From Pseudosulfitobacter koreensis (GTDB lineage Bacteria; Pseudomonadota; Alphaproteobacteria; Rhodobacterales; Rhodobacteraceae): a DNA stretch of 64,000 nt. A model generated the notes under the pieces. It searched no databases, was not told where the DNA came from, and saw only the letters and a list, made by a program, of their open reading frames with translations. Position 1 is the stretch's first letter, and each line of letters opens with the position of its first letter. Location: assembly GCF_024733015.1 (NCBI RefSeq), contig NZ_JANKJG010000002.1, positions 62,001-126,000 on the forward strand. Reading direction: 5' to 3'. Made by a program: the position numbers and the translations under genes. Positions 1 through 64,000 of this stretch are shown here, piece by piece.

Positions 1-278
1 GGTTTCTGGCCTATCGCTATTTCGAGCGGGTCCAGTCGAAATACGCCCGCGCCCGCAAGAGCCATGCGGCGCTCGAAGACAGATATGGTCATGTCGCGGG
101 CACCAAAGAACTACAGTCCTGCCTGAACGATGCTGCCTGCGATCCCTATGCGCGCAACGTGATGCGGTCGTATTTCACCAGTGAACCGGCAAAGCCGTCC
201 TCTTCCGGCCTCGGCCTGCCTGAATCGGAGGCAATCCTCAACCGCTATATCTGCGGCAGCGACGTCTGCCCTGACTGA
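1..278 (+). CDS. C-terminal part of an unknown protein (start outside window)
   Basis: The frame is open from the window edge and ends at TGA 276-278. About 91 residues are visible, starting in a basic, amphipathic stretch (FLAYRYFERV) and followed by several cysteines (ELQSCL, DAACD, YICGSDVC) that could form disulfides in an exported protein. It converges on ispG with only 14 bp between the stop codons. I do not recognise a family. The frame is open throughout and has normal GC-rich codon use, so it is probably a real gene end. Confidence 0.55.
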   Translation, partial: FLAYRYFERVQSKYARARKSHAALEDRYGHVAGTKELQSCLNDAACDPYARNVMRSYFTSEPAKPSSSGLGLPESEAILNRYICGSDVCPD

Positions 279-292
279 GACATGAGAAGCGG

Positions 293-1429
293 CTATTCCG
301 CCGCTTCTGCCGCTTCTGCTGCCTCGGCAGCGGCCAGTTCCTCGGCCTTTTTCTCAACCTGTTCGACGATGTGCTCGATCATGTCGGCATTCGACTGCTT
401 GTGGCTTTGCTTGCCCGCAAGATAGACCATGCCGGCCCCGTTGCCGCCCCCCGTAAAGCCCACGTCGGTCATCAGCGCCTCGCCGGGGCCGTTGACCACG
501 CAGCCGATGATGCTGAGGCTCATGGGTGTCTTGATATGGGCCAGCCGGTCCTCGAGGATCTCGACGGTCTTGATCACGTCGAAGCCTTGGCGCGCGCAGC
601 TGGGGCAGCTGATGATGTTCACGCCCCGGTGGCGCAGGCCCAGGGACTTCAGTATTTCATAGCCGACCTTGACCTCTTCCACCGGATCGGCGGAGAGGCT
701 GACGCGGATCGTGTCGCCGATGCCCATCCACAACAGGTTGCCCAGCCCGATGGCCGACTTGATCGTGCCCGACGTCAGCCCCCCGGCCTCGGTGATGCCA
801 AGGTGAATGGGCGCATCGGTAGCCTCGGCCAGCTTTTGATAGGCGGCGGCGGCCATGAACACGTCGGACGCCTTGCAGCTGATCTTGAACTCGTGAAAGT
901 CGTTGTCCTGCAGGATCTTGATGTGATCGAGCCCGGATTCGACCATCGCGTCGGGGGTCGGCTCGCCGTATTTGTCGAGCAGATGCTTTTCCAAACTGCC
1001 CGCGTTCACGCCGATGCGGATCGAACAGTTGTTGTCGCGCGCGGCCCGGATGACCTCCTTGACCCGCGCCTCGGAGCCGATGTTGCCCGGATTGATCCGC
1101 AGGCAGGCAGCCCCCGCCTCGGCGGCCTCGATGCCGCGTTTGTAGTGAAAATGGATGTCGGCCACGATCGGCACCGGCGAGTTGGCACAGATCTCTTTCA
1201 TCGCGCGGGCGCTGTCCTCGTCGGGCACGGAGACGCGCACGATATCGGCCCCGGCCTCGGCAGAGGCGGTGATCTGCGCCAGCGTACCCGAAACATCGGT
1301 GGTCAGCGTGTTGGTCATCGTCTGCACGGTGATCGGTGCACCGCCGCCGACGGGCACGCGGCCCACCATGATCTGACGGCTTTCGCGGCGATAGATGTTG
1401 CGCCACGGACGGATGTGATTGAGCGACAT
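293..1429 (-). CDS. ispG: 4-hydroxy-3-methylbut-2-en-1-yl diphosphate synthase (IspG/GcpE)
   Basis: Penultimate enzyme of the MEP isoprenoid pathway. It reductively dehydrates methylerythritol cyclodiphosphate to HMBPP using a 4Fe-4S cluster. The 378-residue protein shows the conserved N-terminal TIM-barrel half ([28 protein letters not shown]) and the C-terminal cluster domain with the Cys-x2-Cys motif [10 protein letters not shown] plus [10 protein letters not shown]. The open frame extends 65 codons further upstream, but the ATG at 1429 follows GAGG and matches the family N-terminus ([11 protein letters not shown]). The C-terminus carries an unusual Ala/Glu-rich tail ([10 protein letters not shown]). 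It lies downstream of the RodZ-like gene on the same strand and probably shares its transcript. Confidence 0.96.
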
Positions 1430-1547
1430 GAAAGCGCCTCTTTCGGCTAGCGGGTTCCTGAACAGACCTAAGCGCTGCGCGCGCGCGGCGCAACCGTCAG
1501 GCGCGGGGTGCGCGCCATGTCGGTGATCATTTACCCGAGAGGAGGGT

Positions 1548-2777
1548 TCAGTCGGTAACGACGGGGGACAGTGCCGCCGCAGTCGCCTCGGCATAGCGCA
1601 CAAGGCCCGAATCCGTGGACACATCGACCGGCAGATAGGTCTCTTGCAGTCCCGCGATTTCCAGCGGCAGGTTCGATGTCACGGCACCATTGGCACCGAC
1701 GGGGCCGTAGAACTTGCCGTTCATCGCAAAATAGATCGCACCGCTTTCGCCGGTGCGCAGCACGGGCGGCTCTTCGGTGGCGGGGGCGGTCCAGGTGTCG
1801 CCGGGCTGCATCACGGTCTCGTAGATCACGGTGCCATCGGCCCCGCGCACGCGCACCCAGGACGGGCGCACGGCGACCATTTGCAAGACAGGTGCCTGCG
1901 TCTCGACCACTTGCGGCACGGCGGGGGCTTCGGTTTTCACCGGCTCGATGCCCGCGACAACCGGCGCTTCGAGGCCGGGAAGCTGGGCGAAGTTTCCGAC
2001 CGAACGCGGGTCGATCGTGGCGATGGGCGCATCGCGGGCGACCAGAACCGGAACGTCCAGCGCCTGGGGGCGGTACAGCCGGTCCAGCGCATCGACGCGC
2101 GGCGTGTCCAGCGCGGAAGGCGATGTTTCAGACGCCTCGTCCAGGCTGGGCTGTTGAACCGACGCGCCTTGCAGCGGATCGAGGTCCGAAAGCACCACGG
2201 GCGTCTGGTCAACAGGCGACACCTGCACCCGCTGCACTTCTTGCAGAACGGAATAGCCGCCGAACCCGATGGCACTGATCAGCGCGATCAGAACCAGAGA
2301 TGACCCGATGGCCCCCGGCTCGATCCGGCTTAGAAACCCCTCGCCCGTGGGCGCAAAGGGGGTGCTGGGTGCGGAAAAGATATCCTTGTTGCCACGGTCG
2401 CGGGCCAGACGGTCCTCGCGGGTGGGCTTTTTTATCACCGATGCTTCGGCGGACATGCCGTGCGCCACGGAAAATCCGCTTTCGGTGCAGAATGCGGCAA
2501 AGGCGCGGTCGGGGTCCATGTCCAGATAGCGTGCATAGGACCGCACGTAGCCCGCGATGAAACCCGGCGTGTCGAACGCACCGGGATCGGTGTTTTCGAT
2601 GGCCGCGATATAGCTGGCCTTGATCCGCAGTTCGCGCTGGACGTCGAGGAGTGATTTTCCGAGCGTAGCACGTTCACCGCGCATCACATCGCCGAGACGC
2701 AATTCAAAATCGTCAAAGCCTTTCGGCTCCGCGTTCTGTTCAATGATCTTGGGAGACTTCCGCCCGATCATACCCAT
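1548..2777 (-). CDS. RodZ-like helix-turn-helix / DUF4115 membrane protein
   Basis: A 409-residue bitopic protein. An N-terminal HTH (about residues 25-95, [23 protein letters not shown]) is followed by a linker, one transmembrane segment ([16 protein letters not shown], about residues 165-185), a Pro/Ala-rich periplasmic spacer, and a C-terminal domain of the DUF4115 type ([15 protein letters not shown]...GDTW). This is the RodZ architecture: a cytoplasmic HTH binds MreB and the periplasmic part supports rod shape. Gene order RodZ-like then ispG on one strand is common in proteobacteria. Two ATGs lie two codons apart and I cannot separate them. Function as a morphogenetic factor is inferred from architecture. 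Confidence 0.85.
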
Positions 2778-2887
2778 GCCCCGTGTTGTCCGTTTCTTGG
2801 AACCCGTGCGTCATGCCCGATTCGACGCTGGTTTGTTGTTAAACACTGCTTAACACATGGGAAACTGAAATTCACCTACTCCTGGGC

Positions 2888-4123
2888 TCAGGCGGACAAT
2901 TCGGCGCGATTCAGCGCACAATGTGACCAAAGCCCGTCCATCGCCCGCACCAATGCGTCAAGTTCGCGTGGCCCATGCACAGGCGACGGGGTAAAGCGCA
3001 GACGCTCGGTGCCGCGCGGCACGGTGGGGTAGTTGATCGGCTGCACATAGATGCCGTGGTCTTCCAGCAGCATGTCGCTGAGCAGCTTGGTGTGCACCGG
3101 ATTGCCCACCATCACCGGCACGATATGACTGCCGTGGTCGATGATCGGCAGACCCATCCCCTTGAGCCGCATCTTGAGGATGCGCGCCTGCAACTGATGT
3201 GCCTCGCGCAATTCGGGCGCGGTTTTCAGATGTGCGACCGACGCCGCGGCCCCCGCAGCCACGGCAGGCGGCAGCGAGGTGGTGAAGATGAAGCCCGGCG
3301 CATAGGAGCGGATTGCATCGCACATGCGCGCGCTGGCCGCGATATAGCCGCCCATCACGCCATAGGCCTTGGCCAGGGTGCCGTTGATGATGTCCAGACG
3401 GTCCATCAGGCCGTCGCGTTCGGCCACGCCTGCCCCGCGCGCGCCGTACATGCCGACGGCGTGGACCTCGTCGATATAGGTCAGCGCGCCAAATTCATCG
3501 GCCAGGTCGCAGATCGCTTCGATGGGGCCAAAATCGCCGTCCATCGAATAGATAGATTCGAATGCGATCAGCTTGGGTGCCGCAGGATCATCCGCCTCAA
3601 GCAACTCACGCAGGTGCGCGACGTCATTGTGCCGGAAGATCCGCTTGGCCCCGCCATTGCGGCGCACGCCCTCGATCATGCTGGCGTGGTTCAGCGCGTC
3701 GGAATAGATGATCAGCCCCGGAAACAGCTTGGGCAGCGTGCTCAGCGTGGCGTCGTTGGCGATATAGGCCGAGGTGAAGATCAGCGCCTGCTCCTTGCCG
3801 TGCAGATCGGCCAGTTCGGCCTCGAGCCGCTTGTGATACACCGTTGTGCCGGAGATGTTGCGCGTGCCGCCCGACCCTGCGCCGGTGGCGTCGATTGCCT
3901 CGTGCATCGCCTGGACCACGACAGGGTGCTGGCCCATGCCAAGGTAGTCGTTGCCACACCATACGGTGATGTCCTGTTCAGACCCGTCGGGGCGTGTGCG
4001 CACGGCATGCGGAAACTGGCCCTTGCGGCGTTCGATGTCGATGAAGGTGCGATAGCGGCCTTCTTCGTGCAATTTGTTCAGTGCGGCATCCAGTTGTGCT
4101 GCATAGTCCTTGGTGTGATCCAC
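2888..4123 (-). CDS. hemA: 5-aminolevulinate synthase (ALAS, C4 pathway)
   Basis: PLP enzyme that condenses glycine with succinyl-CoA to 5-aminolevulinate, the first step of alphaproteobacterial haem synthesis. The family is recognised by [53 protein letters not shown] and the PLP-lysine region [16 protein letters not shown] place the start at GTG 4123 (411 residues): it is preceded by AGGAG at 9 nt and begins [12 protein letters not shown], matching the length of Rhodobacter HemA (about 407). The open frame continues 18 codons upstream to another start with no ribosome-binding site. A perfect FNR-type dyad lies about 135 bp upstream, consistent with oxygen-responsive tetrapyrrole control. 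Confidence 0.95.
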
Positions 4124-4253
4124 GTAAGGAAACTCCTGGTCGACGGGGCGCTGATACATCCGGCCATAATGCCCCATTAGAACGGTATTTGGAACGACTA
4201 TAAGGTAGCGCGCCGGGTTTCAATGCATATGCCCTGCGCACGATGTCGCAGCA

Positions 4254-4267
4254 TTGATCCAGATCAA
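4254..4267. promoter_or_regulatory. FNR/FnrL-type box upstream of hemA
   Basis: TTGAT-CCAG-ATCAA is an exact match to the FNR consensus TTGAT-N4-ATCAA. It lies about 130 bp upstream of the hemA GTG and about 215 bp upstream of the small membrane protein gene on the other strand. In Rhodobacter, FnrL controls hemA transcription, so hemA is the likely target. Which promoter it serves is inferred. Confidence 0.8.
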
Positions 4268-4480
4268 GTCGCGCAATGCGTGCACAAAAAGTAAGGATTA
4301 CCTGACTGTCTGCCGCCCTGCGAAAGGCGCATCCTATTGGTGCGACGCCGGTGCATTCCCTGATTTTTCCCACCGGCGCAGGGGTCATTTTTCCGCCCCG
4401 TCCTGGGAAGTGCGGTGCGCCGTCCTGCGCCGCACTTCCTCCCATTGCCCTGACGTACCCGATTTCAGAAAGGTCCAGGT

Positions 4481-4816
4481 ATGACTGTCACGATTGCCCT
4501 GCTGCCCGCCGCGATCCTGATGCTGGTGACCGCTGGCGGCTATGCGCTGGCAACCATCGGAATGACACTGTCGTTCGAGACGCGCCCCGCCTTTGGCATC
4601 GCGATCATCGCGCTGGGGCTGGCCGGTGCGGTGCTGGCCGAGATCACGTTGCTGCGCCACGCCAGCCTGCCGCTGGTCTATCTGGGCATCGTGGTGACCG
4701 AAACGCTGCTGGTGCTTGGCTATGCGGGATGGTCGCAAAGCGGCATCAGCCTTGCGCAACTCGGCGGTGCGGTGCTGGTGCTGGCAGGCTTCGCGCTGGT
4801 CTGCACAGATCACTGA
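4481..4816 (+). CDS. Small four-helix membrane protein, SMR/DMT-like
   Basis: A 111-residue, strongly hydrophobic protein with about four predicted membrane helices (VTIALLPAAILMLVTAGGYA, FGIAIIALGLAGAVLAEITL, PLVYLGIVVTETLLVLGYA, LGGAVLVLAGFALV). Size and helix number resemble small multidrug resistance/DMT transporters, but I see no decisive signature, so the transport role is only a guess. AGGTCCAGGT precedes the ATG. It sits between divergent hemA and the M20 peptidase gene, in the shared region that holds the FNR box, so oxygen control of this gene is also possible. Confidence 0.75.
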   Translation: MTVTIALLPAAILMLVTAGGYALATIGMTLSFETRPAFGIAIIALGLAGAVLAEITLLRHASLPLVYLGIVVTETLLVLGYAGWSQSGISLAQLGGAVLVLAGFALVCTDH

Positions 4817-4890
4817 GCGGGGCACTGGACACTGCGACGCGGGCTGATACGGTCGCTGCAAATCTCGACATTTGCAAGGAACCGCGCCCC

Positions 4891-6276
4891 ATGTCTCTCG
4901 ACGCCACGCTCGCCCATATCGACGCCAACCTCTCCGACGCCACCGACCGCCTGCTGGAGCTGTTACGCATCCCGTCGATCTCGACCGATCCGGCCTACAA
5001 GGCGGATTGCGACACCGCCGCCGACTGGCTGGTGGCGGACCTGCAAAGCATCGGCATCGACGCCACCAAGCGCCCCACGCCAGGTCACCCCATGGTTGTG
5101 GGCCACGTGGGCGCGGATGCGGACAGCACCGCACCACACCTGCTGTTCTACGGGCACTACGACGTGCAGCCGGTCGACCCGCTGGAGTTGTGGGAACGCG
5201 ATCCCTTCGACCCTCAGGTCGAGGATACGCCCAAGGGCAAGGTGATCCGCGGCCGTGGGGCCGCCGACGACAAGGGCCAGCTGATGACCTTCGTCGAGGC
5301 CTGCCGCGCCTGGAAGGCGGTCAACGGCACCCTGCCCTGCCGCATCACGTTCTTCTTCGAGGGCGAGGAGGAATCCGGTTCGCCCTCGCTGGTGCCGTTC
5401 ATGAAGGAAAACGCCGAAGAGTTGACAGCGGATTTTGCGCTGATCTGCGACACAGGGCTGTTCGAGAGCAAGACGCCCGGCATCGTCACGATGCTGCGGG
5501 GCATGATGGGCGACGAGTTGACAATCACCGGCCCCAGCAAGGATCTCCATTCGGGCATGTATGGTGGCGTCTCGATCAACCCGATCCGCGTCCTGACCAA
5601 AATCCTGGCCGGACTGCATGACGATCAGGGCCGCATCACCCTGCCCGGTTTCTACGATGGCGTGCCCGAACTGCCGGACGAGCTGCGCGCGCAGTGGCAG
5701 GGGCTTTCCTTCGATCACGACGCGTTCCTGGGCGATGTCGGCCTGTCGCAGCCCGCAGGCGAAGAGGACCGCACCCCGATCGAGATGATCTGGTCGCGCC
5801 CCACCTGCGAGGTCAACGGCATCTGGGGCGGCTACACCGGCGCGGGGTTCAAGACCGTGCTGCCGTCGCAGGCCCACGCCAAGATCTCGTTCCGTCTGGT
5901 CGGCGATCAGGACCCGGACGCCATCCGCGACAGTTTCCGCACCATGGTGCGCGACGCCCTGCCCGCCGATTGCACCGTCACGTTCAAGGACCACAGCAAT
6001 GGCCGCGCCTCGGCGTTCGAGACCGACTATCCGGCGTTCGAGGCGGCGCGCCAGGCGCTCAGCGACGAATGGAACGTGCCTGCGGCCTATATCGGCTGCG
6101 GCGGCTCGATCCCGATTGCGGGGCATTTTCAACGCATCGTGAACACGACCCCGATGCTGATCGGCTTCGGCAAGGACGACGACCAGATCCATTCGCCCAA
6201 CGAGAAATACGACATGGAAAGCTTTCACAAGGGCATGCGCAGCTGGGTGCGCATTCTCGACGCCCTCAGCACGTAA
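4891..6276 (+). CDS. M20 family metallo-dipeptidase
   Basis: Cytosolic Zn-dependent dipeptidase/deacylase of the M20/M25/M40 family, 461 residues. Metal and catalytic motifs are intact: LFYGHYDVQPVDP (His, Asp), RGAADDKGQ (bridging Asp), FFEGEEESGSP (catalytic Glu-Glu), LICDTG, and the C-terminal DQIHSPNEKYD (His). The dimerisation-domain motif TGPSKDLHSGMYGG is of the carnosinase-like PepV/CNDP group. The longest frame begins at 4351, but AAGGA before ATG 4891 and the family N-terminus (LEELRIPSIS-type) fix this start. Substrate is not predictable. It is separated from the next gene by a repeat element. Confidence 0.9.
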   Translation: MSLDATLAHIDANLSDATDRLLELLRIPSISTDPAYKADCDTAADWLVADLQSIGIDATKRPTPGHPMVVGHVGADADSTAPHLLFYGHYDVQPVDPLELWERDPFDPQVEDTPKGKVIRGRGAADDKGQLMTFVEACRAWKAVNGTLPCRITFFFEGEEESGSPSLVPFMKENAEELTADFALICDTGLFESKTPGIVTMLRGMMGDELTITGPSKDLHSGMYGGVSINPIRVLTKILAGLHDDQGRITLPGFYDGVPELPDELRAQWQGLSFDHDAFLGDVGLSQPAGEEDRTPIEMIWSRPTCEVNGIWGGYTGAGFKTVLPSQAHAKISFRLVGDQDPDAIRDSFRTMVRDALPADCTVTFKDHSNGRASAFETDYPAFEAARQALSDEWNVPAAYIGCGGSIPIAGHFQRIVNTTPMLIGFGKDDDQIHSPNEKYDMESFHKGMRSWVRILDALST

Positions 6277-6285
6277 GCGGCACCG

Positions 6286-6366
6286 CCCCCTTCATCTTGC
6301 AGGGTAAACTCCGGGGGTATGGGGGCTGGCCCCCATTTATGATGTGTATGGGGGCTGGCCTCCATT
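6286..6366. repeat. GC-rich intergenic repeat, copy A, with duplicated hairpin
   Basis: The block CCCCCTTCATCTTGC, then AAACTCCGGGGG, then the hairpin TGGGGGCTGGCCCCCA (6320-6335) repeated almost exactly at 6349-6364 (TGGGGGCTGGCCTCCA). Related copies occur at 45800-45840, 48271-48303 and 52631-52695, with a partial block at 62925-62940. It follows the peptidase stop and precedes the hydrolase gene. Confidence 0.8.
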
Positions 6367-6394
6367 CTGAACCCAAAAAACGAAAGGCGGCACG

Positions 6395-7276
6395 ATGACG
6401 ATACCAGGTTTCTCCAGCGCCACGGCCGAGGTCAACGGCCAGCGCATCCACTACGTCATGGCAGGCAGCGGTCCCCCGCTGCTGCTGCTGCACGGCTTTC
6501 CGCAGACCCACGCCATGTGGCAGGGCATAGCGCCCAAGCTGGCGCAGCACTTCACCACCGTCGCCGCCGACCTGCGCGGCTACGGGGCCAGCTCGAAACC
6601 GCAAGGCACGGAAAACTACAGCTTTCGCGAGATGGCCGCTGATCAGGTGGCGCTGATGGCGCATCTGGGGTTCGACCGTTTTCACCTTGTTGGCCACGAC
6701 CGGGGCGCGCGGACCTCTCACCGTGCGGCGCTGGACCACCCCGACGCGATCCGGTCGCTGACGCTGATGGACATCGTGCCGACGCATCTGCTGCTGGACG
6801 ATCTGCAACATGAGGTGGCCCGCGCCTATTACCACTGGTTCTTCCTGGCCCAGCCCGCGCCGCTGCCCGAAACGATGATCGGCCATGACCCTGACGCCTA
6901 TTTCGAATACTGCCTGACCGGCTGGGGCAAGGGCGGGCTCGACACCTACGACGCCGCCGCGCTCGATCAGTACCGCACCGCATGGCGCGACCCCGACACC
7001 ATTCGCGGCATGTGCGAGGATTACCGCTCCGCGATTGATCACGACATGGCACTGGACGCAGCCGATCTCGACCGGCGCGTGACCTCTCCCGCGCTGGTGC
7101 TCAGCGGTCAGAGCGGAGTCATGGCCAAACACTACGACGTGGGCGCGACATGGGTAAACCGTCTGACGAACATGCAGGCAGACACCCTGCCGGGCGGACA
7201 CTTCTTTCCCGATCAATATCCATTAGAAACGGCTGATAAGATTCTGGAATTCCTGCTGAAAGTGCCTGAGGACTAG
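6395..7276 (+). CDS. Alpha/beta hydrolase of the fluoroacetate/haloacetate dehalogenase type
   Basis: A 293-residue alpha/beta hydrolase. The oxyanion loop HGFPQ and the nucleophile elbow GHDRGAR (Asp102, with Arg103 and Arg106 placed to bind a carboxylate) are those of fluoroacetate dehalogenases. So are Asp126, the halide-pocket His147-Trp148 in YHWFFLAQPAPLPE, Tyr210 in MCEDYRS and catalytic His269. Spacings from the nucleophile (+24, +45, about +108, about +167) match the Rhodopseudomonas enzyme (D110, D134, H155, Y219, H280) as I recall it. The substrate is therefore likely a small 2-haloacid, hydrolysed with inversion. Activity on C-F bonds is inferred from residues only. Confidence 0.8.
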   Translation: MTIPGFSSATAEVNGQRIHYVMAGSGPPLLLLHGFPQTHAMWQGIAPKLAQHFTTVAADLRGYGASSKPQGTENYSFREMAADQVALMAHLGFDRFHLVGHDRGARTSHRAALDHPDAIRSLTLMDIVPTHLLLDDLQHEVARAYYHWFFLAQPAPLPETMIGHDPDAYFEYCLTGWGKGGLDTYDAAALDQYRTAWRDPDTIRGMCEDYRSAIDHDMALDAADLDRRVTSPALVLSGQSGVMAKHYDVGATWVNRLTNMQADTLPGGHFFPDQYPLETADKILEFLLKVPED

Positions 7277-7326
7277 ATCGCAAGACCTGAGCTGCCCACA
7301 CGAAACAATACCCCAGAAACGCAAAA

Positions 7327-7350
7327 GACCCGCCGTTTCCGGCGGGTCCT
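7327..7350 (-). terminator. Rho-independent terminator of tRNA-Asp
   Basis: Stem GACCCGCC/GGCGGGTC (7327-7334 with 7341-7348). Read on the minus strand it is followed by TTTTGCGTTT, directly downstream of the tRNA. It may also stop the hydrolase transcript from the other side. Confidence 0.75.
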
Positions 7351-7364
7351 TGTTTACGCAGCAG

Positions 7365-7441
7365 TGGCGCGGTTGACGGGGCTCGAACCCGCGACCTCCG
7401 GCGTGACAGGCCGGCACTCTAACCAACTGAGCTACAACCGC
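7365..7441 (-). tRNA. tRNA-Asp(GTC)
   Basis: The reverse complement folds as a cloverleaf: acceptor GCGGTTG/CAACCGC, D-arm GCTCAGTTGGTTAGAGT, anticodon stem CCGGC/GCCGG with loop CTGTCAC (anticodon GTC), T-loop GTTCGAACC, and encoded CCA. 77 nt including CCA. Confidence 0.96.
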
Positions 7442-7574
7442 CCTGCTGCGTGTGGGGGTATTATGACCCACAGCCGGGAGCGTCAAGCAGGCTTTTGGGG
7501 TTTGCGGCAATTATTTTAAAAAAATGTCACAGACCTCAAAATCATCGGGGAAATTCACCTGCTTCATCCACCGT

Positions 7575-8510
7575 TCAGCCCGGTGCGGGAATGAATTCGC
7601 CATCGTCGCCCGGTGGCAGCTTGAAACGACCATGCGCCCAGTCGCCTGCGCGCCATGCTTCCTTGGCCGCGTCGATCTTGTCCTTGGACGACGCGACGAA
7701 GTTCCACCAGATATGCCGTGGCCCATCCATCGTCGCACCGCCCAGCAACATCACCCGTGCGCCTGCGTCCCCTGCGCGCGCACTGATCCGGTCGCCGGGG
7801 CGGAACACCAGCATCTGCCCCGCCTCGAAATCCTGCCCCGAAACAGACACCGACCCGGTCAGTATGTAGAGGCCGCGATCTTCGTGATTGTCAGGCATCG
7901 GGATCGACGCGCCCGCCTCAAGCAGCGCATCGGCATAGAAGGTTTCCGAGAACACCTTGACCGGAGCAGTCTCGCCGTAAGCCGACCCCAGGATCAGCCG
8001 CACCTGTTTGCCCTCTCCCTCAAGCAGCGGCAGCGTGTCTTTCGCAGCATGCTCAAAGCCCGCGCTCCCGTCTTCGTCTTTCTCCGGCAGCGCCACCCAG
8101 GTTTGCAGCCCAAACAGACTGTGCGGCGCTGCGCGCAGATCGCCGTCGGCGCGTTCCGAATGGGTGATGCCATGCCCTGCCACCATCCAGTTGACGGCAC
8201 CGGGTTCGATCCACTGATCGGTGCCCAGACTGTCGCGGTGGTGGATCTTGCCCTTGTAAAGGTAAGTGACCGTGGCCAGGCCGATATGCGGATGCGGGCG
8301 GACGTCGATGCCCTGCCCGGTCAGAAACTCCGCCGGCCCCATCTGGTCAAAGAATATGAAGGGGCCCACCATCTGACGCTTGGGCGCGGGCAAGGCCCGG
8401 CGCACCTCGAACCCGCCCAGATCGCGCGCACGCGGCACGATGACGGTTTCGATGGCATCCACGGCGTCGCCGATGGGAATGTCGGGGTCAAGTGCGGGGT
8501 TCCAGCTCAT
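7575..8510 (-). CDS. Pirin family protein
   Basis: A 311-residue bicupin. The N-terminal cupin has pirin metal ligands HPHIG and GHGITHSE (three His and a Glu), and FIFFDQMGPAEF is the usual family signature. Bacterial pirins bind Fe and some act as quercetinases or redox modulators of central metabolism; the exact role cannot be read from sequence. The gene stands alone on the minus strand, divergent from the hybrid kinase. About 280 bp separate them, containing the palindrome at 8588-8603. Confidence 0.9.
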   Translation of the reverse strand: MSWNPALDPDIPIGDAVDAIETVIVPRARDLGGFEVRRALPAPKRQMVGPFIFFDQMGPAEFLTGQGIDVRPHPHIGLATVTYLYKGKIHHRDSLGTDQWIEPGAVNWMVAGHGITHSERADGDLRAAPHSLFGLQTWVALPEKDEDGSAGFEHAAKDTLPLLEGEGKQVRLILGSAYGETAPVKVFSETFYADALLEAGASIPMPDNHEDRGLYILTGSVSVSGQDFEAGQMLVFRPGDRISARAGDAGARVMLLGGATMDGPRHIWWNFVASSKDKIDAAKEAWRAGDWAHGRFKLPPGDDGEFIPAPG

Positions 8511-8587
8511 GATGTCGCTCCTGTTTTGTCTTAAATCACGATGCGCCGATACATGATTGCACGCAATATCCCAAAATAATCACTTGG

Positions 8588-8603
8588 TGTGCGCTCGCGC
8601 ACA
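8588..8603. promoter_or_regulatory. Perfect inverted repeat in the pirin/kinase divergent region
   Basis: TGTGCGC-TC-GCGCACA, a 7-bp perfect dyad in the 280-bp region between the divergent pirin and hybrid kinase genes. It could be an operator. Nothing else gene-like is visible in 8511-8791. Confidence 0.4.
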
Positions 8604-8791
8604 AATAAAATCCACGCAGCCGACCGCCCCGCAGCACGCGCCATTTCGCGCACTATGATAAGGCACCGCAATGATGGCAATTACCGCGCAGTCACCAACC
8701 TTTGAGGCCGCTGACGCTTTACAATTCTGCAGGATATGAGAAATCTGGCCTGCGAAACAAAGCAAGAAACTTATGGCCTTCGGGGGCAGTT

Positions 8792-11692
8792 ATGCAGTTC
8801 GATCTTGACGCGCTATTCGGCTCGGCGCCGTCACCCTATGTCCTGGTGGACCCCGATCTGCGAATGATCTGGGCCAACGACGCCTATCTCGAAGTGACCG
8901 GCCGCACCCGCGAAACCCTGATCGGCCGGATCATGACCGAAGAGTTCCCGGCACCGCCCGATTCCATATCGGACCAGATGCTGCGCGGATCGTTCCGCCG
9001 GGTGCTGGCCACCGGGCGCACCGACCACCTGCCGCTGATCCCCTACCCGATCGAGGCCCCGGACGGGCGCATCGAGGAACGTCAATGGAGCGCCACCCAC
9101 ACGCCGATCCTGGGCGATGAGGGCAAGGTTGTCTATATCTTGCAAAACACGATGGACGTGACCGATCTCTACCGCAGCGAGGCGACGACCACGCCCTCCA
9201 GCGTTCCGCGTCGCGCGGCCCTGCTGCAACGGGCCGAAGCGATTGCCACCGAAAACCTGGCGCTGGGGGCGATGACCGAATTCTTCCAGTCCGCCTTTGA
9301 CCAGGCCCCCAGCTTCATGGCAATCCTTGATGGCCCCGAACATGTGTTTCGCATCACCAACCAGGCCTATATCGACCTTATCGGGGGCCGCGATCTGATC
9401 GGCATGCCGGTGCGCGAGGCGCTTCCCGATCTTGCGGGGCAAGGGTTCTACGAATTGCTCGATCAAGTGCTCGAGACGGGCGAGCCGCTGTCGTTCAAGG
9501 GGATGCCCGCGCTGATTCAGGCCTCGTCCGATGCCGAACCCGTCGAGCATTTCATCGACTTTATCTACCACCCGCTGCGCGATGCTGCGAACAAGACCAC
9601 CGGCGTCTTCGTCCAGGGCCACGACGTCACTGGACAGAAGATCGCCGAGGCAACCCTGACCGCCACCCGCGAGCGGTTCCGCATCATGGCGCAGACCATG
9701 CCGAACCACGTCTGGACGGCGGACAAGGATGGCGGGCTGAACTGGCTGAACGACCGCACCTATGACTATACCGGCCATGTCGAGGGCGAACTCTACGGCA
9801 CCGACTGGGGCCGCGCCGTCCACCCCGACGATCTGGAACTGGCCGCCGAAAAATGGCAGAAGTCAGTCGCGCAGGGCGAAACCTATGAACATGAATTTCG
9901 CATCCGCAGGGCCGATGGCAGCTATCGGTGGCACCTGGTGCGCGCCTCTGCGCTGCGGTCGGACGAGGGCGTCAACACCGGATGGGTCGGCACCAACACC
10001 GACATCGAGGAACGCAAGAGCGCCGAGCGCGAGATCGCCGAGCTGAACGACACGCTGGAAATGCGCGTCGCCAAGCGCAACCAAGAGCTTGAGGAATTGC
10101 ACGTCACCCTGCGCCAAAGTCAGAAGATGGAGGCCATCGGCAACCTTGCGGGCGGAATTGCCCACGATTTCAACAACCTGCTTCAGGTGATCACCGGCAA
10201 CCTGCAACTGGTCGCACGCGAAACGCCTGATGCATCCCCCGCCAAGGCGCGCATCGAACAGGCCATGGGCAGCGTCGCGCGCGGGGCCACGCTGGCGTCG
10301 CAGCTGCTGTCATTTGCGCGAAAACAGCCGCTTGCGCCCAAGGTGATCAACCTCAGCCGGTTTCTGGGCAACACCACCGACATCCTGCGCAGTGCCATCG
10401 GCGAAAGCGTGGCGCTGGAAACCAGTTTTGCCGAGGATCTGTGGAACACCAGTGTTGACCCCAGCAACATGGAAAACGTGGTGCTGAACCTGGCAATCAA
10501 CGCGCGCGACGCGATGGAGGGGCGCGGCACGCTGAAGATCCACGCGACCAACACCACCATCAGCGCGTCCTCTGGCTGGGCATTGCCCGACATGCAGCCC
10601 GGCGATTACGTGCGGCTGGAGGTGACCGACACCGGCAGCGGCATCGCGCCCGACATCCGCGACCATATATTCGAGCCGTTCTTCACCACCAAGAAAGACG
10701 GCCAGGGCACCGGTCTGGGCCTGTCGATGGTCTACGGTTTCGCCAAGCAGTCGGGCGGCCATGTCACGCTGGACAGCGAAGTCGGCGCGGGCACCACGAT
10801 CAAGATCTACCTGCCGCGCTCGCATGAGCAGGAACACGACCTGCAACCGGCCCAGCCCGCCGGACTGATGGGCGGCGCAGAGACGATCCTGCTGGTCGAG
10901 GACGACGCCGAGGTGCGCGCAACGGCTCACGATCTGCTGATCGATCTGGGCTATACCGTGCTCGAGGCCGCGAACGCCGACGAGGCGCTTGAGATCGTGA
11001 AGGCGGACCAGGCGTTTGATCTGCTGTTCACCGATGTGATGATGGCGGGACACACCACGGCGCGCGACCTGGCGCAGGTGGTGCAGCGCACGCGTCCCGG
11101 CGTGCCGGTCCTGTTCACCTCTGGATACGTGCAGGATGCCATTGTGCACGAAGGGCGGCTTGAGGCCGGTGTGCAGTTGTTGGGAAAACCATATACCCAG
11201 TCGGTCCTGGCGCAGAAACTGCGCGAGGTGCTGGGCACTGCGGGCATTCCGCAACAGCACCATGCGGGACACGGCGGAGGCCATGCCGATGCCGCATCGG
11301 ATGCCGCGCCCGTGGACACAAATGCCCCCATTCTGATCTGCGAGGACGACATCCTGATCCTGACCGACCTTGCCGACACGCTGCGGCTTGCGGGATACCA
11401 GGTACAAGAGGCCGGCAGCGCCGCGAAGGCAATCAAGATCCTGCAATCCACCGCGGTATCACTGCTGATCACCGACGTGGGCCTGCCTGACCTGTCGGGC
11501 GAGGATCTGGCCCGCGAGGCGCGTCAGATGAACCCCCGCCTGCCTGTGATCTTCGCCACCGGCGACACGGATGTGCCTGCCGCCAGCGCCCTGGGCAACT
11601 GCAAGGTTCTGGGCAAGCCCTTTCAGGACAGCAAGCTGCTGGAATATGTGCGCACGATGCTGCCGCAATACGCAGGCGTACAGCCGGACTGA
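8792..11692 (+). CDS. PAS-domain hybrid histidine kinase with two receiver domains
   Basis: A soluble (no transmembrane segment) 966-residue sensor. Domain order is PAS (about 5-120), second PAS (about 165-285), PAS/PAC (about 295-420), short coiled coil, HisKA with phospho-acceptor His458 ([14 protein letters not shown]), HATPase ([34 protein letters not shown]), receiver 1 with Asp748 (LLFTDVMM), a His/Gly-rich linker, and receiver 2 with Asp895 (LLITDVGLP). None of the PAS domains has the Cys-containing LOV motif, so it is probably not a blue-light receptor. No DNA-binding output is present and no cognate regulator is adjacent; a separate phospho-acceptor must relay the signal. ATG 8792 is preferred over an upstream in-frame start at 8702. 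Confidence 0.9.
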
Positions 11693-11916
11693 AAACGCGA
11701 GCGCCTACGTAGAAACTACGCACGCGAATTTTACCGCAGTCCGCAACCATCCCCCGCTATACTGCTTGTTAATACCAACGAATTGCCGAAAAATGAACAT
11801 AATTCGACGCGAAACCAAGGAGAGAGCACCCAGCGAAGCATAACTTTGCATTAACTTTTTCTTGTTACGATTGATGTGCTTCTTAAATTGAACCCCGACC
11901 CCATGAGGTCTGAACC

Positions 11917-12084
11917 ATGAACGCATCATTGAGCAAGGCAGATCACCTGCCTGCCCGCCCCCGCACCGGAATCCGCCCTGCAACGCAGAAAAAGTGCGCC
12001 TCGATGGCAAGTGGGTGGTGGATCTTGCCCGGTCTGGCGATCAGCGTTTTGCTTTGGTGGGCTACTCTGTCGCTGATTTTCTGA
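11917..12084 (+). CDS. 55-residue predicted membrane protein
   Basis: ATG at 11917 follows GAGG at 8 nt; stop TGA at 12082-12084. The product begins polar and basic (NASLSKADHLPARPRTG) and ends in one hydrophobic, Trp-rich helix (WWILPGLAISVLLWWATLSLIF), so it is probably a single-pass N-in protein. The upstream 200 bp (11693-11916) are clearly AT-richer than the surroundings and may hold the promoter; I see no other gene there. Family unknown. A stand-alone monocistronic micro-protein between the hybrid kinase and a tRNA. Confidence 0.5.
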   Translation: MNASLSKADHLPARPRTGIRPATQKKCASMASGWWILPGLAISVLLWWATLSLIF

Positions 12085-12240
12085 AAGTCGATGCGGCAAG
12101 GCTCGGATGAGGCCACAACAACCCGAACAGATTAAACATGACGTGCGCTTTGCGGGAAATCTGCTGCACAGCGAAGTGGTGCGCGTCAGTCGAGCCCTCC
12201 AGATCGCGAAAGCTTCGATACTGCATGCGATCGAGAGGAA

Positions 12241-12316
12241 TGGTGGGTCGTGACGGGCTCGAACCGCCGACATTTTCGGTGTAAACGAAACGCTCTACCA
12301 ACTGAGCTAACGACCC
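12241..12316 (-). tRNA. tRNA-Val(TAC)
   Basis: The minus-strand cloverleaf has acceptor GGGTCGT/ACGACCC, D-arm TAGCTCAGTTGGTAGAGC, anticodon stem TTTCG/CGAAA with loop TTTACAC (anticodon TAC), T-loop TTCGAGC, and encoded CCA. 76 nt. Confidence 0.95.
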
Positions 12317-12360
12317 GCCGTCCCGCTCTCTAGCGCAGATCGCGCGCGACGATCAAGCCC

Positions 12361-12933
12361 TTAAGACAGTCTTTGTTGCTGTCTTTTGCTCAGGTGCCAA
12401 ACCACCCCCTGCCCGCATTGCAATGTGTCGAAACGCGACCACGGCAGGCCCAGCAGATGACAGCGCAAGATCCGGCTGGTGATGCCATGGGTCACGACCA
12501 CCGCGGGGCCTGTCAGCGCATCGAGAAACGCAAGCGTGCGCGCGGCGACGGCGGCCAGCCCTTCGCCGCCCGGTGCGTGATCGTACCAGGCCAAGCTGTC
12601 CGCATCCTCAAAAAGATGCGGGGCCTCGGCGCGGATGGTGTCGAACAAAAGCCCCGACCAATCGCCCACCGCGATCTCGGCCAGACGCGCGTCGGCGGTG
12701 ATCGCAGCCCCTTGGGTGTTGGCGAGCTCGGCCGTCTGCCAGGCCCGCCCCTGCGGCGATGCGTACCACGCATGCCCTTCACAGCCAAAGGCCGAAAGCA
12801 CCGCTCCCTGATGGCGCGCCTGTGCCCGGCCCGCAGCCGTCAAGGGACTGTCCTGCGCGCCCTGCATGCGGGCTTCGCGGTTCCACGTGGTTTCGCCGTG
12901 GCGCAGGATCAGAAGGTCGGGATACTCGCTCAT
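12361..12933 (-). CDS. Histidine phosphatase (phosphoglycerate-mutase-like) family protein
   Basis: A 190-residue branch-1 histidine phosphatase: LILRHGETTWN carries the phospho-His RHG triad, and VVTHGITSRIL carries the second catalytic His. It most resembles cofactor-dependent PGM/GpmB-like phosphatases such as CobC or broad-specificity sugar phosphatases; substrate unknown. It is the third gene after proC and proA on the same strand, about 55 bp behind proA, so it may be cotranscribed with proline genes. The longer frame starts with TTG at 12969; ATG 12933 fits the family N-terminus. Confidence 0.87.
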   Translation of the reverse strand: MSEYPDLLILRHGETTWNREARMQGAQDSPLTAAGRAQARHQGAVLSAFGCEGHAWYASPQGRAWQTAELANTQGAAITADARLAEIAVGDWSGLLFDTIRAEAPHLFEDADSLAWYDHAPGGEGLAAVAARTLAFLDALTGPAVVVTHGITSRILRCHLLGLPWSRFDTLQCGQGVVWHLSKRQQQRLS

Positions 12934-12987
12934 ACCCGATTGATTAAGTCGCGGCTGACCCGGACGCAAGTGCGGGCAGAGCGACCA

Positions 12988-14268
12988 TCAGGGCCGCTTC
13001 TGGCCGTCGCCGTGCACGAAATACTTGAAGCTGGTCAGCTGCTCTGCACCGACCGGGCCGCGCGCGTGCATCTTGCCGGTGGCGATGCCGATCTCTGCGC
13101 CCATGCCGAACTCTCCGCCGTCCGAAAACTGGGTCGAGGCGTTGTGCATCACCACGGCGGAATCCACCGCCGTCATGAACTGCCGCGCCGCTGTCACGTC
13201 CTCGGCGACGATGGCATCGGTGTGACCGGACGAATGCGCCTGAACAAAGGCGATGGCCTCTCCCAGCCCGTCCACGATGCGCACGGACATGATATTGCTG
13301 AGATATTCGGTGTCCCAATCCTCATCCGTCGCGGCGATCAGATCCGGCAAAATCTGGCGCGCAGCCGCATCGCCGCGCAGTTCGCAATCGCTCATCGCCT
13401 CGGCCAGCAGCGGCAACGCTGTCTCGGCGAGGCTTGCGTCGATCACCACGCATTCGGTCGCGCCGCAAATGCCCGTGCGGCGCATCTTGGCGTTTTGGAC
13501 GATGCCAACCGCCTTTTCGATGTCGGCGCTGGCGTGGATATAAGTGTGGTTGTTGCCATCCAGATGCAGCAAGGTCGGCACCCGCGCCTCCTTTTGAACC
13601 AACGACACCAGTCCGCGCCCGCCGCGCGGGATCACCAGATCGACCGTGTCGATGCTGTGCAGCAACAGCTTGACCGCCTCGCGGTCGCGCGTGTCGACCA
13701 GTTGCACAGCATCCTCGGGCAGACCGGCAGCACGCAGCCCCTGCGCCATGCAGTTCACGATCACCCGCGACGATTGCAGGCTTTCCGAGCCGCCGCGCAG
13801 GATCACCGCATTGCCCGACTTGATGCACAGCGCGCCAGCGTCCGAGCCGACATTGGGGCGCGACTCGTAGATCATCGCGATCACACCGATGGGCACACTG
13901 ACGCGTTCGATCTTCAGCCCGTTGGGCCGGTCGAATGTCGCCAGGGTCCGCCCCAGCGGATCGTCCTGCACCGCAATCGCATCAAGCGCATCTGCCATGC
14001 CCGCCACACGCTCAGCGTTCAGCGTCAGCCGATCAACAAAGGCGGCGTCCTTGCCGCTGTCATTGATCGCGTCGACGTCTTGCGCATTGGCGCGCAGCAG
14101 GTCGTCCATATTACCGCGCAGCGCCTCTGCCGCCTTGGTCAGTGCCAGGTTGCGCTGCTCCCCCGAGGCCATCGCAAGACCTTGCGCCGCCGCCTTGGCG
14201 CGCTGGCCCAGATCGGCAACAACGGCACCGATTTCAGTTTCGGATCGTTCCAATGTGGTCGTACTCAT
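12988..14268 (-). CDS. proA: Glutamate-5-semialdehyde dehydrogenase (gamma-glutamyl phosphate reductase)
   Basis: Second step of proline synthesis: NADPH-dependent reduction of gamma-glutamyl phosphate to glutamate semialdehyde. The 426-residue protein has the aldehyde-dehydrogenase-superfamily motifs of Pro[28 protein letters not shown], the active-site Cys in [12 protein letters not shown], and the C-terminal [20 protein letters not shown]. Start ATG 14268 lies 24 bp after the proC stop, so proC-proA form a transcriptional unit. Together with the divergent proB they encode the complete glutamate-to-proline route. Confidence 0.96.
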
Positions 14269-14292
14269 ATCAATCGCTCCTTAAAATTCGGT

Positions 14293-15072
14293 TCACTTCA
14301 ATTCGGCGGCGCGGTCATAGGCGGCATGCACGGTGTCGTGCAGCAGCGCGTGCAGCTGCCCGTCGCGCATCAACTGTTCCAGCCCCGCCTGCGTCGTGCC
14401 GTTCTTGCTGGTGACCGACTTGCGCAGATCTTCCAGCGTCTCGTCCGATTGCCGCGCGGTTTCGACCGTGCCGGTGATCGTGTCGAACACCAGCGCGCGC
14501 GCCGTCGCCTCGTCGAACCCGATGTCCATCGCGGCGGCCACATAGCTGCGCAGGATTTCAAACACATAGCCCGGCCCGCTGCCGCTGATCGCGGTCAGCC
14601 GGTCGATCCGGTCCTCGCTGTCGACAGGCACGCAGGTGCCCGTCTGCCCGATCCACGCGGTCACATCGCGCTGCTGCTGGTCGGTGCAGGCGTCGTTGGC
14701 ATAGAGACCCGATACCCCCATCCCCACCATCGCCGCCATGTTCGGCATCACGCGGATGATCGCGCGGTCACCCACGATGGAAGAAATCGTGGCAACGCTG
14801 CACCCGGCGGCGATGGACACGAAACACCCGTCGGGTTTCAGCGCAAAGGCATAGTCGGGCAGCACGTCCGCGATCATCTGCGGCTTGATCGCGATCAGGA
14901 TGACGTCGAATTCGGCCTCGGACAGCGATGTCGGTTTTGACACATGGCGCACGCCCGCAGGCAGGTCGGGCTTCACCGGGTCGGCCACGGTAAAGCTGTT
15001 GTTCGCGTCCTGCGCCCACTGACGCAGCATCGCGCCGCCCATCTTGCCACATCCGATCAAAAGTATGTTCAT
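14293..15072 (-). CDS. proC: Pyrroline-5-carboxylate reductase
   Basis: Last step of proline synthesis, reducing P5C with NAD(P)H. The 259-residue protein begins with the Rossmann motif ILLIGCGKMGGAML and ends with the ProC substrate loop region (ISGSGPGYVFEILRSY, VTSKNGTTQAGL). The frame extends 11 codons further upstream, but ATG 15072 is preceded by GGAG at 7 nt. First gene of the leftward proC-proA-phosphatase unit, divergent from proB across a 272-bp region that holds two palindromes. Confidence 0.95.
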   Translation of the reverse strand: MNILLIGCGKMGGAMLRQWAQDANNSFTVADPVKPDLPAGVRHVSKPTSLSEAEFDVILIAIKPQMIADVLPDYAFALKPDGCFVSIAAGCSVATISSIVGDRAIIRVMPNMAAMVGMGVSGLYANDACTDQQQRDVTAWIGQTGTCVPVDSEDRIDRLTAISGSGPGYVFEILRSYVAAAMDIGFDEATARALVFDTITGTVETARQSDETLEDLRKSVTSKNGTTQAGLEQLMRDGQLHALLHDTVHAAYDRAAELK

Positions 15073-15171
15073 TTTCGTCTCCGGTTTGTCCAAAACGTCT
15101 TGCACCGAAACACATGGACTTGCGTCTCAAGGATGCCAGATCGTCCGAATTTGCTTTTCGTCGCCGCAGGG

Positions 15172-15197
15172 CAGCAAAGTGATGCTGCAATGCAGCA
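15172..15197. promoter_or_regulatory. Dyad 1 in the proC/proB divergent promoter region
   Basis: TGCTGCA-A-TGCAGCA (15183-15197) is a perfect 7-bp inverted repeat around one base. Flanking AAAGTG on the left and CTTT on the right extend the symmetry with a small bulge. It lies 111 bp from the proC start and about 150 bp from the proB start. Confidence 0.5.
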
Positions 15198-15220
15198 CTT
15201 TTTGGCGGCCCGTTTGCATT

Positions 15221-15237
15221 CACGTACCCGGTACGTG
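15221..15237. promoter_or_regulatory. Dyad 2 in the proC/proB divergent promoter region
   Basis: CACGTACC-C-GGTACGTG is a perfect 8-bp inverted repeat around one base, about 24 bp from dyad 1 and about 108 bp upstream of the proB ATG. Length and symmetry suit a dimeric repressor; the regulator is not identifiable here. Confidence 0.55.
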
Positions 15238-15344
15238 TTATACATCGGCGAATCATTGGGAGGTCCAGTGCTACAGGTCAGCGCCGCAATTGGCAAACTG
15301 ACGTGGCATTCGTGAGTAAAACCAATTAGATATCGGAGTAGTAC

Positions 15345-16505
15345 ATGACCAAGAAGAAAAAGATCGTCGTAAAAATCGGGTCCAGCCTGCTGGCAAACGA
15401 GGACAATCTGACCCTGCGCTATGCCTTCATAAACGGGCTGATCAGCGATCTGGCACAGTTGCAAAAGGACGGGCACGACATCATCCTGACCTCCTCCGGG
15501 TCGGTCGCGCTGGGCCTGAACATGGTGGGCAAACGCCCCGAGGATGCGGGCATTCTGGACAAGCAGGCCGCCGCCGCCTGCGGTCAGCCACTCTTGATGA
15601 ACGCCTACCGCCAGGTCGCGTCCGAGTACGAATTGGACGTCGCCCAGATGCTGGTCACGGTCGAGGATATGGAAGACCGCCGCCGGTTTCTGAACATCAA
15701 GAACACGATGATGAAACTGTTCGAAAACGACATTTTGCCGATCATCAACGAGAACGATTCCGTCGCCACCCGCGACCTGCGCGTGGGCGACAACGACCGT
15801 CTGTCCGCCAAGGTGGCGCAGATGGTGCAGGCCGATCTGCTGATCATCCTGACCAGCGTCGAGGGGCTTTATGACCGCGACCCGTCAGACCCGGATGCGA
15901 AATTCATCTCGGAAGTAGAGGACGTATCAGAGCATCTGGAATCCACCACAGGCATCAGCGATCTGGGCAGCGGCGGCATGCTAACCAAGATGCTGGCCGC
16001 GAACATGGCCCAGAACGCAGGCGTCGAGACAATCATCGCCGAAGGCATCATCGAGCGCCCTCTCATCTCGCTTCTGAACAACGAGCGCCGCTATACGCGC
16101 TGCCTGGTGACCGGCGAGACCGCGTCGCCGCTGAAGATCTGGCTGAGCAACCGCCTGCAGGTTTCGGGCACGCTGGTCGTCTCGAACGCACTGGCCGAAG
16201 CCGTGGTCGCGGGCGATTGCGGCATCAGCCGCGCTGACGTGATTTCGATGCAGGGCGAGTTCAGCAAGGGCGACGTGCTGCACGTCTATAACGAGGACGG
16301 CGTCGAAGTGGCGCGCGGCCTGACCAACTTTTCGTCCGAAGAAACCATGCTGCTGGCGCGCAATCTCGACATGCCCGTCGAAAGCGTCATCGGCTACAAG
16401 ACCAAAAGCGACGTGATCGGCGCCGAGAACATCCTGGTGCTGGAAGAAAACCACTTGCTGCTGGACGCGCCGGAAGAAGATCAGAAGCTGGTTGTGCCAG
16501 TTTGA
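15345..16505 (+). CDS. proB: Glutamate 5-kinase with PUA domain
   Basis: First, feedback-controlled step of proline synthesis: ATP-dependent phosphorylation of glutamate. The 386-residue protein has the amino-acid-kinase domain (VVKIGSSLL, ILTSSGSVALG, PIINENDSVAT, GDNDRLSAKVA, DLGSGGMLTKM) and a C-terminal PUA domain (about 285-370, GDCGISRADVISMQGEFSKGDVLHV). The Lys-rich N-terminus and several positions differ from the obg-linked ProB that I associate with Rhodobacterales, so this may be a second paralog. It is preceded by GGAGTAGTAC and is divergent from proC-proA. Confidence 0.95.
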   Translation: MTKKKKIVVKIGSSLLANEDNLTLRYAFINGLISDLAQLQKDGHDIILTSSGSVALGLNMVGKRPEDAGILDKQAAAACGQPLLMNAYRQVASEYELDVAQMLVTVEDMEDRRRFLNIKNTMMKLFENDILPIINENDSVATRDLRVGDNDRLSAKVAQMVQADLLIILTSVEGLYDRDPSDPDAKFISEVEDVSEHLESTTGISDLGSGGMLTKMLAANMAQNAGVETIIAEGIIERPLISLLNNERRYTRCLVTGETASPLKIWLSNRLQVSGTLVVSNALAEAVVAGDCGISRADVISMQGEFSKGDVLHVYNEDGVEVARGLTNFSSEETMLLARNLDMPVESVIGYKTKSDVIGAENILVLEENHLLLDAPEEDQKLVVPV

Positions 16506-16515
16506 TCACACACAT

Positions 16516-16545
16516 CGCGCGGGGCGCTCACGCGCGCCCTGCGCG
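16516..16545 (+). terminator. Strong hairpin after proB
   Basis: A 12-bp stem CGCGCGGGGCGC/GCGCCCTGCGCG (one G-U) with loop TCACGC, 11 bp after the proB stop. There is no good U-run, so termination efficiency is uncertain. Confidence 0.55.
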
Positions 16546-16576
16546 TTCCGTACGCCGTTTTACCAAAAGAGGAAAA

Positions 16577-16651
16577 TGGTGGGTGATAAGGGATTTGAAC
16601 CCCTGACATCTTCGATGTGAACGAAGCGCTCTACCACTGAGCTAATCACCC
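16577..16651 (-). tRNA. tRNA-Val(CAC)
   Basis: The minus-strand cloverleaf has acceptor GGGTGAT/ATCACCC, D-arm TAGCTCAGTGGTAGAGC, anticodon stem CTTCG/CGAAG with loop TTCACAT (anticodon CAC), T-loop GTTCAAATC, and encoded CCA. 75 nt. It is the second valine tRNA in the window; the other has anticodon TAC. Confidence 0.94.
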
Positions 16652-16665
16652 CTGCGGGGGCAGAT

Positions 16666-16699
16666 ACAAAACTGCGGCCCCCCTTGCAAGAGGCCGCAG
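16666..16699 (-). terminator. Terminator downstream of the HU-like gene
   Basis: Stem CTGCGGCC/GGCCGCAG. On the minus strand it is followed by TTTTGTAT, just after the HU-like stop codon. Confidence 0.65.
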
Positions 16700-16726
16700 C
16701 GAAATTCTGGACAGAAAGCGCAGAAC

Positions 16727-17185
16727 TTACTCGGCGTCGTCGGCTGCTTCGGCCTTGGCGGCCGCTTCGGCGGCGACGACTTCGGGTTTGCGCTGGCGGA
16801 TCTTGGCGGTCAGGACGCGGGCCTTTGTCATGTCGTTGGCGCGGCGGATCTTGACGCTGCCCAGCGGATGCAGGTTCAGTTCGCGGCTTTCGCTCAGCGC
16901 GGTGCCCAGCACCTCGAGCATGGCCTCGACCACGGGCTTTGCGTCCTTCTTCTTGACGCCGGATGCCTCGACGACGGCGTCGATCAACTCTTTCTTGCGC
17001 ATCATCGGACCCGAAACCACCGGCTCGGCACCGCCTGTCGTTGGATCGGCGGCGTGGGTCGGCTTGGGCGTCTTTGCAGGCTTGCTGGTGCGGGCCGCGG
17101 TGGTGGCCGCTGCGGCCTTGGTCGCGGCGGCGGCAGAGGCTGCGGCGCTTTTAATGCTGGTCGTCGAAGTCTTGGGCGTTGCCAT
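16727..17185 (-). CDS. HU-family DNA-binding protein with long Ala/Lys-rich N-terminal tail
   Basis: A 152-residue nucleoid-associated protein. The N-terminal about 55 residues are low-complexity Ala/Lys/Thr/Pro (SAAASAAAATKAAAATTAAR, SKPAKTPKP), like a histone-H1-type tail. They are followed by an HU/IHF fold (MMRKKELIDAVVEASGVKKKDAKPVV..., about 62-140) and an acidic Ala/Glu tail. The DNA-binding arm (NLHPLGSVKIRRANDMTKARV) is less conserved than in HupA/B. ATG 17185 is preferred over GTG 17203. It is downstream of lon on the same strand, but lon has its own terminator. Confidence 0.82.
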   Translation of the reverse strand: MATPKTSTTSIKSAAASAAAATKAAAATTAARTSKPAKTPKPTHAADPTTGGAEPVVSGPMMRKKELIDAVVEASGVKKKDAKPVVEAMLEVLGTALSESRELNLHPLGSVKIRRANDMTKARVLTAKIRQRKPEVVAAEAAAKAEAADDAE

Positions 17186-17352
17186 GAAAATGCCTTTGGT
17201 CACGGGTTAAATCTGGGCTCCAGCCTATGCGGATTTGGCCCGAATTCCTATCGAACACTCGCGCGGCGCCCCGTGAAAGGCCATTTTTGCGCCTTTTGCG
17301 CCACTGTTGATGGCAATTGCGCCAGTTTTCACCGCAACGGCCCGCCTGCACG

Positions 17353-17381
17353 AAAAACGCCCCGCAGTCTCCTGCGGGGCG
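17353..17381 (-). terminator. Rho-independent terminator of lon
   Basis: Stem CGCCCCGCAG/CTGCGGGGCG with loop TCTC. Read on the minus strand it is followed by TTTTT, 37 bp after the lon stop codon. Confidence 0.85.
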
Positions 17382-17417
17382 CTCATTCTGGGCAACTGAT
17401 TTGTAATCAGTGCGCGG

Positions 17418-19823
17418 TCAATGTGCCGTGGCTGACGATCCGGTCTCTTTCGACGCGGCGGCGGCAGCTGCGGCCTCTTCGGCCACCTCGTCCCACTCGA
17501 TCGCCTCGGGCGCACGCACCAGCGCATGTTCCAGCACTTCCGACACGTGGCTGACGGGAATGATGGTCATCCCCTCTTTGACGTTGTCGGGGATCTCGGC
17601 CATGTCCTTTTCGTTTTCCTGCGGGATCAGCACCGTCTTGATGCCGCCACGCAGGGCCGCGAGCAGTTTCTCCTTCAGGCCACCGATGGGCATGGCGTTC
17701 CCGCGCAGGCTGACTTCGCCTGTCATCGCGATGTCCTTGCGCACCGGGATCTGGGTCAGCACCGACACGATGGATGTGACCATGGCCAGACCCGCAGAGG
17801 GGCCATCCTTGGGCGTTGCCCCATCCGGGACGTGCACGTGGATATCGATCTTGTCGAACTGCGTCGGCTTCACCCCGATCTTGGGGCTGATCGACCGCAC
17901 ATAGCTCGACGCCGCGTCGATGCTTTCCTTCATCACGTCGCCCAGCTTGCCCGTTGTCTTCATTCGCCCCTTGCCCGGCAGGCGCAGCGCTTCGATCTGC
18001 AGCAGTTCGCCACCGACCGAAGTGTAAGCCAGCCCGGTCACGACACCGATCTGATCCTCTTTCTCGGCCAGGCCATAGCGGTGTTTGCGCACGCCAAGGA
18101 ACTCGTCAAGGTTGTCGGACGTCACCGAGATGGTATCGAACTCTTTCTTGACGATCTTCGTCAGCGATTTGCGCGCCACCTTGGCGATCTCGCGTTCCAG
18201 GTTCCGCACGCCGGCTTCGCGGGTGTAATAACGGATGATGTCGGTAAGACCTTCATCCGTCAGCTCGAACTCGGACTTTTTCAGGCCGTGGTTCTTGACC
18301 TGTTTGGCCAGCAGGTGATGCTTGGCGATCTCGCGCTTTTCGTCTTCGGTGTAGCCGGCCAGCGGGATGATCTCCATCCGGTCCAGAAGCGGTCCGGGCA
18401 TGTTGTAGCTGTTCGACGTGGTCAGGAACATCACGTTGCTCAGGTCATATTCGACCTCGAGATAGTGATCGACGAACGTACCGTTCTGTTCCGGGTCCAG
18501 CACCTCGAGCATGGCCGACGCGGGGTCGCCACGGAAGTCCTGACCCATCTTGTCGATTTCATCAAGCAGGATCAGCGGGTTGGTCGTCTTCGCCTTCTTC
18601 AGCGCCTGGATGATCTTGCCGGGCATGGAGCCGATATAGGTCCGGCGGTGACCCCGAATTTCGGACTCGTCACGAACCCCACCCAGCGAGATGCGGATGA
18701 ACTCGCGGCCCGTCGCCTTGGCCACGGATTTGCCCAAAGATGTCTTGCCGACGCCCGGAGGGCCGACGAGGCACATGATCGGGCCTTTCATCTTCTTGCT
18801 GCGCTGTTGCACGGCCAGATATTCGACGATCCGTTCCTTGACCTTTTCAAGGCCATAGTGGTCGTCATCCAGCACCTGCTGCGCACGGCCCAGGTCCTTC
18901 TTGACGCGGCTCTTTGTGCCCCACGGGATCGACAGCATCCAGTCGAGATAGTTGCGCACGACAGTCGCCTCGGCGCTCATCGGGCTCATGTTCTTGAGCT
19001 TCTTGATCTCGCTGTCGGCCTTTTCGCGGGCTTCCTTGCTCAGCTTGGTCTCGGCGATGCGGGCTTCCAATTCGGCAACCTCGTTCTTGCCGTCTTCGCC
19101 GTCGCCCAGCTCCTGCTGGATCGCCTTCATCTGTTCGTTTAGGTAATACTCGCGCTGGGTCCGCTCCATCTGGGACTTCACGCGGGTCTTGATCTTTTTC
19201 TCGACCTGCAGCACCGACATCTCGCCCTGCATCAGGCCGTAAACCTTCTCAAGCCGCTCGGAAATGCTCAGCGTCTCCAGAAGCTCCTGCTTCTGGTTCA
19301 CCTCGATGCCCAGGTGGCCCGCCACGAGGTCCGCAAGCTTTGCAGGCTCGACGGTTTCGCCCACGGCAGTCAGCGCCTCTTCGGGCACGTTCTTGCGGAC
19401 CTTGGCATAGCGCTCGAATTCATCCGCCACGGTGCGCAGCAGCGCCTGCGTGGTGGTGACATCGCCCGGCATCTCGGTCAGATACTCGGCGCGTGCTTCG
19501 AAGAAGTTATCGTTTTCAAGGTATTCGGTGATGCGCACCCGTGCCTGACCTTCGACCAGCACCTTGACGGTGCCGTCGGGCAGCTTCAGCAGTTGCAGCA
19601 CATTTGCCAGGACACCTGCCTTGTAGATGCCTGCGGCTTCGGGATCATCCTCGGCCGGGTCGATCTGGCTCGACAGCAGGATCTGCTTGTCGTCCGCCAT
19701 CACCTCTTCAAGGGCGCGCACGGATTTGTCGCGGCCGACGAAAAGCGGCACGATCATGTGGGGGAAAACCACGATATCGCGCAGCGGCAGCACCGGATAC
19801 GAAGCGTTAAGGGGCTCTTGCAT
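17418..19823 (-). CDS. lon: ATP-dependent protease Lon (LonA)
   Basis: Hexameric cytosolic AAA+ serine protease that degrades misfolded and regulatory proteins. The 801-residue protein has the LonA N-domain (YPVLPLRDIVVFPHMIVPLFVGR), a coiled coil, AAA+ Walker A near residues 351-358 (GPPGVGKTS), Walker B (LILLDEIDKM) and the protease domain with the Ser-Lys dyad: Ser676 in DGPSAGLAM and a Lys about 43 residues later (LKEKLLAALRGG). ATG 19823 follows AAGGA and the family start; the frame opens 7 codons earlier. The 228-bp gap to tgt (19824-20051) should hold its promoter; a CTTGAAA heat-shock-like hexamer lies there on the minus strand, without a convincing -10 partner. Confidence 0.97.
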   Translation of the reverse strand: MQEPLNASYPVLPLRDIVVFPHMIVPLFVGRDKSVRALEEVMADDKQILLSSQIDPAEDDPEAAGIYKAGVLANVLQLLKLPDGTVKVLVEGQARVRITEYLENDNFFEARAEYLTEMPGDVTTTQALLRTVADEFERYAKVRKNVPEEALTAVGETVEPAKLADLVAGHLGIEVNQKQELLETLSISERLEKVYGLMQGEMSVLQVEKKIKTRVKSQMERTQREYYLNEQMKAIQQELGDGEDGKNEVAELEARIAETKLSKEAREKADSEIKKLKNMSPMSAEATVVRNYLDWMLSIPWGTKSRVKKDLGRAQQVLDDDHYGLEKVKERIVEYLAVQQRSKKMKGPIMCLVGPPGVGKTSLGKSVAKATGREFIRISLGGVRDESEIRGHRRTYIGSMPGKIIQALKKAKTTNPLILLDEIDKMGQDFRGDPASAMLEVLDPEQNGTFVDHYLEVEYDLSNVMFLTTSNSYNMPGPLLDRMEIIPLAGYTEDEKREIAKHHLLAKQVKNHGLKKSEFELTDEGLTDIIRYYTREAGVRNLEREIAKVARKSLTKIVKKEFDTISVTSDNLDEFLGVRKHRYGLAEKEDQIGVVTGLAYTSVGGELLQIEALRLPGKGRMKTTGKLGDVMKESIDAASSYVRSISPKIGVKPTQFDKIDIHVHVPDGATPKDGPSAGLAMVTSIVSVLTQIPVRKDIAMTGEVSLRGNAMPIGGLKEKLLAALRGGIKTVLIPQENEKDMAEIPDNVKEGMTIIPVSHVSEVLEHALVRAPEAIEWDEVAEEAAAAAAASKETGSSATAH

Positions 19824-20051
19824 GCTCTTTTCCTTATCTAGCAAGACGACGGGTCCCTGTTCGCGGCAACCTTTGTCGTCTCCTTGTTGCAGACTTGTTA
19901 ACTGTGTTTGACCACGGCCTGTTTCAAGGTTCGACCATGACGGGGTGTTGGGGCCTGTGCAATGGGACCTTGCAAACTGTTCGGAATTTTTGCGTGAAAC
20001 AGCCGGTTTTGACGCGAAAACCGCGCTAATGGCAGCTTTCGCGCAGATACA

Positions 20052-22949
<2,898 letters not shown>

Positions 22950-23047
22950 CGCAGGGCTGATCGCGCCAGACCATGCGTTTGCGCAGGTTTGCTGCGCATG
23001 CAATGATAGGTCAACCAAAGCCCCGCGCGCCGCCAGAAGGACCCGCC

Positions 23048-23842
23048 ATGAACCAGATGCAGACCCCCGACCTTGTCACCTGCGACGTGACCGATGGCGT
23101 GGCGACGCTGACGCTTGGGGGTGGTGCGGCCCATGCCCTGTCGCTTGAGATGATCGGGGCGTTGCACAGGGCACTGGCTGACCTTGCGGCAGATGACGGC
23201 GTGCGCGTCGTGGTGCTGTCAGGACCGGGCCGGATCTTCTGCGCGGGCCACGACATCAAGGAAATCGCCCGCCACCGTGACGACCCGGATCAGGGCCGCG
23301 CGTTCCTGACCGAGCTGTTCGAGGCCTGCGCCGAGATGATGCTGACGCTGGGCCAGTTCCCCAAGCCAACCATCGCCATGGTCGACGGCATCGCCACGGC
23401 GGCGGGCCTGCAACTGGTGGCCTCCTGCGATCTGGCCTTTGCCAGCAATGCCGCCACGGTCTGCCTGCCCGGCGTGACCAACGGCGGCTTTTGCACCACA
23501 CCCTCAGTCGCGGTCTCGCGCAACGTGGGGCCAAAGCACATGATGGAACTGGCGCTGTCCGGCACCCCGCTTGGTGCGGACTGGGCGCAGGCGGCGGGGC
23601 TGTTCAACCGCGTCTTTTCGCCCGAAACCCTGACCACCGAAACCGCGGCCTTTGCCACGACGCTGGCCGGTCGCAATCCAGGTCCCATCGCCCACGGCAA
23701 GGCCGCCCTGACAGCTCACCGCGATCTGCCCTTGCGTGACGCCTATGCGCTTGCAACGCCGGTCATGATAGATCATTTCATGGACCCCGGACGCCTCGCC
23801 GTCGAAGCTTTGAAAGCTGCCGCAAAAGGCACCAGGGCCTGA
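23048..23842 (+). CDS. Enoyl-CoA hydratase/isomerase (crotonase) family protein, ECHDC3-like
   Basis: A 264-residue crotonase fold. The oxyanion-hole elements are present (GHDIKEIARH; IATAAGLQLVASCDLAFAS), followed by LPGVTNGGFCTTPSVAVSRNVG, the signature I associate with the ECHDC3-like subgroup. I cannot place the two catalytic glutamates of true enoyl-CoA hydratases at their usual positions, so hydratase activity should not be assumed; a thioesterase- or decarboxylase-like role is possible. AGAAGGA precedes ATG 23048. Located between the MscS gene and rimBK, 98 bp after the former. Confidence 0.8.
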   Translation: MNQMQTPDLVTCDVTDGVATLTLGGGAAHALSLEMIGALHRALADLAADDGVRVVVLSGPGRIFCAGHDIKEIARHRDDPDQGRAFLTELFEACAEMMLTLGQFPKPTIAMVDGIATAAGLQLVASCDLAFASNAATVCLPGVTNGGFCTTPSVAVSRNVGPKHMMELALSGTPLGADWAQAAGLFNRVFSPETLTTETAAFATTLAGRNPGPIAHGKAALTAHRDLPLRDAYALATPVMIDHFMDPGRLAVEALKAAAKGTRA

Positions 23843-23916
23843 TCGCCACCCTTTTCACATCTCTGATACACATGCCGCGCCAGACTGGCGCCGCCCGCCT
23901 TTGACAGGAGTTACCA

Positions 23917-25296
23917 ATGGACAGTCTGCATTTCGGCTGGGAAGAATGGATCGGCCTCCCCGATCTGGGTCTGCCCGCCCTCAAGGCCAAGATCGACACC
24001 GGCGCACGCACATCCGCGCTGCATGCCCACGACATCGAAGTGTTCGGCCCCGCCTCGAGACCGAAAGTGCGGTTCAACGTCTACCCCGTCGCGGGTCAGG
24101 CGCAGGTGCAGGTCACCTGCTCGGCCGAGATCAAGGACCGCCGCGAGGTCACCTCGTCCAACGGCGAATCCGAACTGCGTTATGTGATCGAGACCCAGCT
24201 TGAGGTTGCGGGCCAGTCCTGGCCCATCGAAGTCACGCTGACCGATCGCTCGAGCATGACCAGCCGCATGTTGCTGGGCCGTCAGGCGCTGCAGGACCAC
24301 ATCTCGATCACCGCGACCGAAAAGCGTCTGCAACCGGACCTCAGCTATGACGTCTATCATTCCGCGGCCGTGCGCCATGCCGCCCCCCAGCGCGCGCTGC
24401 GCATTGCCGTGCTCAGCCGCGAGGACAACTATTCCACCAAGCGTCTGGTCGAAGTCGGTGAGGCGCGCGGCCACACCGTCGAGGTGATCGACACCACGCG
24501 CTGCTACATGGCGATCAACACGATGGCCCCAGAGGTACACTACGACGGCAAGCGCCTGCCGCGCTATGACGCCATCGTGCCGCGCATCGGCGCGTCGATC
24601 ACGCCCTACGGCACCGCAGTGATCCGTCAGTTCGAGACCATCGGCACCTATTGCGTCAACGGCAGTGCGGGCATCACCGCCAGCCGCGACAAACTGCACG
24701 CGCACCAGGTGCTGGCCAGCAAGCGCATCGGCATGCCGACCACCGCCTTTGCCGCCTCGCCCAAGGACACCGGCAACCTGATCGGGCTGGTCGGCACCGC
24801 CCCGCTGATCGTGAAACTGCTGGAATCGACCCAAGGCAAGGGCGTCGTGCTGGCCGAAACCAAGAAGGCCGCCGAAAGCGTCATCGACGCATTCCGGGGC
24901 CTGCGTGCCAACTTTCTGGTGCAGCAATTCGTCAAGGAAGCCGCAGGCGAAGACATCCGCTGTCTGGTGATCGACGGCAAGGTGGTCGCATCCATGAAAC
25001 GCACCGGGGCCGAGGGCGACTTCCGGTCGAACCTGCACCGCGGCGGGTCGGCCAAGACCGTGCGCATCACCAAGGAAGAGCGCGACACCGCCCTGCGCGC
25101 CGCCCGCGCCTTTGGTCTGGGCAAGGCGGGTGTGGACCTCCTGCGCTCGGAAACCGGCCCCAAGGTTCTGGAAGTGAACTCCTCCCCCGGCTTCGAGGGC
25201 ATCGAGAAAGCGACCGGCAAGGACATTGTCGGCATGCTCTACGATATGATCGAGGCGCGGGTAAAGCCGCAGCCGGTGCGCAGACGCAAAGGTTAG
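23917..25296 (+). CDS. RimB-like protease domain fused to RimK-type ATP-grasp ligase
   Basis: One 459-residue polypeptide with two modules. Residues 1-150 form an ATP-dependent zinc-protease/RimB (retropepsin-like) domain, with the aspartyl motif [13 protein letters not shown] (Asp27) and [10 protein letters not shown]. Residues about 160-455 form Rim[47 protein letters not shown]-grasp lysines, [15 protein letters not shown] near the C-terminus. RimK adds glutamates to the C-terminus of ribosomal protein S6, and RimB modulates or trims that product in pseudomonads, where the two are separate genes. ACAGGAG precedes ATG 23917. The fusion implies obligate coupling of modification and removal; specificity for S6 is inferred. 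Confidence 0.85.
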
Positions 25297-25375
25297 GGGC
25301 AGGCATTGACCTGCCCCACTGGACGCTAGAGCAGGTTATCCCTATATAATCGGTCAGGAACCAAAGCGAGGCCAT

Positions 25376-25738
25376 ATGGACCAGTCCAAAGACATGCTAG
25401 AAGGGACGCCGCTGATTGCGCCGTCTTCGACCGACCACCCGCTCTACGACGCGGTCGTCGAGGCCTGCCGCACGGTCTATGACCCCGAAATCCCGGTAAA
25501 CATCTACGAGCTGGGCCTGATCTACACCATCGACATCAAGGACGATGGCGAAGTGCGTGTGATCATGTCGCTGACTGCCCCCGGCTGCCCCGTCGCGGGC
25601 GAGATGCCCGGATGGGTCGCGGATGCGGTCGAACCCCTGCCCGGCGTGAAAACCGTCGACGTCGAACTGACATGGGAACCGCCCTGGGGCATGGAAATGA
25701 TGTCGGACGAGGCACGGCTGGAACTGGGCTTCATGTAA
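25376..25738 (+). CDS. sufT: SUF-system Fe-S assembly protein SufT (DUF59/MIP18 family)
   Basis: A 120-residue protein of the MIP18/PaaD family: DPEIPVNIYELGLIYTID and LTAPGCPVAGEMPGW are diagnostic, and the reactive Cys in the GCP loop is present. SufT supports maturation of Fe-S proteins. It is away from the suf operon here, 80 bp after rimBK, and convergent with the ThrH-like gene. The 77-bp gap behind it carries a 16-bp imperfect direct repeat (25773-25788 and 25793-25808) and nothing else obvious. Confidence 0.88.
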   Translation: MDQSKDMLEGTPLIAPSSTDHPLYDAVVEACRTVYDPEIPVNIYELGLIYTIDIKDDGEVRVIMSLTAPGCPVAGEMPGWVADAVEPLPGVKTVDVELTWEPPWGMEMMSDEARLELGFM

Positions 25739-25815
25739 GCCCCGCGCCGGGGGTGCGGCCTGTATCGCGCCCCGTCCTTTGCATTCGGGGCTCGTCCTTC
25801 GCATTCAGAACCGCC

Positions 25816-26436
25816 TTACGGCACCGGCGCAAATTCCGAAAACCGCGCAAGCGCGTGGTCAAGCTGCAAGAGCACGGGCAGTTGCGCGGCAGACCGGCGC
25901 GTCGCCTCCGAGGGGGCGAACAGAATGCCCACATCCGCGCGCCGCAGCATCTCCAGATCGTTGAACCCGTCACCCATCGCAAAGATCGGCCCGGTTCCGG
26001 GCACGGCGTCGTAGACACGCGCCTTGCCCTGCCCCTTGTGCCAATAGATGCATTCGGACGCGAAACCGGCATGATCCGTCACGAGGTGATTGGTGAAAAC
26101 ACGGCCCACCGGGAAATGCGCCAGTGCTGCCGCGTTCATCGGCGCAAAGGAATCCGTCACGATCACCAGATCGGCCAACGCGCTCAATGCCTCGATGAAC
26201 GCGACCGCCCCCGGCAACGGCTTCAGACCGCCGACGATACCTTGGACATCGGCAAGCGTGACACCGTTGGCGCGCAAAAGCCGCAGCCTTCGGTCCATCA
26301 ATGCGCCATAGTCGGCCACGTCCCGCGTTGTGACCTCGAGTGCCGGATCGCCAATCGTTTGGGCAATAGCGGGCCACATTTCGGGAAATAGTACGCCTTC
26401 CAGATCAATAAAGGCGGTTGGCCTTTCCATGGTCAT
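25816..26436 (-). CDS. ThrH-like HAD phosphatase / phosphotransferase
   Basis: A 206-residue HAD enzyme. The N-terminus FIDLEGVLFPEMWPAIA followed by TTRDVADYGALMDRRLRLL closely follows Pseudomonas ThrH, which has phosphoserine phosphatase and phosphoserine:homoserine phosphotransferase activity. Motif I is DLEGV (nucleophile Asp, Glu in the next-but-one position as in ThrH), motif II is the Thr of IVTDSF, motif III/IV is GQGKARV and AMGDGFNDLEML. Start ATG 26436 overlaps the LysE stop as ATGA, which implies translational coupling; a second ATG lies two codons in. It is the last gene of the dioxygenase-LysE-ThrH cassette, so its substrate is probably an amino-acid derivative (inference). Confidence 0.8.
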   Translation of the reverse strand: MTMERPTAFIDLEGVLFPEMWPAIAQTIGDPALEVTTRDVADYGALMDRRLRLLRANGVTLADVQGIVGGLKPLPGAVAFIEALSALADLVIVTDSFAPMNAAALAHFPVGRVFTNHLVTDHAGFASECIYWHKGQGKARVYDAVPGTGPIFAMGDGFNDLEMLRRADVGILFAPSEATRRSAAQLPVLLQLDHALARFSEFAPVP

Positions 26437-27062
26437 ATTCCCAAATCATTCTTGAACAGAAGAATGGCCCCCAAAGCCAGCAGAACAGCCCCGATTGCGA
26501 TATTGAACGCCCGCTGGTTTTGCAAAATCCGCACCCGGATCGCCGGGGCCGACATGAATAGCGCGACAGCGCCGAACCAGATGAAATGCGAAACGGCGAT
26601 GAATACGCCCCAGAATAGTTTCGCCTCCATCGGGGTTTCAGGACCGATCACCTGGCTGTACAAACTGATCACGAACAGCGAAGTCTTGGGGTTCAGGCTG
26701 TTTGTCAAAAGACCCATTCTCAAATAACGCCAGTTGCTCAGCTGCTGGTCGGCAATCTGGGCACTCTGCACGGCTTCGGCCTTGGACCTGACCATCGCAA
26801 GGCCGAGGTAAATCAGGTATCCCGCACCGACGATGCGCACATATTCGAAGAAATCGGGGAAATACTGCGATATCAGGGCCAGCCCAAGGATCGCATAGGC
26901 GATGTGAACGAAGCACCCCGAGGCGATCCCCACGGATGATGCAAGCCCGGCACGTTGCCCGAAAAGCGATGAATTTCGGGAGACCACCGCGAAATCGGCA
27001 CCCGGACTGATGACGGCGAGCCAGGTAATGGTGGCTATGATCCATGCTTGGGCAATATCCAA
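26433..27062 (-). CDS. LysE/RhtB-family amino-acid exporter
   Basis: A 209-residue inner-membrane translocator with about six helices. The family motif is AVISPGADFAVVSRNSSLFGQRAGLASSVGIASG, followed by GLLTNSLNPKTSLFV. Family members export basic, neutral or hydroxylated amino acids such as homoserine and threonine. The start is TTG 27062 with AAAGGA at 8 nt; no in-frame ATG fits better. The gene lies 63 bp behind the dioxygenase, with a 9-bp-stem hairpin between them, and overlaps the ThrH-like gene by 4 bp. Confidence 0.88.
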   Translation of the reverse strand: MDIAQAWIIATITWLAVISPGADFAVVSRNSSLFGQRAGLASSVGIASGCFVHIAYAILGLALISQYFPDFFEYVRIVGAGYLIYLGLAMVRSKAEAVQSAQIADQQLSNWRYLRMGLLTNSLNPKTSLFVISLYSQVIGPETPMEAKLFWGVFIAVSHFIWFGAVALFMSAPAIRVRILQNQRAFNIAIGAVLLALGAILLFKNDLGI

Positions 27063-27090
27063 GGCGCGTTCCTTTCATGAACGGGGGGAA

Positions 27091-27116
27091 CGGCCACCGA
27101 CGGGTGCCGGTGGCCG
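27091..27116 (-). other. Intra-operon hairpin between dioxygenase and lysE genes
   Basis: CGGCCACCG/CGGTGGCCG with an 8-base loop, 9 bp after the dioxygenase stop, and no U-run on the minus strand. It could protect the upstream mRNA 3' end or lower lysE/thrH expression. Confidence 0.5.
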
Positions 27117-27125
27117 CCGGTTTCG

Positions 27126-27875
27126 TTATTTGCGTTTGAAGGTGACCACCAGCATGTCGCGGTGGCCCTCGATATCGGGGGCGGCAGGCAGGATGGCCGA
27201 GACACCATGTGCAACCCGCAGGTCGTTGACCATGACCGTCTCGAACGGGTCGGTCAGGGTAAACTGCGCAACTTCGTTCTGATCGGAATCCAGAACGCGC
27301 GTTGTCCCGTTCACGACATTGTTGCGCGCGATCAATGTCATAAGCACATAATCGACCCCGTCGCGATGCACACCTTCGGGCGTGGGTTTGCCGCCCGTCG
27401 TCTGCGCGTTGATGCGAAACTGATGCGCCTCGATGTGCCAGTCGTTCATCGGGGACAGCATGCCAAAGGACCGCGATGCGAATGACAGGATGCCACCCAG
27501 CACCCTGCCTTCGGCCACGGCATCCTCGATCGGGGCAAAGTGCCGTTTCACACCGCCGTTCAGATCGTTGAAGTCCGTTGTCTGGTAGTGCGGCTGGTGT
27601 TTCTCTCGGGCGACACCGCCGCCTGCCCTGGTCGCCGAAAAGATCCCGTGTCGGCGCAGGCGGTAGGTTCCGCCATCCGCCATGTATTGATCGACCTCCA
27701 GCGAATTCCAGCTGTCGCAGAACGCATTCAATTCCCTTTGTTCAGGATCACCAATTTCCCGCAGGAACGTGTCAGAAGACAATTGCACGAAATCGTATTT
27801 CGCCAGCTTCTCACAATAAATCCGGCCGCCCTGAGGCGGCGGGGCTTTTTGTTTGAGTAATGTCGTCGATTGCAT
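27126..27875 (-). CDS. 2-oxoglutarate/Fe(II) dioxygenase, PF10014 amino-acid hydroxylase type
   Basis: A 249-residue protein whose layout follows the Bacillus L-isoleucine dioxygenase (IDO) family. Fe ligands are His170 and Asp172 (GVHRDGVDY) and distal His223 (LRVAHGV); Arg239 (GHRDMLVVTF) should bind 2-oxoglutarate. HQFRINAQ and YRLRRHGIFS correspond to conserved substrate-side segments. These enzymes hydroxylate free aliphatic or sulfur amino acids. AAGGAG precedes ATG 27875; the frame runs on for over 200 codons upstream but only as antisense of the LysR gene. First gene of the cassette with LysE and ThrH, divergent from a LysR regulator, so inducible hydroxylation and export of an amino acid is the working model. 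Confidence 0.85.
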   Translation of the reverse strand: MQSTTLLKQKAPPPQGGRIYCEKLAKYDFVQLSSDTFLREIGDPEQRELNAFCDSWNSLEVDQYMADGGTYRLRRHGIFSATRAGGGVAREKHQPHYQTTDFNDLNGGVKRHFAPIEDAVAEGRVLGGILSFASRSFGMLSPMNDWHIEAHQFRINAQTTGGKPTPEGVHRDGVDYVLMTLIARNNVVNGTTRVLDSDQNEVAQFTLTDPFETVMVNDLRVAHGVSAILPAAPDIEGHRDMLVVTFKRK

Positions 27876-27907
27876 TTCATTTTCTCCTTGGAGCGCGTAG
27901 GGCTTTG

Positions 27908-27937
27908 TCTGTCGCATTCCAAATCTGTCGCCGAATG
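27908..27937. promoter_or_regulatory. Candidate LysR operator between dioxygenase and LysR genes
   Basis: Inverted repeat CATTC-N13-GAATG (27915-27919, 27933-27937) overlapped by a direct repeat TCTGTCGC (27908-27915, 27924-27931). It lies almost exactly midway between the two divergent start codons. It does not fit the strict T-N11-A rule. Confidence 0.4.
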
Positions 27938-27986
27938 GTTGAAACCACAAACGAGTTAACGTCATGCAGGCCACGGAGTTTTTGTC

Positions 27987-28955
27987 ATGAAGGATAGAAC
28001 GCGCTACCGGTACACTTGGAGCCTCAAGGCAATGCGCACCTTCGAAGTCTGTGCACGGCGAAAGAGTTTTTCGGCGGCGGCAGACGAATTGAACGTGACC
28101 CAGGGCGCGGTCAGCAAGCAGATCAAGACCCTCGAAAGCAATCTTGGCCTGCCGCTGTTTCACCGTCAGGGAAATCGCATCATCCTGTCGTCCGAAGGAA
28201 GCGAACTGGCCGCGCATCTGATGCAGATGTTTGCAGACCTCGACAATCTGGTCGGCAGGTTGGGACCGGATCAGGCGAAAACGCCCCTGGTTGTCTCTTG
28301 CGAGCCGACGATCTGCCTTAAGTTCCTGCTGCCGCTGGTGCCCATGATCGAACAGGAAACCGGCGTGGCGCTGCGGGTGCTGTCCGGTGGCGGGCCGGTC
28401 GATTTTCACCGTCACGGGATTGATCTGGCCATACGGCGGGATGACTTCAATCTCGATCCGGGGCTGGAGATCGAAACCATCGGCACGGAATATGTCGGCC
28501 CCGTCATGAGCCTGAAACGGTCCTTTGCCACGGGGTCCGAGCCTGCGAACCACACGCGCATCAGATCCTCAAGCAGGCCCGACGCCTGGCTTAAATGGGA
28601 CGAGAAGACCCACAAGGACACCTTGTCGCTGGACGTCGAGCACCAGCATCATTTCCTGGCGCTGGAAGCTGCCGAGAACGGCCACGGGATCGCGATGATG
28701 TCGCTTTACATGGTCGTGCGCACGATGCAGACCGCGCGGTTGACGGCGCCCTTCGGGTTTCTGGCGGATGGGTCCAGCTATATCTGCATCTCGCCCAGAC
28801 CGATCGACCCCGATCCGCGCAAACGCGCGCTGGTCGACTGGCTGAAACAGAAATTTCAGGAATACGAGCGTCTCTACATCACCGATGCCGACACAGATGC
28901 CGTGCCCGACGCGGTAACCAGTGCCGTAACCAGTGCCGTGACTGCCAGATCATAA
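27987..28955 (+). CDS. LysR-family transcriptional regulator (GcvA-like)
   Basis: A 322-residue regulator. The N-terminal winged HTH is LKAMRTFEVCARRKSFSAAADELNVTQGAVSKQIKTLE, followed by a periplasmic-binding-fold effector domain (about 95-300) of the GcvA/AmpR subgroup (GVALRVLSGGGPVDFHRHGIDLAIR). GGAG precedes ATG 27987. It is divergent from the dioxygenase-lysE-thrH operon across 111 bp, the usual arrangement for a LysR activator of its neighbour. The last residues repeat as DAVTSAVTSAVT because of an exact 12-bp tandem duplication (28914-28937), probably by replication slippage. Confidence 0.9.
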   Translation: MKDRTRYRYTWSLKAMRTFEVCARRKSFSAAADELNVTQGAVSKQIKTLESNLGLPLFHRQGNRIILSSEGSELAAHLMQMFADLDNLVGRLGPDQAKTPLVVSCEPTICLKFLLPLVPMIEQETGVALRVLSGGGPVDFHRHGIDLAIRRDDFNLDPGLEIETIGTEYVGPVMSLKRSFATGSEPANHTRIRSSSRPDAWLKWDEKTHKDTLSLDVEHQHHFLALEAAENGHGIAMMSLYMVVRTMQTARLTAPFGFLADGSSYICISPRPIDPDPRKRALVDWLKQKFQEYERLYITDADTDAVPDAVTSAVTSAVTARS

Positions 28956-28960
28956 GGCCG

Positions 28961-28970
28961 CCCCCCCCCC
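28961..28970. repeat. Poly-C tract of ten after the LysR gene
   Basis: Ten consecutive C residues 5 bp after the LysR stop. Such tracts are slippage-prone and also a common place for sequencing error. It is outside the coding region, so no phase variation of this gene is implied. Confidence 0.7.
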
Positions 28971-29094
28971 GCGCCGACGCGGGCCGTCAGACCCAGGTCG
29001 GCATTTCACACCAACGTCGCAAATCAATCATCACTCTGTTACCTTCCCGCTCCAAAAGGCCCGCAGTTAACAATCTGACAACCGGAGCTTTTTT

Positions 29095-30306
29095 ATGCGC
29101 ATCACATTGATCGCGGCCACCCTTGCCACCCTGCCCGCCATGGGCTTTGCCGATGGCCACAGCCAGATGACCGCCGTGTCCTACGGTGCCCGCCCTGCCT
29201 ATCTGGTCGACAAGCTGCCCGAGGGCGCGCTCAAGGACAAGCTGGCCAGCTGCATGGGCCAGACGCCCTCGGCCACGCCCTTTTCGATCGCGCACCGCGG
29301 TGCCGCGCTGATGTTCCCCGAACACACCGACAGCTCCTATATCGCCGGTGCGCGTCAGGGTGCCGGGATCGTGGAATGCGACGTGACCTTTACCAAGGAT
29401 CACGAACTGGTCTGCCGCCACGCGCAGAACGACCTGCACACCACCACCGACATTCTGGTCAGCGATCTGGCCGACACCTGCGCCACCGGGTTCACCCCTG
29501 CGTCGGGCGACACCAAGGCCAGCGCCGAGTGCCGCACGTCCGAACTGACTCTTGAGCAGTTCCGCACGCTGACCCCGAAAATGGACAGCGCCGACGCCAC
29601 CGCCACCACGGCAGAGGCCTATCAGGGCGGGGTGGCGGGCTTTCGCACCGCGCTTTACAACGACAAGGCGCGCGTGATGACCCACGCGGAATCGATCCAG
29701 CTGATCAAGTCGATGGGCGCCAAGTTCACCCCCGAACTGAAAAGCCCCTCGGTCGAGATGCCGCACGAGGGTTTCAGCCAGGCCGATTACGCGCAAAAGA
29801 TGATCGACGAATACAAGGCCGCAGGCATCCCCGCATCGGACGTCTGGGCACAGTCGTTCAATCTGGATGACGTGCTCTACTGGGTGAACAACGAACCCGA
29901 ATTCGGCAAGCAGGCCGTCTATCTGGTGGAATGGTCCGAAGGCTTTGACGAGCAGGACAAGGCCACATGGACCCAGGATTTCGCCGCGCTGAAAGAGCAA
30001 GGCGTGCAGTATCTGGCCCCCTCGCTGAACATGCTGCTGACCGACGACAACGGCGCGATGGCCGCATCCGCCTATGCGCTGGCCGCCAAGGACGCCGGTC
30101 TGAAGCTGATCGCCTGGACGCTGGAACGCTCGGGTCCGCTGGCATCCGGTGGCGGCTGGTACTTCCAGTCGGTCGGTGACGTGGTCCGCGACGACAGCGA
30201 TTACCTGGTCGCACTGGACGTGATCGCACAGGACGTGGGCGTCGAGGGCGTGTTTTCCGACTGGCCCGCAACCGTGACCTACTACGCCAACTGCATGGGT
30301 CTCTAA
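29095..30306 (+). CDS. Periplasmic glycerophosphodiester phosphodiesterase
   Basis: A 403-residue exported GDPD. The signal peptide is about 19 residues (MRITLIAATLATLPAMGFA-DG). The catalytic core has SIAHRGAALMFPEHT (His-Arg, Glu), GIVECDVTFTKD (Glu, Asp) and LVCRHAQND (second His). It hydrolyses glycerophosphodiesters to glycerol-3-phosphate and an alcohol in the periplasm; a GlpQ-like scavenging role for phosphorus or lipid headgroups is inferred. Six or more Cys residues could form disulfides. GGAG precedes ATG 29095. The gene is monocistronic with its own terminator. Confidence 0.88.
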   Translation: MRITLIAATLATLPAMGFADGHSQMTAVSYGARPAYLVDKLPEGALKDKLASCMGQTPSATPFSIAHRGAALMFPEHTDSSYIAGARQGAGIVECDVTFTKDHELVCRHAQNDLHTTTDILVSDLADTCATGFTPASGDTKASAECRTSELTLEQFRTLTPKMDSADATATTAEAYQGGVAGFRTALYNDKARVMTHAESIQLIKSMGAKFTPELKSPSVEMPHEGFSQADYAQKMIDEYKAAGIPASDVWAQSFNLDDVLYWVNNEPEFGKQAVYLVEWSEGFDEQDKATWTQDFAALKEQGVQYLAPSLNMLLTDDNGAMAASAYALAAKDAGLKLIAWTLERSGPLASGGGWYFQSVGDVVRDDSDYLVALDVIAQDVGVEGVFSDWPATVTYYANCMGL

Positions 30307-30332
30307 GCAGCCCCATCTGCGCACTGATGACG

Positions 30333-30362
30333 GGCCGTCCCTGTACCGGGGGCGGCCTTTTT
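30333..30362 (+). terminator. Rho-independent terminator of the GDPD gene
   Basis: Stem GGCCGTCCC/GGGGCGGCC (one G-U) followed by TTTTT, 27 bp after the stop codon. Confidence 0.85.
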
Positions 30363-30523
30363 CATGTGCCGCGCCTGCCGGATCGCGCCGCGGTCGCAAG
30401 TCCGGTTTTGCCGGGGGCGCACGATACCCTGAACAGCAAATCGGCCACCGTGGGTTGAAGGCAGCTTGATCCTGTGCAAGATCGTAAGGCGACCTGATTA
30501 ACTCACCAAGGAACCACAAGAAA

Positions 30524-30895
30524 ATGCGTTTTACCATTCTGGCCACACTGGCCGCCACACTGCTTGCATCATGCGGCACCCCGCCCGAACCGGGCAGCTA
30601 TGATCGCAGCCTGAACGTCAAGACCGCAGGGGCGGCTGTTGTCTCGGGTTTCGCGAAACTGTGCGGGGGCAAACGCATCCCCGAATACCGCGAAAGCTTT
30701 ATCACCACCATGAAGGCACAGCGCCCCGTCTCCGCCGAGGCCGAAGCCAAGATCCGCAGCCAGTTTGCCGCCGCTGACGCGCAGATCGCGGCCCGCTTCG
30801 ATGCGGCATCGCGCAAGAAACAATGCACGGATTATCCGCTGGACCAGGCTGCAATCGACCGCGGCGTCGCTGGTGATTTTACCGGCCAGATCTGA
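30524..30895 (+). CDS. Small putative lipoprotein
   Basis: A 123-residue protein with a lipoprotein signal peptide, lipobox LLASC at residues 13-17. The mature part is Ala-rich and charged, contains two further Cys (KLCGGK, KKQCTDY), and has the pattern YRESFITTMKAQRPVSAEAEAKI. Family not recognised. AAGGAACC lies upstream of ATG 30524. It stands alone between the GDPD terminator and the SatD-like gene. Confidence 0.7.
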   Translation: MRFTILATLAATLLASCGTPPEPGSYDRSLNVKTAGAAVVSGFAKLCGGKRIPEYRESFITTMKAQRPVSAEAEAKIRSQFAAADAQIAARFDAASRKKQCTDYPLDQAAIDRGVAGDFTGQI

Positions 30896-31071
30896 TCTCG
30901 CTGGTGCGGGCGGGCAAACACCGCCCGCACCCATGATGCCGTTTCGCGTCTCGTGCCGGGCCGATTGCCCCTGTCCTCCGCCCACGCCGTCTTTTTTCGC
31001 CCGCGCCCGCTCCCGGCAGTTGCAAGGTCGCGGATTTGCCCGCACAAACGTCGGCAAAGAGGACCTTGCCC

Positions 31072-31683
31072 ATGCCGCACCTGGCCGTTCTGACCGGAGA
31101 TATCGTCAAATCCTCCACCCTGCCTGCGGGCGGGCTGGCGCAGATATTCGACGGCTTGGACGCAGCCGCCGCCGCTTTGTCAGGCTGGCAGGATCAGGCC
31201 CCGCACCTGACCCGCGCACGCGGCGACAGCTGGCAGGCGGTCTGCGCCGCCCCCTTTGCCTTTCGCGCTGCTCTGGCCTTTCGTGCGGGCGTGCGGATGA
31301 CGGGCAAGGGCCACGACACCCGCATCGGTCTGGCCATCGGCGATGGCACGGTAAATGGCACAGGCACCGATCTGGCCGATGCCGATGGCCCGGCCTTCGT
31401 GGCGTCCGGCCGCGCGCTGGACGAAATGGCGCGCACCGCGCGGCTGTCCACGAACCTCGCACCCGCAACGCTGCGCGCCGCCCTGCCCCTTGCCGATCAC
31501 ATCAGCAGCCGCTGGACCGTGCGACAGGCTCAGATCGCATTGGCTTCGCTGGCCGTGCCGACACCCACGCAGGATGCGCTGGCCGACCACTTCGAGGTCA
31601 GCCGCCAGACGATCCACAGGCTGCAAGACACTGCTGGCATCCGGGCCCTGGTCGAGGTTTGCGAGATGCTGGAACATGGCTGA
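31072..31683 (+). CDS. SatD-like protein with C-terminal helix-turn-helix
   Basis: A 203-residue cytosolic protein. The N-terminus LAVLTGDIVKSSTL, the central RARGDSWQAV and RIGLAIGDG resemble SatD-family proteins, whose fold recalls nucleotidyl-cyclase-type domains. The C-terminal 40 residues contain a clear HTH (DALADHFEVSRQTIHRLQD), suggesting DNA binding. AGAGGA precedes ATG 31072. It is followed by a DUF3307-like membrane gene, a pairing also seen for SatD proteins elsewhere (streptococcal satD/satE acid-tolerance locus), and two copies of a 7-bp dyad lie between the two genes. Family assignment from memory; molecular function unknown. Confidence 0.65.
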   Translation: MPHLAVLTGDIVKSSTLPAGGLAQIFDGLDAAAAALSGWQDQAPHLTRARGDSWQAVCAAPFAFRAALAFRAGVRMTGKGHDTRIGLAIGDGTVNGTGTDLADADGPAFVASGRALDEMARTARLSTNLAPATLRAALPLADHISSRWTVRQAQIALASLAVPTPTQDALADHFEVSRQTIHRLQDTAGIRALVEVCEMLEHG

Positions 31684-31694
31684 CCCCACAAAAA

Positions 31695-31742
31695 GCAGCC
31701 ATATTCGGCTGCACACCGCAATAGCAGCCATATTCGGCTGCT
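31695..31742. promoter_or_regulatory. Two copies of a dyad between the SatD-like and DUF3307-like genes
   Basis: GCAGCC-ATATTC-GGCTGC at 31695-31712 and AGCAGCC-ATATTC-GGCTGCT at 31723-31742 are identical over 18 bases and repeat every 29 bp. They fill most of the 69-bp gap. The HTH of the SatD-like protein is the obvious candidate ligand; alternatively they form two tandem RNA hairpins upstream of the second start codon. Confidence 0.65.
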
Positions 31743-31752
31743 TTAACCTCCC

Positions 31753-32409
31753 ATGATCGACACCGCACTGGCCCTCACCCTGGCGTGGTTGCTGGCATTT
31801 CACCTGCTCCGTGGCCCGCTGGCCCTGCGCGCAACTGTCGTCTTTGCGTTGGCTTGGGCAGCCTTGGGCGGTGCCGCGCATGTGGCGGCGGCAGCGGCAC
31901 TGGGCCATGTCGCAGTCGCAATGGCGTCCACGCGCATGCCTGTCAGCCTCTGGGCCTATCTTGGCGCGCAACTGGCGCATCTTGCGGTGATCCTTGCCGC
32001 CGTGCTGTGGCTGCCCGAAGCCTTTGCGGGCGGTCTATGGGCAGGCCACGCGCCCGCATTGCGCGCCCCGGCGGTGCTTCTGGGCGGTCTGATGGCCGCG
32101 ACCCTGCTGGGCGGCCCCGCCGTGGGTCTGCTGATGGCCCCCTGGCGCGCGGCGGCACAGATCGAGGGGCTGGACAATGCGGGCCGCATCATCGGCCTGA
32201 TGGAGCGCGCGCTGATCTACCTGATGGTGATGATCGGAGAGCCGACCGGCATCGGCTTTCTGATCGCGGCCAAATCTATCCTGCGATTCGAAACCGCGTC
32301 GCGCGACCAGAAGGCCAGCGAATACGTGATTATCGGCACCCTCGCGTCCTTCGGCTGGGCGCTGGCATGGGGGTTTGCCGCACAAAGCCTGATCGCGACC
32401 CTGCGATAG
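31753..32409 (+). CDS. DUF3307-like polytopic membrane protein
   Basis: A 218-residue protein with about six hydrophobic helices, starting with IDTALALTLAWLLAFHLLRGP and an Ala-rich helix, and ending with RIIGLMERALIYLMVMIGEPTGIGFLIAAKSILRFE...SEYVIIGTLASFGWALAWG. That C-terminal block (E-R-x4-L, AAKSILRF, EYVIIGTL) is typical of the membrane partner of SatD proteins. No Shine-Dalgarno is visible (the ATG follows TTTAACCTCCC), so translation may depend on the upstream gene or on RNA structure in the dyads. Transport or signalling role unknown. Confidence 0.75.
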   Translation: MIDTALALTLAWLLAFHLLRGPLALRATVVFALAWAALGGAAHVAAAAALGHVAVAMASTRMPVSLWAYLGAQLAHLAVILAAVLWLPEAFAGGLWAGHAPALRAPAVLLGGLMAATLLGGPAVGLLMAPWRAAAQIEGLDNAGRIIGLMERALIYLMVMIGEPTGIGFLIAAKSILRFETASRDQKASEYVIIGTLASFGWALAWGFAAQSLIATLR

Positions 32410-32460
32410 CTTGAGATTGCGACGCACAACCCCTACATTGTGGCCAAAGGAGTTCTGTTT

Positions 32461-32841
32461 ATGTTTTCCATTCCCGGCAAGCAGGCCGTCACAATCACCC
32501 CCCGCGCCGCAGCGCAGATTGCCAAACTGATGGCAGCCGACGGTCACAAGGGGCTGCGCATCGGCGTCAAGAAGGGCGGCTGTGCAGGCATGGAATACAC
32601 CATGGAATATGTGAACGAACAGGACCCCAACGACGAGGCTGTCGAACAGGACGGCGCGCGGGTGCTGATCGCGCCGATGGCGCAGATGTTCCTCTTCGGC
32701 ACCGAGATCGACTACGAAACCTCGCTGCTGGAATCGAGCTTCAAGTTCAACAACCCTAACGTGACCGAAGCCTGCGGTTGCGGGGAATCGATCAAGTTCG
32801 CGGACCCCGAGGAAATGGCCGAGCATCTGGTCAAAGGCTGA
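32461..32841 (+). CDS. A-type iron-sulfur carrier (HesB/IscA/SufA family)
   Basis: A 126-residue Fe-S cluster carrier. The three conserved cysteines are present: GVKKGGCAGMEY and the C-terminal EACGCGESI. The rest is canonical for SufA/ErpA-like proteins (ITPRAAAQIAKLM, YETSLLESSFKFNNPNV). It receives clusters from the SUF scaffold and passes them to targets such as IspG or CysI. AAAGGAG precedes ATG 32461; the open frame begins 7 codons earlier. ErpA versus SufA cannot be decided from context, because no suf genes are adjacent. Confidence 0.9.
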   Translation: MFSIPGKQAVTITPRAAAQIAKLMAADGHKGLRIGVKKGGCAGMEYTMEYVNEQDPNDEAVEQDGARVLIAPMAQMFLFGTEIDYETSLLESSFKFNNPNVTEACGCGESIKFADPEEMAEHLVKG

Positions 32842-32942
32842 CAGCGCTTTCTAGGCGATTTCCCCTGCAAAAGCCCACGTTGCCCGCCCCGTGCCGCGAT
32901 GCTAGCCTCGTGTCAAAGCACTCATGAACAGGCGGGATGACG

Positions 32943-33695
32943 ATGCGGCGCAAGATGGCAGCAGGCAACTGGAAGATGAACGGCGACAGCGCCGCCCTGG
33001 GCGTGATCTCGGAACTCGCAACCACACATTCGGGCTCGACAGACACCGACATCGTGATCTGTCCGCCTGCCCCGCTGCTGTTTCGTGCCAGCGAGATTGC
33101 CCGCGACAGCGCCCTGACCATTGGCGCGCAGGATTGCCACAGTGCCGCGTCAGGCGCCCATACCGGCGACATCTCCGCCCCGATGATCGCCGACACCGGA
33201 GCCACCCATGTGATCGTGGGCCATTCGGAACGCCGCGATGCCTGCGGTGAAAGTGACAGCGATGTACGCGCCAAGACCATGGCCGCCTGGGATGCCGGTC
33301 TGACCGCGATCCTGTGCATCGGAGAAAGCGCGGCTGACCGCGAGGCAGGCAAGACGCTGGACGTGATCGCGGGCCAATTGAAAGGCTCGATGCCGGACGA
33401 TGCCACGGGCGACAGGCTGGTCATCGCCTACGAGCCGATCTGGGCGATCGGCACCGGCGCCGTCGCCACCACCAAGCAGATCGACGAGGTGCACGATTTC
33501 ATCCGCGCCCATCTGGTCGAACGGCTGGGCGACGCCGCAGGCAACGCAATCCGGCTGCTCTATGGCGGCTCGGTCAAACCGGCGAATGCGGCCGAGATCT
33601 TCAAATGCGGCAACGTCGACGGTGCGCTGGTCGGCGGTGCCAGTCTGAAGGCTGCGGATTTCACACCCATCATCCGCGCCCTGGTCGACAGCTGA
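32943..33695 (+). CDS. tpiA: Triose-phosphate isomerase
   Basis: Interconverts dihydroxyacetone phosphate and glyceraldehyde-3-phosphate. The 250-residue TIM barrel has AAGNWKMNG (Asn, Lys), the catalytic His in VIVGHSERR, the catalytic Glu in IAYEPIWAIGTG, and YGGSVKP. Two ATGs, 32937 and 32943, are in frame; the second fits the usual MRRKxAAGNWK start. It is monocistronic with a terminator behind it, and not linked to the gap genes 24 kb away. Confidence 0.96.
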   Translation: MRRKMAAGNWKMNGDSAALGVISELATTHSGSTDTDIVICPPAPLLFRASEIARDSALTIGAQDCHSAASGAHTGDISAPMIADTGATHVIVGHSERRDACGESDSDVRAKTMAAWDAGLTAILCIGESAADREAGKTLDVIAGQLKGSMPDDATGDRLVIAYEPIWAIGTGAVATTKQIDEVHDFIRAHLVERLGDAAGNAIRLLYGGSVKPANAAEIFKCGNVDGALVGGASLKAADFTPIIRALVDS

Positions 33696-33700
33696 CAAAA

Positions 33701-33735
33701 AAGGCCGCGACGCAAGTTGCGCGTAGCCTTTTCCT
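33701..33735 (+). terminator. Terminator of tpiA
   Basis: Stem AAGGC-CGCG/CGCG-TA-GCCTT followed by TTTTCCT, 6 bp after the tpiA stop. Confidence 0.65.
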
Positions 33736-33743
33736 CAGACTTT

Positions 33744-33983
33744 TCAAACCGCTACAACGTGATAATCGAGTTTGCCGGGATATAGGTGATCAGGATCAGG
33801 AACCCCGTAGGTACCCTCGGTCATCGCATCCACCGCTGTCGGAATAGCGCGCCACGGCAACCGCATGTCGGACAGGATCACCCCGTCGAAATCCAGCCCG
33901 ATATGGTATGGAACGGGTTGAACACCGCAGTTCACCAACGTCGGCCTTGCAAAGACCAGAGCCGCGCTATCATGTGCCCCCAT
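33744..33983 (-). CDS. Hypothetical 79-residue protein (uncertain)
   Basis: An open frame opposite and just upstream of the P450 gene; the two ATGs overlap (33983 and 33982). The product has no transmembrane segment or signal peptide. It reads like a normal globular protein (YHIGLDFDGVILSDMRLPW, VPDPDHLYPGKLDYHVVAV), and it fills the otherwise empty 285-bp gap between tpiA and the P450. I recognise no family. Absence of a clear ribosome-binding site keeps confidence low. Confidence 0.35.
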   Translation of the reverse strand: MGAHDSAALVFARPTLVNCGVQPVPYHIGLDFDGVILSDMRLPWRAIPTAVDAMTEGTYGVPDPDHLYPGKLDYHVVAV

Positions 33984-35148
33984 GATAACACTTGACCAAT
34001 CCCCGCTCGACCCCGCCTTCGTGCAGGACCCCTACACGTTCTACGACACCGCCCGTGCCACCGGGCCGGTGCTTTACTGGAGCGACTACGGGATGCTGGC
34101 CGCCTTCGACCATGCGACCGTACACGCGCTGCTGCGCGACAAACGGCTGGGGCGCGAGATACCGGACGAGCTGCGGATGCCGGTGCCGGATCACCTGAGG
34201 GATTTCTACGCGGTCGAAGAACACTCGATGCTGGAACACGAACCGCCCCGCCACACCGAATTGCGCGGTCTGGTGCTGCGCGCGTTCACGTCCCGGCGGA
34301 TCGCAGCGCTGCAAGGCGACATCGAAGAAATCTGTGCCGATCTGATTGCCGAATTCCCCAAAGATGCCGATTTCGACCTGATCCCCGCCTATTGCACCGA
34401 AGTGCCGGTGCGCGTCATCGCCCGCCTGCTGGGCGTCCCAGAGGACATGGGCCCCGACCTGCTGCGCTGGTCCGGGGCGATGGTGGCGATGTATCAGGCG
34501 GGCCGCGACCGCGAAATCGAGGACGCGGCCAACACCGCCGCACGCGAGTTTTCGAAATTTCTGCGCAGCTATATCGACGCACGCCGCAACGATCCGCGCG
34601 ATGATCTGATCACGCAGCTGATCGCAGCCGAGGAAGACGGCCAGAAGCTGAGCACCCAAAGCCTGATCGGCACCTGCGTCCTGTTGCTGAACGCGGGCCA
34701 CGAGGCGACGGTGCACTCATTGGGCAATGCCGTGCACGCGCTGCTGCACAACACAGTGCCCGCGATCACGCCACAGGTGGTCGAGGAAGTGCTGCGCTAT
34801 GATCCGCCCCTGCACATGTTCACGCGCTATGCCTACGAAGAGGTACAAGTCGGCGACCAGACGCTCTACCCCGGCGATCAGGTGGCGTTGATGCTGGGCG
34901 CTGCGGGGCGCGATCCGAACGTATATCCAGCCCCCGAACGCTTCGATCCCGACCGCAAGGCGACGCCGCATCTGGCTTTTGGCGGCGGCATGCACTTTTG
35001 CGTCGGCGCGCCGCTGGCGCGGCTGGAAATGCAGGTGGCGCTAAGTGCGCTGTTCGACGCCTGCCCCGACCTGCAGGAAACCAGCGCCCCCCGCTATGCC
35101 GACAGCTACCACTTTCACAAGCTGGAGCAGCTGATGGTGCACCTATAA
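33982..35148 (+). CDS. Cytochrome P450 (bacterial class I type)
   Basis: A 388-residue soluble P450. The haem loop FGGGMHFCVG has Cys340 as thiolate ligand; the I-helix has NAGHEATVH (variant of AGxET), the K-helix ExxR is EEVLR, and EHEPPRHTELRGLVLRAFTSRR is the conserved C-helix region. It needs a ferredoxin and reductase; none is encoded next to it (the fpr in this window belongs to the cys operon). Substrate unknown. It ends 6 bp inside the convergent AsnC-type gene. Confidence 0.92.
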   Translation: MITLDQSPLDPAFVQDPYTFYDTARATGPVLYWSDYGMLAAFDHATVHALLRDKRLGREIPDELRMPVPDHLRDFYAVEEHSMLEHEPPRHTELRGLVLRAFTSRRIAALQGDIEEICADLIAEFPKDADFDLIPAYCTEVPVRVIARLLGVPEDMGPDLLRWSGAMVAMYQAGRDREIEDAANTAAREFSKFLRSYIDARRNDPRDDLITQLIAAEEDGQKLSTQSLIGTCVLLLNAGHEATVHSLGNAVHALLHNTVPAITPQVVEEVLRYDPPLHMFTRYAYEEVQVGDQTLYPGDQVALMLGAAGRDPNVYPAPERFDPDRKATPHLAFGGGMHFCVGAPLARLEMQVALSALFDACPDLQETSAPRYADSYHFHKLEQLMVHL

Positions 35149-35604
35149 CGGCAGCATCGTGGTCGATTTGATCTCTTCCATCGACAGCAGCGCCGTGACG
35201 TTGTGCACCTTCACCTCGGAAATCAGCGCCTGATAGAACATGTCATAGGCCCGCGCGTTCTTCACCCGGACCTTCAGGATATAGTCGATATCGCCCGCCA
35301 GCCGGTGCGCTTCCTGTACCTCGGGGCGGTCCTTCAGCGCCTTGAGGAACTTGGCCTGCCAGTCGGCTTCATGCTCCGACGTGCGGATCAGCACAAAGAA
35401 ACAGGCCTCGAACCCCAGCGCCTCGGCGTCCAGAAACACCGTGTGCTGACCGATCACGCCACCATCGCGCAATTTGCGAATCCGGTTCCACACCGGCGTC
35501 TTGGAACTGCCCACCGCTTTGGCGATATCGTCCAGCGACTGGCTGGCATCGCGTTGCAGTTCCGCCAAAATCTTCCGGTCCGTGTCGTCGATGCGAACAG
35601 TCAT
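35143..35604 (-). CDS. Lrp/AsnC-family regulator, probably of the cys operon
   Basis: A 153-residue regulator with an N-terminal HTH (ILAELQRDASQSLDDIAKAVGSSKTPVWNRIRKL) and a C-terminal RAM/Lrp ligand-binding domain (about 65-150, EVQEAHRLAGDIDYILKVRV). It is divergent from cysG-DUF2849-cysI-cysH-DUF934-fpr across 146 bp, suggesting it controls sulfate assimilation. That role is inferred from position; enterobacteria use the LysR protein CysB instead. The ligand may be a sulfur amino acid. Confidence 0.88.
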   Translation of the reverse strand: MTVRIDDTDRKILAELQRDASQSLDDIAKAVGSSKTPVWNRIRKLRDGGVIGQHTVFLDAEALGFEACFFVLIRTSEHEADWQAKFLKALKDRPEVQEAHRLAGDIDYILKVRVKNARAYDMFYQALISEVKVHNVTALLSMEEIKSTTMLPL

Positions 35605-35697
35605 TCGCGCATTCCTCTCTTGTCAGTACAGGCGTTCCCTTTGCACTGCAGTCTGGAACGCATGTCCTTATCTGCGCGAGCATATGGCGTCATTGGG

Positions 35698-35714
35698 GGA
35701 ATATTTCCTATATA
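35698..35714. promoter_or_regulatory. AT-rich dyads upstream of cysG
   Basis: GGAA-TAT-TTCC (35698-35708) overlaps a second TTC-N7-GAA dyad that also contains TATATAG, 37-53 bp before the cysG ATG. This suits an Lrp/AsnC-type site over a -10 element. Weak evidence. Confidence 0.35.
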
Positions 35715-35750
35715 GAAGGTCAAGTCAACGAAGCACGGGATCGCAGCGCC

Positions 35751-37145
35751 ATGAACCATTTTCCGATCTTTCTGGCCACCGAAGGCCGCAGCATCGTCCT
35801 TTCGGGCGGTGGAGAGGCGGCCCTGGCCAAGCTGCGCCTGCTGATGAAATCCCAAGCGACGATCCACGTCTTTGCCGCCAACCCCGATGCGCAGATCGAA
35901 ACATGGGCGTCCGAGGGCAAGCTGGTCCTGCACCGCCGCGCCTTGCAGCAGTGCGATACGATCGGCGCGGCACTTTTCTATGCCGCCGACGAAGACGACG
36001 CCGAAGATGCCCGCACCGCGGCCATCGCCAAGACCAGCGGCGCGCTGGTCAACATCGTCGACAACCTGCACGACAGCGAATTCATCACCCCCGCCATCGT
36101 CGACCGCGATCCCGTCACCGTGGCCATCGGCACCGAAGGGGCCGCCCCCGTGCTCGCCCGCGCGATCAAGGCCGATCTGGAAGAACGTCTGCCCACCACG
36201 CTGGGCACGCTGGCGCGGATCGGCAAGGCGTTTCGCGGTGCCGCCGACGCCCTGCCCTTTGGCCGCCCGCGCCGCGATTTCTGGCGCGACTACTATTTCA
36301 CATCTGGCCCCCGCGCGATGGCGGGTGGCGAAGATGCCGTGCGCCCCGCACTGGACGATCTGCTTGAGACCCATCTGGCCCGCACCGCCCGCGAGGGTCA
36401 CGTCGCATTCGTCGGCGCAGGCCCCGGCGATCCTGAACTGCTGACGCTGAAAGCCCGTCGCGCCCTCGACGAGGCCGACGTGGTCATCCACGACCGCCTG
36501 ATCAGCAAGGCCATCCTGGAACTGGCCCGCCGCGAGGCGGTGATGATCGACGCAGGCAAGGAAGGCTTCGGCCCCTCGATGACCCAGAGCGACATCAACG
36601 CGCTGATCGTCGAACATGCCCGCAGCGGCGCGCAGGTGGTGCGGCTGAAATCGGGCGATGCAACCGTCTTTGGCCGTCTCGACGAAGAGATCGACGCCGT
36701 CAGTGACGCACAGATCAGCTGGCACATCGTGCCGGGGATCACCTCGGCCTCTGCCGCCGTGGCCGCCATCGGGCAAAGCCTGACCAAACGCAACCGCAAC
36801 TCGTCGGTGCGATTCCTGACAGGCCACGACATGAAGGGCTTTGCCGATCACGACTGGAGCGCCCTGGCGCGCCCCGGCGAAGTCGCCGCGATCTACATGG
36901 GCAAGAAATCCGCGCGCTTCATTCAGGGCCGCCTGATGATGCACGGCGCCGACCGCGCCACGCCTGTCACCCTGATCGAAAACGCCTCGCGCCCCGAACA
37001 GCGGATCGTCGGCACCACGCTGGCCGACCTGCCGCAAACCTTGACGGATGCCGACATGACCGGCCCCGCCCTCATGTTCTACGGCCTCGCCCCGCGCGCG
37101 GCCGCCGCCCAACCCATCGCTCAAATACTGCAAGAGGCCCTGTGA
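35751..37145 (+). CDS. cysG: Siroheme synthase (trifunctional CysG)
   Basis: A 464-residue protein with the CysG order. The N-terminal precorrin-2 dehydrogenase/ferrochelatase (about 1-210) has FLATEGRSIVLSGGGEAALAKLRLL and VNIVDNLHDSEFITPAIV. The SAM-dependent uroporphyrinogen-III methyltransferase (about 220-460) has FVGAGPGDPELLTLKA, DVVIHDRL, RLKSGDATVFGR and VPGITSASAA. It makes siroheme for the sulfite reductase encoded two genes downstream. First gene of the operon; its TGA overlaps the next ATG (TGATG). In some motifs the dehydrogenase half deviates from E. coli, e.g. SGGGEAA where GGGxVA is usual. Confidence 0.94.
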   Translation: MNHFPIFLATEGRSIVLSGGGEAALAKLRLLMKSQATIHVFAANPDAQIETWASEGKLVLHRRALQQCDTIGAALFYAADEDDAEDARTAAIAKTSGALVNIVDNLHDSEFITPAIVDRDPVTVAIGTEGAAPVLARAIKADLEERLPTTLGTLARIGKAFRGAADALPFGRPRRDFWRDYYFTSGPRAMAGGEDAVRPALDDLLETHLARTAREGHVAFVGAGPGDPELLTLKARRALDEADVVIHDRLISKAILELARREAVMIDAGKEGFGPSMTQSDINALIVEHARSGAQVVRLKSGDATVFGRLDEEIDAVSDAQISWHIVPGITSASAAVAAIGQSLTKRNRNSSVRFLTGHDMKGFADHDWSALARPGEVAAIYMGKKSARFIQGRLMMHGADRATPVTLIENASRPEQRIVGTTLADLPQTLTDADMTGPALMFYGLAPRAAAAQPIAQILQEAL

Positions 37146-37444
37146 TGCCCAAACCGTTTACACCCAAAGTCGTCACCGCCAACCACCTGCTGCTGGGCGA
37201 CGTGATCTATCAGACCCGCGACGGCTGGACCCGCCAGCTGGCCGAGGCCGAGGTGCTGACAGACGAGGCCCACGCCGACCTGCGCCTGATCGAGGCCGCA
37301 CAGCAAACCGGCGAAGTCGTCGGTGCCTATCTGGCCGACGTCGACACCTCGAACGGTACCCCCGCACCCGCCCACTTCCGCGAGGACTTCCGCGCCAAGG
37401 GCCCCTCGAATTATGCCCACGGCAAGCAAACGGAGCTGAACTGA
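37145..37444 (+). CDS. DUF2849 family protein in the cys operon
   Basis: A 99-residue protein of the family found between cysG and cysI in many alphaproteobacteria (FTPKVVTANHLLLGDVIYQT, GWTRQLAEAEVL). No enzyme motif. ATG 37145 overlaps the cysG stop and its own TGA overlaps the cysI ATG, so translation is coupled on both sides. This suggests a stoichiometric accessory role, perhaps in sulfite reductase assembly (inference). Confidence 0.85.
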   Translation: MPKPFTPKVVTANHLLLGDVIYQTRDGWTRQLAEAEVLTDEAHADLRLIEAAQQTGEVVGAYLADVDTSNGTPAPAHFREDFRAKGPSNYAHGKQTELN

Positions 37445-39111
37445 TGTATACCTATACCGATTTCGACGCCGCCTTTGTGGCCGAGCGCAACCGCCAGTTC
37501 CGCGCGCAGGTCGAACGCCGCGTGGACGGCAGCCTGACCGAAGACGAGTTCAAGCCCCTGCGCCTGATGAACGGTCTCTATCTGCAACTGCACGCCTACA
37601 TGCTGCGCGTGGCCGTGCCCTACGGCACGCTCTCCAGCCGTCAGATGGACCAGCTCGCCTACCTCGCCGAGAAATGGGACAAGGGCTATGGCCACTTCAC
37701 CACGCGCCAGAACATCCAGTACAACTGGCCCAAGCTGGCGGACGTGCCCGACATGCTCGACGCGCTGGCCGAGGTGCAGATGCACGCGATCCAGACCTCG
37801 GGCAACACCATCCGCAACGTGACGGCAGACCACTTCGCCGGTGCCGCCGCGGACGAGGTCGCCGATCCGCGCCCCGTCGCCGAACTGGTGCGCCAGTGGT
37901 CGACCGACCACCCCGAATTTCAGTTCATGCCGCGCAAGTTCAAGGTCGCCGTGACCGGTGCCGAAAATGACCGCGCCGTGATCCGCGCCCATGACATCGG
38001 CCTGCGCATCCTCGAGCGCGATGGCGTGATCGGCTACGAAGTGCTGGTGGGCGGCGGTCTGGGCCGCACCCCGATGATCGGCAAGGTGCTGCACGACTTC
38101 CTGCCCGAAGAAGACCTGCTGCCCTATCTGGAAAGCATCGTCAGCGTCTGGAACGAGATCGGCCGCCGCGACAACAAGTACAAGGCCCGGATCAAGATCA
38201 CCGTGCACGAGGTCGGCCTGGAAGAGATCCGTCGTCTGGTCGAGGAGCGCTTTGAACTGGTGAAACCCAGCTTTGCAGGCGTCGACCAGGACCACTTTGC
38301 CCGCATCAAGGCCCAGTTCGAAGCCCCTGATTTCGTGCAGAAATCCGTCGGTCCCTTCAACGAGAAATACAACGACGACCCGATCTTTCGCGCCTGGGCC
38401 GACACCAACCTGACCGCGCACCGCGCCGAAGGCTACAGCATCGTGTCGATTTCGCTCAAGGCGCACGGTGCCACGCCGGGCGACGCCACAGCCGAGCAGA
38501 TGCGCGTGATGGCCGACCTGGCGCGCAAGTACGGCCACGACGAGCTGCGCGTCAGCCACGAGCAAAACATAATCCTGCCCCACGTCCACCGCTCCGATCT
38601 ACCTGCGGTGCATGCCGCGCTGAAACAGCATGGCCTCGCCACCGCCAACATCAACCTGATCTCGGACATCATCGCCTGCCCCGGCATGGATTATTGCGCG
38701 CTGGCCACCGCCCGCTCGATCCCCATCGCACAGGAAATCGCCACCCGCTTCGACGACCTCAAGCTGGAACACGACATCGGCGAGCTCAAGATCAAGATCT
38801 CGGGTTGCATCAACGCCTGCGGCCACCACCACGTGGGCCACATCGGCATCCTGGGGCTCGACCGTGCGGGCGTGGAAAACTACCAGATCACGCTCGGCGG
38901 TGACCACACCCAGACCGCAGCCATCGGCGAGCGCGCAGGCCCCGGCTTTTCCGCCGACGCCATCGTGCCCGCCATCGAACGTCTGGTCGATGCCTACCTT
39001 GACCACCGCGAGGACCGCTCGGAGACGTTCCTGCAAACCTATCGCCGCCTCGGGATGGCACCGTTCAAGGCCGCCCTCTACCCCGAAGCCAAATCTGTCG
39101 CGGCCGAGTAA
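37444..39111 (+). CDS. cysI: Ferredoxin/NADPH-type sulfite reductase hemoprotein (CysI family)
   Basis: A 555-residue siroheme/4Fe-4S reductase converting sulfite to sulfide. Two ferredoxin-like and two SiR repeats are visible: GYGHFTTRQNIQYNW and TSGNTIRNVT; cluster and siroheme cysteines lie in IIACPGMDYCALA and KISGCINACGHHHVGHIG (Cys-x5-Cys ... Cys-x3-Cys). The family also includes nitrite reductases, but the cysG/cysH context fixes sulfite as substrate. No flavoprotein subunit (CysJ) is encoded; the downstream ferredoxin-NADP reductase probably supplies electrons through a ferredoxin. Confidence 0.93.
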   Translation: MYTYTDFDAAFVAERNRQFRAQVERRVDGSLTEDEFKPLRLMNGLYLQLHAYMLRVAVPYGTLSSRQMDQLAYLAEKWDKGYGHFTTRQNIQYNWPKLADVPDMLDALAEVQMHAIQTSGNTIRNVTADHFAGAAADEVADPRPVAELVRQWSTDHPEFQFMPRKFKVAVTGAENDRAVIRAHDIGLRILERDGVIGYEVLVGGGLGRTPMIGKVLHDFLPEEDLLPYLESIVSVWNEIGRRDNKYKARIKITVHEVGLEEIRRLVEERFELVKPSFAGVDQDHFARIKAQFEAPDFVQKSVGPFNEKYNDDPIFRAWADTNLTAHRAEGYSIVSISLKAHGATPGDATAEQMRVMADLARKYGHDELRVSHEQNIILPHVHRSDLPAVHAALKQHGLATANINLISDIIACPGMDYCALATARSIPIAQEIATRFDDLKLEHDIGELKIKISGCINACGHHHVGHIGILGLDRAGVENYQITLGGDHTQTAAIGERAGPGFSADAIVPAIERLVDAYLDHREDRSETFLQTYRRLGMAPFKAALYPEAKSVAAE

Positions 39112-39126
39112 GGTCAGGTGAAACCC

Positions 39127-39897
39127 ATGCTTCATCTTGCAAAGCAAACTCTCCCCGAAGGGCCGGTTCCCACGGACCTGCACCTTCAGGCAGAGGCGCT
39201 GAACGACCGGCTGCGCCATCACGGCGCGACGGACGTGCTGCGCGCGGCAGTGAACGAGGTCGAGGGCCTCGCCCTCGTCTCCAGCTTCGGCGCGGAATCG
39301 GTGGTGCTCTTGCACCTCGTGGCGATGGTCGATCCATCGGTGCCGGTGCTCTTCATCGACACCGAGATGCTCTTCACCGAAACGCTGGTCTACCAGCAGG
39401 AGGTCGCGGAGCGGCTGCACCTCAAGGATCTGCGCATCATCAAGGCCGCCGAGAACGAGGTCTCCTTCGAGGACCCCGACGGCACCCTGCACCAGTTCGA
39501 CACCGACGCCTGCTGCGCGCTGCGCAAGACGCGCCCCCTGCAAAAGGCGCTGGCGCAGCACGGCGGCTGGATCACGGGTCGCAAGCGCTATCAGTCCGGC
39601 CAGCGCGCCGAGCTGGAGTTCTTCGAGGTCGAGGACGCAGCCACAGGTCCACGCATCAAGGTCAATCCGCTGGCCCGCTGGAACCCCGAGGACGTGCGCG
39701 AATACATGATCGAAAACCGCCTGCCGCGTCACCCGCTGGTGGCCCAAGGCTATCCGTCCATCGGCTGCGCGCCCTGCACCTCGCCCGTGGCCGAAGGCGA
39801 AGACCCCCGCGCCGGACGCTGGCGGAACTCACAAAAGGACGAATGCGGCATCCATTTCGTGGATGGCAAGATGGTCCGCACAGGAGCGAAACAATGA
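39127..39897 (+). CDS. cysH: Assimilatory adenylyl-sulfate (APS/PAPS) reductase
   Basis: Reduces APS or PAPS to sulfite. The 256-residue protein has SSFGAESVVLLHL (PP-loop), FIDTEMLFTET and the two Cys pairs DACCALRK and IGCAPCTSP that bind a 4Fe-4S cluster. This is the bacterial APS-preferring type rather than the cluster-free enterobacterial PAPS type. The catalytic Cys is in DECGIH at the C-terminus. ATG 39127 follows AGGTG; a GTG three codons earlier is possible. Its stop overlaps the DUF934 start (ATGA). Confidence 0.95.
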   Translation: MLHLAKQTLPEGPVPTDLHLQAEALNDRLRHHGATDVLRAAVNEVEGLALVSSFGAESVVLLHLVAMVDPSVPVLFIDTEMLFTETLVYQQEVAERLHLKDLRIIKAAENEVSFEDPDGTLHQFDTDACCALRKTRPLQKALAQHGGWITGRKRYQSGQRAELEFFEVEDAATGPRIKVNPLARWNPEDVREYMIENRLPRHPLVAQGYPSIGCAPCTSPVAEGEDPRAGRWRNSQKDECGIHFVDGKMVRTGAKQ

Positions 39898-40331
39898 GCA
39901 TTATCGTGACCGACACCGGCTTTGGCCCCGACACCTGGGATGCGGGCTATACCGCGTTCGCCGAGGCCACAGGCGACGAAAACACCAACGACGTGACCGC
40001 CCTCGATGTCCCCAGCGACACCAATCATGCCGACATCACCCTCTCGCCCGGCCTCAAGATGGTGCGCATCGACTTTCCGTCCTCTGCGGACGGACGCGGC
40101 TTTACCATCGCACGGATGCTGCGGCTGCGCGGCTACACGGGCCGTCTGCGCGCGCGCGGTCACGTGATCGCCGATCAATACGCGATGGCGCGCCGCTGCG
40201 GCTTTGACGAGGTCGAGATCAGCCAGTCGCTGGCTGCACGCCAGCCCGAAGATCAGTGGCAGTTCCGCGCCGACTGGCAGGCCCATGATTATCAGGCCCG
40301 CCTGCGTGGCCAGACCAACGCGGCCATCTGA
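39894..40331 (+). CDS. DUF934 family protein in the cys operon
   Basis: A 145-residue protein typical of the gene after cysH in proteobacterial sulfate-assimilation operons (MVRIDFPSSADGRGFTIARMLR, GHVIADQYAMARRCGFDEVEI). The conserved SxADGRGF and DQ motifs mark the family; biochemical role unknown, presumed accessory to sulfite/APS reduction. Overlaps cysH by 4 bp with CAGGAG upstream. Confidence 0.88.
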   Translation: MSIIVTDTGFGPDTWDAGYTAFAEATGDENTNDVTALDVPSDTNHADITLSPGLKMVRIDFPSSADGRGFTIARMLRLRGYTGRLRARGHVIADQYAMARRCGFDEVEISQSLAARQPEDQWQFRADWQAHDYQARLRGQTNAAI

Positions 40332-40406
40332 CCCCTTTCGCCCGTTCCCCCTCCCCGTTATCAGTGAAGGCACGCGAGACACCAAGATTTGCGTGAACAT
40401 GAACAA

Positions 40407-41264
40407 ATGACCGAGCAATCCCCCGTGAACCAAGCCGCCGCCGCCAAGGCCCCGACCCTGCCCGATGCCCAGACCGTCACATCGGTGACCCACTGGACTG
40501 ACCGTCTGTTTTCGTTTCGCGTGACGCGCCCCGCGTCGCTGCGGTTCCGGTCGGGCGAATTCGTGATGATCGGCCTGATGGGCGACCCGCACCCCGAAAC
40601 CGGCAAGCAAAAACCACTGCTGCGTGCCTATTCGATCGCTTCCCCCGCCTGGGACGACGAGCTGGAGTTCTATTCGATCAAGGTGCCCGACGGCCCGCTG
40701 ACGTCCAAACTGCAACACATCCAGGTCGGCGACGAGATCATCCTGCGCCCCAAGCCCGTCGGCACGCTGGTGCACGATGCGCTGCTACCCGGCAAACGGT
40801 TGTGGTTCTTCTCGACCGGCACCGGCTTTGCGCCCTTCGCATCGCTGCTGCGCGAGCCCGACACATACGAGAAATACGACGAGGTCATCATCACCCACAC
40901 CTGCCGTGACGTGGCCGAGCTTGCCTATGGCGCCAAGCTGATCGAAGACCTGAAGGCCGACGAGATGATGCACGAGCTGATCGGCACAGAAAACCTGGCC
41001 AAGATCCGCTATTATCCGACCACCACCCGTGAACACAGCCCCAAGATGGGCCGCATCACCACCCTGCTGGAAGACGGCACCGTCTTTGCCGATCTGGGCG
41101 TGCCCGTCATCTCGCCCGAGACCGACCGCGCGATGGTCTGCGGGTCGCTGGCGTTCAACAAGGACATCCAGGCGCTTATGGAAGGCTATGGCCTGAAAGA
41201 GGGCGCCAACAGCGAGCCGGGTGATTACGTGATCGAAAAGGCCTTCGTCGGCGACGGGGTCTGA
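40407..41264 (+). CDS. fpr: Ferredoxin--NADP+ reductase
   Basis: A 285-residue FAD flavoprotein: RAYSIASPAWDDELEF binds FAD, FFSTGTGFAPFASLLRE binds NADP, and the C-terminus ends DYVIEKAFVGDGV. It lies 75 bp behind DUF934 on the same strand and probably closes the operon, passing NADPH electrons to a ferredoxin for CysI in place of CysJ. The ribosome-binding site is poor. Fpr is also commonly a stress protein in proteobacteria, so an independent promoter in the 75-bp gap is possible. Confidence 0.93.
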   Translation: MTEQSPVNQAAAAKAPTLPDAQTVTSVTHWTDRLFSFRVTRPASLRFRSGEFVMIGLMGDPHPETGKQKPLLRAYSIASPAWDDELEFYSIKVPDGPLTSKLQHIQVGDEIILRPKPVGTLVHDALLPGKRLWFFSTGTGFAPFASLLREPDTYEKYDEVIITHTCRDVAELAYGAKLIEDLKADEMMHELIGTENLAKIRYYPTTTREHSPKMGRITTLLEDGTVFADLGVPVISPETDRAMVCGSLAFNKDIQALMEGYGLKEGANSEPGDYVIEKAFVGDGV

Positions 41265-41289
41265 CCCCCAACCAACCGCCGGACATGAA

Positions 41290-41326
41290 AAAACCGCGCC
41301 TCGGATCGGGGCGCGGTTTTCTTTTT
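41290..41326. terminator. Bidirectional terminator between fpr and the Ala-rich protein gene
   Basis: Stem AAAACCGCGCC/GGCGCGGTTTT with an 8-9 base loop; CTTTTT follows on the plus strand and T-rich sequence on the minus strand. Confidence 0.85.
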
Positions 41327-41347
41327 GCTCAGCTGAACCGAAAAGGC

Positions 41348-42031
41348 TTAGAGGCCCATCGCTTCGCGGATCTGGGTCAGAATGATTTCCAGCGCCTGCG
41401 GGTTGTCGCGGGCCTTTTCCAGACCATCGCTCAGCAGCTTTTTCTGGATCGTGCCCAGATCGGATTCCTCGATCATCGTGGCCACCCGGTCATAGTCGAA
41501 CCCCTCGACCGTCAGCGTCTCTGCGGGTGTGGCGGCGTCGACAGATGCATCTGCTGTCGCGTCCACGTTCGCCGCATCAGTATCGGCTGTCGCCGCGGTG
41601 TCGGCTGTCGCATCAGCAGTTGCCGCAGGCGCTGTGGCCTCATCTGCCTCTGCCGTCGCGTCTTCGGTCACGACCTCGGCTGGCGCTTCACCGGCGACCA
41701 TGTTTTCCGCCGCTGCATCAGCATCGGTTGCTGCCTCTTCCATGGCCGCTGCTGCATTATCTGCTGCTTCTTCGGTCGCGGCTGCGGCATCGGCCGCGGC
41801 GTCTTCGGTCGCTGTCGCGGCCTCGCCTGCGGCGTCAACCGCATCGGCCACGGCACCTTCGGTGGCCTCTACAGCGGCACCGACACTCTCGGACGCGCTT
41901 TCCAGTGCTTCGGGCGCGTTCACCGCATCGGCGGCTTCGGTCGCAACCTCTTGAATGCTGCGGCCAGACCACAACAGATAGCCACCCAGCACCACGGCAG
42001 CGGCGACGACGATCCACAACAGATTTTTCAT
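41348..42031 (-). CDS. Ala-rich single-pass membrane protein
   Basis: A 227-residue protein. One N-terminal membrane anchor (NLLWIVVAAAVVLGGYLLW) is followed by about 140 residues of Ala/Glu/Asp/Thr low complexity (AATATEDAAADAAAATEEAA), probably an extended or coiled-coil periplasmic arm, and a compact C-terminal domain (GFDYDRVATMIEESDLGTIQKKLLSDGLEKA). GAGGG precedes ATG 42031. It is convergent with fpr and divergent from infC. The composition resembles the OmpA-family protein at 42866-44761; both may reach toward the cell wall. Family unknown. Confidence 0.75.
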   Translation of the reverse strand: MKNLLWIVVAAAVVLGGYLLWSGRSIQEVATEAADAVNAPEALESASESVGAAVEATEGAVADAVDAAGEAATATEDAAADAAAATEEAADNAAAAMEEAATDADAAAENMVAGEAPAEVVTEDATAEADEATAPAATADATADTAATADTDAANVDATADASVDAATPAETLTVEGFDYDRVATMIEESDLGTIQKKLLSDGLEKARDNPQALEIILTQIREAMGL

Positions 42032-42221
42032 TGTTACTTTCCCTCTATGATTTTACGGTCGGCCCTCTGGCGCCGCCCGGTTCCTTGGCCTTTCAGATGC
42101 GCACTGTTTTGCACAGGTGCAAGGGGAATTTCCATGATTTACACCCCTGCGCGCCGTTTTGCGCCTTGAATGCAGCCGGGGGTGCGTCTACTTTGAAGCC
42201 TTGACAAATATTGCAATGATC

Positions 42222-42238
42222 AAAGGACCTTCATCATC
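42222..42238 (+). promoter_or_regulatory. infC ribosome-binding site with AUC start
   Basis: AAAGGACCTTCATC followed by ATC: a good Shine-Dalgarno in front of two successive ATC codons. High IF-3 should block initiation here, giving feedback control. Confidence 0.8.
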
Positions 42239-42787
42239 GCTCGCAGACCACATAACGCGCCGCCCCAACGAGACACCGGCCCGCGCATCAACGAAAAAAT
42301 CCGTTCCAACGAAATTCGCCTGATCGGCGCCGAGGGTGAGAATGTGGGTGTCGTGACGCCCGCCCGCGCGATGGCGATGGCCGAAGAGGCCGGTTTGGAC
42401 CTGGTCGAGATTTCGCCGAATGCCGTGCCGCCCGTGTGCAAGATCATGGATTTCGGCAAGTTCAAGTACGAACAGCAGAAACGCGAGAGCGAAGCGCGCA
42501 AGAAGCAGAAGATCATCGAGATCAAAGAGGTCAAGTTCCGTCCCAACACGGATACCAACGACTACGAAGTCAAGATGCGCAACGTGTTCAAGTTTCTCGA
42601 AAACGGCGACAAGGTAAAGATTACCCTGCGCTTTCGGGGCCGCGAGATGGCCCACCAGAACCTGGGCCGCGAACTGCTTGAACGTGTCGCCGCAGACACC
42701 AAGGACGTCGGCAAGATCGAGAACTTCCCCAAGATGGAAGGCCGCCAGATGGTCATGCTGATAGGGCCGGTCGCCTCCAAGGGCTGA
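42236..42787 (+). CDS. infC: Translation initiation factor IF-3 (AUC start codon)
   Basis: IF-3 binds the 30S subunit and rejects non-canonical start codons. The 183-residue product has the N-domain ([29 protein letters not shown]), the linker helix with [12 protein letters not shown], and the C-domain ([27 protein letters not shown]). No ATG, GTG or TTG precedes the conserved N-terminus. AAAGGA at 42222-42227 points to ATC at 42236 (8-nt spacing), giving MARRPHN. A second ATC directly before it (42233) is a less well spaced alternative. A rare start is the known basis of infC autoregulation in E. coli (AUU). Confidence 0.93.
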
Positions 42788-42814
42788 TATTTCTTCCAAT
42801 CATTTCCATAAAAT

Positions 42815-42845
42815 AAGGGCGCTGCATCTCTGCAGCGCCCTTTTT
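42815..42845 (+). terminator. Terminator after infC
   Basis: Stem AAGGGCGCTGCA/TGCAGCGCCCTT with loop TCTC, followed by TTTTT. It may also serve the convergent OmpA-family gene. Confidence 0.9.
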
Positions 42846-42865
42846 CGTCTCGTATCGCGGCGGCC

Positions 42866-44761
42866 TTAGCGCAGCAGCGGCGTGACGTTGCGCACGGCGG
42901 CACGGCGGTTGGCCCGCTCGGCTGTCTGGGTGCGGATCTTCAACGCGCTCTCGCCGTAACCTTGGGTGACCAGGTTTTCCGGCGGTACGTCGAAATACTC
43001 GGTCAGGGCCAGCGCCACGGTCTCGGCACGACGGTCAGAGAGTGCCAGGTTATAGGCATCGTCGCCCACGGCATCCGTGTGACCTTCGATCAGGAAGATC
43101 GCACTTGGGTCATCCTCGATCGCATCCACGATCGCGCCGCCCACATCGGCCAGTTCCTCGGCCTGGCTGGCACGGATCGCAGCAGACCCGGTGTCGAACG
43201 TCACGCTGTTCAGCTCGATGGTCGGCACCAGCTCGCGCACGGCACGGATTTCACGGACCTGGCTCAGCGAGAATGTGCGACCAACGTCACGTGCACTTTG
43301 TGCCGACAGGGCCGAGCGCAGCGCTGCCACATCCGTCGCATCGGTGGCGGTTGCCCGGTTTACATCCTGCGATTCCAGGAACGAAACCGAGACCGGCTCC
43401 ACATCGCGGGTGTCGTCGATCAACGTGATCTCTGTCCCGTCAGTGCGGCGCAGGAAACGCTCGACCACGGTGCCATCGGCGGATGCGATGGTCACGACCT
43501 GGCTGCCATCGGGACGGGTGACGGTGGTGCGCGTCGATCCATCGGCAAAGCTTTCGGTGCGCACGTCCGAACCGGGCTGACGCAGCAGTTCATTGTCGCT
43601 TTTCAGCACACGCAGATCACCATCCCGGCGCACGACCACACGGTCGCCCGAGTTCGACACGACTTCGTCGCCATTGTTCAACACGTTGCCAACCACCACG
43701 GCACCAAGACCCAGCAGCAGCGCGGTTTCGAACTTGCTCAGACCGCTGTCATCTTCCTCGATGGCGGCTTCGGCGTTGGCACGTGTCTCGAAGTCCTCAT
43801 CGCTCGACCGGCTGGTTTCCTCGGTGACGGTTTCGACCTGCACCTCTTCAGCTTCGGCGTCTTCCTGTGCGGCACGTGCCTCACGGCGTGCGGCCTGACG
43901 CTCTGCCTGACGTTCGGCGCGGCGCTCTTCACGGCGGGCCTCGCGGGCGATTTCCTCTTCGGTCATCTCGGTCTCGGTCGCTTCGGTCTGCTCGGTCGTC
44001 GCATCGGCCTCTGCTTCAGCCTGCACTTCGGCCTCGGCATCGGCTTCGGCATCAGCGTCCGGAGTTGCGTCCTGCGTGGTCTCGGTCACCTCTTCCGCTG
44101 CCTCCTGCGCCTCTTGCTCAACGCGCTCGGCTTCGGCGGCGACATCCGCCTCGGCATCGGTTGCAGCATTGCCCAATGTCTCCAACGGAGTCTCGGCATC
44201 GGCTTCAGCTTCGGCTTCGGCCTGCGCTTCTATTGCAGCGGCGGCATTTGCGTCAGCTTGTGCATCGGCGGCCTCCTGGGCACGTTCAGCCTCCGCTTCG
44301 GCCTCCGCCTGGGCATTGGCGGCGGCTTCTGCTTCCGCGGCTTCCGCTGCGGCCTCTGCGGCCTCTGCCTCTGCTGCTTCGGCTGCCTCGGCGGCTTCGG
44401 CTTCCGCTGCGGCCTCAGCTTCTGCTGCGGCCTCGGCTTCCGCTTCCGCTGCGGCTTCATCAGCCTCGGCTTGCTGTCTCGCCTGCTCTGCTTCGGCTTC
44501 AGCAGCGGCCGCCGCTTCGGTTTCAGCGTTCACATCAGCCTCGGTCTCGGTCTCGGCAGTAGCCTCGGCCTCAGCTTCCTCGGCGACCTCAGCCTCCGCT
44601 TCCGTCTCTGCATCAGCACCAACCTCCAGACCGTCCTCGGTCAGCTTCAGGGTGGTCTCACCTTGGGTGTCGCCCTGCGTGATCTGCGCAAAGCTCGGCG
44701 CCGGGGCAACCAGTGCCGTGCACAGCATCATCGCGGTTGTACGTTTCAGAATAGATGTCAT
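42866..44761 (-). CDS. OmpA-family protein with very long Ala/Glu-rich region
   Basis: A 631-residue exported protein. A signal peptide (LCTALVAPAPSFA) is followed by about 300 residues of Ala/Glu/Asp low complexity with coiled-coil character, an Arg/Glu-rich segment (AREARREERRAERQAERQ), a hydrophobic segment (FETALLLGLGAVVVGNVL), and a C-terminal OmpA/MotB peptidoglycan-binding domain (about 505-625: IELNSVTFDTGSAAIRASQ, IEGHTDAVGDDAYNLALSDRRA). It should link the envelope to peptidoglycan. ATG 44761 follows AAAGG. The plus strand of this region also looks open (640 codons) only because of the repetitive GC-rich composition. Confidence 0.85.
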   Translation of the reverse strand: MTSILKRTTAMMLCTALVAPAPSFAQITQGDTQGETTLKLTEDGLEVGADAETEAEAEVAEEAEAEATAETETEADVNAETEAAAAAEAEAEQARQQAEADEAAAEAEAEAAAEAEAAAEAEAAEAAEAAEAEAAEAAAEAAEAEAAANAQAEAEAEAERAQEAADAQADANAAAAIEAQAEAEAEADAETPLETLGNAATDAEADVAAEAERVEQEAQEAAEEVTETTQDATPDADAEADAEAEVQAEAEADATTEQTEATETEMTEEEIAREARREERRAERQAERQAARREARAAQEDAEAEEVQVETVTEETSRSSDEDFETRANAEAAIEEDDSGLSKFETALLLGLGAVVVGNVLNNGDEVVSNSGDRVVVRRDGDLRVLKSDNELLRQPGSDVRTESFADGSTRTTVTRPDGSQVVTIASADGTVVERFLRRTDGTEITLIDDTRDVEPVSVSFLESQDVNRATATDATDVAALRSALSAQSARDVGRTFSLSQVREIRAVRELVPTIELNSVTFDTGSAAIRASQAEELADVGGAIVDAIEDDPSAIFLIEGHTDAVGDDAYNLALSDRRAETVALALTEYFDVPPENLVTQGYGESALKIRTQTAERANRRAAVRNVTPLLR

Positions 44762-44954
44762 GTGTTGACCTTTCTCTTTGCGTTTCAAGAACTCCACGCT
44801 CTGCGACCTAACGCGAGGCCGCAGGGTTGCGTTCCCCACAAAGGTGGTGCCGAGAGGCGTTGTTATACAATATCAGGCCGATAATCCCCTGTTTTCCATG
44901 TAAATAGGCCCCCGCCATCGGCGAGGGCCCGCTCATTTCAACCCTAAGGTAGGA

Positions 44955-45743
44955 TCAGCTGGCGGCGGTCACCGCACGACGGGTCATCACCCCCACCAGA
45001 TGCGCGCGATACGCTGCGGTGCCATGCAGATCGCCGATCATGTCATCGGCGGGCAGCGTCAGCCCTTCCAGCGCGTCAGCGGCAAAGTTCTGCGACAGCG
45101 CAGCCTCGGCTTCGGACCAGCGAAACACACCGTTGTTCGACGCGCCAGTGACCGCGACACGCACCCCACCGGCGTATTGCGCGACAAAGACCGCAACCAG
45201 CGGAAACCGCGATGCAGGCTGCGCGATCTTCGAATAATGCGACACCTTGGGAATGGGAAAGCGCACCTGGGTGATGATCTCGCCCTCTTCCAGCGCAGTG
45301 GTGAACATGCCCTGGAAATAATCATCCGCCGCGATCTCTCGCGTGTTGGTCACGATTGTCGCGCCCGACCCAAGTGCCGCCGCCGGGTAGCAGGCAGACG
45401 GGTCGTTATTCGCCAGCGACCCACCGATGGTGCCCCGGTTGCGCACCGCAGGATCACCGATCCGCCCCGCAAGACCCGCAAGCCCCGGATAGGCATCCGC
45501 CGCATCCTCGGCCACAACACGGTGCGTGGTGCCGCCACCGATCACAACGCTGTCGCCATCCTTGGTCACCCCCTGCATGTCCGAAATGCCGGTCAGGCTG
45601 ACCAGCTTCGACGGGCTCGCCAGCCGCTGTTTCAGCGTGGGGATCAGCGTCTGCCCGCCCCCCAGCGCCTGCGCGTCCTCGTCGCCCAGTGCCTTTACGG
45701 CCTCGTCCACCGTCGCCGGTTTCACAAAGTCAAAGTTGTACAT
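44955..45743 (-). CDS. coxM: Molybdenum hydroxylase FAD subunit (CoxM-like)
   Basis: The 262-residue medium subunit of a xanthine-oxidase-family enzyme. The FAD site is ALGGGQTLIPTLK and RNRGTIGGSLANNDPSACYP. It shuttles electrons from the Fe-S subunit to an acceptor. AAAGGATG precedes ATG 45743. It is third in the order S-L-M, the arrangement of form-II cox operons, 110 bp behind coxL; that gap contains repeat D. Confidence 0.9.
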   Translation of the reverse strand: MYNFDFVKPATVDEAVKALGDEDAQALGGGQTLIPTLKQRLASPSKLVSLTGISDMQGVTKDGDSVVIGGGTTHRVVAEDAADAYPGLAGLAGRIGDPAVRNRGTIGGSLANNDPSACYPAAALGSGATIVTNTREIAADDYFQGMFTTALEEGEIITQVRFPIPKVSHYSKIAQPASRFPLVAVFVAQYAGGVRVAVTGASNNGVFRWSEAEAALSQNFAADALEGLTLPADDMIGDLHGTAAYRAHLVGVMTRRAVTAAS

Positions 45744-45799
45744 ATTCGCATCCTTTCCGTACAGCCAGCAGACCGGCCCTTCCCGGTTTCTTTTGGCCA

Positions 45800-45840
45800 A
45801 AAATATCCCCGGGGGTTCCGGGGGCAGCGCCCCCGAAATT
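45800..45840. repeat. GC-rich repeat, copy D, between coxL and coxM
   Basis: AAAAATATCCCCGGGGGTTC followed by the perfect hairpin CGGGGGC-AGC-GCCCCCG (45819-45835). Same family as the elements at 6286, 48271 and 52631. It lies within the operon. Confidence 0.75.
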
Positions 45841-45853
45841 CCCCCCCATCCGC

Positions 45854-48214
45854 CTATTGCATCGCGGCCCACACGCGGTTCGGCGACAACGGCATGTCGA
45901 TGTGCGTGACGTCCCTGCCACTTGAGCGCAGCGCATCGACCACCGCACCCACGACGGCAGGCGGCGATCCGATGGCCCCCGCCTCGCCGCAGCCTTTCAC
46001 ACCCAGAGGGTTGTGCGTGCACGGCGTCTGGCACGAATGGTCCACGTCAAAGAACGGCATGTCATAGGCGCGCGGCATCGCGTAATCCATGTAGGATGCG
46101 CTCAGCAACTGGCCGTTCTCATCATAGGCGCAGTTCTCCAGCAATGCCTGCCCGATCCCCTGGGCAATGCCGCCATGCACCTGTCCCGACACGATCATCG
46201 GGTTGATGATGTTGCCGAAATCATCCGCCGCCGCAAACCGCTCGATGGTCACCTGCCCGGTGTCCCGGTCCACTTCGACCTCGCAGGCATAGGCCCCCGA
46301 CGGATAGGTAAAGTTCGACGGATCGTAAAACGCCGTCTCCTCCAGCCCCGGCTCGATGTCGTCCAGCGGATAGTTGTGCGGCACATAGGCCGCCAGCGTC
46401 ACATCCCCCCAGGCGACCGATTTGTCGGTGCCGGCCACGCTGAACGCACCGTCCTTCAACTCGATGTCGCCTTCCGAGGCTTCCAGCAGGTGGCTTGCGA
46501 TCTTCTTGGCCTTGGCGATGATCTTTTCGGTCGCCCGCACCATCGCCGATCCACCCACCGCGATAGACCGCGAGCCATAGGTGCCCATGCCCATCGGCGT
46601 ATTGGCGGTGTCGCCGTGCACGATCTCGATCATGTTCTCGTCGATCCCGATCATCTCGGCCACCACCTGCGCAAAGGACGTCTCGTGCCCCTGCCCATGG
46701 CTGTGGCTGCCGGTCATCACGACCAGGCCGCCGGTGGCGTTGACCCGCACAGTCGCACTCTCGAACAGACCGGCGCGTGCGCCAAGCTGCCCGACCAGGT
46801 TGCTGGGCGCGATCCCGCAGGCCTCGATATAGCAGTTGACGCCAAGCCCGCGCAGCTTGCCACGCGCCTCGCTTTCCTTGCGCCGCGCCTCAAAGCCGGC
46901 CAGGTCCGCGATTTCGGTCAGCTTGTCCATCGTCGCCACGTAATCGCCGGTGTCATATTCCACCGCCACGGGCGTGGCATAGGGGAATTCGGTGATAAAA
47001 TTCTGCCGCCGCAGCGCCACCGCATCCACCCCCAACTCGATCGCGGCCTTGTCGATGACGCGCTCCAACTGGAATGTGGCTTCGGGCCGTCCGGCACCGC
47101 GATAGGCATCGACCGGCACCGTGTTGGTGAACACCGCCTTGACGTTCACATAGATAAGCGGCGTGCGGTAGTTGCCCGCCATCAGCGTGCCGTGCAGCCA
47201 TGTGGGCACCGAGGGCGCAAAGGTGCTCAGATACGCACCCATGTTGGCATGGGTATCGGTGCGCAGCGCGGTAAAGTTGTTCTCCGCATCGAGCGCCAGC
47301 TGAATCGTGGTCACGTGATCACGCCCGTGCGCGTCCGACATGAACGCCTCGGTCCGGCTCGACGTCCATTTGACCGGCCGATTGCAGGCCTTGGCCGCGA
47401 AGGTCACGAAAGCCTCTTCCTGATAATGGAAGATCTTGGTGCCGAACCCGCCGCCCACATCCGGTGCCACAACCCGCAGCTTGTGCTCGGGAATGCCCAG
47501 CACGAAGGCCCCCATCAGCAGACGGATCACATGCGGGTTCTGACTGGTCGTGTACAGCGTGTGATCGCCGGTCCCGCGGGCAAAATCACCCACCGCCACG
47601 CGCGGCTCCATCGGGTTGGCGACCAGACGGTTGTTGCGCAATTCCAGCGTGGTCACATGTGCCGCGTTCTGGAATGCCTCCTCGACCGCCGCCTTGTTCT
47701 CCTCGACAAAGCCCCAGTCATAGCAAAGGTTGCTCTTCAGATCGTCATGCACCTTGGGCGCATCGGCCTTCAGCGCGTCCTTCATGTCGACCACTGCGGG
47801 CAGGTCCGAGATATCCACCACGATTGCCTCGGCGGCATCGCGTGCCTGCGCCAGTGTCTCGGCGACGACGGCGGCCATCGGCTCGCCCACGTGCCGGACC
47901 TTGCCGCTGGCCAGAACCGGATGTGCCGGTTCCTGCATGACCTCGCCGTGCTTGTCGGTAACCTGCCAGCCGCACGGAATGCTGCCGACGCCCTCGAAAT
48001 CGGCGGCGGTAAAGATCTTCACGACCCCCGGCATGCCCGTCGCTGCCGATGTATCGATGCTGTTGATCGTACCGTGTGCAATGTCCGAGCGCAGGAAAAA
48101 CACATAGGCTTGTCCGCGCAGGTTGATATCGTCGGTATAATTTCCCTCGCCGGTCAGAAACCGGATGTCCTCACGCCGTTTTGAGCTGGCGCCGATGCCT
48201 CCGTCTTTTGGCAT
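45854..48214 (-). CDS. coxL: Molybdenum hydroxylase catalytic subunit, form-II CoxL type
   Basis: The 786-residue large subunit binding the molybdopterin-cytosine dinucleotide cofactor. The active-site loop is AYRGAGR, the mark of form-II CoxL, not the AYRCSFR of true CO dehydrogenase. Other motifs are [23 protein letters not shown] and the catalytic Glu in [14 protein letters not shown]. Form-II enzymes are abundant in roseobacters and their physiological substrate is unsettled; CO oxidation should not be assumed. AGGA suits ATG 48214 better than the ATG two codons upstream. Confidence 0.92.
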
Positions 48215-48270
48215 AGTCATTCCTCCCTAAGATGCGACCCTCTCCCGCGCCCCCGATTTCTTCTGGCTCT

Positions 48271-48303
48271 AAGTATCCCTGGGGGTTTGGGGGCTGGCCC
48301 CCA
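48271..48303. repeat. GC-rich repeat, copy C, between coxS and coxL
   Basis: AAGTATCCCTGGGGGTTTGG runs into the perfect hairpin TGGGGGCTGGCCCCCA (48288-48303), 11 bp after the coxS stop codon. It shares the hairpin core exactly with copy A at 6320-6335. Confidence 0.8.
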
Positions 48304-48314
48304 ATTGAAATCAA

Positions 48315-48800
48315 TTATTCAGCGGCGATGGCACTCACATCCTGACCGGATGCAGCAAGGATCGCCTTGACAATGTTGTGATAGCCCGTGCAACGACAGA
48401 TGTTCCCCTCCAGATAGTCGCGCACTTCGGTCTCGGTGGGCTTCGGGTTGTCCTTCAACAGCGCCGCCGCACTCATCACCATGCCGGGGGTGCAGAACCC
48501 GCATTGCAACCCGTGGTGGTCCTGGAACGCCTGCTGGATCACGTTCAGCGATCCGTCGGCATTGGCCTGCCCCTCGATGGTGCTGACCTCGGCCCCCTCG
48601 GCCTCAAGCGCCAGCATAGTGCAGGCTTTTACCGCCTGACCATCCACATGCACGACACAGGCGCCGCACTGGCTGGTATCGCAGCCGACGTGGCTGCCAG
48701 TCAGCCCCTGGGCATCGCGCAGGAATTGCACCAGCAGCGTGCGCCCCTCCACGTCACCCGAAGCCTGCTTGCCGTTTACGGTCATTGAGACCTGTGTCAT
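48315..48800 (-). CDS. coxS: Molybdenum hydroxylase 2Fe-2S subunit (CoxS-like)
   Basis: The 161-residue small subunit with two 2Fe-2S clusters: plant-ferredoxin-type [16 protein letters not shown]...ACTML and C-terminal QCGFCTPGM and [12 protein letters not shown]. All eight cysteines are present. The sequence after the second motif ends in a short Ala-rich helix. GGGAG precedes ATG 48800. First of the S-L-M genes; 106 bp separate it from the maturation gene upstream on the same strand. Confidence 0.93.
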
Positions 48801-48906
48801 GTCGTTCTCCCTGATTGGCTCTCCATGGGCGAAGTTAACCACGCAGCCGGCTGTTTGGGAAATGATATCTTCAGACACGGTGCTCCCGGTCGCGGGCCGC
48901 GCGTCC

Positions 48907-49920
48907 TCAGGGTTTGGCCGCGGTGCGCGGTCTCGGTCGCGTCGGTATTTCCTTGAGCAGCCCACCGACGCCCATCGCGGAAATGTCGCCCTGAGCCAGC
49001 GCCAGCCCGCACACCAGCCGCTCCAGCACCCAATCCGCGCCATTGAGCGCGGGCGAGCGCGCACACCCCGGCAATCCGATCACGGGCTTGTCCGCTATCT
49101 GCCCAAAAAACAACAGGTTACCGGGATCGACCGGCATGCCGAAGGCGGTCACATCCCCACCCGCCGCGCGCAGTGCCTGCGGGGCCACATCCTCGGGGTC
49201 CGAGGTGGCAGAGGCAGTCAGGATCAGAACGACCTCGCCCTTGGCCTTGGCAATCGCATCAGCCAAAGCATCGGTGGCATGGTCGCAGATCACGCGGTCG
49301 GTCAGGGTCATGCCCAGCCGCTCCAGCCGCCCCGCCATCGCGGCGCGTCCCTTGTCCGACATCGCAGCCCCACCCACCCGGCTTTCGATCAGCGTCGCGG
49401 TGGCATATTGTGGCGGAGCGATGCGCAGCGCTGCACGTCCCGCACCGGCGGCCTGCGCAAGTGCGGCACGCGGCACGCCGTAGGCGATGATCTTGATCGT
49501 GGCCACCATGCCCCCCGCGTCGCAGCGGTGATATTGCGGCACCGTCGCCAGCGTGATCATCGGGTGCACCGCGTTCAGCGCGTTGATGGCGCCTGCGTCC
49601 ATCACCGCCACACCGGGCGTGGTGGCATAAAGATTCACACGCCCCGCCCCGGCCCCCGAAATGCGCAGACCCTGCGCGCGGGCATCGGGCACCAGCGCCT
49701 GCGCCAGTTCCGCCGCCGCCGCGTTCTCTTCGATGTCATCCGCCCCCAACCGCGCCACCACCACATGGTCGCGCCCCGCCTCTGCCAGATCGCGCAGATG
49801 GTCGGCATCCAGCACCGTACCTTTGGCGATCCGGTACGGCCCATCCGCACCTACGGCAGGCATCGAATGCGCAAGGATAGCACCCTCGGCCTGGTCCAGC
49901 GGCACATCGCCAAAGATCAC
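48907..49920 (-). CDS. Molybdopterin-binding protein for molybdenum-hydroxylase maturation
   Basis: A 337-residue protein with a MoCF/MoeA-like molybdopterin-binding fold in the second half ([52 protein letters not shown]). The N-terminal part starts [19 protein letters not shown], typical of the protein encoded next to xdhC in cox-type clusters. It probably handles cofactor cytidylylation or insertion (inference). The start is GTG 49920, overlapping the xdhC-like stop (GTGA), so the two are translationally coupled. Confidence 0.82.
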
Positions 49921-50885
49921 GCGCCCCGCCTCAGCGCCTGCACCATCTGGGCCAGGATCGACACCGCGATCTCGGGCGGGCTGGCGGCACCGATGTCCAG
50001 GCCGACAGGTCCGCGAATGCGCGCAATGGCGTCCGCGTCAAAGCCTGCCTCGATCAGCCGCTCCGTGCGGCTGGCGTGGGTACGCTTCGACCCCAGCGCG
50101 CCTATGTAGAACGCTTTCGAGTGCAGCGCCCGGTGCAGCGCCGGATCGTCCAGCTTCGGGTCATGGGTCAGCAGCACCAGTGCCGTGCGCGCGTCCGGCC
50201 CGACCGCATCTAGCGCCTCATCGGGCCAGTCGCTCAGGATCGTCTCGCCGGGAAAGCGGGCCTGCGAGCCGAAGGCGCCGCGCGGGTCGATCACCACCGG
50301 GTCAAAGCCCGCGATCCGCGCCATCGGCAGCAATGCCTGCGCGATATGCACCGCCCCCACCACGATCAGCCGCAAGGGCGGATTGTGGATTTGCACAAAG
50401 GTCTGCGCGTCTTCCTCCAGCCCCGAGCGGTCCATCGCAAAGCGGCTCTCATACCCGTCGCCGACCACCGTGCGCGACCATTGACCCGTGTCCACAACAT
50501 ACGCCACCTGCCTGCGCTCCGCGCGCGCGGTCACGATCTGCTCCAGCAAGCCTTCGTCAAGCGCAGTGCCCACAGGTTCCACCAGGATGCGGATCGTGCC
50601 ACCACAGGCCAGCCCCACGGCAAAGGCATCGCCGTCGCTTACCCCGTATTCCAGCAGACGCGGCTTGCCGTCCTCAAGCGCATCCTGCGCTTCCAGCACC
50701 ACCGCCCCCTCGACACAGCCGCCCGAGACCGAGCCCATCATCTCGCCGTCGCCCGACACCACCAGCATGGCACCAGTGCGCCGCGGCGCGCTGCCCCAGG
50801 TGTCGACCACCGTGGCCATCGCAGCACCACGACCCGCGCGGTGCCACTCCAGCGCCAGTTCAGGGGCGTTCTCGAAGATATCCAT
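49917..50885 (-). CDS. XdhC/CoxI-family molybdenum cofactor chaperone
   Basis: A 322-residue XdhC/CoxI protein: [34 protein letters not shown] (conserved Cys), [13 protein letters not shown] and a Rossmann-like C-terminal half ([29 protein letters not shown]). XdhC binds and protects the sulfurated Mo cofactor before insertion into the large subunit. First gene of the five-gene Mo-hydroxylase unit (XdhC, maturation protein, S, L, M). GGGAG precedes ATG 50885. Transcription probably starts in 50886-51045, divergent from bolA. Confidence 0.9.
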
Positions 50886-51045
50886 GCTTTCACTCCCACG
50901 AAGGCTGCAGCCGGGGCGACCCGCAAGCGCCTTTTGACATCAAGTTAGGCAGCCCGCGCAGCGCCCGCAAGCTTAGTCGCTTGCAAGGCATCCTCATGGC
51001 CCCTAAATCTAGTGGGAACATCACGACCACATTGGAGTGCCCCAC

Positions 51046-51288
51046 ATGGCCATGCAAGCCAAGGACATCGAAGACCTGATCCGGTCGTCGTTTCCCGATG
51101 CCAAAATCACGATCACCGACCTTGCGGGGGACGGCAACCATTACGCCGCCGAGGTCATCGACGCCTCGTTCAAGGGTCAGAACCGCGTACAGCAGCAACG
51201 CGCCGTCTATGCCGCCCTTCAGGGCAAGATGGACGGCAACCAGGGCGAATTGCACGCGCTGGCCCTGACCACCAAAGCGCCGGAGTAG
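51046..51288 (+). CDS. bolA: BolA-family protein
   Basis: An 80-residue BolA/IbaG protein ([57 protein letters not shown]). The His of GNHY and the C-terminal His ligate a shared 2Fe-2S cluster with a CGFS glutaredoxin. That partner is encoded two genes downstream, so this is the BolA-Grx4 iron-sensing/trafficking pair. GGAG precedes ATG 51046. Confidence 0.92.
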
Positions 51289-51294
51289 CCGCCT

Positions 51295-51540
51295 GTGGAC
51301 TATGCCCTCGCCATCGTTCTGGGCGCCGCCGTGCTGCTCTTTGCGGTGCTGCGGGCGGCGCAGTCGATCCGGCACAGCAAACACCGCGAACGCGGCTCCG
51401 ATCCCGGCACCGGCTATCACGAGATCGAAGCCAACTATCACTCCGGCGGGGGCGGCGGCGGCCACTCCTACACCTTCAAGGTGCCACGCGACCCGCAGGA
51501 ATACGCCAAAACCTTTGTACCAAGGAACAAACGCAAATGA
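51295..51540 (+). CDS. Small membrane-anchored protein between bolA and grxD
   Basis: An 81-residue protein. The start GTG 51295 lies 6 bp after the bolA stop, with GGAG at the bolA end. It has one N-terminal helix ([20 protein letters not shown]), then a His/Gly-rich soluble tail ([19 protein letters not shown]) that could bind metal, and a basic end. Its stop overlaps the grxD start (ATGA), so it is coupled within a BolA-Grx operon. Family not known to me. Confidence 0.75.
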
Positions 51541-51899
51541 CCGATGCAACCACACAGATCAAAGACACAGTGACCAGCAACGACGTCGTGCTGTTCATGA
51601 AGGGCACGAAATCCATGCCGCAATGCGGCTTTTCCAGCCGCGTGGCCGGGGTGCTGAATTATATGGGCGTCGATTTCACCGATGTGAACGTGCTGGCCGA
51701 TGACGGCATCCGCCAGGGCATCAAGGATTACTCCGACTGGCCCACGATCCCGCAGCTTTACGTCAAGGGCGAATTCGTCGGCGGTTGCGACATCATCACC
51801 GAGATGACCCTGTCGGGCGAGCTGGACGCGTTGTTCGAGCAGAACGGCGTGACCTACGACAAGGACGCCGCCGAGAAGATCCGCGAAGCCAACGGCTGA
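51537..51899 (+). CDS. grxD: Monothiol CGFS glutaredoxin (Grx4/GrxD type)
   Basis: A 120-residue monothiol glutaredoxin with the active-site motif QCGFSSR, plus [26 protein letters not shown] for glutathione binding. It binds a glutathione-coordinated 2Fe-2S cluster, alone or with BolA, and transfers it to Fe-S targets. ATG 51537 overlaps the preceding stop; last gene of the bolA operon, followed by a terminator. Confidence 0.95.
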
Positions 51900-51923
51900 G
51901 GCGAAGACATACAATATCAGCGG

Positions 51924-51950
51924 AAGGGTCGGCCCTGTGCCGGCCCTTTT
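51924..51950 (+). terminator. Terminator of the bolA-grxD operon
   Basis: Stem AAGGGTCGGC/GCCGGCCCTT (one G-U), loop CCTGT, followed by TT. 24 bp after the grxD stop. Confidence 0.75.
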
Positions 51951-52180
51951 GCATGGCCCAACGGTTTGCACGGACCAAAGGCGCGCGCCTGCCGCACACC
52001 GGCTTTGGCGCCGTGTCACAGCCCCCTTGGCACAGGTATTTCCTGTCTTGTATTATCTGGCGATCAAACTGATAAAACAGCCATGTCCGATCACATGAGA
52101 AAACTGCAATGATACGGTGACGCCGCAGGCTCCCGCATCGCCTTCACCCTTCCCCAGAACTGACAGTGGACTGGAAACCT

Positions 52181-52546
52181 ATGTCTGAAAAGCCGACCGT
52201 CGTCATCGTAGAAGACGACTTTCTGATCGCAGAAGACCTCAGAACCATGAGCGAGGATTTCGGAGCCAACGTGCTGGCCGTGCGCCACGCCGCTTCGGGG
52301 ACCGCCGAAAAGATCTTGGCACTTGCGCCCGATTTTGTCCTGATGGACGTGCGTCTGGGCGGCGACCGCGACGGCGTCAGCGTCGCGCAGCAGATCTACC
52401 GGACCAATACCCAGATCAAGCTGATCTTCGTTACCGGCTCGAACGAGCCGCAGACGATCGAGCGTATCGAAACCGACCACCCTCACCGCATCCTGATCAA
52501 ACCGATCAGCCCCGACCAACTGCGCGAGGCGCTGGGTTTCGACTAG
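52181..52546 (+). CDS. Single-domain response regulator
   Basis: A 121-residue receiver-only protein: acidic pocket VIVEDDFLIAED, phospho-acceptor Asp in FVLMDVRLGGDRDG, Thr in FVTGSN and the conserved Lys in ILIKPIS. No output domain, so it must act by protein contact or as a phosphate relay or sink, as in the alphaproteobacterial DivK/FsrR-type proteins. ATG 52181 is preferred to GTG 52166. No kinase is adjacent; the hybrid kinase at 8.8 kb is too far away to claim a link. Confidence 0.88.
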   Translation: MSEKPTVVIVEDDFLIAEDLRTMSEDFGANVLAVRHAASGTAEKILALAPDFVLMDVRLGGDRDGVSVAQQIYRTNTQIKLIFVTGSNEPQTIERIETDHPHRILIKPISPDQLREALGFD

Positions 52547-52630
52547 CCCACGCCTCATGCATCAGGGCAGCTACACCGCGCAAGCATCTGTTTTGAAACT
52601 ATATTCACGGCAGCATCAGGCGTTCGCATA

Positions 52631-52695
52631 CCCCCCTTCATCTTGCCAGAAAACTCCGGGGGAGCGCCGCAAGGCGCGGGGGCAGAGCCCCCCCC
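52631..52695. repeat. GC-rich repeat, copy B, downstream of zapA
   Basis: CCCCCCTTCATCTTGC (52631-52646), AAACTCCGGGGG, a GCGCCGCAAGGCGC stem, then GGGGGCAGAGCCCCCC. It shares two blocks with copy A at 6286. It lies in the 170-bp convergent gap (52547-52716) between the response regulator and zapA; nothing else is recognisable there. Confidence 0.75.
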
Positions 52696-52716
52696 AAACA
52701 ACCTCAGCCTTCGAGC

Positions 52717-53121
52717 TCAACCATCGTAGGTGCCGTCCAGACGTTCCTGCACCTCTTCGGCCAATGATTCCGCCCGCGCGGCCAGTTCGGCCAGCGTGTC
52801 GGTAACCGACTGCGGCACCACCGGAACCTCGACGCGCTCGGGTTCGACCACCTGGTTGCGCAGACCTTCCAGTTCGGCCTCGCGCTCGTCCAGCCGGGCC
52901 TGAATCTCTGCCACGCGGTCTTCGACACTGGCGGTCTTGTCGGCCAGCATCAGCCCCGCCATCAGCAGCATCCGCGATTCCGGCATGCGGCCCACCTGGT
53001 CGGAAAGCACACGCGCCTCGTCGTCCAGCATCTTGGCGGCAGAGTGCAGATAGGTGTCCTCGCCTTCCTGGCAGGCGACCTCGAACTGGCGGCCACCGAT
53101 GGAAATGATCACTTCTGGCAT
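52717..53121 (-). CDS. zapA: Cell division protein ZapA
   Basis: A 134-residue FtsZ-ring stabiliser: the N-terminal globular domain (EVIISIGGRQFEVACQEGEDTYLHSAAKMLDDEARVL) is followed by a long coiled coil (AEIQARLDEREAELEGLRNQV), and the C-terminus is longer than in E. coli ZapA. ATG 53121 overlaps the upstream stop (TGATG). A 6S RNA gene often lies beside zapA; I could not recognise one here. Confidence 0.9.
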   Translation of the reverse strand: MPEVIISIGGRQFEVACQEGEDTYLHSAAKMLDDEARVLSDQVGRMPESRMLLMAGLMLADKTASVEDRVAEIQARLDEREAELEGLRNQVVEPERVEVPVVPQSVTDTLAELAARAESLAEEVQERLDGTYDG

Positions 53122-53627
53122 CAGGCGTCCCCCTCTTTGACTTTAGACGCTTCGGCGGTGTCGGCCTCTGCGGCCTGTTCCAGCAGCGGCGTCATCGCCG
53201 CGATGATGGTATTGGCCTCGGAAATCTCGGCGGCATGGGCCGCGCGCAGCGCTTCCAGCTCGGCCATCATCGCCTTGTTGATCAGGTGCGGCTCGGCCAC
53301 GCCCGCGGCATTGGCGTCGCGCAGCGCCTGATTGGACTGCGACAGTTCCTTGTTGGCCTTGCGCAGCCGCTGCAGGTCGGTGTCTAGCTTGGTCAGCTGC
53401 GCCTGCGTGCCTTCGGTGGCTTCGCGCAGCTTGGCCAGATCGCTCTCGTGGCGCTGGCTCAGCATGCGGATACGCTCCGTCAGCTGGGCGGTGACCACCT
53501 TTTCCTCATCCAGCGCCTGTTGGGCGGCAGCGTCGCCGCCCCCGGTGCCCGAGAGTTCGCCCAGACCGCTGGCCACCCGGTCCATCGCGGCCATGATCCG
53601 GCGTTGCAACTCGATAATATCGCTCAT
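53121..53627 (-). CDS. Coiled-coil protein upstream of zapA
   Basis: A 168-residue hydrophilic protein, predicted mainly as coiled coil (LTERIRMLSQRHESDLAKLREATEGTQAQLTKLDTDLQRLRKANKELSQSNQALRDAN). It has an N-terminal amphipathic segment and a short acidic C-terminus. Translationally coupled to zapA, it may be a divisome partner in the manner of ZapB (inference only). Family commonly seen before zapA in Rhodobacterales. Confidence 0.8.
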   Translation of the reverse strand: MSDIIELQRRIMAAMDRVASGLGELSGTGGGDAAAQQALDEEKVVTAQLTERIRMLSQRHESDLAKLREATEGTQAQLTKLDTDLQRLRKANKELSQSNQALRDANAAGVAEPHLINKAMMAELEALRAAHAAEISEANTIIAAMTPLLEQAAEADTAEASKVKEGDA

Positions 53628-53885
53628 CCGTCGTCCCTGTTTGCGTTCGGCTCTACCGTTTCTCTACCGTTTTTCACGCTTTGACCACCAGCGAATCGCA
53701 AGGTGGCCCCGCAATAGGCAAAGTCTAGCGAAACGGTACTGAAATTTCGCCCTCTTTGCGATCAACCACTTGCGGCTGTGCGTTGATGTGGACGGGGGCT
53801 ATGGACCCGCCCGCGCTTGACCCCTGCCCTTGGGCTGATATGGAGCACGGCAAGCTTGCATATTTCCAGCCAAAGGACTGCCACC

Positions 53886-55904
53886 GTGGATCTCAAAGCA
53901 CTCGCCAAAGCCAACCCTGACCACTGGTCCAAAGCCACCGCCATCCGCGCTCTGACGCTGGATGCCGTCGCTGCCGCAAATTCCGGTCACTCCGGCATGC
54001 CGATGGGCATGGCCGACGTGGCGACCGTCCTGTTTGAAAAACACCTGAAATTCGACGCCTCCGCCCCCAACTGGCCGGACCGCGACCGGTTCATCCTGTC
54101 GGCGGGCCACGGCTCGATGCTGCTTTACTCCTTGCTGCACCTTGTGGGCGACGCGCAGTTCCCCATCGAAGAGCTGAAGAATTTCCGCCAGTCGGGTGCC
54201 CGCACGGCAGGCCACCCCGAGAACTTCCTGGCCGACGCGATCGAGACGACAACCGGCCCCTTGGGTCAGGGCATCGCCAATTCGGTCGGTTTCGCCATGG
54301 CCGAAGAGATGCAGCGCGCGCAATACGGGCGCAAGATCGTCGATCACCGCACCTATGTGATCGCGGGCGACGGCTGCCTGATGGAAGGTGTGAGCCAGGA
54401 GGCGATCACCCTTGCGGGCCGTCACAAGCTGGGCAAGCTGATCGTGCTGTGGGACAACAACAACATCACCATCGACGGCCCCGTCGACCTCAGTGACCGC
54501 ACCGATCAGGTCGGACGGTTCAAATCCGCAGGCTGGCAGGTGATCGAAATCGACGGTCACAACCCCGACGAGATTGACGACGCGCTGACGCAGGCCAAGA
54601 AGGGCTCCAAGCCCACGATGATCGCCTGCAAGACGCATATCGCCCTGGGGCACGCAGCCCAGGACACGTCGAAAGGTCACGGCGCGCTGACCGACCCCGA
54701 ACAGTTGAAGGACGCCAAGGCCGCCTATGGCTGGACCACCGGCCCGTTCGAGATCCCTGCCGATGTGAAGACGGCCTGGGAAGAGATCGGCAAGCGCGGT
54801 GCCGCCGAGCATGCCGAATGGCAGACCCGCATGGACGCGGTCAGCAACTCCAAACGCGCCCAGTTCGAGCGCGCCTATGCGCTGGACGTGCCCAAGAAGC
54901 TCAGCGCCACGATCAAGGCGTTCAAAAAGCAGATGTCGGAAAGCGCGCCCAAGCTCGCCACCCGCGCCAGCAGCGAAAAGGTGCTGGAAGTCGTCAACCC
55001 GATCATGCCCGAAACCGTCGGCGGCTCTGCCGATCTGACCGGCTCGAACAACACCAAGACCGGCGATCTGGGCGTCTTCGACATCGACAACCGCAAGGGC
55101 CGCTATGTCTATTGGGGCATCCGCGAGCATGGCATGTCGTCCGCGATGAACGGCATGGTGCTGCACGGCGGCATCCGCCCCTATGGCGGCACGTTCATGT
55201 GTTTCACCGACTATGCCCGCCCCGCCATGCGTCTGGCGGCGCTGATGCAGGTGCCGACCGTGTTCGTGATGACCCATGACAGCATCGGTCTGGGCGAAGA
55301 TGGCCCAACGCACCAGCCGGTCGAGCATCTGGCGATTTCGCGCGCGACGCCGAACACCTACGTTTTCCGTCCCGCCGACACCATCGAGACCGCCGAGGCC
55401 TGGGAGGTCGCGCTGACCTCGAAGACCACGCCGTCGGTTCTGTCGCTGACCCGTCAGGGCCTGCCGACCGTGCGGACCGAGCACAAGAACAAGAACCTGA
55501 CCGCGCAGGGCGCTTACGTTCTGGCCGAAGCGGAAGGCAAGCGTCAGGTGATCCTGATCGCCACCGGCTCGGAAGTCGAAGTGGCGCTGAAGGCCCGCGA
55601 GGCGCTGCAGGCCGATGGCATCGGCACCCGCGTGGTGTCCATGCCCTGCATGGAGCTGTTCGCCGAGCAGGACGAGGCCTACCGCCGCAAGGTTCTGCCC
55701 GCAGGCAGCGCCGTGCGCATCGGCATCGAAGCCGCAGTGCGTCAAGGCTGGGACCAGTGGCTGCTGGGCGAACGTGGACGTGCGGGCAAGTCGGATTTCG
55801 TCGGCATGGACCGCTTTGGCGCGTCGGCCCCGGCGGAAGAGCTGTTCGAGCGGTTCGGAATTACGGCCCAGAACGTTGTGTCGAAGGCGAAAGCGCTGCT
55901 TTGA
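53886..55904 (+). CDS. tkt: Transketolase
   Basis: TPP enzyme of the pentose-phosphate and Calvin cycles, 672 residues. Motifs: [24 protein letters not shown], the TPP/Mg site [13 protein letters not shown]...WDNNNI, the catalytic His region in RTAGHPE, and the pyrimidine domain [14 protein letters not shown] and [15 protein letters not shown]. The start is GTG 53886 with AAGGA at 8 nt; the frame opens 23 codons earlier without a ribosome-binding site. It is followed by a strong terminator. The 258-bp upstream region (53628-53885) holds its promoter and shows no other gene. Confidence 0.96.
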
Positions 55905-55926
55905 TCTGACGAGACTTTGAAAAAGA

Positions 55927-55963
55927 AAGCGCCGGTCGGAAGGTTCCGATCGGCGCTTTTTTC
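55927..55963 (+). terminator. Strong terminator of tkt
   Basis: Stem AAAGCGCCGGTCGGAA/TTCCGATCGGCGCTTT with loop GG and a run of T. On the minus strand it can also end the DUF808 gene transcript. Confidence 0.9.
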
Positions 55964-56009
55964 GTTTTCAACCAGCACGACAAAGGGCAGCAGGCGTTGG
56001 TGTTCAGCC

Positions 56010-56993
56010 TTACGCCGCCACTTTCTCCCGGTGAAACACCGCGCGCCACAGCGGCGTGACGATCTTCTCGCCAATCGGGATCAACACCAGCCCCAGCGCC
56101 AGCCCGAACACACCGTCCATCGCGGCCTTGGCAGCCCATTCGACTGACCCGCGCCAGGTCTCGTTGAACCCATGCCCCGCCACCTCTGCCCAGTCGTGGG
56201 TAAAGTGGCCGAGCGTGTCATAGCCCAGCACTTCAAGCCCGTGGATGATGATGTTGCCGCCAACCCAAAGCATCGCGGCGGTGCCGACCACCGTCAGGGT
56301 TTTCAGCACCCAAGGCATCGCCCGGACAATCCCGCGCCCCAGGGCGCGCGTCGCCCCCAGGCGTGCGCGGGCGGCCATCGCCAGCCCCAGATCGTCGGCC
56401 TTGACGATCAGCGCGACCGAACCGTAGACCGCAAGCGTGATGATGACGGCCACGGCGGCCAGCGTCGCCGCTTCCATCCAGAAGGTGCTCGCAGGGATCG
56501 CGGCCAGCGCAATCGTCATGATCTCGGCAGAGAGGATGAAATCGGTCTTGATCGCACCCTTCGCCTTCTCTTCCTCAAGATGCGCAGGATCGTCGGGCAC
56601 CACCTTGGCCTTGGGGTGATCCATGTGCCCCTTGCCACCGATCCCCGTCGCATGCGCCACCTTCTCGGCCCCCTCGAAGCACAGGTAACAGCCGCCCAGC
56701 ATCAACAGCGGCGTGATCGCCCAGGGCGCGAAGGCCGACAGCGCCAGCCCCGCAGGCAGCAGAAACACCAGCTTGTTGCGCAGCGATCCCTTGGCGATCC
56801 GCCAGATGATCGGCAGCTCGCGGTCGGCGGTAAAGCCCGTCACATACTTCGGCGTCACGGCGGCATCGTCGATCACCGCCCCCGCCGCCTTGGCGCTGGC
56901 CTTGGCCGCCTGCCCGATCACATCATCGACCGAAGCGGCCGCCACTTTGGCAATCGCTGCCACGTCATCCAATAGGGCCAGTAGTCCGCTCAT
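56010..56993 (-). CDS. DUF808 (YedI-like) membrane protein
   Basis: A 327-residue protein. The N-terminus GLLALLDDVAAIAKVAAASVDDV and VTPKYVTGFTADRELPIIWRIAKGSLRNK are the DUF808 signature. Several hydrophobic segments (LVFLLPAGLALSAFAPWAITPLLMLGG, AATLAAVAVIITLAVYGSVALIV) mark it as an inner-membrane protein. Function unknown in the family. Convergent with tkt; divergent from gap1 over 173 bp. Confidence 0.88.
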   Translation of the reverse strand: MSGLLALLDDVAAIAKVAAASVDDVIGQAAKASAKAAGAVIDDAAVTPKYVTGFTADRELPIIWRIAKGSLRNKLVFLLPAGLALSAFAPWAITPLLMLGGCYLCFEGAEKVAHATGIGGKGHMDHPKAKVVPDDPAHLEEEKAKGAIKTDFILSAEIMTIALAAIPASTFWMEAATLAAVAVIITLAVYGSVALIVKADDLGLAMAARARLGATRALGRGIVRAMPWVLKTLTVVGTAAMLWVGGNIIIHGLEVLGYDTLGHFTHDWAEVAGHGFNETWRGSVEWAAKAAMDGVFGLALGLVLIPIGEKIVTPLWRAVFHREKVAA

Positions 56994-57076
56994 GTCGTTC
57001 CTTTCAGGGTGCCTGCCCCACAGCTAACACCGCAGTTGCGAAAGACAATCGTGCAATCGCAGCAAATGGGTCACAG

Positions 57077-57090
57077 GTTTATCGCTAACA
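57077..57090. promoter_or_regulatory. LacI-type half-conserved operator upstream of gap1
   Basis: GTTTATCGCTAACA matches TGTTAGCGCTAACA (the perfect site upstream of gap2) at 11 of 14 positions, about 77 bp before the gap1 ATG. The right half is exact. Confidence 0.45.
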
Positions 57091-57166
57091 GCTTGTTTTC
57101 AGGTGTTTCGCCGGTTTTGCCCTGTCGCTATATACCCCTCAACACCCCACATGAAGGACGCAGATC

Positions 57167-58168
57167 ATGACCATCAGAGTTGGCATCAACGGATTTGGCC
57201 GCATCGGTCGCTGCACCCTGTCCCACATCGCGGCAAGCGGACGCAACGACATTCAGGTGGTCAAGCTGAACGCCACCGGCCCGCTGAAAAGTGCGGCACA
57301 CCTGATCAAATACGATTCCGTTCACGGCGCATTTCCCGGCATGGTCGAGGTGGGCGAGAACACCCTCGACCTCGGCCGTGGCCCCATCGACGTGATGTCG
57401 ACCTATGACATGGACGCGCTCGACTGGGAGGGCTGCGACGTGGTGCTGGAATGCACCGGCATGTTCAACGACGGGCTGAAGGCCAAGACCCACATGGAGC
57501 GCGGCGCGGGCAAGGTGCTGCTGTCGGCCCCCGGCAAGAACGTGGACCGCACCGTGGTCTACGGCGTCAACGACCGCGAACTGACCGACCTCGACCGCAT
57601 GGTCAGCAACGGGTCGTGCACCACCAACTGTCTGGCCCCGCTGGCCAAGGCGCTGGACGATGCATTCGGCATCGAGCGCGGCCTGATGACCACGATCCAC
57701 AGCTATACCGGCGACCAGCCGACGCTGGACAAGCGCCACAGCGATCTCTACCGCGCCCGCGCCGCTGCGATGAGCATCATTCCGACCTCGACCGGTGCCG
57801 CAAAGGCCTTGGGCGAAGTGCTGCCGCAGCTTGCAGGCAAGCTGGACGGCACTGCGATGCGCGTGCCCACGCCCAACGTCTCTGCCGTGGACCTGACGTT
57901 CGTGGCGGGCCGCGATGTGACCGCCGAAGAGGTCAACGCCGCGATGAAGGCCGCGTCCGAGGGCCCGATGAGCCGCGTTCTGGCCTATGACGACGAGATG
58001 AAAGTCTCGGTCGATTTCAACCACACCGAACATTCTTCGATCTTTGCCCCCGACCAGACCAAGGTGACGGGCGGCAATCTGGTGCGCGTGCTGGCATGGT
58101 ACGACAACGAATGGGCCTTCTCGTGCCGGATGGCCGATGTGGCCGTGGCCATGGGCCGTCTGTCGTAA
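57167..58168 (+). CDS. gap: Glyceraldehyde-3-phosphate dehydrogenase, type I, Calvin/NADP-like paralog
   Basis: A 333-residue GAPDH with Rossmann motif INGFGRIGRC and catalytic Cys in SNGSCTTNCLAP. The cofactor loop reads VKLNATGPLKSAAHLIKYDS: the Asp that usually selects NAD (ND-L/T) is replaced by Ala, and the loop after it resembles chloroplast-type NADPH enzymes. This suggests a gluconeogenic, NADP-capable role. AAGGA precedes ATG 57167. It is one of two adjacent paralogs in the same orientation. Confidence 0.94.
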   Translation: MTIRVGINGFGRIGRCTLSHIAASGRNDIQVVKLNATGPLKSAAHLIKYDSVHGAFPGMVEVGENTLDLGRGPIDVMSTYDMDALDWEGCDVVLECTGMFNDGLKAKTHMERGAGKVLLSAPGKNVDRTVVYGVNDRELTDLDRMVSNGSCTTNCLAPLAKALDDAFGIERGLMTTIHSYTGDQPTLDKRHSDLYRARAAAMSIIPTSTGAAKALGEVLPQLAGKLDGTAMRVPTPNVSAVDLTFVAGRDVTAEEVNAAMKAASEGPMSRVLAYDDEMKVSVDFNHTEHSSIFAPDQTKVTGGNLVRVLAWYDNEWAFSCRMADVAVAMGRLS

Positions 58169-58256
58169 CGCGCGCCACAAATTCTCGCCACTTGCGGGAT
58201 CGGGGCGGGGCTGTCACAACGGCCCTGCCCCTTTTTGCGCGCGAGCATTACCCCCG

Positions 58257-58400
58257 ATGAACAACACCCTGTCGCTGATACTGGCTGCACTTCTGATTGG
58301 ATGGATCAGCTTTGATGTCGTCACCAACGACAGCGCCAACCTGATCTTCCTGGGCAAGGAACTTTTCGACCTGATCGAATGGATGGCGTTCTGGCGCTGA
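58257..58400 (+). CDS. 47-residue membrane protein between the two gap genes
   Basis: ATG 58257 to TGA 58398-58400 encodes NNTLSLILAALLIGWISFDVVTND..., a single N-terminal membrane helix followed by a short amphipathic, Trp/Phe-rich end (IFLGKELFDLIEWMAFWR). It lies 88 bp after gap1 and 81 bp before gap2, same strand. The composition is too protein-like for chance, and small membrane proteins of this kind occur beside gap in roseobacters as far as I recall. Function unknown. Confidence 0.65.
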   Translation: MNNTLSLILAALLIGWISFDVVTNDSANLIFLGKELFDLIEWMAFWR

Positions 58401-58425
58401 TCCGACGGCGTTTTCCGCAGTTCGG

Positions 58426-58463
58426 TTGACAACGCAGGCACGCTCCTTATGTTAGCGCTAACT
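58426..58463 (+). promoter_or_regulatory. gap2 promoter with overlapping LacI-type operator
   Basis: TTGACA (58426-58431), 16-bp spacer, TATGTT (58448-58453), and the perfect palindrome GTTAGCGCTAAC (58451-58462) over the -10. The palindrome is typical of LacI-family sugar or central-carbon regulators (CceR-like in Rhodobacter). Confidence 0.7.
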
Positions 58464-58481
58464 CGAACATGGGGGCCAATT

Positions 58482-59480
58482 ATGCCGACGAAAATTGCAA
58501 TCAATGGATTTGGACGTATCGGGCGCAATGTGTTGCGCGCCCTGATGGAACGCGGTGGCGACGACATTCAGGTGGTCGCGATCAACGATCTGGCAGAGCC
58601 TGCCGTCAACGCGCATGTCTTCGAATTCGATTCCGTGCACGGGCGCTACAACGGCACCGTCACGCTCAAGGGTGACACGATGGACGTGGGCGCGGGCCCC
58701 ATCCGCATCAGCGCCGAACGTGACCCCGCCAAGCTGGACTGGGGCGACGTGGATATCGCGCTGGAATGCACCGGATTGTTCACGACCGACGAAAGTGCTG
58801 CGGCACATCTCAAGAACGGCAGTGACAAGGTGCTGATTTCGGCACCCGGCAAGGGCGCGATGAAAACCATCGTCTTTGGCGTGAACGAAGACACGCTGAC
58901 CGCCGATGACAAGATCGTCTCGAATGCGTCCTGCACGACCAACTGTCTGGCCCCTCTTTGCAAGGCGCTGCACGAAGAGTTCGGCATCCTGCGCGGCACG
59001 ATGACCACGATCCACGCCTATACCAGCGGCCAGCCGACACATGACCGCGCCGACGGCGATCTGTCGCGGGGCCGTGCAGCGACGCTGTCGATGGTGCCCA
59101 CCTCGACCGGTGCCGCCAAGGCCATCAGCCTGGTGATGCCCGAGCTTGAGGGTCTGATCTTCGGCACCGCGATCCGGGTGCCCACGCCCAACGTGTCCTG
59201 TGTCGATCTGACCGTGGAATTGTCCAAGGAAACCGACATCGCAGGCGTGAACGCCGCCCTGTCGAAAGCCGCCCGCGCGTCAGGTGGCGTGCTGGAGGTC
59301 GAAGCACGCGGACTGGTGTCGGTCGACTATAACCACACCTCGGCCAGCTCGACCGTGGCGCTGGACCAGACCCATGTGCAGAACGGCACGCTGGTGCGGA
59401 TCCTGTCGTGGTACGACAACGAATGGGGTTTCTCGAACCGGATGCTGGACACGGCGCTGGCGATGGCTCGGGCGAAGTAA
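58482..59480 (+). CDS. gap: Glyceraldehyde-3-phosphate dehydrogenase, type I, NAD-type paralog
   Basis: A 332-residue GAPDH with INGFGRIGRN, catalytic Cys in SNASCTTNCLAP and the substrate region TGAAKAISLVMPEL. The cofactor loop VAINDLAEPAVNAHVFEFDS keeps the Asp (IND) typical of NAD-dependent enzymes, unlike gap1. It has its own promoter with an overlapping LacI-type operator, so the two paralogs are likely expressed under different carbon conditions. ATG 58482 is chosen over 58449. Followed by a bidirectional terminator. Confidence 0.95.
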   Translation: MPTKIAINGFGRIGRNVLRALMERGGDDIQVVAINDLAEPAVNAHVFEFDSVHGRYNGTVTLKGDTMDVGAGPIRISAERDPAKLDWGDVDIALECTGLFTTDESAAAHLKNGSDKVLISAPGKGAMKTIVFGVNEDTLTADDKIVSNASCTTNCLAPLCKALHEEFGILRGTMTTIHAYTSGQPTHDRADGDLSRGRAATLSMVPTSTGAAKAISLVMPELEGLIFGTAIRVPTPNVSCVDLTVELSKETDIAGVNAALSKAARASGGVLEVEARGLVSVDYNHTSASSTVALDQTHVQNGTLVRILSWYDNEWGFSNRMLDTALAMARAK

Positions 59481-59505
59481 ACGCCTGAACCTACTGGAAC
59501 CAAAG

Positions 59506-59535
59506 AAAAGTCCCGCCCACCGTGGCGGGACTTTT
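59506..59535. terminator. Bidirectional terminator between gap2 and the L,D-transpeptidase gene
   Basis: Stem AAAAGTCCCGCC/GGCGGGACTTTT, loop CACCGT; T-runs on both strands. Confidence 0.88.
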
Positions 59536-59573
59536 GCGTTTCAGGCCCGTGAAAGGGCGCTTAGTCAGGGCGC

Positions 59574-60872
59574 TTATTCCTCGAACTCGACCGTGATGCC
59601 TTCGCTGACCAGCGACGCAAGTTCCTGCGCGTCCCAGTTGGCCATCCGCACGCATCCGTGGGAATGCGCGGTGAACAGGCTCGCAGGTTCCGGCGTGCCG
59701 TGAATGCCGTAGGTCGGTTTCGACAGGTCGATCCAGACCAGCCCCACGGGCCCGTTCGGACCGGGCGGCAGGGTCAGCGGTTGGTCGTTGTCGCCCTGCT
59801 GGAAGTTGACGGACGGGTTGTAGTGATAGGTCGGCTCAAGTGCCACGGCCTCGACCGTCATGCTGCCCGAGGGCGATGGCGTCCCGGCGGAACCGACGGC
59901 AACCGGATAGTTGGCAATCTCTTCGCCGACCGCGTTCCAGGCGCGCAGGCGGCGGTCGGATTTGTCGATGATGATGCGGGTCGCCTGTCCCACGGCCCTG
60001 TCACCCGGTTCGGTCACCAGCACGGTTTCGCCCGCATAGTAGCCTGCGCCGGGATTCAGATGGTCAAGGAACCCCTCGCTCATGTGGAACCGTTCCGCCA
60101 GTTTTTCGCTGACGCTGGTAAAGCCCATCCAATCCAGTTGCGCCAGTTCGCCATAGTCGCTGGGCAAAGGCGCAGACAGCCCTTGGACGTCGGCTTGGGA
60201 GATGGTGTAGCGTTTGATGTAGACGTCGATATTGTTGCCGCCCAGCATGTCCCAGACCGTTGCGTCGAGAAGACCATCAACCGGCAGGCCCATCCGCTCT
60301 TCATAGGCCATCAGCGCGCTTTTGGTCATGCCGCCCTTCACGCCGTCGATAATCGAGACGGAAACATCCGCGCGGTCCAGCAGCACCTGCAGCTTGACCG
60401 TGACGGGGCTGCGCCCTTCCGGCAGACCGCCCTCGCCCGAATAGCTGGCGGAGTTGACGCTGGCGGCGGTGACGGGTTGCGAGGGGATCGTGCTCTGCGG
60501 GGTGGTGGTCTGGTCGGCGCCAGTTTGCTCTCCAGTCTGATCCGTTGTCGCCTGATCCGTTGTTGCCTGACCGGTTGTCGCCTGATCGCTCGTCGCCGCA
60601 GAACCAGCCCCATTCGTCGCGCCGTTCTCGGCATCCGACAGGGCGCGCGACAGCTCGGACACGGACGGCACGTCGCCCCCCTGCCCGTTGCTGCCCTCTT
60701 CCTCCAACGCGGATTCGGCCATCGGAATGACCTGGCTGTTGGGCACGGGATCAAGCGGGCTTTGCGTGACGGGCGGCACGACAGGCGCGGGGTCCGACGT
60801 GCTCTGGGCCACAAGGGGGGACGCGGCAAGCGTCAAAAGGGTGAAGCGGGCGATGTGCGATGCATATGACAT
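59574..60872 (-). CDS. L,D-transpeptidase (YkuD domain)
   Basis: A 432-residue exported cell-wall enzyme. The signal peptide (RFTLLTLAASPLVAQ) is followed by a long Thr/Gln/Asp-rich linker with an internal repeat (QATTGQATTDQATTDQ), a peptidoglycan-binding-like region (about 155-215, KLQVLLDRADVSVSIIDG) and the YkuD domain with PTYGIHGTPEP and catalytic SHGCVRMANWD (His, Cys). It forms 3-3 crosslinks or anchors proteins such as outer-membrane lipoproteins. ATG 60872 is preferred over an upstream TTG. Convergent with gap2. Confidence 0.88.
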   Translation of the reverse strand: MSYASHIARFTLLTLAASPLVAQSTSDPAPVVPPVTQSPLDPVPNSQVIPMAESALEEEGSNGQGGDVPSVSELSRALSDAENGATNGAGSAATSDQATTGQATTDQATTDQTGEQTGADQTTTPQSTIPSQPVTAASVNSASYSGEGGLPEGRSPVTVKLQVLLDRADVSVSIIDGVKGGMTKSALMAYEERMGLPVDGLLDATVWDMLGGNNIDVYIKRYTISQADVQGLSAPLPSDYGELAQLDWMGFTSVSEKLAERFHMSEGFLDHLNPGAGYYAGETVLVTEPGDRAVGQATRIIIDKSDRRLRAWNAVGEEIANYPVAVGSAGTPSPSGSMTVEAVALEPTYHYNPSVNFQQGDNDQPLTLPPGPNGPVGLVWIDLSKPTYGIHGTPEPASLFTAHSHGCVRMANWDAQELASLVSEGITVEFEE

Positions 60873-60908
60873 GCCAGCCAACGCGTGGCCGACACGCCGG
60901 TTCCGCCC

Positions 60909-61403
60909 TCAGCTTGATAGTTTCGTGATCAGCGCCTGATTGACCTGCGGTGTGACGAATTTGCTGACATCGCCGTCCAGCCGCGCGATTTCCTTGACCA
61001 GTTTCGACGCGATCGCCTGATGCGTCGCCTCGGCCATCAGGAACACCGTCTCGATCTCGTCGTTCAGCTGACGGTTCATGCCAACCATCTGATATTCGTA
61101 CTCGAAATCAGCCACGGCGCGCAGCCCCCGGATGATGAACTGCGCGCCCACGTCCACGGCACAGTCGATCAGCAGGTTCTCGAACGGGTGCACGACGATC
61201 TCTGTCTGTGTCTGCTCGGACAGTTTGGCGCATTCCGCCTCGATCATCGCGACACGTTCTTCCAGCCGGAACATCGGTCCCTTGTCGCGGTTGATCGCGA
61301 CACCGATCACCAGCCTGTCGACCAGCGACGCCGCTCGGCGAATGATGTCGATATGTCCCAGGGTGATGGGGTCGAAGGTGCCGGGGTAAAGGCCAACGCG
61401 CAT
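60909..61403 (-). CDS. coaD: Phosphopantetheine adenylyltransferase
   Basis: Penultimate step of CoA synthesis. The 164-residue nucleotidyltransferase has GLYPGTFDPITLGHIDIIRRA (T/HxGH motif), RGLRAVADFEYEYQMVGMN and IASKLVKEIARLDGDVSKFV (corresponding to the ISSxxVR loop). ATG 61403. It lies 36 bp upstream of the L,D-transpeptidase on the same strand; cotranscription is likely but has no obvious logic. Confidence 0.96.
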   Translation of the reverse strand: MRVGLYPGTFDPITLGHIDIIRRAASLVDRLVIGVAINRDKGPMFRLEERVAMIEAECAKLSEQTQTEIVVHPFENLLIDCAVDVGAQFIIRGLRAVADFEYEYQMVGMNRQLNDEIETVFLMAEATHQAIASKLVKEIARLDGDVSKFVTPQVNQALITKLSS

Positions 61404-61522
61404 GGGCGTGCTCCGTGGTCAGGGTAATATTATTTCGCGGCAAGCAACCACTCGTAACACAAGAATGCAAGCGCCAAGACGCAGCATCGGAAAATTATGC
61501 CCAACGGCGTCCCGACAGCAGC

Positions 61523-61957
61523 CTAGTGGCCCATGATCATCCCTTGCAGGGCGTCCTTTTCCATCGACACTTCGGACAGGCGCGCCTTGACCACGTCGCC
61601 TTGGGTGATCAGGCCGACCAGCTTGCCGTCTTCCAGCACCGGCATGTGGCGAAACCGCCCCTCGGACATGTTCTGCAACACGCTGTCGGCGCTGTCGGTG
61701 CGCGCGCAGGTGACCAGTTTGGTGGTCATATAGGCCTCGACCGGATCATTCAGGCAGCCCGCCCCCCGGTTTGCCAGTTCCCGCACGATGTCACGCTCGG
61801 ACAGAATACCGTCCGCTGTGGTGCCGTCCGCCGAAACCACGACGCTGCCGAATTTGTACTTGGCCAGAATTTTCGCAGCCTCCGAGATGCTTATGCCCGG
61901 TTTGACTGTGATAACCGTGTCACTGGATTTCGATTGCAGGATATGTTGGACAAGCAT
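61523..61957 (-). CDS. Tandem CBS-domain protein
   Basis: A 144-residue protein consisting of two CBS repeats (VQHILQSKSSDTVITVKPGISISEAAKILA...; VEAYMTTKLVTCARTDSADSVLQNM). This is the stand-alone CBS pair type that binds adenine nucleotides or NAD; SERDIVRELANRG and GLITQGDVVKARL are the ligand-loop motifs. Probably an energy-state sensor for unknown partners. Isolated gene. Confidence 0.9.
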   Translation of the reverse strand: MLVQHILQSKSSDTVITVKPGISISEAAKILAKYKFGSVVVSADGTTADGILSERDIVRELANRGAGCLNDPVEAYMTTKLVTCARTDSADSVLQNMSEGRFRHMPVLEDGKLVGLITQGDVVKARLSEVSMEKDALQGMIMGH

Positions 61958-62020
61958 GAAAAACCTCGCGTGCTGGTTGAGCGGTCATGAGATCAATGGT
62001 TCCCCCAAACCAAAATTAAG

Positions 62021-62920
62021 TCAAGCGTGCGCCTCAAGCCGTGCCAGTTCCGTGCGAAGCCCCGCCACAAGGTCGTCGGCAAAGCGGGTCAGCCGCGCGT
62101 TGTTGCGGTCATCGGCGTGGCGGATCAGGTAGAACGCGCGTGTCAGGCTGATCCGGTCGGTCAGGATGCGCCGCAGGCCCGGTGCTGCGGGCAGCGCAAA
62201 GTCGTGCACGATCCCCACCCCGCCTCCTGCGCGCAGCAGGTTCAGCTGCACCGAGACCGAATTCGACGCCAGCGCCGTGCGCGGCAGGCCGATATCGGCA
62301 AGGTAATCCAGCTCGCGGTCGAAAATCATGTCGGGAATATAGCCGACGATCCTGTGCCCCTGCAGATCCGCCGTGATCGAGATGTGCGGATGCCGCGCCA
62401 GATAACTGTCGGCTGCGGCCAGATGCAGACGGTAATCGGTGATCTTCTGCACCGTCAGCCGTCCGGCTGTGGGCGCGCTGACCCCGATGGCCAGATCCGC
62501 CTCGCGGCGCGACAGGTTGAACACGCGCGGCAGCGCCACGACCTGAATGTCCAGATCGGGGTGACGGTCGGCAAGATCCGCGCAGACCTGCGGCATCAGG
62601 TAGTTGGCGCAACCGTCCGGTGCCCCGATACGCACCTGCCCCGTCAGCCGGTCCGACCCCGCCCCCGACAATGTGGATGTGGCCGCGCGCATCGCTGTCT
62701 CGGCGGCTTCGGCCTTGTCCAGCAGGGTCACACCCGCCTCGGTCAGCGCATAGCCTTGGGGGGATTTCACGAACAACGTGGCCCCCAGCGACGCCTCAAG
62801 CCGTACCATCCGGCGGCCCAGCGTCGCGGGGTCCAGCCGCAGCGTCTTGCCCGCAGCCGTCAGGCTGGCCTCGCGGGCGATGGCCAGAAACAGACGCAGA
62901 TCGTCCCAATGGGTGTCCAC
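62021..62920 (-). CDS. LysR-family regulator divergent from mmsA
   Basis: A 299-residue regulator with HTH DLRLFLAIAREASLTAAGKTLRLDPATLGRRMVRLE and a short effector domain (LTGQVRIGAPDGCANYLMPQVCADLADRHPDL). I set the start at GTG 62920 (VDTHWDD), because AAGGGGGG lies 4-5 nt upstream; in-frame ATGs further up give a longer product with no better site. That ribosome-binding site is part of a repeat-family block (62925-62940). Divergence from mmsA suggests control of valine/propionate-type catabolism (inference). Confidence 0.87.
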   Translation of the reverse strand: MDTHWDDLRLFLAIAREASLTAAGKTLRLDPATLGRRMVRLEASLGATLFVKSPQGYALTEAGVTLLDKAEAAETAMRAATSTLSGAGSDRLTGQVRIGAPDGCANYLMPQVCADLADRHPDLDIQVVALPRVFNLSRREADLAIGVSAPTAGRLTVQKITDYRLHLAAADSYLARHPHISITADLQGHRIVGYIPDMIFDRELDYLADIGLPRTALASNSVSVQLNLLRAGGGVGIVHDFALPAAPGLRRILTDRISLTRAFYLIRHADDRNNARLTRFADDLVAGLRTELARLEAHA

Positions 62921-63036
62921 GATACCCCCCTTCATTTTGCAAAAACGCAAGACTGTTTTGGAAAGATGCGCCTTTTCCATGTGTTTTTGCAAGGCTAGAC
63001 TGCGCGCAACGGAACACCAACCCCAAAGGACACCCC

Positions 63037-64000
63037 ATGCAAGAGATGACGCATTACCTCAACGGCGAACACGTCAAGGGCACATCCGGCCGCTTTGCCG
63101 ACGTGATGAACCCCGCCACCGGCGAAGTGCAGGCGCGTGTGCCGCTGGCCAATGGCGAAGAGCTGGACAAGGCCGTGCAATACGCCGCCGCCGCTCAGCC
63201 GAAATGGGCCGCCACCAACCCCCAGCGCCGCGCCCGCGTGCTGATGAAGTTCGTCGACCTGCTGAACCGCGACATGGACAAGCTGGCCGAAGCGCTGAGC
63301 CGCGAACACGGCAAGACCCTGCCCGACGCCGCCGGTGACGTGCAGCGCGGTCTGGAAGTGGTCGAATACTGCATCGGCGCGCCGCAATTGCTGAAAGGTG
63401 AATTCACTGACAGCGCAGGCCCCGGCATCGACATGTATTCGATGCGTCAGGCGCTTGGCGTCACGGCGGGCATCACCCCCTTCAACTTCCCCGCGATGAT
63501 CCCGATGTGGATGTTCGCCCCGGCCATTGCCTGCGGCAACGCGTTCATCCTCAAACCCTCCGAGCGTGACCCCTCGGTGCCGCTGATGCTGGCCGAATTG
63601 CTGGAAGAGGCAGGCCTGCCCAAGGGCATCATCCAGGTGGTGAACGGCGACAAGGAAGCAGTGGACGCGATCCTGCATCACGACGTGATCCAGTCGGTCG
63701 GCTTTGTCGGATCGACCCCGATCGCGGAATACATCTATGCCACCGGCTGCGCCAACGGCAAACGGGTGCAGTGCTTTGGCGGCGCCAAGAACCACATGAT
63801 CATCATGCCCGACGCCGACATGGACCAGGCCGCCGATGCGCTGATCGGTGCCGGTTTCGGTGCGGCAGGCGAACGCTGCATGGCAATCTCGGTCGCTGTT
63901 CCCGTGGGCGACGAAACCGCCGACCGCCTGATGGAAAAGCTGATCCCGCGTGTCGAAAAGCTGAAAGTCGGCCCCTACACGGCTGGCAATGACGTCGACT
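63037..64000 (+). CDS. mmsA: Methylmalonate-semialdehyde dehydrogenase (acylating), partial
   Basis: CoA-acylating aldehyde dehydrogenase converting (methyl)malonate semialdehyde to propionyl- or acetyl-CoA in valine and inositol catabolism. The first 321 codons are visible; the end lies outside the window. YLNGEHVKGTSGR, ITPFNFPAMIPMWMFAPAIACGN, FVGSTPIAEYIY and the active-site Cys in GAAGERCMAISVAV identify MmsA rather than a general ALDH. AAAGGACACCCC precedes ATG 63037. Divergent LysR upstream. Confidence 0.93.
   Translation, partial: MQEMTHYLNGEHVKGTSGRFADVMNPATGEVQARVPLANGEELDKAVQYAAAAQPKWAATNPQRRARVLMKFVDLLNRDMDKLAEALSREHGKTLPDAAGDVQRGLEVVEYCIGAPQLLKGEFTDSAGPGIDMYSMRQALGVTAGITPFNFPAMIPMWMFAPAIACGNAFILKPSERDPSVPLMLAELLEEAGLPKGIIQVVNGDKEAVDAILHHDVIQSVGFVGSTPIAEYIYATGCANGKRVQCFGGAKNHMIIMPDADMDQAADALIGAGFGAAGERCMAISVAVPVGDETADRLMEKLIPRVEKLKVGPYTAGNDVD

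What the first reader, a model, noticed from the sequence alone, without database searches (positions are those of the whole stretch)
31072..32409. SatD-like HTH protein and DUF3307-like membrane partner separated by two copies of a dyad
The 69-bp gap contains two copies of an 18-20 bp dyad (AGCAGCC-N6-GGCTGCT) 29 bp apart, and the second gene lacks a Shine-Dalgarno. The first protein carries a C-terminal HTH after a cyclase-like SatD domain. A DNA-binding SatD controlling its own membrane partner through the duplicated operator, or two tandem RNA hairpins gating translation, would be a new regulatory unit for a family of unknown function.
Basis: partly seen in the sequence, partly recalled or inferred. 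Interest (0 to 1): 0.62.

Follow-up and report, generated by a model that had tools for sequence, protein, structure and literature searches.

The report
SatD regulator with tandem DNA operators
A little-studied protein family called SatD appears to be a family of gene switches that grip evenly spaced pairs of mirror-image DNA sites beside the gene for a partner membrane protein, and the sites change in step with the protein's DNA-reading amino acids across distant bacteria.

Summary
Two identical 18-bp dyads (GCAGCCATATTCGGCTGC) sit 29 bp apart in the 69-bp gap between a SatD-like and a DUF3307-like gene; all 5 other genomes of the genus examined keep the pair (one arm mismatch in 4). The pattern is family-wide. 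Arrays of 6-N6-6 dyads at 28-30 bp period flank satD in 66 of 83 loci of a first set (81 genera of the family plus two) and 71 of 92 in a second phylum, against 0-8 at other spacings and 0-2 in coding controls. Half-site letters follow the SatD recognition helix: Arg with G1, Gln with A1, most others with T1. The rule, written before the second phylum was searched, held there in 51 of 71 arrays as found (permutation maximum 43), and in 71 of 71 when a second symmetric register is allowed afterwards (maximum 61). The SatD model is a class III cyclase fold plus HTH. Best reading: SatD is a DNA-binding regulator whose operators are these arrays; here it acts on its membrane partner rather than itself. 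RNA hairpins are disfavoured. Binding, sign of regulation, ligand and DUF3307 function are untested; exceptions to the rule exist (L052, L099, L241).

The parts
31072..31683 (+). SatD-like gene, 203 aa, ATG start, normal Shine-Dalgarno
   Evidence: hhalign of family profile A7 to SatD profile A6, probability 99.8
31072..31506 (+). codes for residues 1-145, class III nucleotidyl cyclase fold (probably degenerate)
   Evidence: AlphaFold model pLDDT 88.9; VIA Z 13.1 to 7yz9; Foldseek E 4.3e-4 to Ma1120
31519..31680 (+). codes for the C-terminal HTH region (residues 150-203)
   Evidence: helices 150-161, 167-174, 178-188, 190-202; weak, sub-cut-off Pfam HTH hits
31603..31608 (+). codons of Arg178 and Gln179 at the start of the recognition helix, the residues that covary with half-site bases 1 and 2
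31695..31712 (.). dyad 1, GCAGCC-ATATTC-GGCTGC
31724..31741 (.). dyad 2, GCAGCC-ATATTC-GGCTGC (20 bp with its flanking A/T, 31723-31742)
31753..32409 (+). DUF3307-like membrane protein, 218 aa, no Shine-Dalgarno; keeps the C-terminal core of the 85 aligned partners
   Evidence: no Pfam hit itself

Best explanation
SatD is a one-component DNA-binding regulator. Its C-terminal HTH, presumably as a dimer, binds each 6-N6-6 dyad, one half-site per HTH. Two to four dyads at 28-30 bp period form one operator array. In most of the family the array lies just upstream of satD and probably covers its promoter (autoregulation of a satD-DUF3307 operon), sometimes with a second array in the gap. In this genus it lies only in the gap, so SatD acts on its membrane partner. 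The N-terminal domain has a class III cyclase fold, probably degenerate, and is most likely the sensor of a nucleotide-like ligand. Supported by covariation: SatD is the protein that reads the dyads. Inferred: dimer binding, repression rather than activation, the ligand, and the consequence for DUF3307.
For: (1) Arrays with 28-30 bp spacing flank satD in 66 of 83 first-set loci and 71 of 92 in a second phylum; other spacings 0-8 of 83 and 0-3 of 92; control stretches inside satD and DUF3307 0-2 in either set. Direct 5-mer repeats upstream peak at 29 bp: 324, against 94 at 28 and at 58. (2) In the 76 of 88 loci whose array passes the 99% null, Arg at X goes with G1 in 56 of 61, Gln with A1 in 4 of 4, P/T/A/K with T1 in 10 of 11 (six of the 56 are this genus). 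(3) The rule (Arg-G, Gln-A, P/K/T/A-T) was noted, before the second phylum was searched; there, with all other residues set to T, it holds in 51 of 71 as found (permutation mean 32.4, max 43 of 20000) and 71 of 71 with the second register (mean 50.0, max 61). (4) Lys at helix index 6 goes with C5 in 12 of 12, against 6 of 61 without Lys. (5) On a tree of the SatD N-domain plus DUF3307, six independent contrasts on well-supported branches, 5.6 concordant on average and 0 against, median p 0.031, range 0.031-0.125. (6) In this genus SatD has Arg/G1, while its Lys/Gln relatives L052 and L061 have A1. (7) Only one dyad pair of this kind in the held genome.
Against: No binding or expression data. 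Exceptions: L052 (Lys, A1), L099 (Pro, ACAYCC, sub-threshold, in the same clade as this genus) and the Sphingomonas plasmid L241 (Arg, but TCAACC). As found, 5 of 61 Arg loci do not give G1; by eye four (L017, L056, L070, L094) look like register shifts and L086 is mixed. 20 of 71 second-phylum arrays miss as found; the second register that mends them was introduced after seeing them. Permutations ignore relatedness. No recognisable sigma-70 promoter in 30880-31780, and a TTG-N16-19-TANNNT pair overlaps the start-proximal dyad in only 11 of 44 first-set loci. 17 of 83 and 21 of 92 loci have no array over threshold; of four plasmid pairs tested only L241 has one. With the SatD N-domain tree alone only 2 contrasts fall on well-supported branches. 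The spacer A-WWWW-C is not symmetric.
Confidence: 0.82

Rival explanations
1. The dyads act as RNA: two tandem hairpins, or one long hairpin made by the two copies pairing, in the leader of DUF3307, gating translation of a gene without Shine-Dalgarno.
For: The gap folds at -26 kcal/mol, z -5.2; the spacer is strand-asymmetric (A-WWWW-C) in 12 of 12 copies; no Shine-Dalgarno. A duplicated palindrome would be expected to fold well in any case.
Against: Half-site letters follow SatD helix residues. In 44 of 83 first-set loci a dyad ends 0-4 bp before the satD ATG, only 7 of the 44 with an SD-like tetramer; T at -12 (63%) and A at -11 (72%) in 43 such loci, against 31% and 51% in the 39 others, fit a leaderless promoter. 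Non-complementary arm positions are G-U in 38 of 218, chance being about 36. No credible Rfam match.
Confidence: 0.1
2. The dyads bind some other factor (another HTH protein or a nucleoid protein) and merely accompany the gene pair.
For: No direct binding data; several exceptions to the residue-base rule.
Against: The site letters change with the residue of the adjacent SatD in two phyla and in several contrasts on a tree, which another factor would not produce.
Confidence: 0.06
3. Chance or sequence-composition artefact.
For: Single GCAGCCN6GGCTGC matches are at chance level in this genome.
Against: Conserved pair in 5 of 5 congeners; spacing and position controls.
Confidence: 0.01

Closest known systems
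SatD family (Pfam PF16264), named after streptococcal 'secretion and acid tolerance'
   Same: Full-length profile similarity. Three second-phylum relatives scanned (L124, L126, L127) pass the Pfam cut-off and carry arrays over threshold (where the places of L124 and L127 appear as L149 and L157).
   Different: The window protein itself is not found by PF16264. In the passages I saw the family is given a role in acid tolerance, or essentiality without mechanism, not DNA binding.
Class III nucleotidyl cyclases (Ma1120, Rv1625c, Rv1900c)
   Same: Fold of residues 1-145; two invariant Asp, D10 and D52, at positions I take as the metal sites (assignment recalled).
   Different: R114, which I take as the transition-state position (recalled), is H, D or E in some relatives; an HTH is attached directly. 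Probably a sensor, not an enzyme (inference).
One-component bacterial repressors with dyad operators (IclR, LacI, MarR type)
   Same: HTH, dyad operators, covariation of recognition residues with site letters. Work on such correlations is listed for IclR, LacI and MerR families (search listing and abstract starts only).
   Different: Sensor fold, and a rigid 28-30 bp array of two to four dyads tied to one partner membrane protein.
Pycsar and other cyclase-plus-membrane-effector systems
   Same: A cyclase-fold protein beside a membrane protein; one plasmid pair lies next to an annotated Pycsar effector gene.
   Different: Here the cyclase-fold protein carries an HTH and operator arrays; no cyclic-nucleotide-binding domain was reported by Pfam for the five DUF3307 partners scanned.

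Membership tests
SatD (PF16264) | Profile match over the full length | tested here: met
   Direct hmmscan of the window protein misses PF16264; 2 of 15 members of A1 hit it at E up to 0.1, best 1.6e-5; profile-profile with second-phylum relatives gives probability 99.8 over 192 columns; two of those relatives, L124 and L127, were scanned and pass the PF16264 cut-off.
SatD (PF16264) | Role in secretion or acid tolerance | not testable with these tools
   Association with acid stress in Streptococcus mutans, as cited in PMC11323703 (passages).
DUF3307 (PF11750) | Match to the PF11750 model (N-terminal half) | tested here: not met
   Window protein has no Pfam hit. Same-position partners L013, L022, L016 and L126 do, E 6e-10 to 6e-18. 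So it is called DUF3307-like, a divergent homologue.
DUF3307 (PF11750) | C-terminal core G-x2-IG-x-L-ER ... KS-x-LR ... EYVIIGTLAS shared by SatD partners | tested here: met
   Core columns 85-100% conserved in 85 aligned partners, the window protein among them.
Class III nucleotidyl cyclase fold | Cyclase fold | tested here: met
   Z 13.1 at 139 aligned residues, rmsd 3.0.
Class III nucleotidyl cyclase, active enzyme | Conserved transition-state Arg and Asn | tested here: inconclusive
   The position taken as Arg varies in A1, but catalytic positions were assigned by eye and recall.
DNA-binding transcription regulator | Specific binding to the dyads | not testable with these tools
   Only covariation evidence.

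The most novel reading that the evidence does not exclude
SatD-DUF3307 is a widespread, partly mobile two-gene sensor-effector module: a degenerate cyclase-fold repressor that senses a nucleotide signal and, through a rigid 28-30 bp operator array, releases a membrane effector, possibly in defence against phage or in envelope stress. The pair is found on plasmids (pEC34A, 3.77 kb) and once beside a Pycsar effector gene.
Probability: 0.2. Interest if true: 0.88.

Novelty: new variant of a known kind. Interest (0 to 1): 0.76.

Why it matters
A family known mainly by an acid-tolerance name would become a transcription-factor family with a largely readable residue-to-base code, a predicted operator at most loci examined, and one predicted target, a membrane protein family of unknown function. 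That makes both families directly testable. A cyclase fold used as the sensor of a small one-component regulator is unusual as far as I know (recalled). The covariation is strong enough to predict specificity switches by single substitutions.

Tried and rejected
RNA hairpins: considered and disfavoured. Regulon elsewhere in the genome: none seen with the exact arm pattern. Defence library: only weak matches to the HTH region, best E 8e-4. PHROGs: nothing for the two window proteins; one partner (L013) matches phrog_2470, a membrane protein. Phage records: no tblastn match for either protein, although PMC8504454 lists a jumbo-phage protein whose best hit is a Sulfitobacter DUF3307 protein (one passage). 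DUF3307 structure: model poor (pLDDT 59.5), so no fold search was made. SatD elsewhere in Alphaproteobacteria: among 385 genomes drawn from the class no full-length match outside the window's family; nine other genomes had weak partial hits, seven to the cyclase part and two to the HTH part; a Sphingomonas plasmid nevertheless carries the pair. E. coli genomes: no near match to the pEC34A pair. A tree from the SatD N-domain alone was too weak (2 supported contrasts), so DUF3307 was added.

Literature: searched SatD, DUF3307, cyclase-HTH and operator terms in the open PubMed Central library only. No paper there holds both SatD and DUF3307. Subscription papers are not covered. From PMC11323703, PMC10326533 and PMC8504454 I saw passages only; the rest only as listings with abstract starts.

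Rows dropped or doubled: of 84 strong family matches, 81 were read; G097 was overlooked and G302 and G373 (partial matches) were not fetched. The first set is those 81 plus L021 (other phylum) and L022, and for some counts the five congeners (88). Twelve of 88 loci without a passing array are not in the tables. Congeners L006-L008 were left out, L006-L008 and L021, L006-L010 of the start-distance count and, L005-L010 of the profile. The second set is 92 loci from the 112 genomes matched, mostly the best-scoring; the rest were not fetched. L021 is in both sets and was seen before the rule was written, so 91 loci of the second set are new to the rule; nine of those places (L126 and eight others) had been read, after the rule. 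L168 and L169 carry identical sites. The residues Tyr and Glu, one array each, were not named in the written rule but fell under 'all others'. The second-register count (71 of 71) was devised after seeing 51 of 71.

Full report
What is there. The window lies in a genome close to Pseudosulfitobacter pseudonitzschiae, one of the named relatives fetched (82% identity of SatD); the window is G000:C14:62001-126000. A SatD-like gene (31072-31683) is followed after 69 bp by a DUF3307-like membrane protein gene (31753-32409). The gap holds two identical 18-bp dyads, GCAGCCATATTCGGCTGC, at 31695-31712 and 31724-31741, start-to-start 29 bp. The second gene has no Shine-Dalgarno; the first has AAGAGGA. 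The arm pattern occurs at only two other places in the held genome, with other spacers and overlapping ORFs.

Close relatives. Five other genomes of the genus (G001-G005) were among the 61 searched (window's own included) and all five have the gene pair.

Family. With a profile of 15 SatD proteins, 93 of 394 genomes of the family (one per genus) matched, 84 of them strongly (E 5e-39 or better). I read 81 of these 84, plus the five congeners, L021 and L022: 88 loci. By a motif test a DUF3307 frame follows satD in 85 of 88; of the three missed, L063 and L089 show the start of one in the printed sequence, L103 does not. Upstream of satD, perfect 6-N6-6 dyads numbered 66 against 4.5 expected from dinucleotide shuffles, and direct 5-mer repeats peak at 29 bp (324; 94 at 28 and at 58). 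With a common threshold, arrays at 28-30 bp were found in 66 of 83 loci (five congeners left out), against 0-8 for six other spacing classes, and 0-2 in control stretches inside satD and DUF3307. Arrays (88 loci) lie upstream of satD only in 51, in both places in 13, in the gap only in 11, including the six of this genus (compare), and in neither in 13.

Second phylum. A relative of the protein in a MAG labelled Ignavibacterium (L021) led to the phylum of that genome. PF16264 was found in 38 of 198 genomes, 32 over the cut-off, and profile A3 matched 112 of 395. In the 92 loci read, arrays at 28-30 bp were found in 71, against 0-3 for other spacings. L021 and L126 carry the arrays in the gap, like the window.

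Residue-to-base code. The residue X in the motif [ST]-X-Q at the start of the recognition helix (Arg178 here) predicts half-site base 1. In the 76 of 88 first-set loci with a passing array: Arg with G 56, A 4, T 1; Gln with A 4; Pro with T 6; Thr with T 2; Ala with T 1; Lys with T 1 and A 1. The rule (Arg-G, Gln-A, P/K/T/A-T) was written in the notebook, before the second phylum was searched. There it gave Gln with A 38, T 10, C 8; Arg with G 7, T 2; other residues (K, A, P, Y, T, E, one each) with T 6 of 6. That is 51 of 71 as found, permutation mean 32.4 and maximum 43 in 20000. The 20 misses all have a 28-bp period, in which an array has a second symmetric register; allowing it gives 71 of 71, permutation mean 50.0 and maximum 61. 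A telling case: L186 and L190 (helix K-R-A-A-V) read GTTA in the second register, while L181-L185 (helix N-Q-A-A-V, the rest of the helix the same) read ATTA in one register or the other. A second covarying pair, Lys at helix index 6 with C5, holds in 12 of 12, with 6 of 61 others also C5. These permutations ignore relatedness; on a tree of the SatD N-domain plus DUF3307 the Arg trait changes 11 times, and six independent contrasts on well-supported branches gave 5.6 concordant on average, 0 against, median p 0.031. In this genus SatD has Arg and G1, whereas its Gln/Lys relatives L061 and L052 have A1.

Against. L052 (Lys with A1), L099 (Pro with ACAYCC, below threshold, same clade as this genus) and the Sphingomonas plasmid pair L241 (Arg with TCAACC) break the simple rule. 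17 of 83 and 21 of 92 loci have no array over threshold; by eye some of these have degenerate arrays (L036, L063, L066). Of the four plasmid pairs tested, L238, L239 and L240 have none over threshold, though L238 shows a TCAACC-N5-GGTTGA by eye.

Protein. The AlphaFold model of SatD (pLDDT 88.9) has residues 1-145 as a class III nucleotidyl cyclase fold (VIA Z 13.1, rmsd 3.0 over 139 residues to Rv1625c; Foldseek best E 4.3e-4 to Ma1120), followed by an HTH. D10 and D52 are invariant in A1 and R114 is not; I infer a non-catalytic sensor, with catalytic positions assigned by recall. SatD membership rests on profile comparison (probability 99.8), since the window protein alone does not hit PF16264. 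The DUF3307-like protein has no Pfam hit itself but shares the C-terminal core of the 85 aligned partners; the four other partners tested hit PF11750.

Mechanism. In 44 of 83 first-set loci a dyad ends 0-4 bp before the satD ATG; only 7 of these have an SD-like tetramer. T-12 and A-11 are enriched there (63% and 72% of 43, against 31% and 51% of 39 others). I read this as a leaderless promoter covered by the dyads, so that SatD binding would repress it (inference); a TTG-N16-19-TANNNT pair overlaps the dyad in only 11 of the 44. In the window no sigma-70 consensus was found in 30880-31780; SatD may occlude a weaker promoter or block readthrough from satD (inference). RNA action is disfavoured: G-U makes 38 of 218 non-complementary arm positions, about chance, and residue-base covariation has no place in it. 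The gap does fold well as RNA (z -5.2), as a duplicated palindrome would.

Wider setting. DUF3307 with an adjacent SatD-like gene also occurs on plasmids: E. coli pEC34A, Segatella copri, Salinivibrio costicola, Sphingomonas insulae (profile E 1e-19 to 8e-54). The Sphingomonas pair lies next to a gene annotated as a Pycsar effector, with an adenylate/guanylate cyclase-domain gene two genes further on. This suggests a partly mobile sensor-effector module, which is my most novel reading; it rests on few cases.

Noticed in passing
L241 1760-6211 (Sphingomonas insulae plasmid): SatD-like and DUF3307 genes with two TCAACC-N6-GGTTGA dyads 28 bp apart in the gap lie beside an annotated Pycsar effector gene and a cyclase-domain gene; its SatD has Arg where the rule would predict G1, so it is an exception.
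   Followed up: partly
L238 1792-3481 (E. coli plasmid pEC34A, 3.77 kb): A SatD-like/DUF3307 pair takes up nearly half of a small mobilizable plasmid; five Klebsiella plasmid records of 3770 bp also match the DUF3307 core.
   Followed up: partly
L112-L123: A SatD subfamily with helix of KNRDQIW type mostly has GTTTCA-type dyads at 28-29 bp with a 7-base spacer (not L119); in L112, L113 and L118 the next frame codes for about 120 aa resembling only the DUF3307 C-terminal core by eye.
   Followed up: partly
window 31018-31048: A stretch upstream of satD (GTTGCAAGG...GGATTTGCCCGCACAA) is well conserved in the six genomes of the genus but is not a 6-N6-6 array; perhaps the satD promoter or a degenerate site.
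   Followed up: no
window 31701-31706 and 31730-31735: The dyad spacer is strand-asymmetric (A-WWWW-C in 12 of 12 copies in the genus), and ATATTC recurs in L052 and L062; not explained by a symmetric operator.
   Followed up: no
L015, L039, L067, L073: The gap dyad contains an ATG (ATGCTTGC) that appears to be the DUF3307 start codon, so the first codons would be part of the operator.
   Followed up: no
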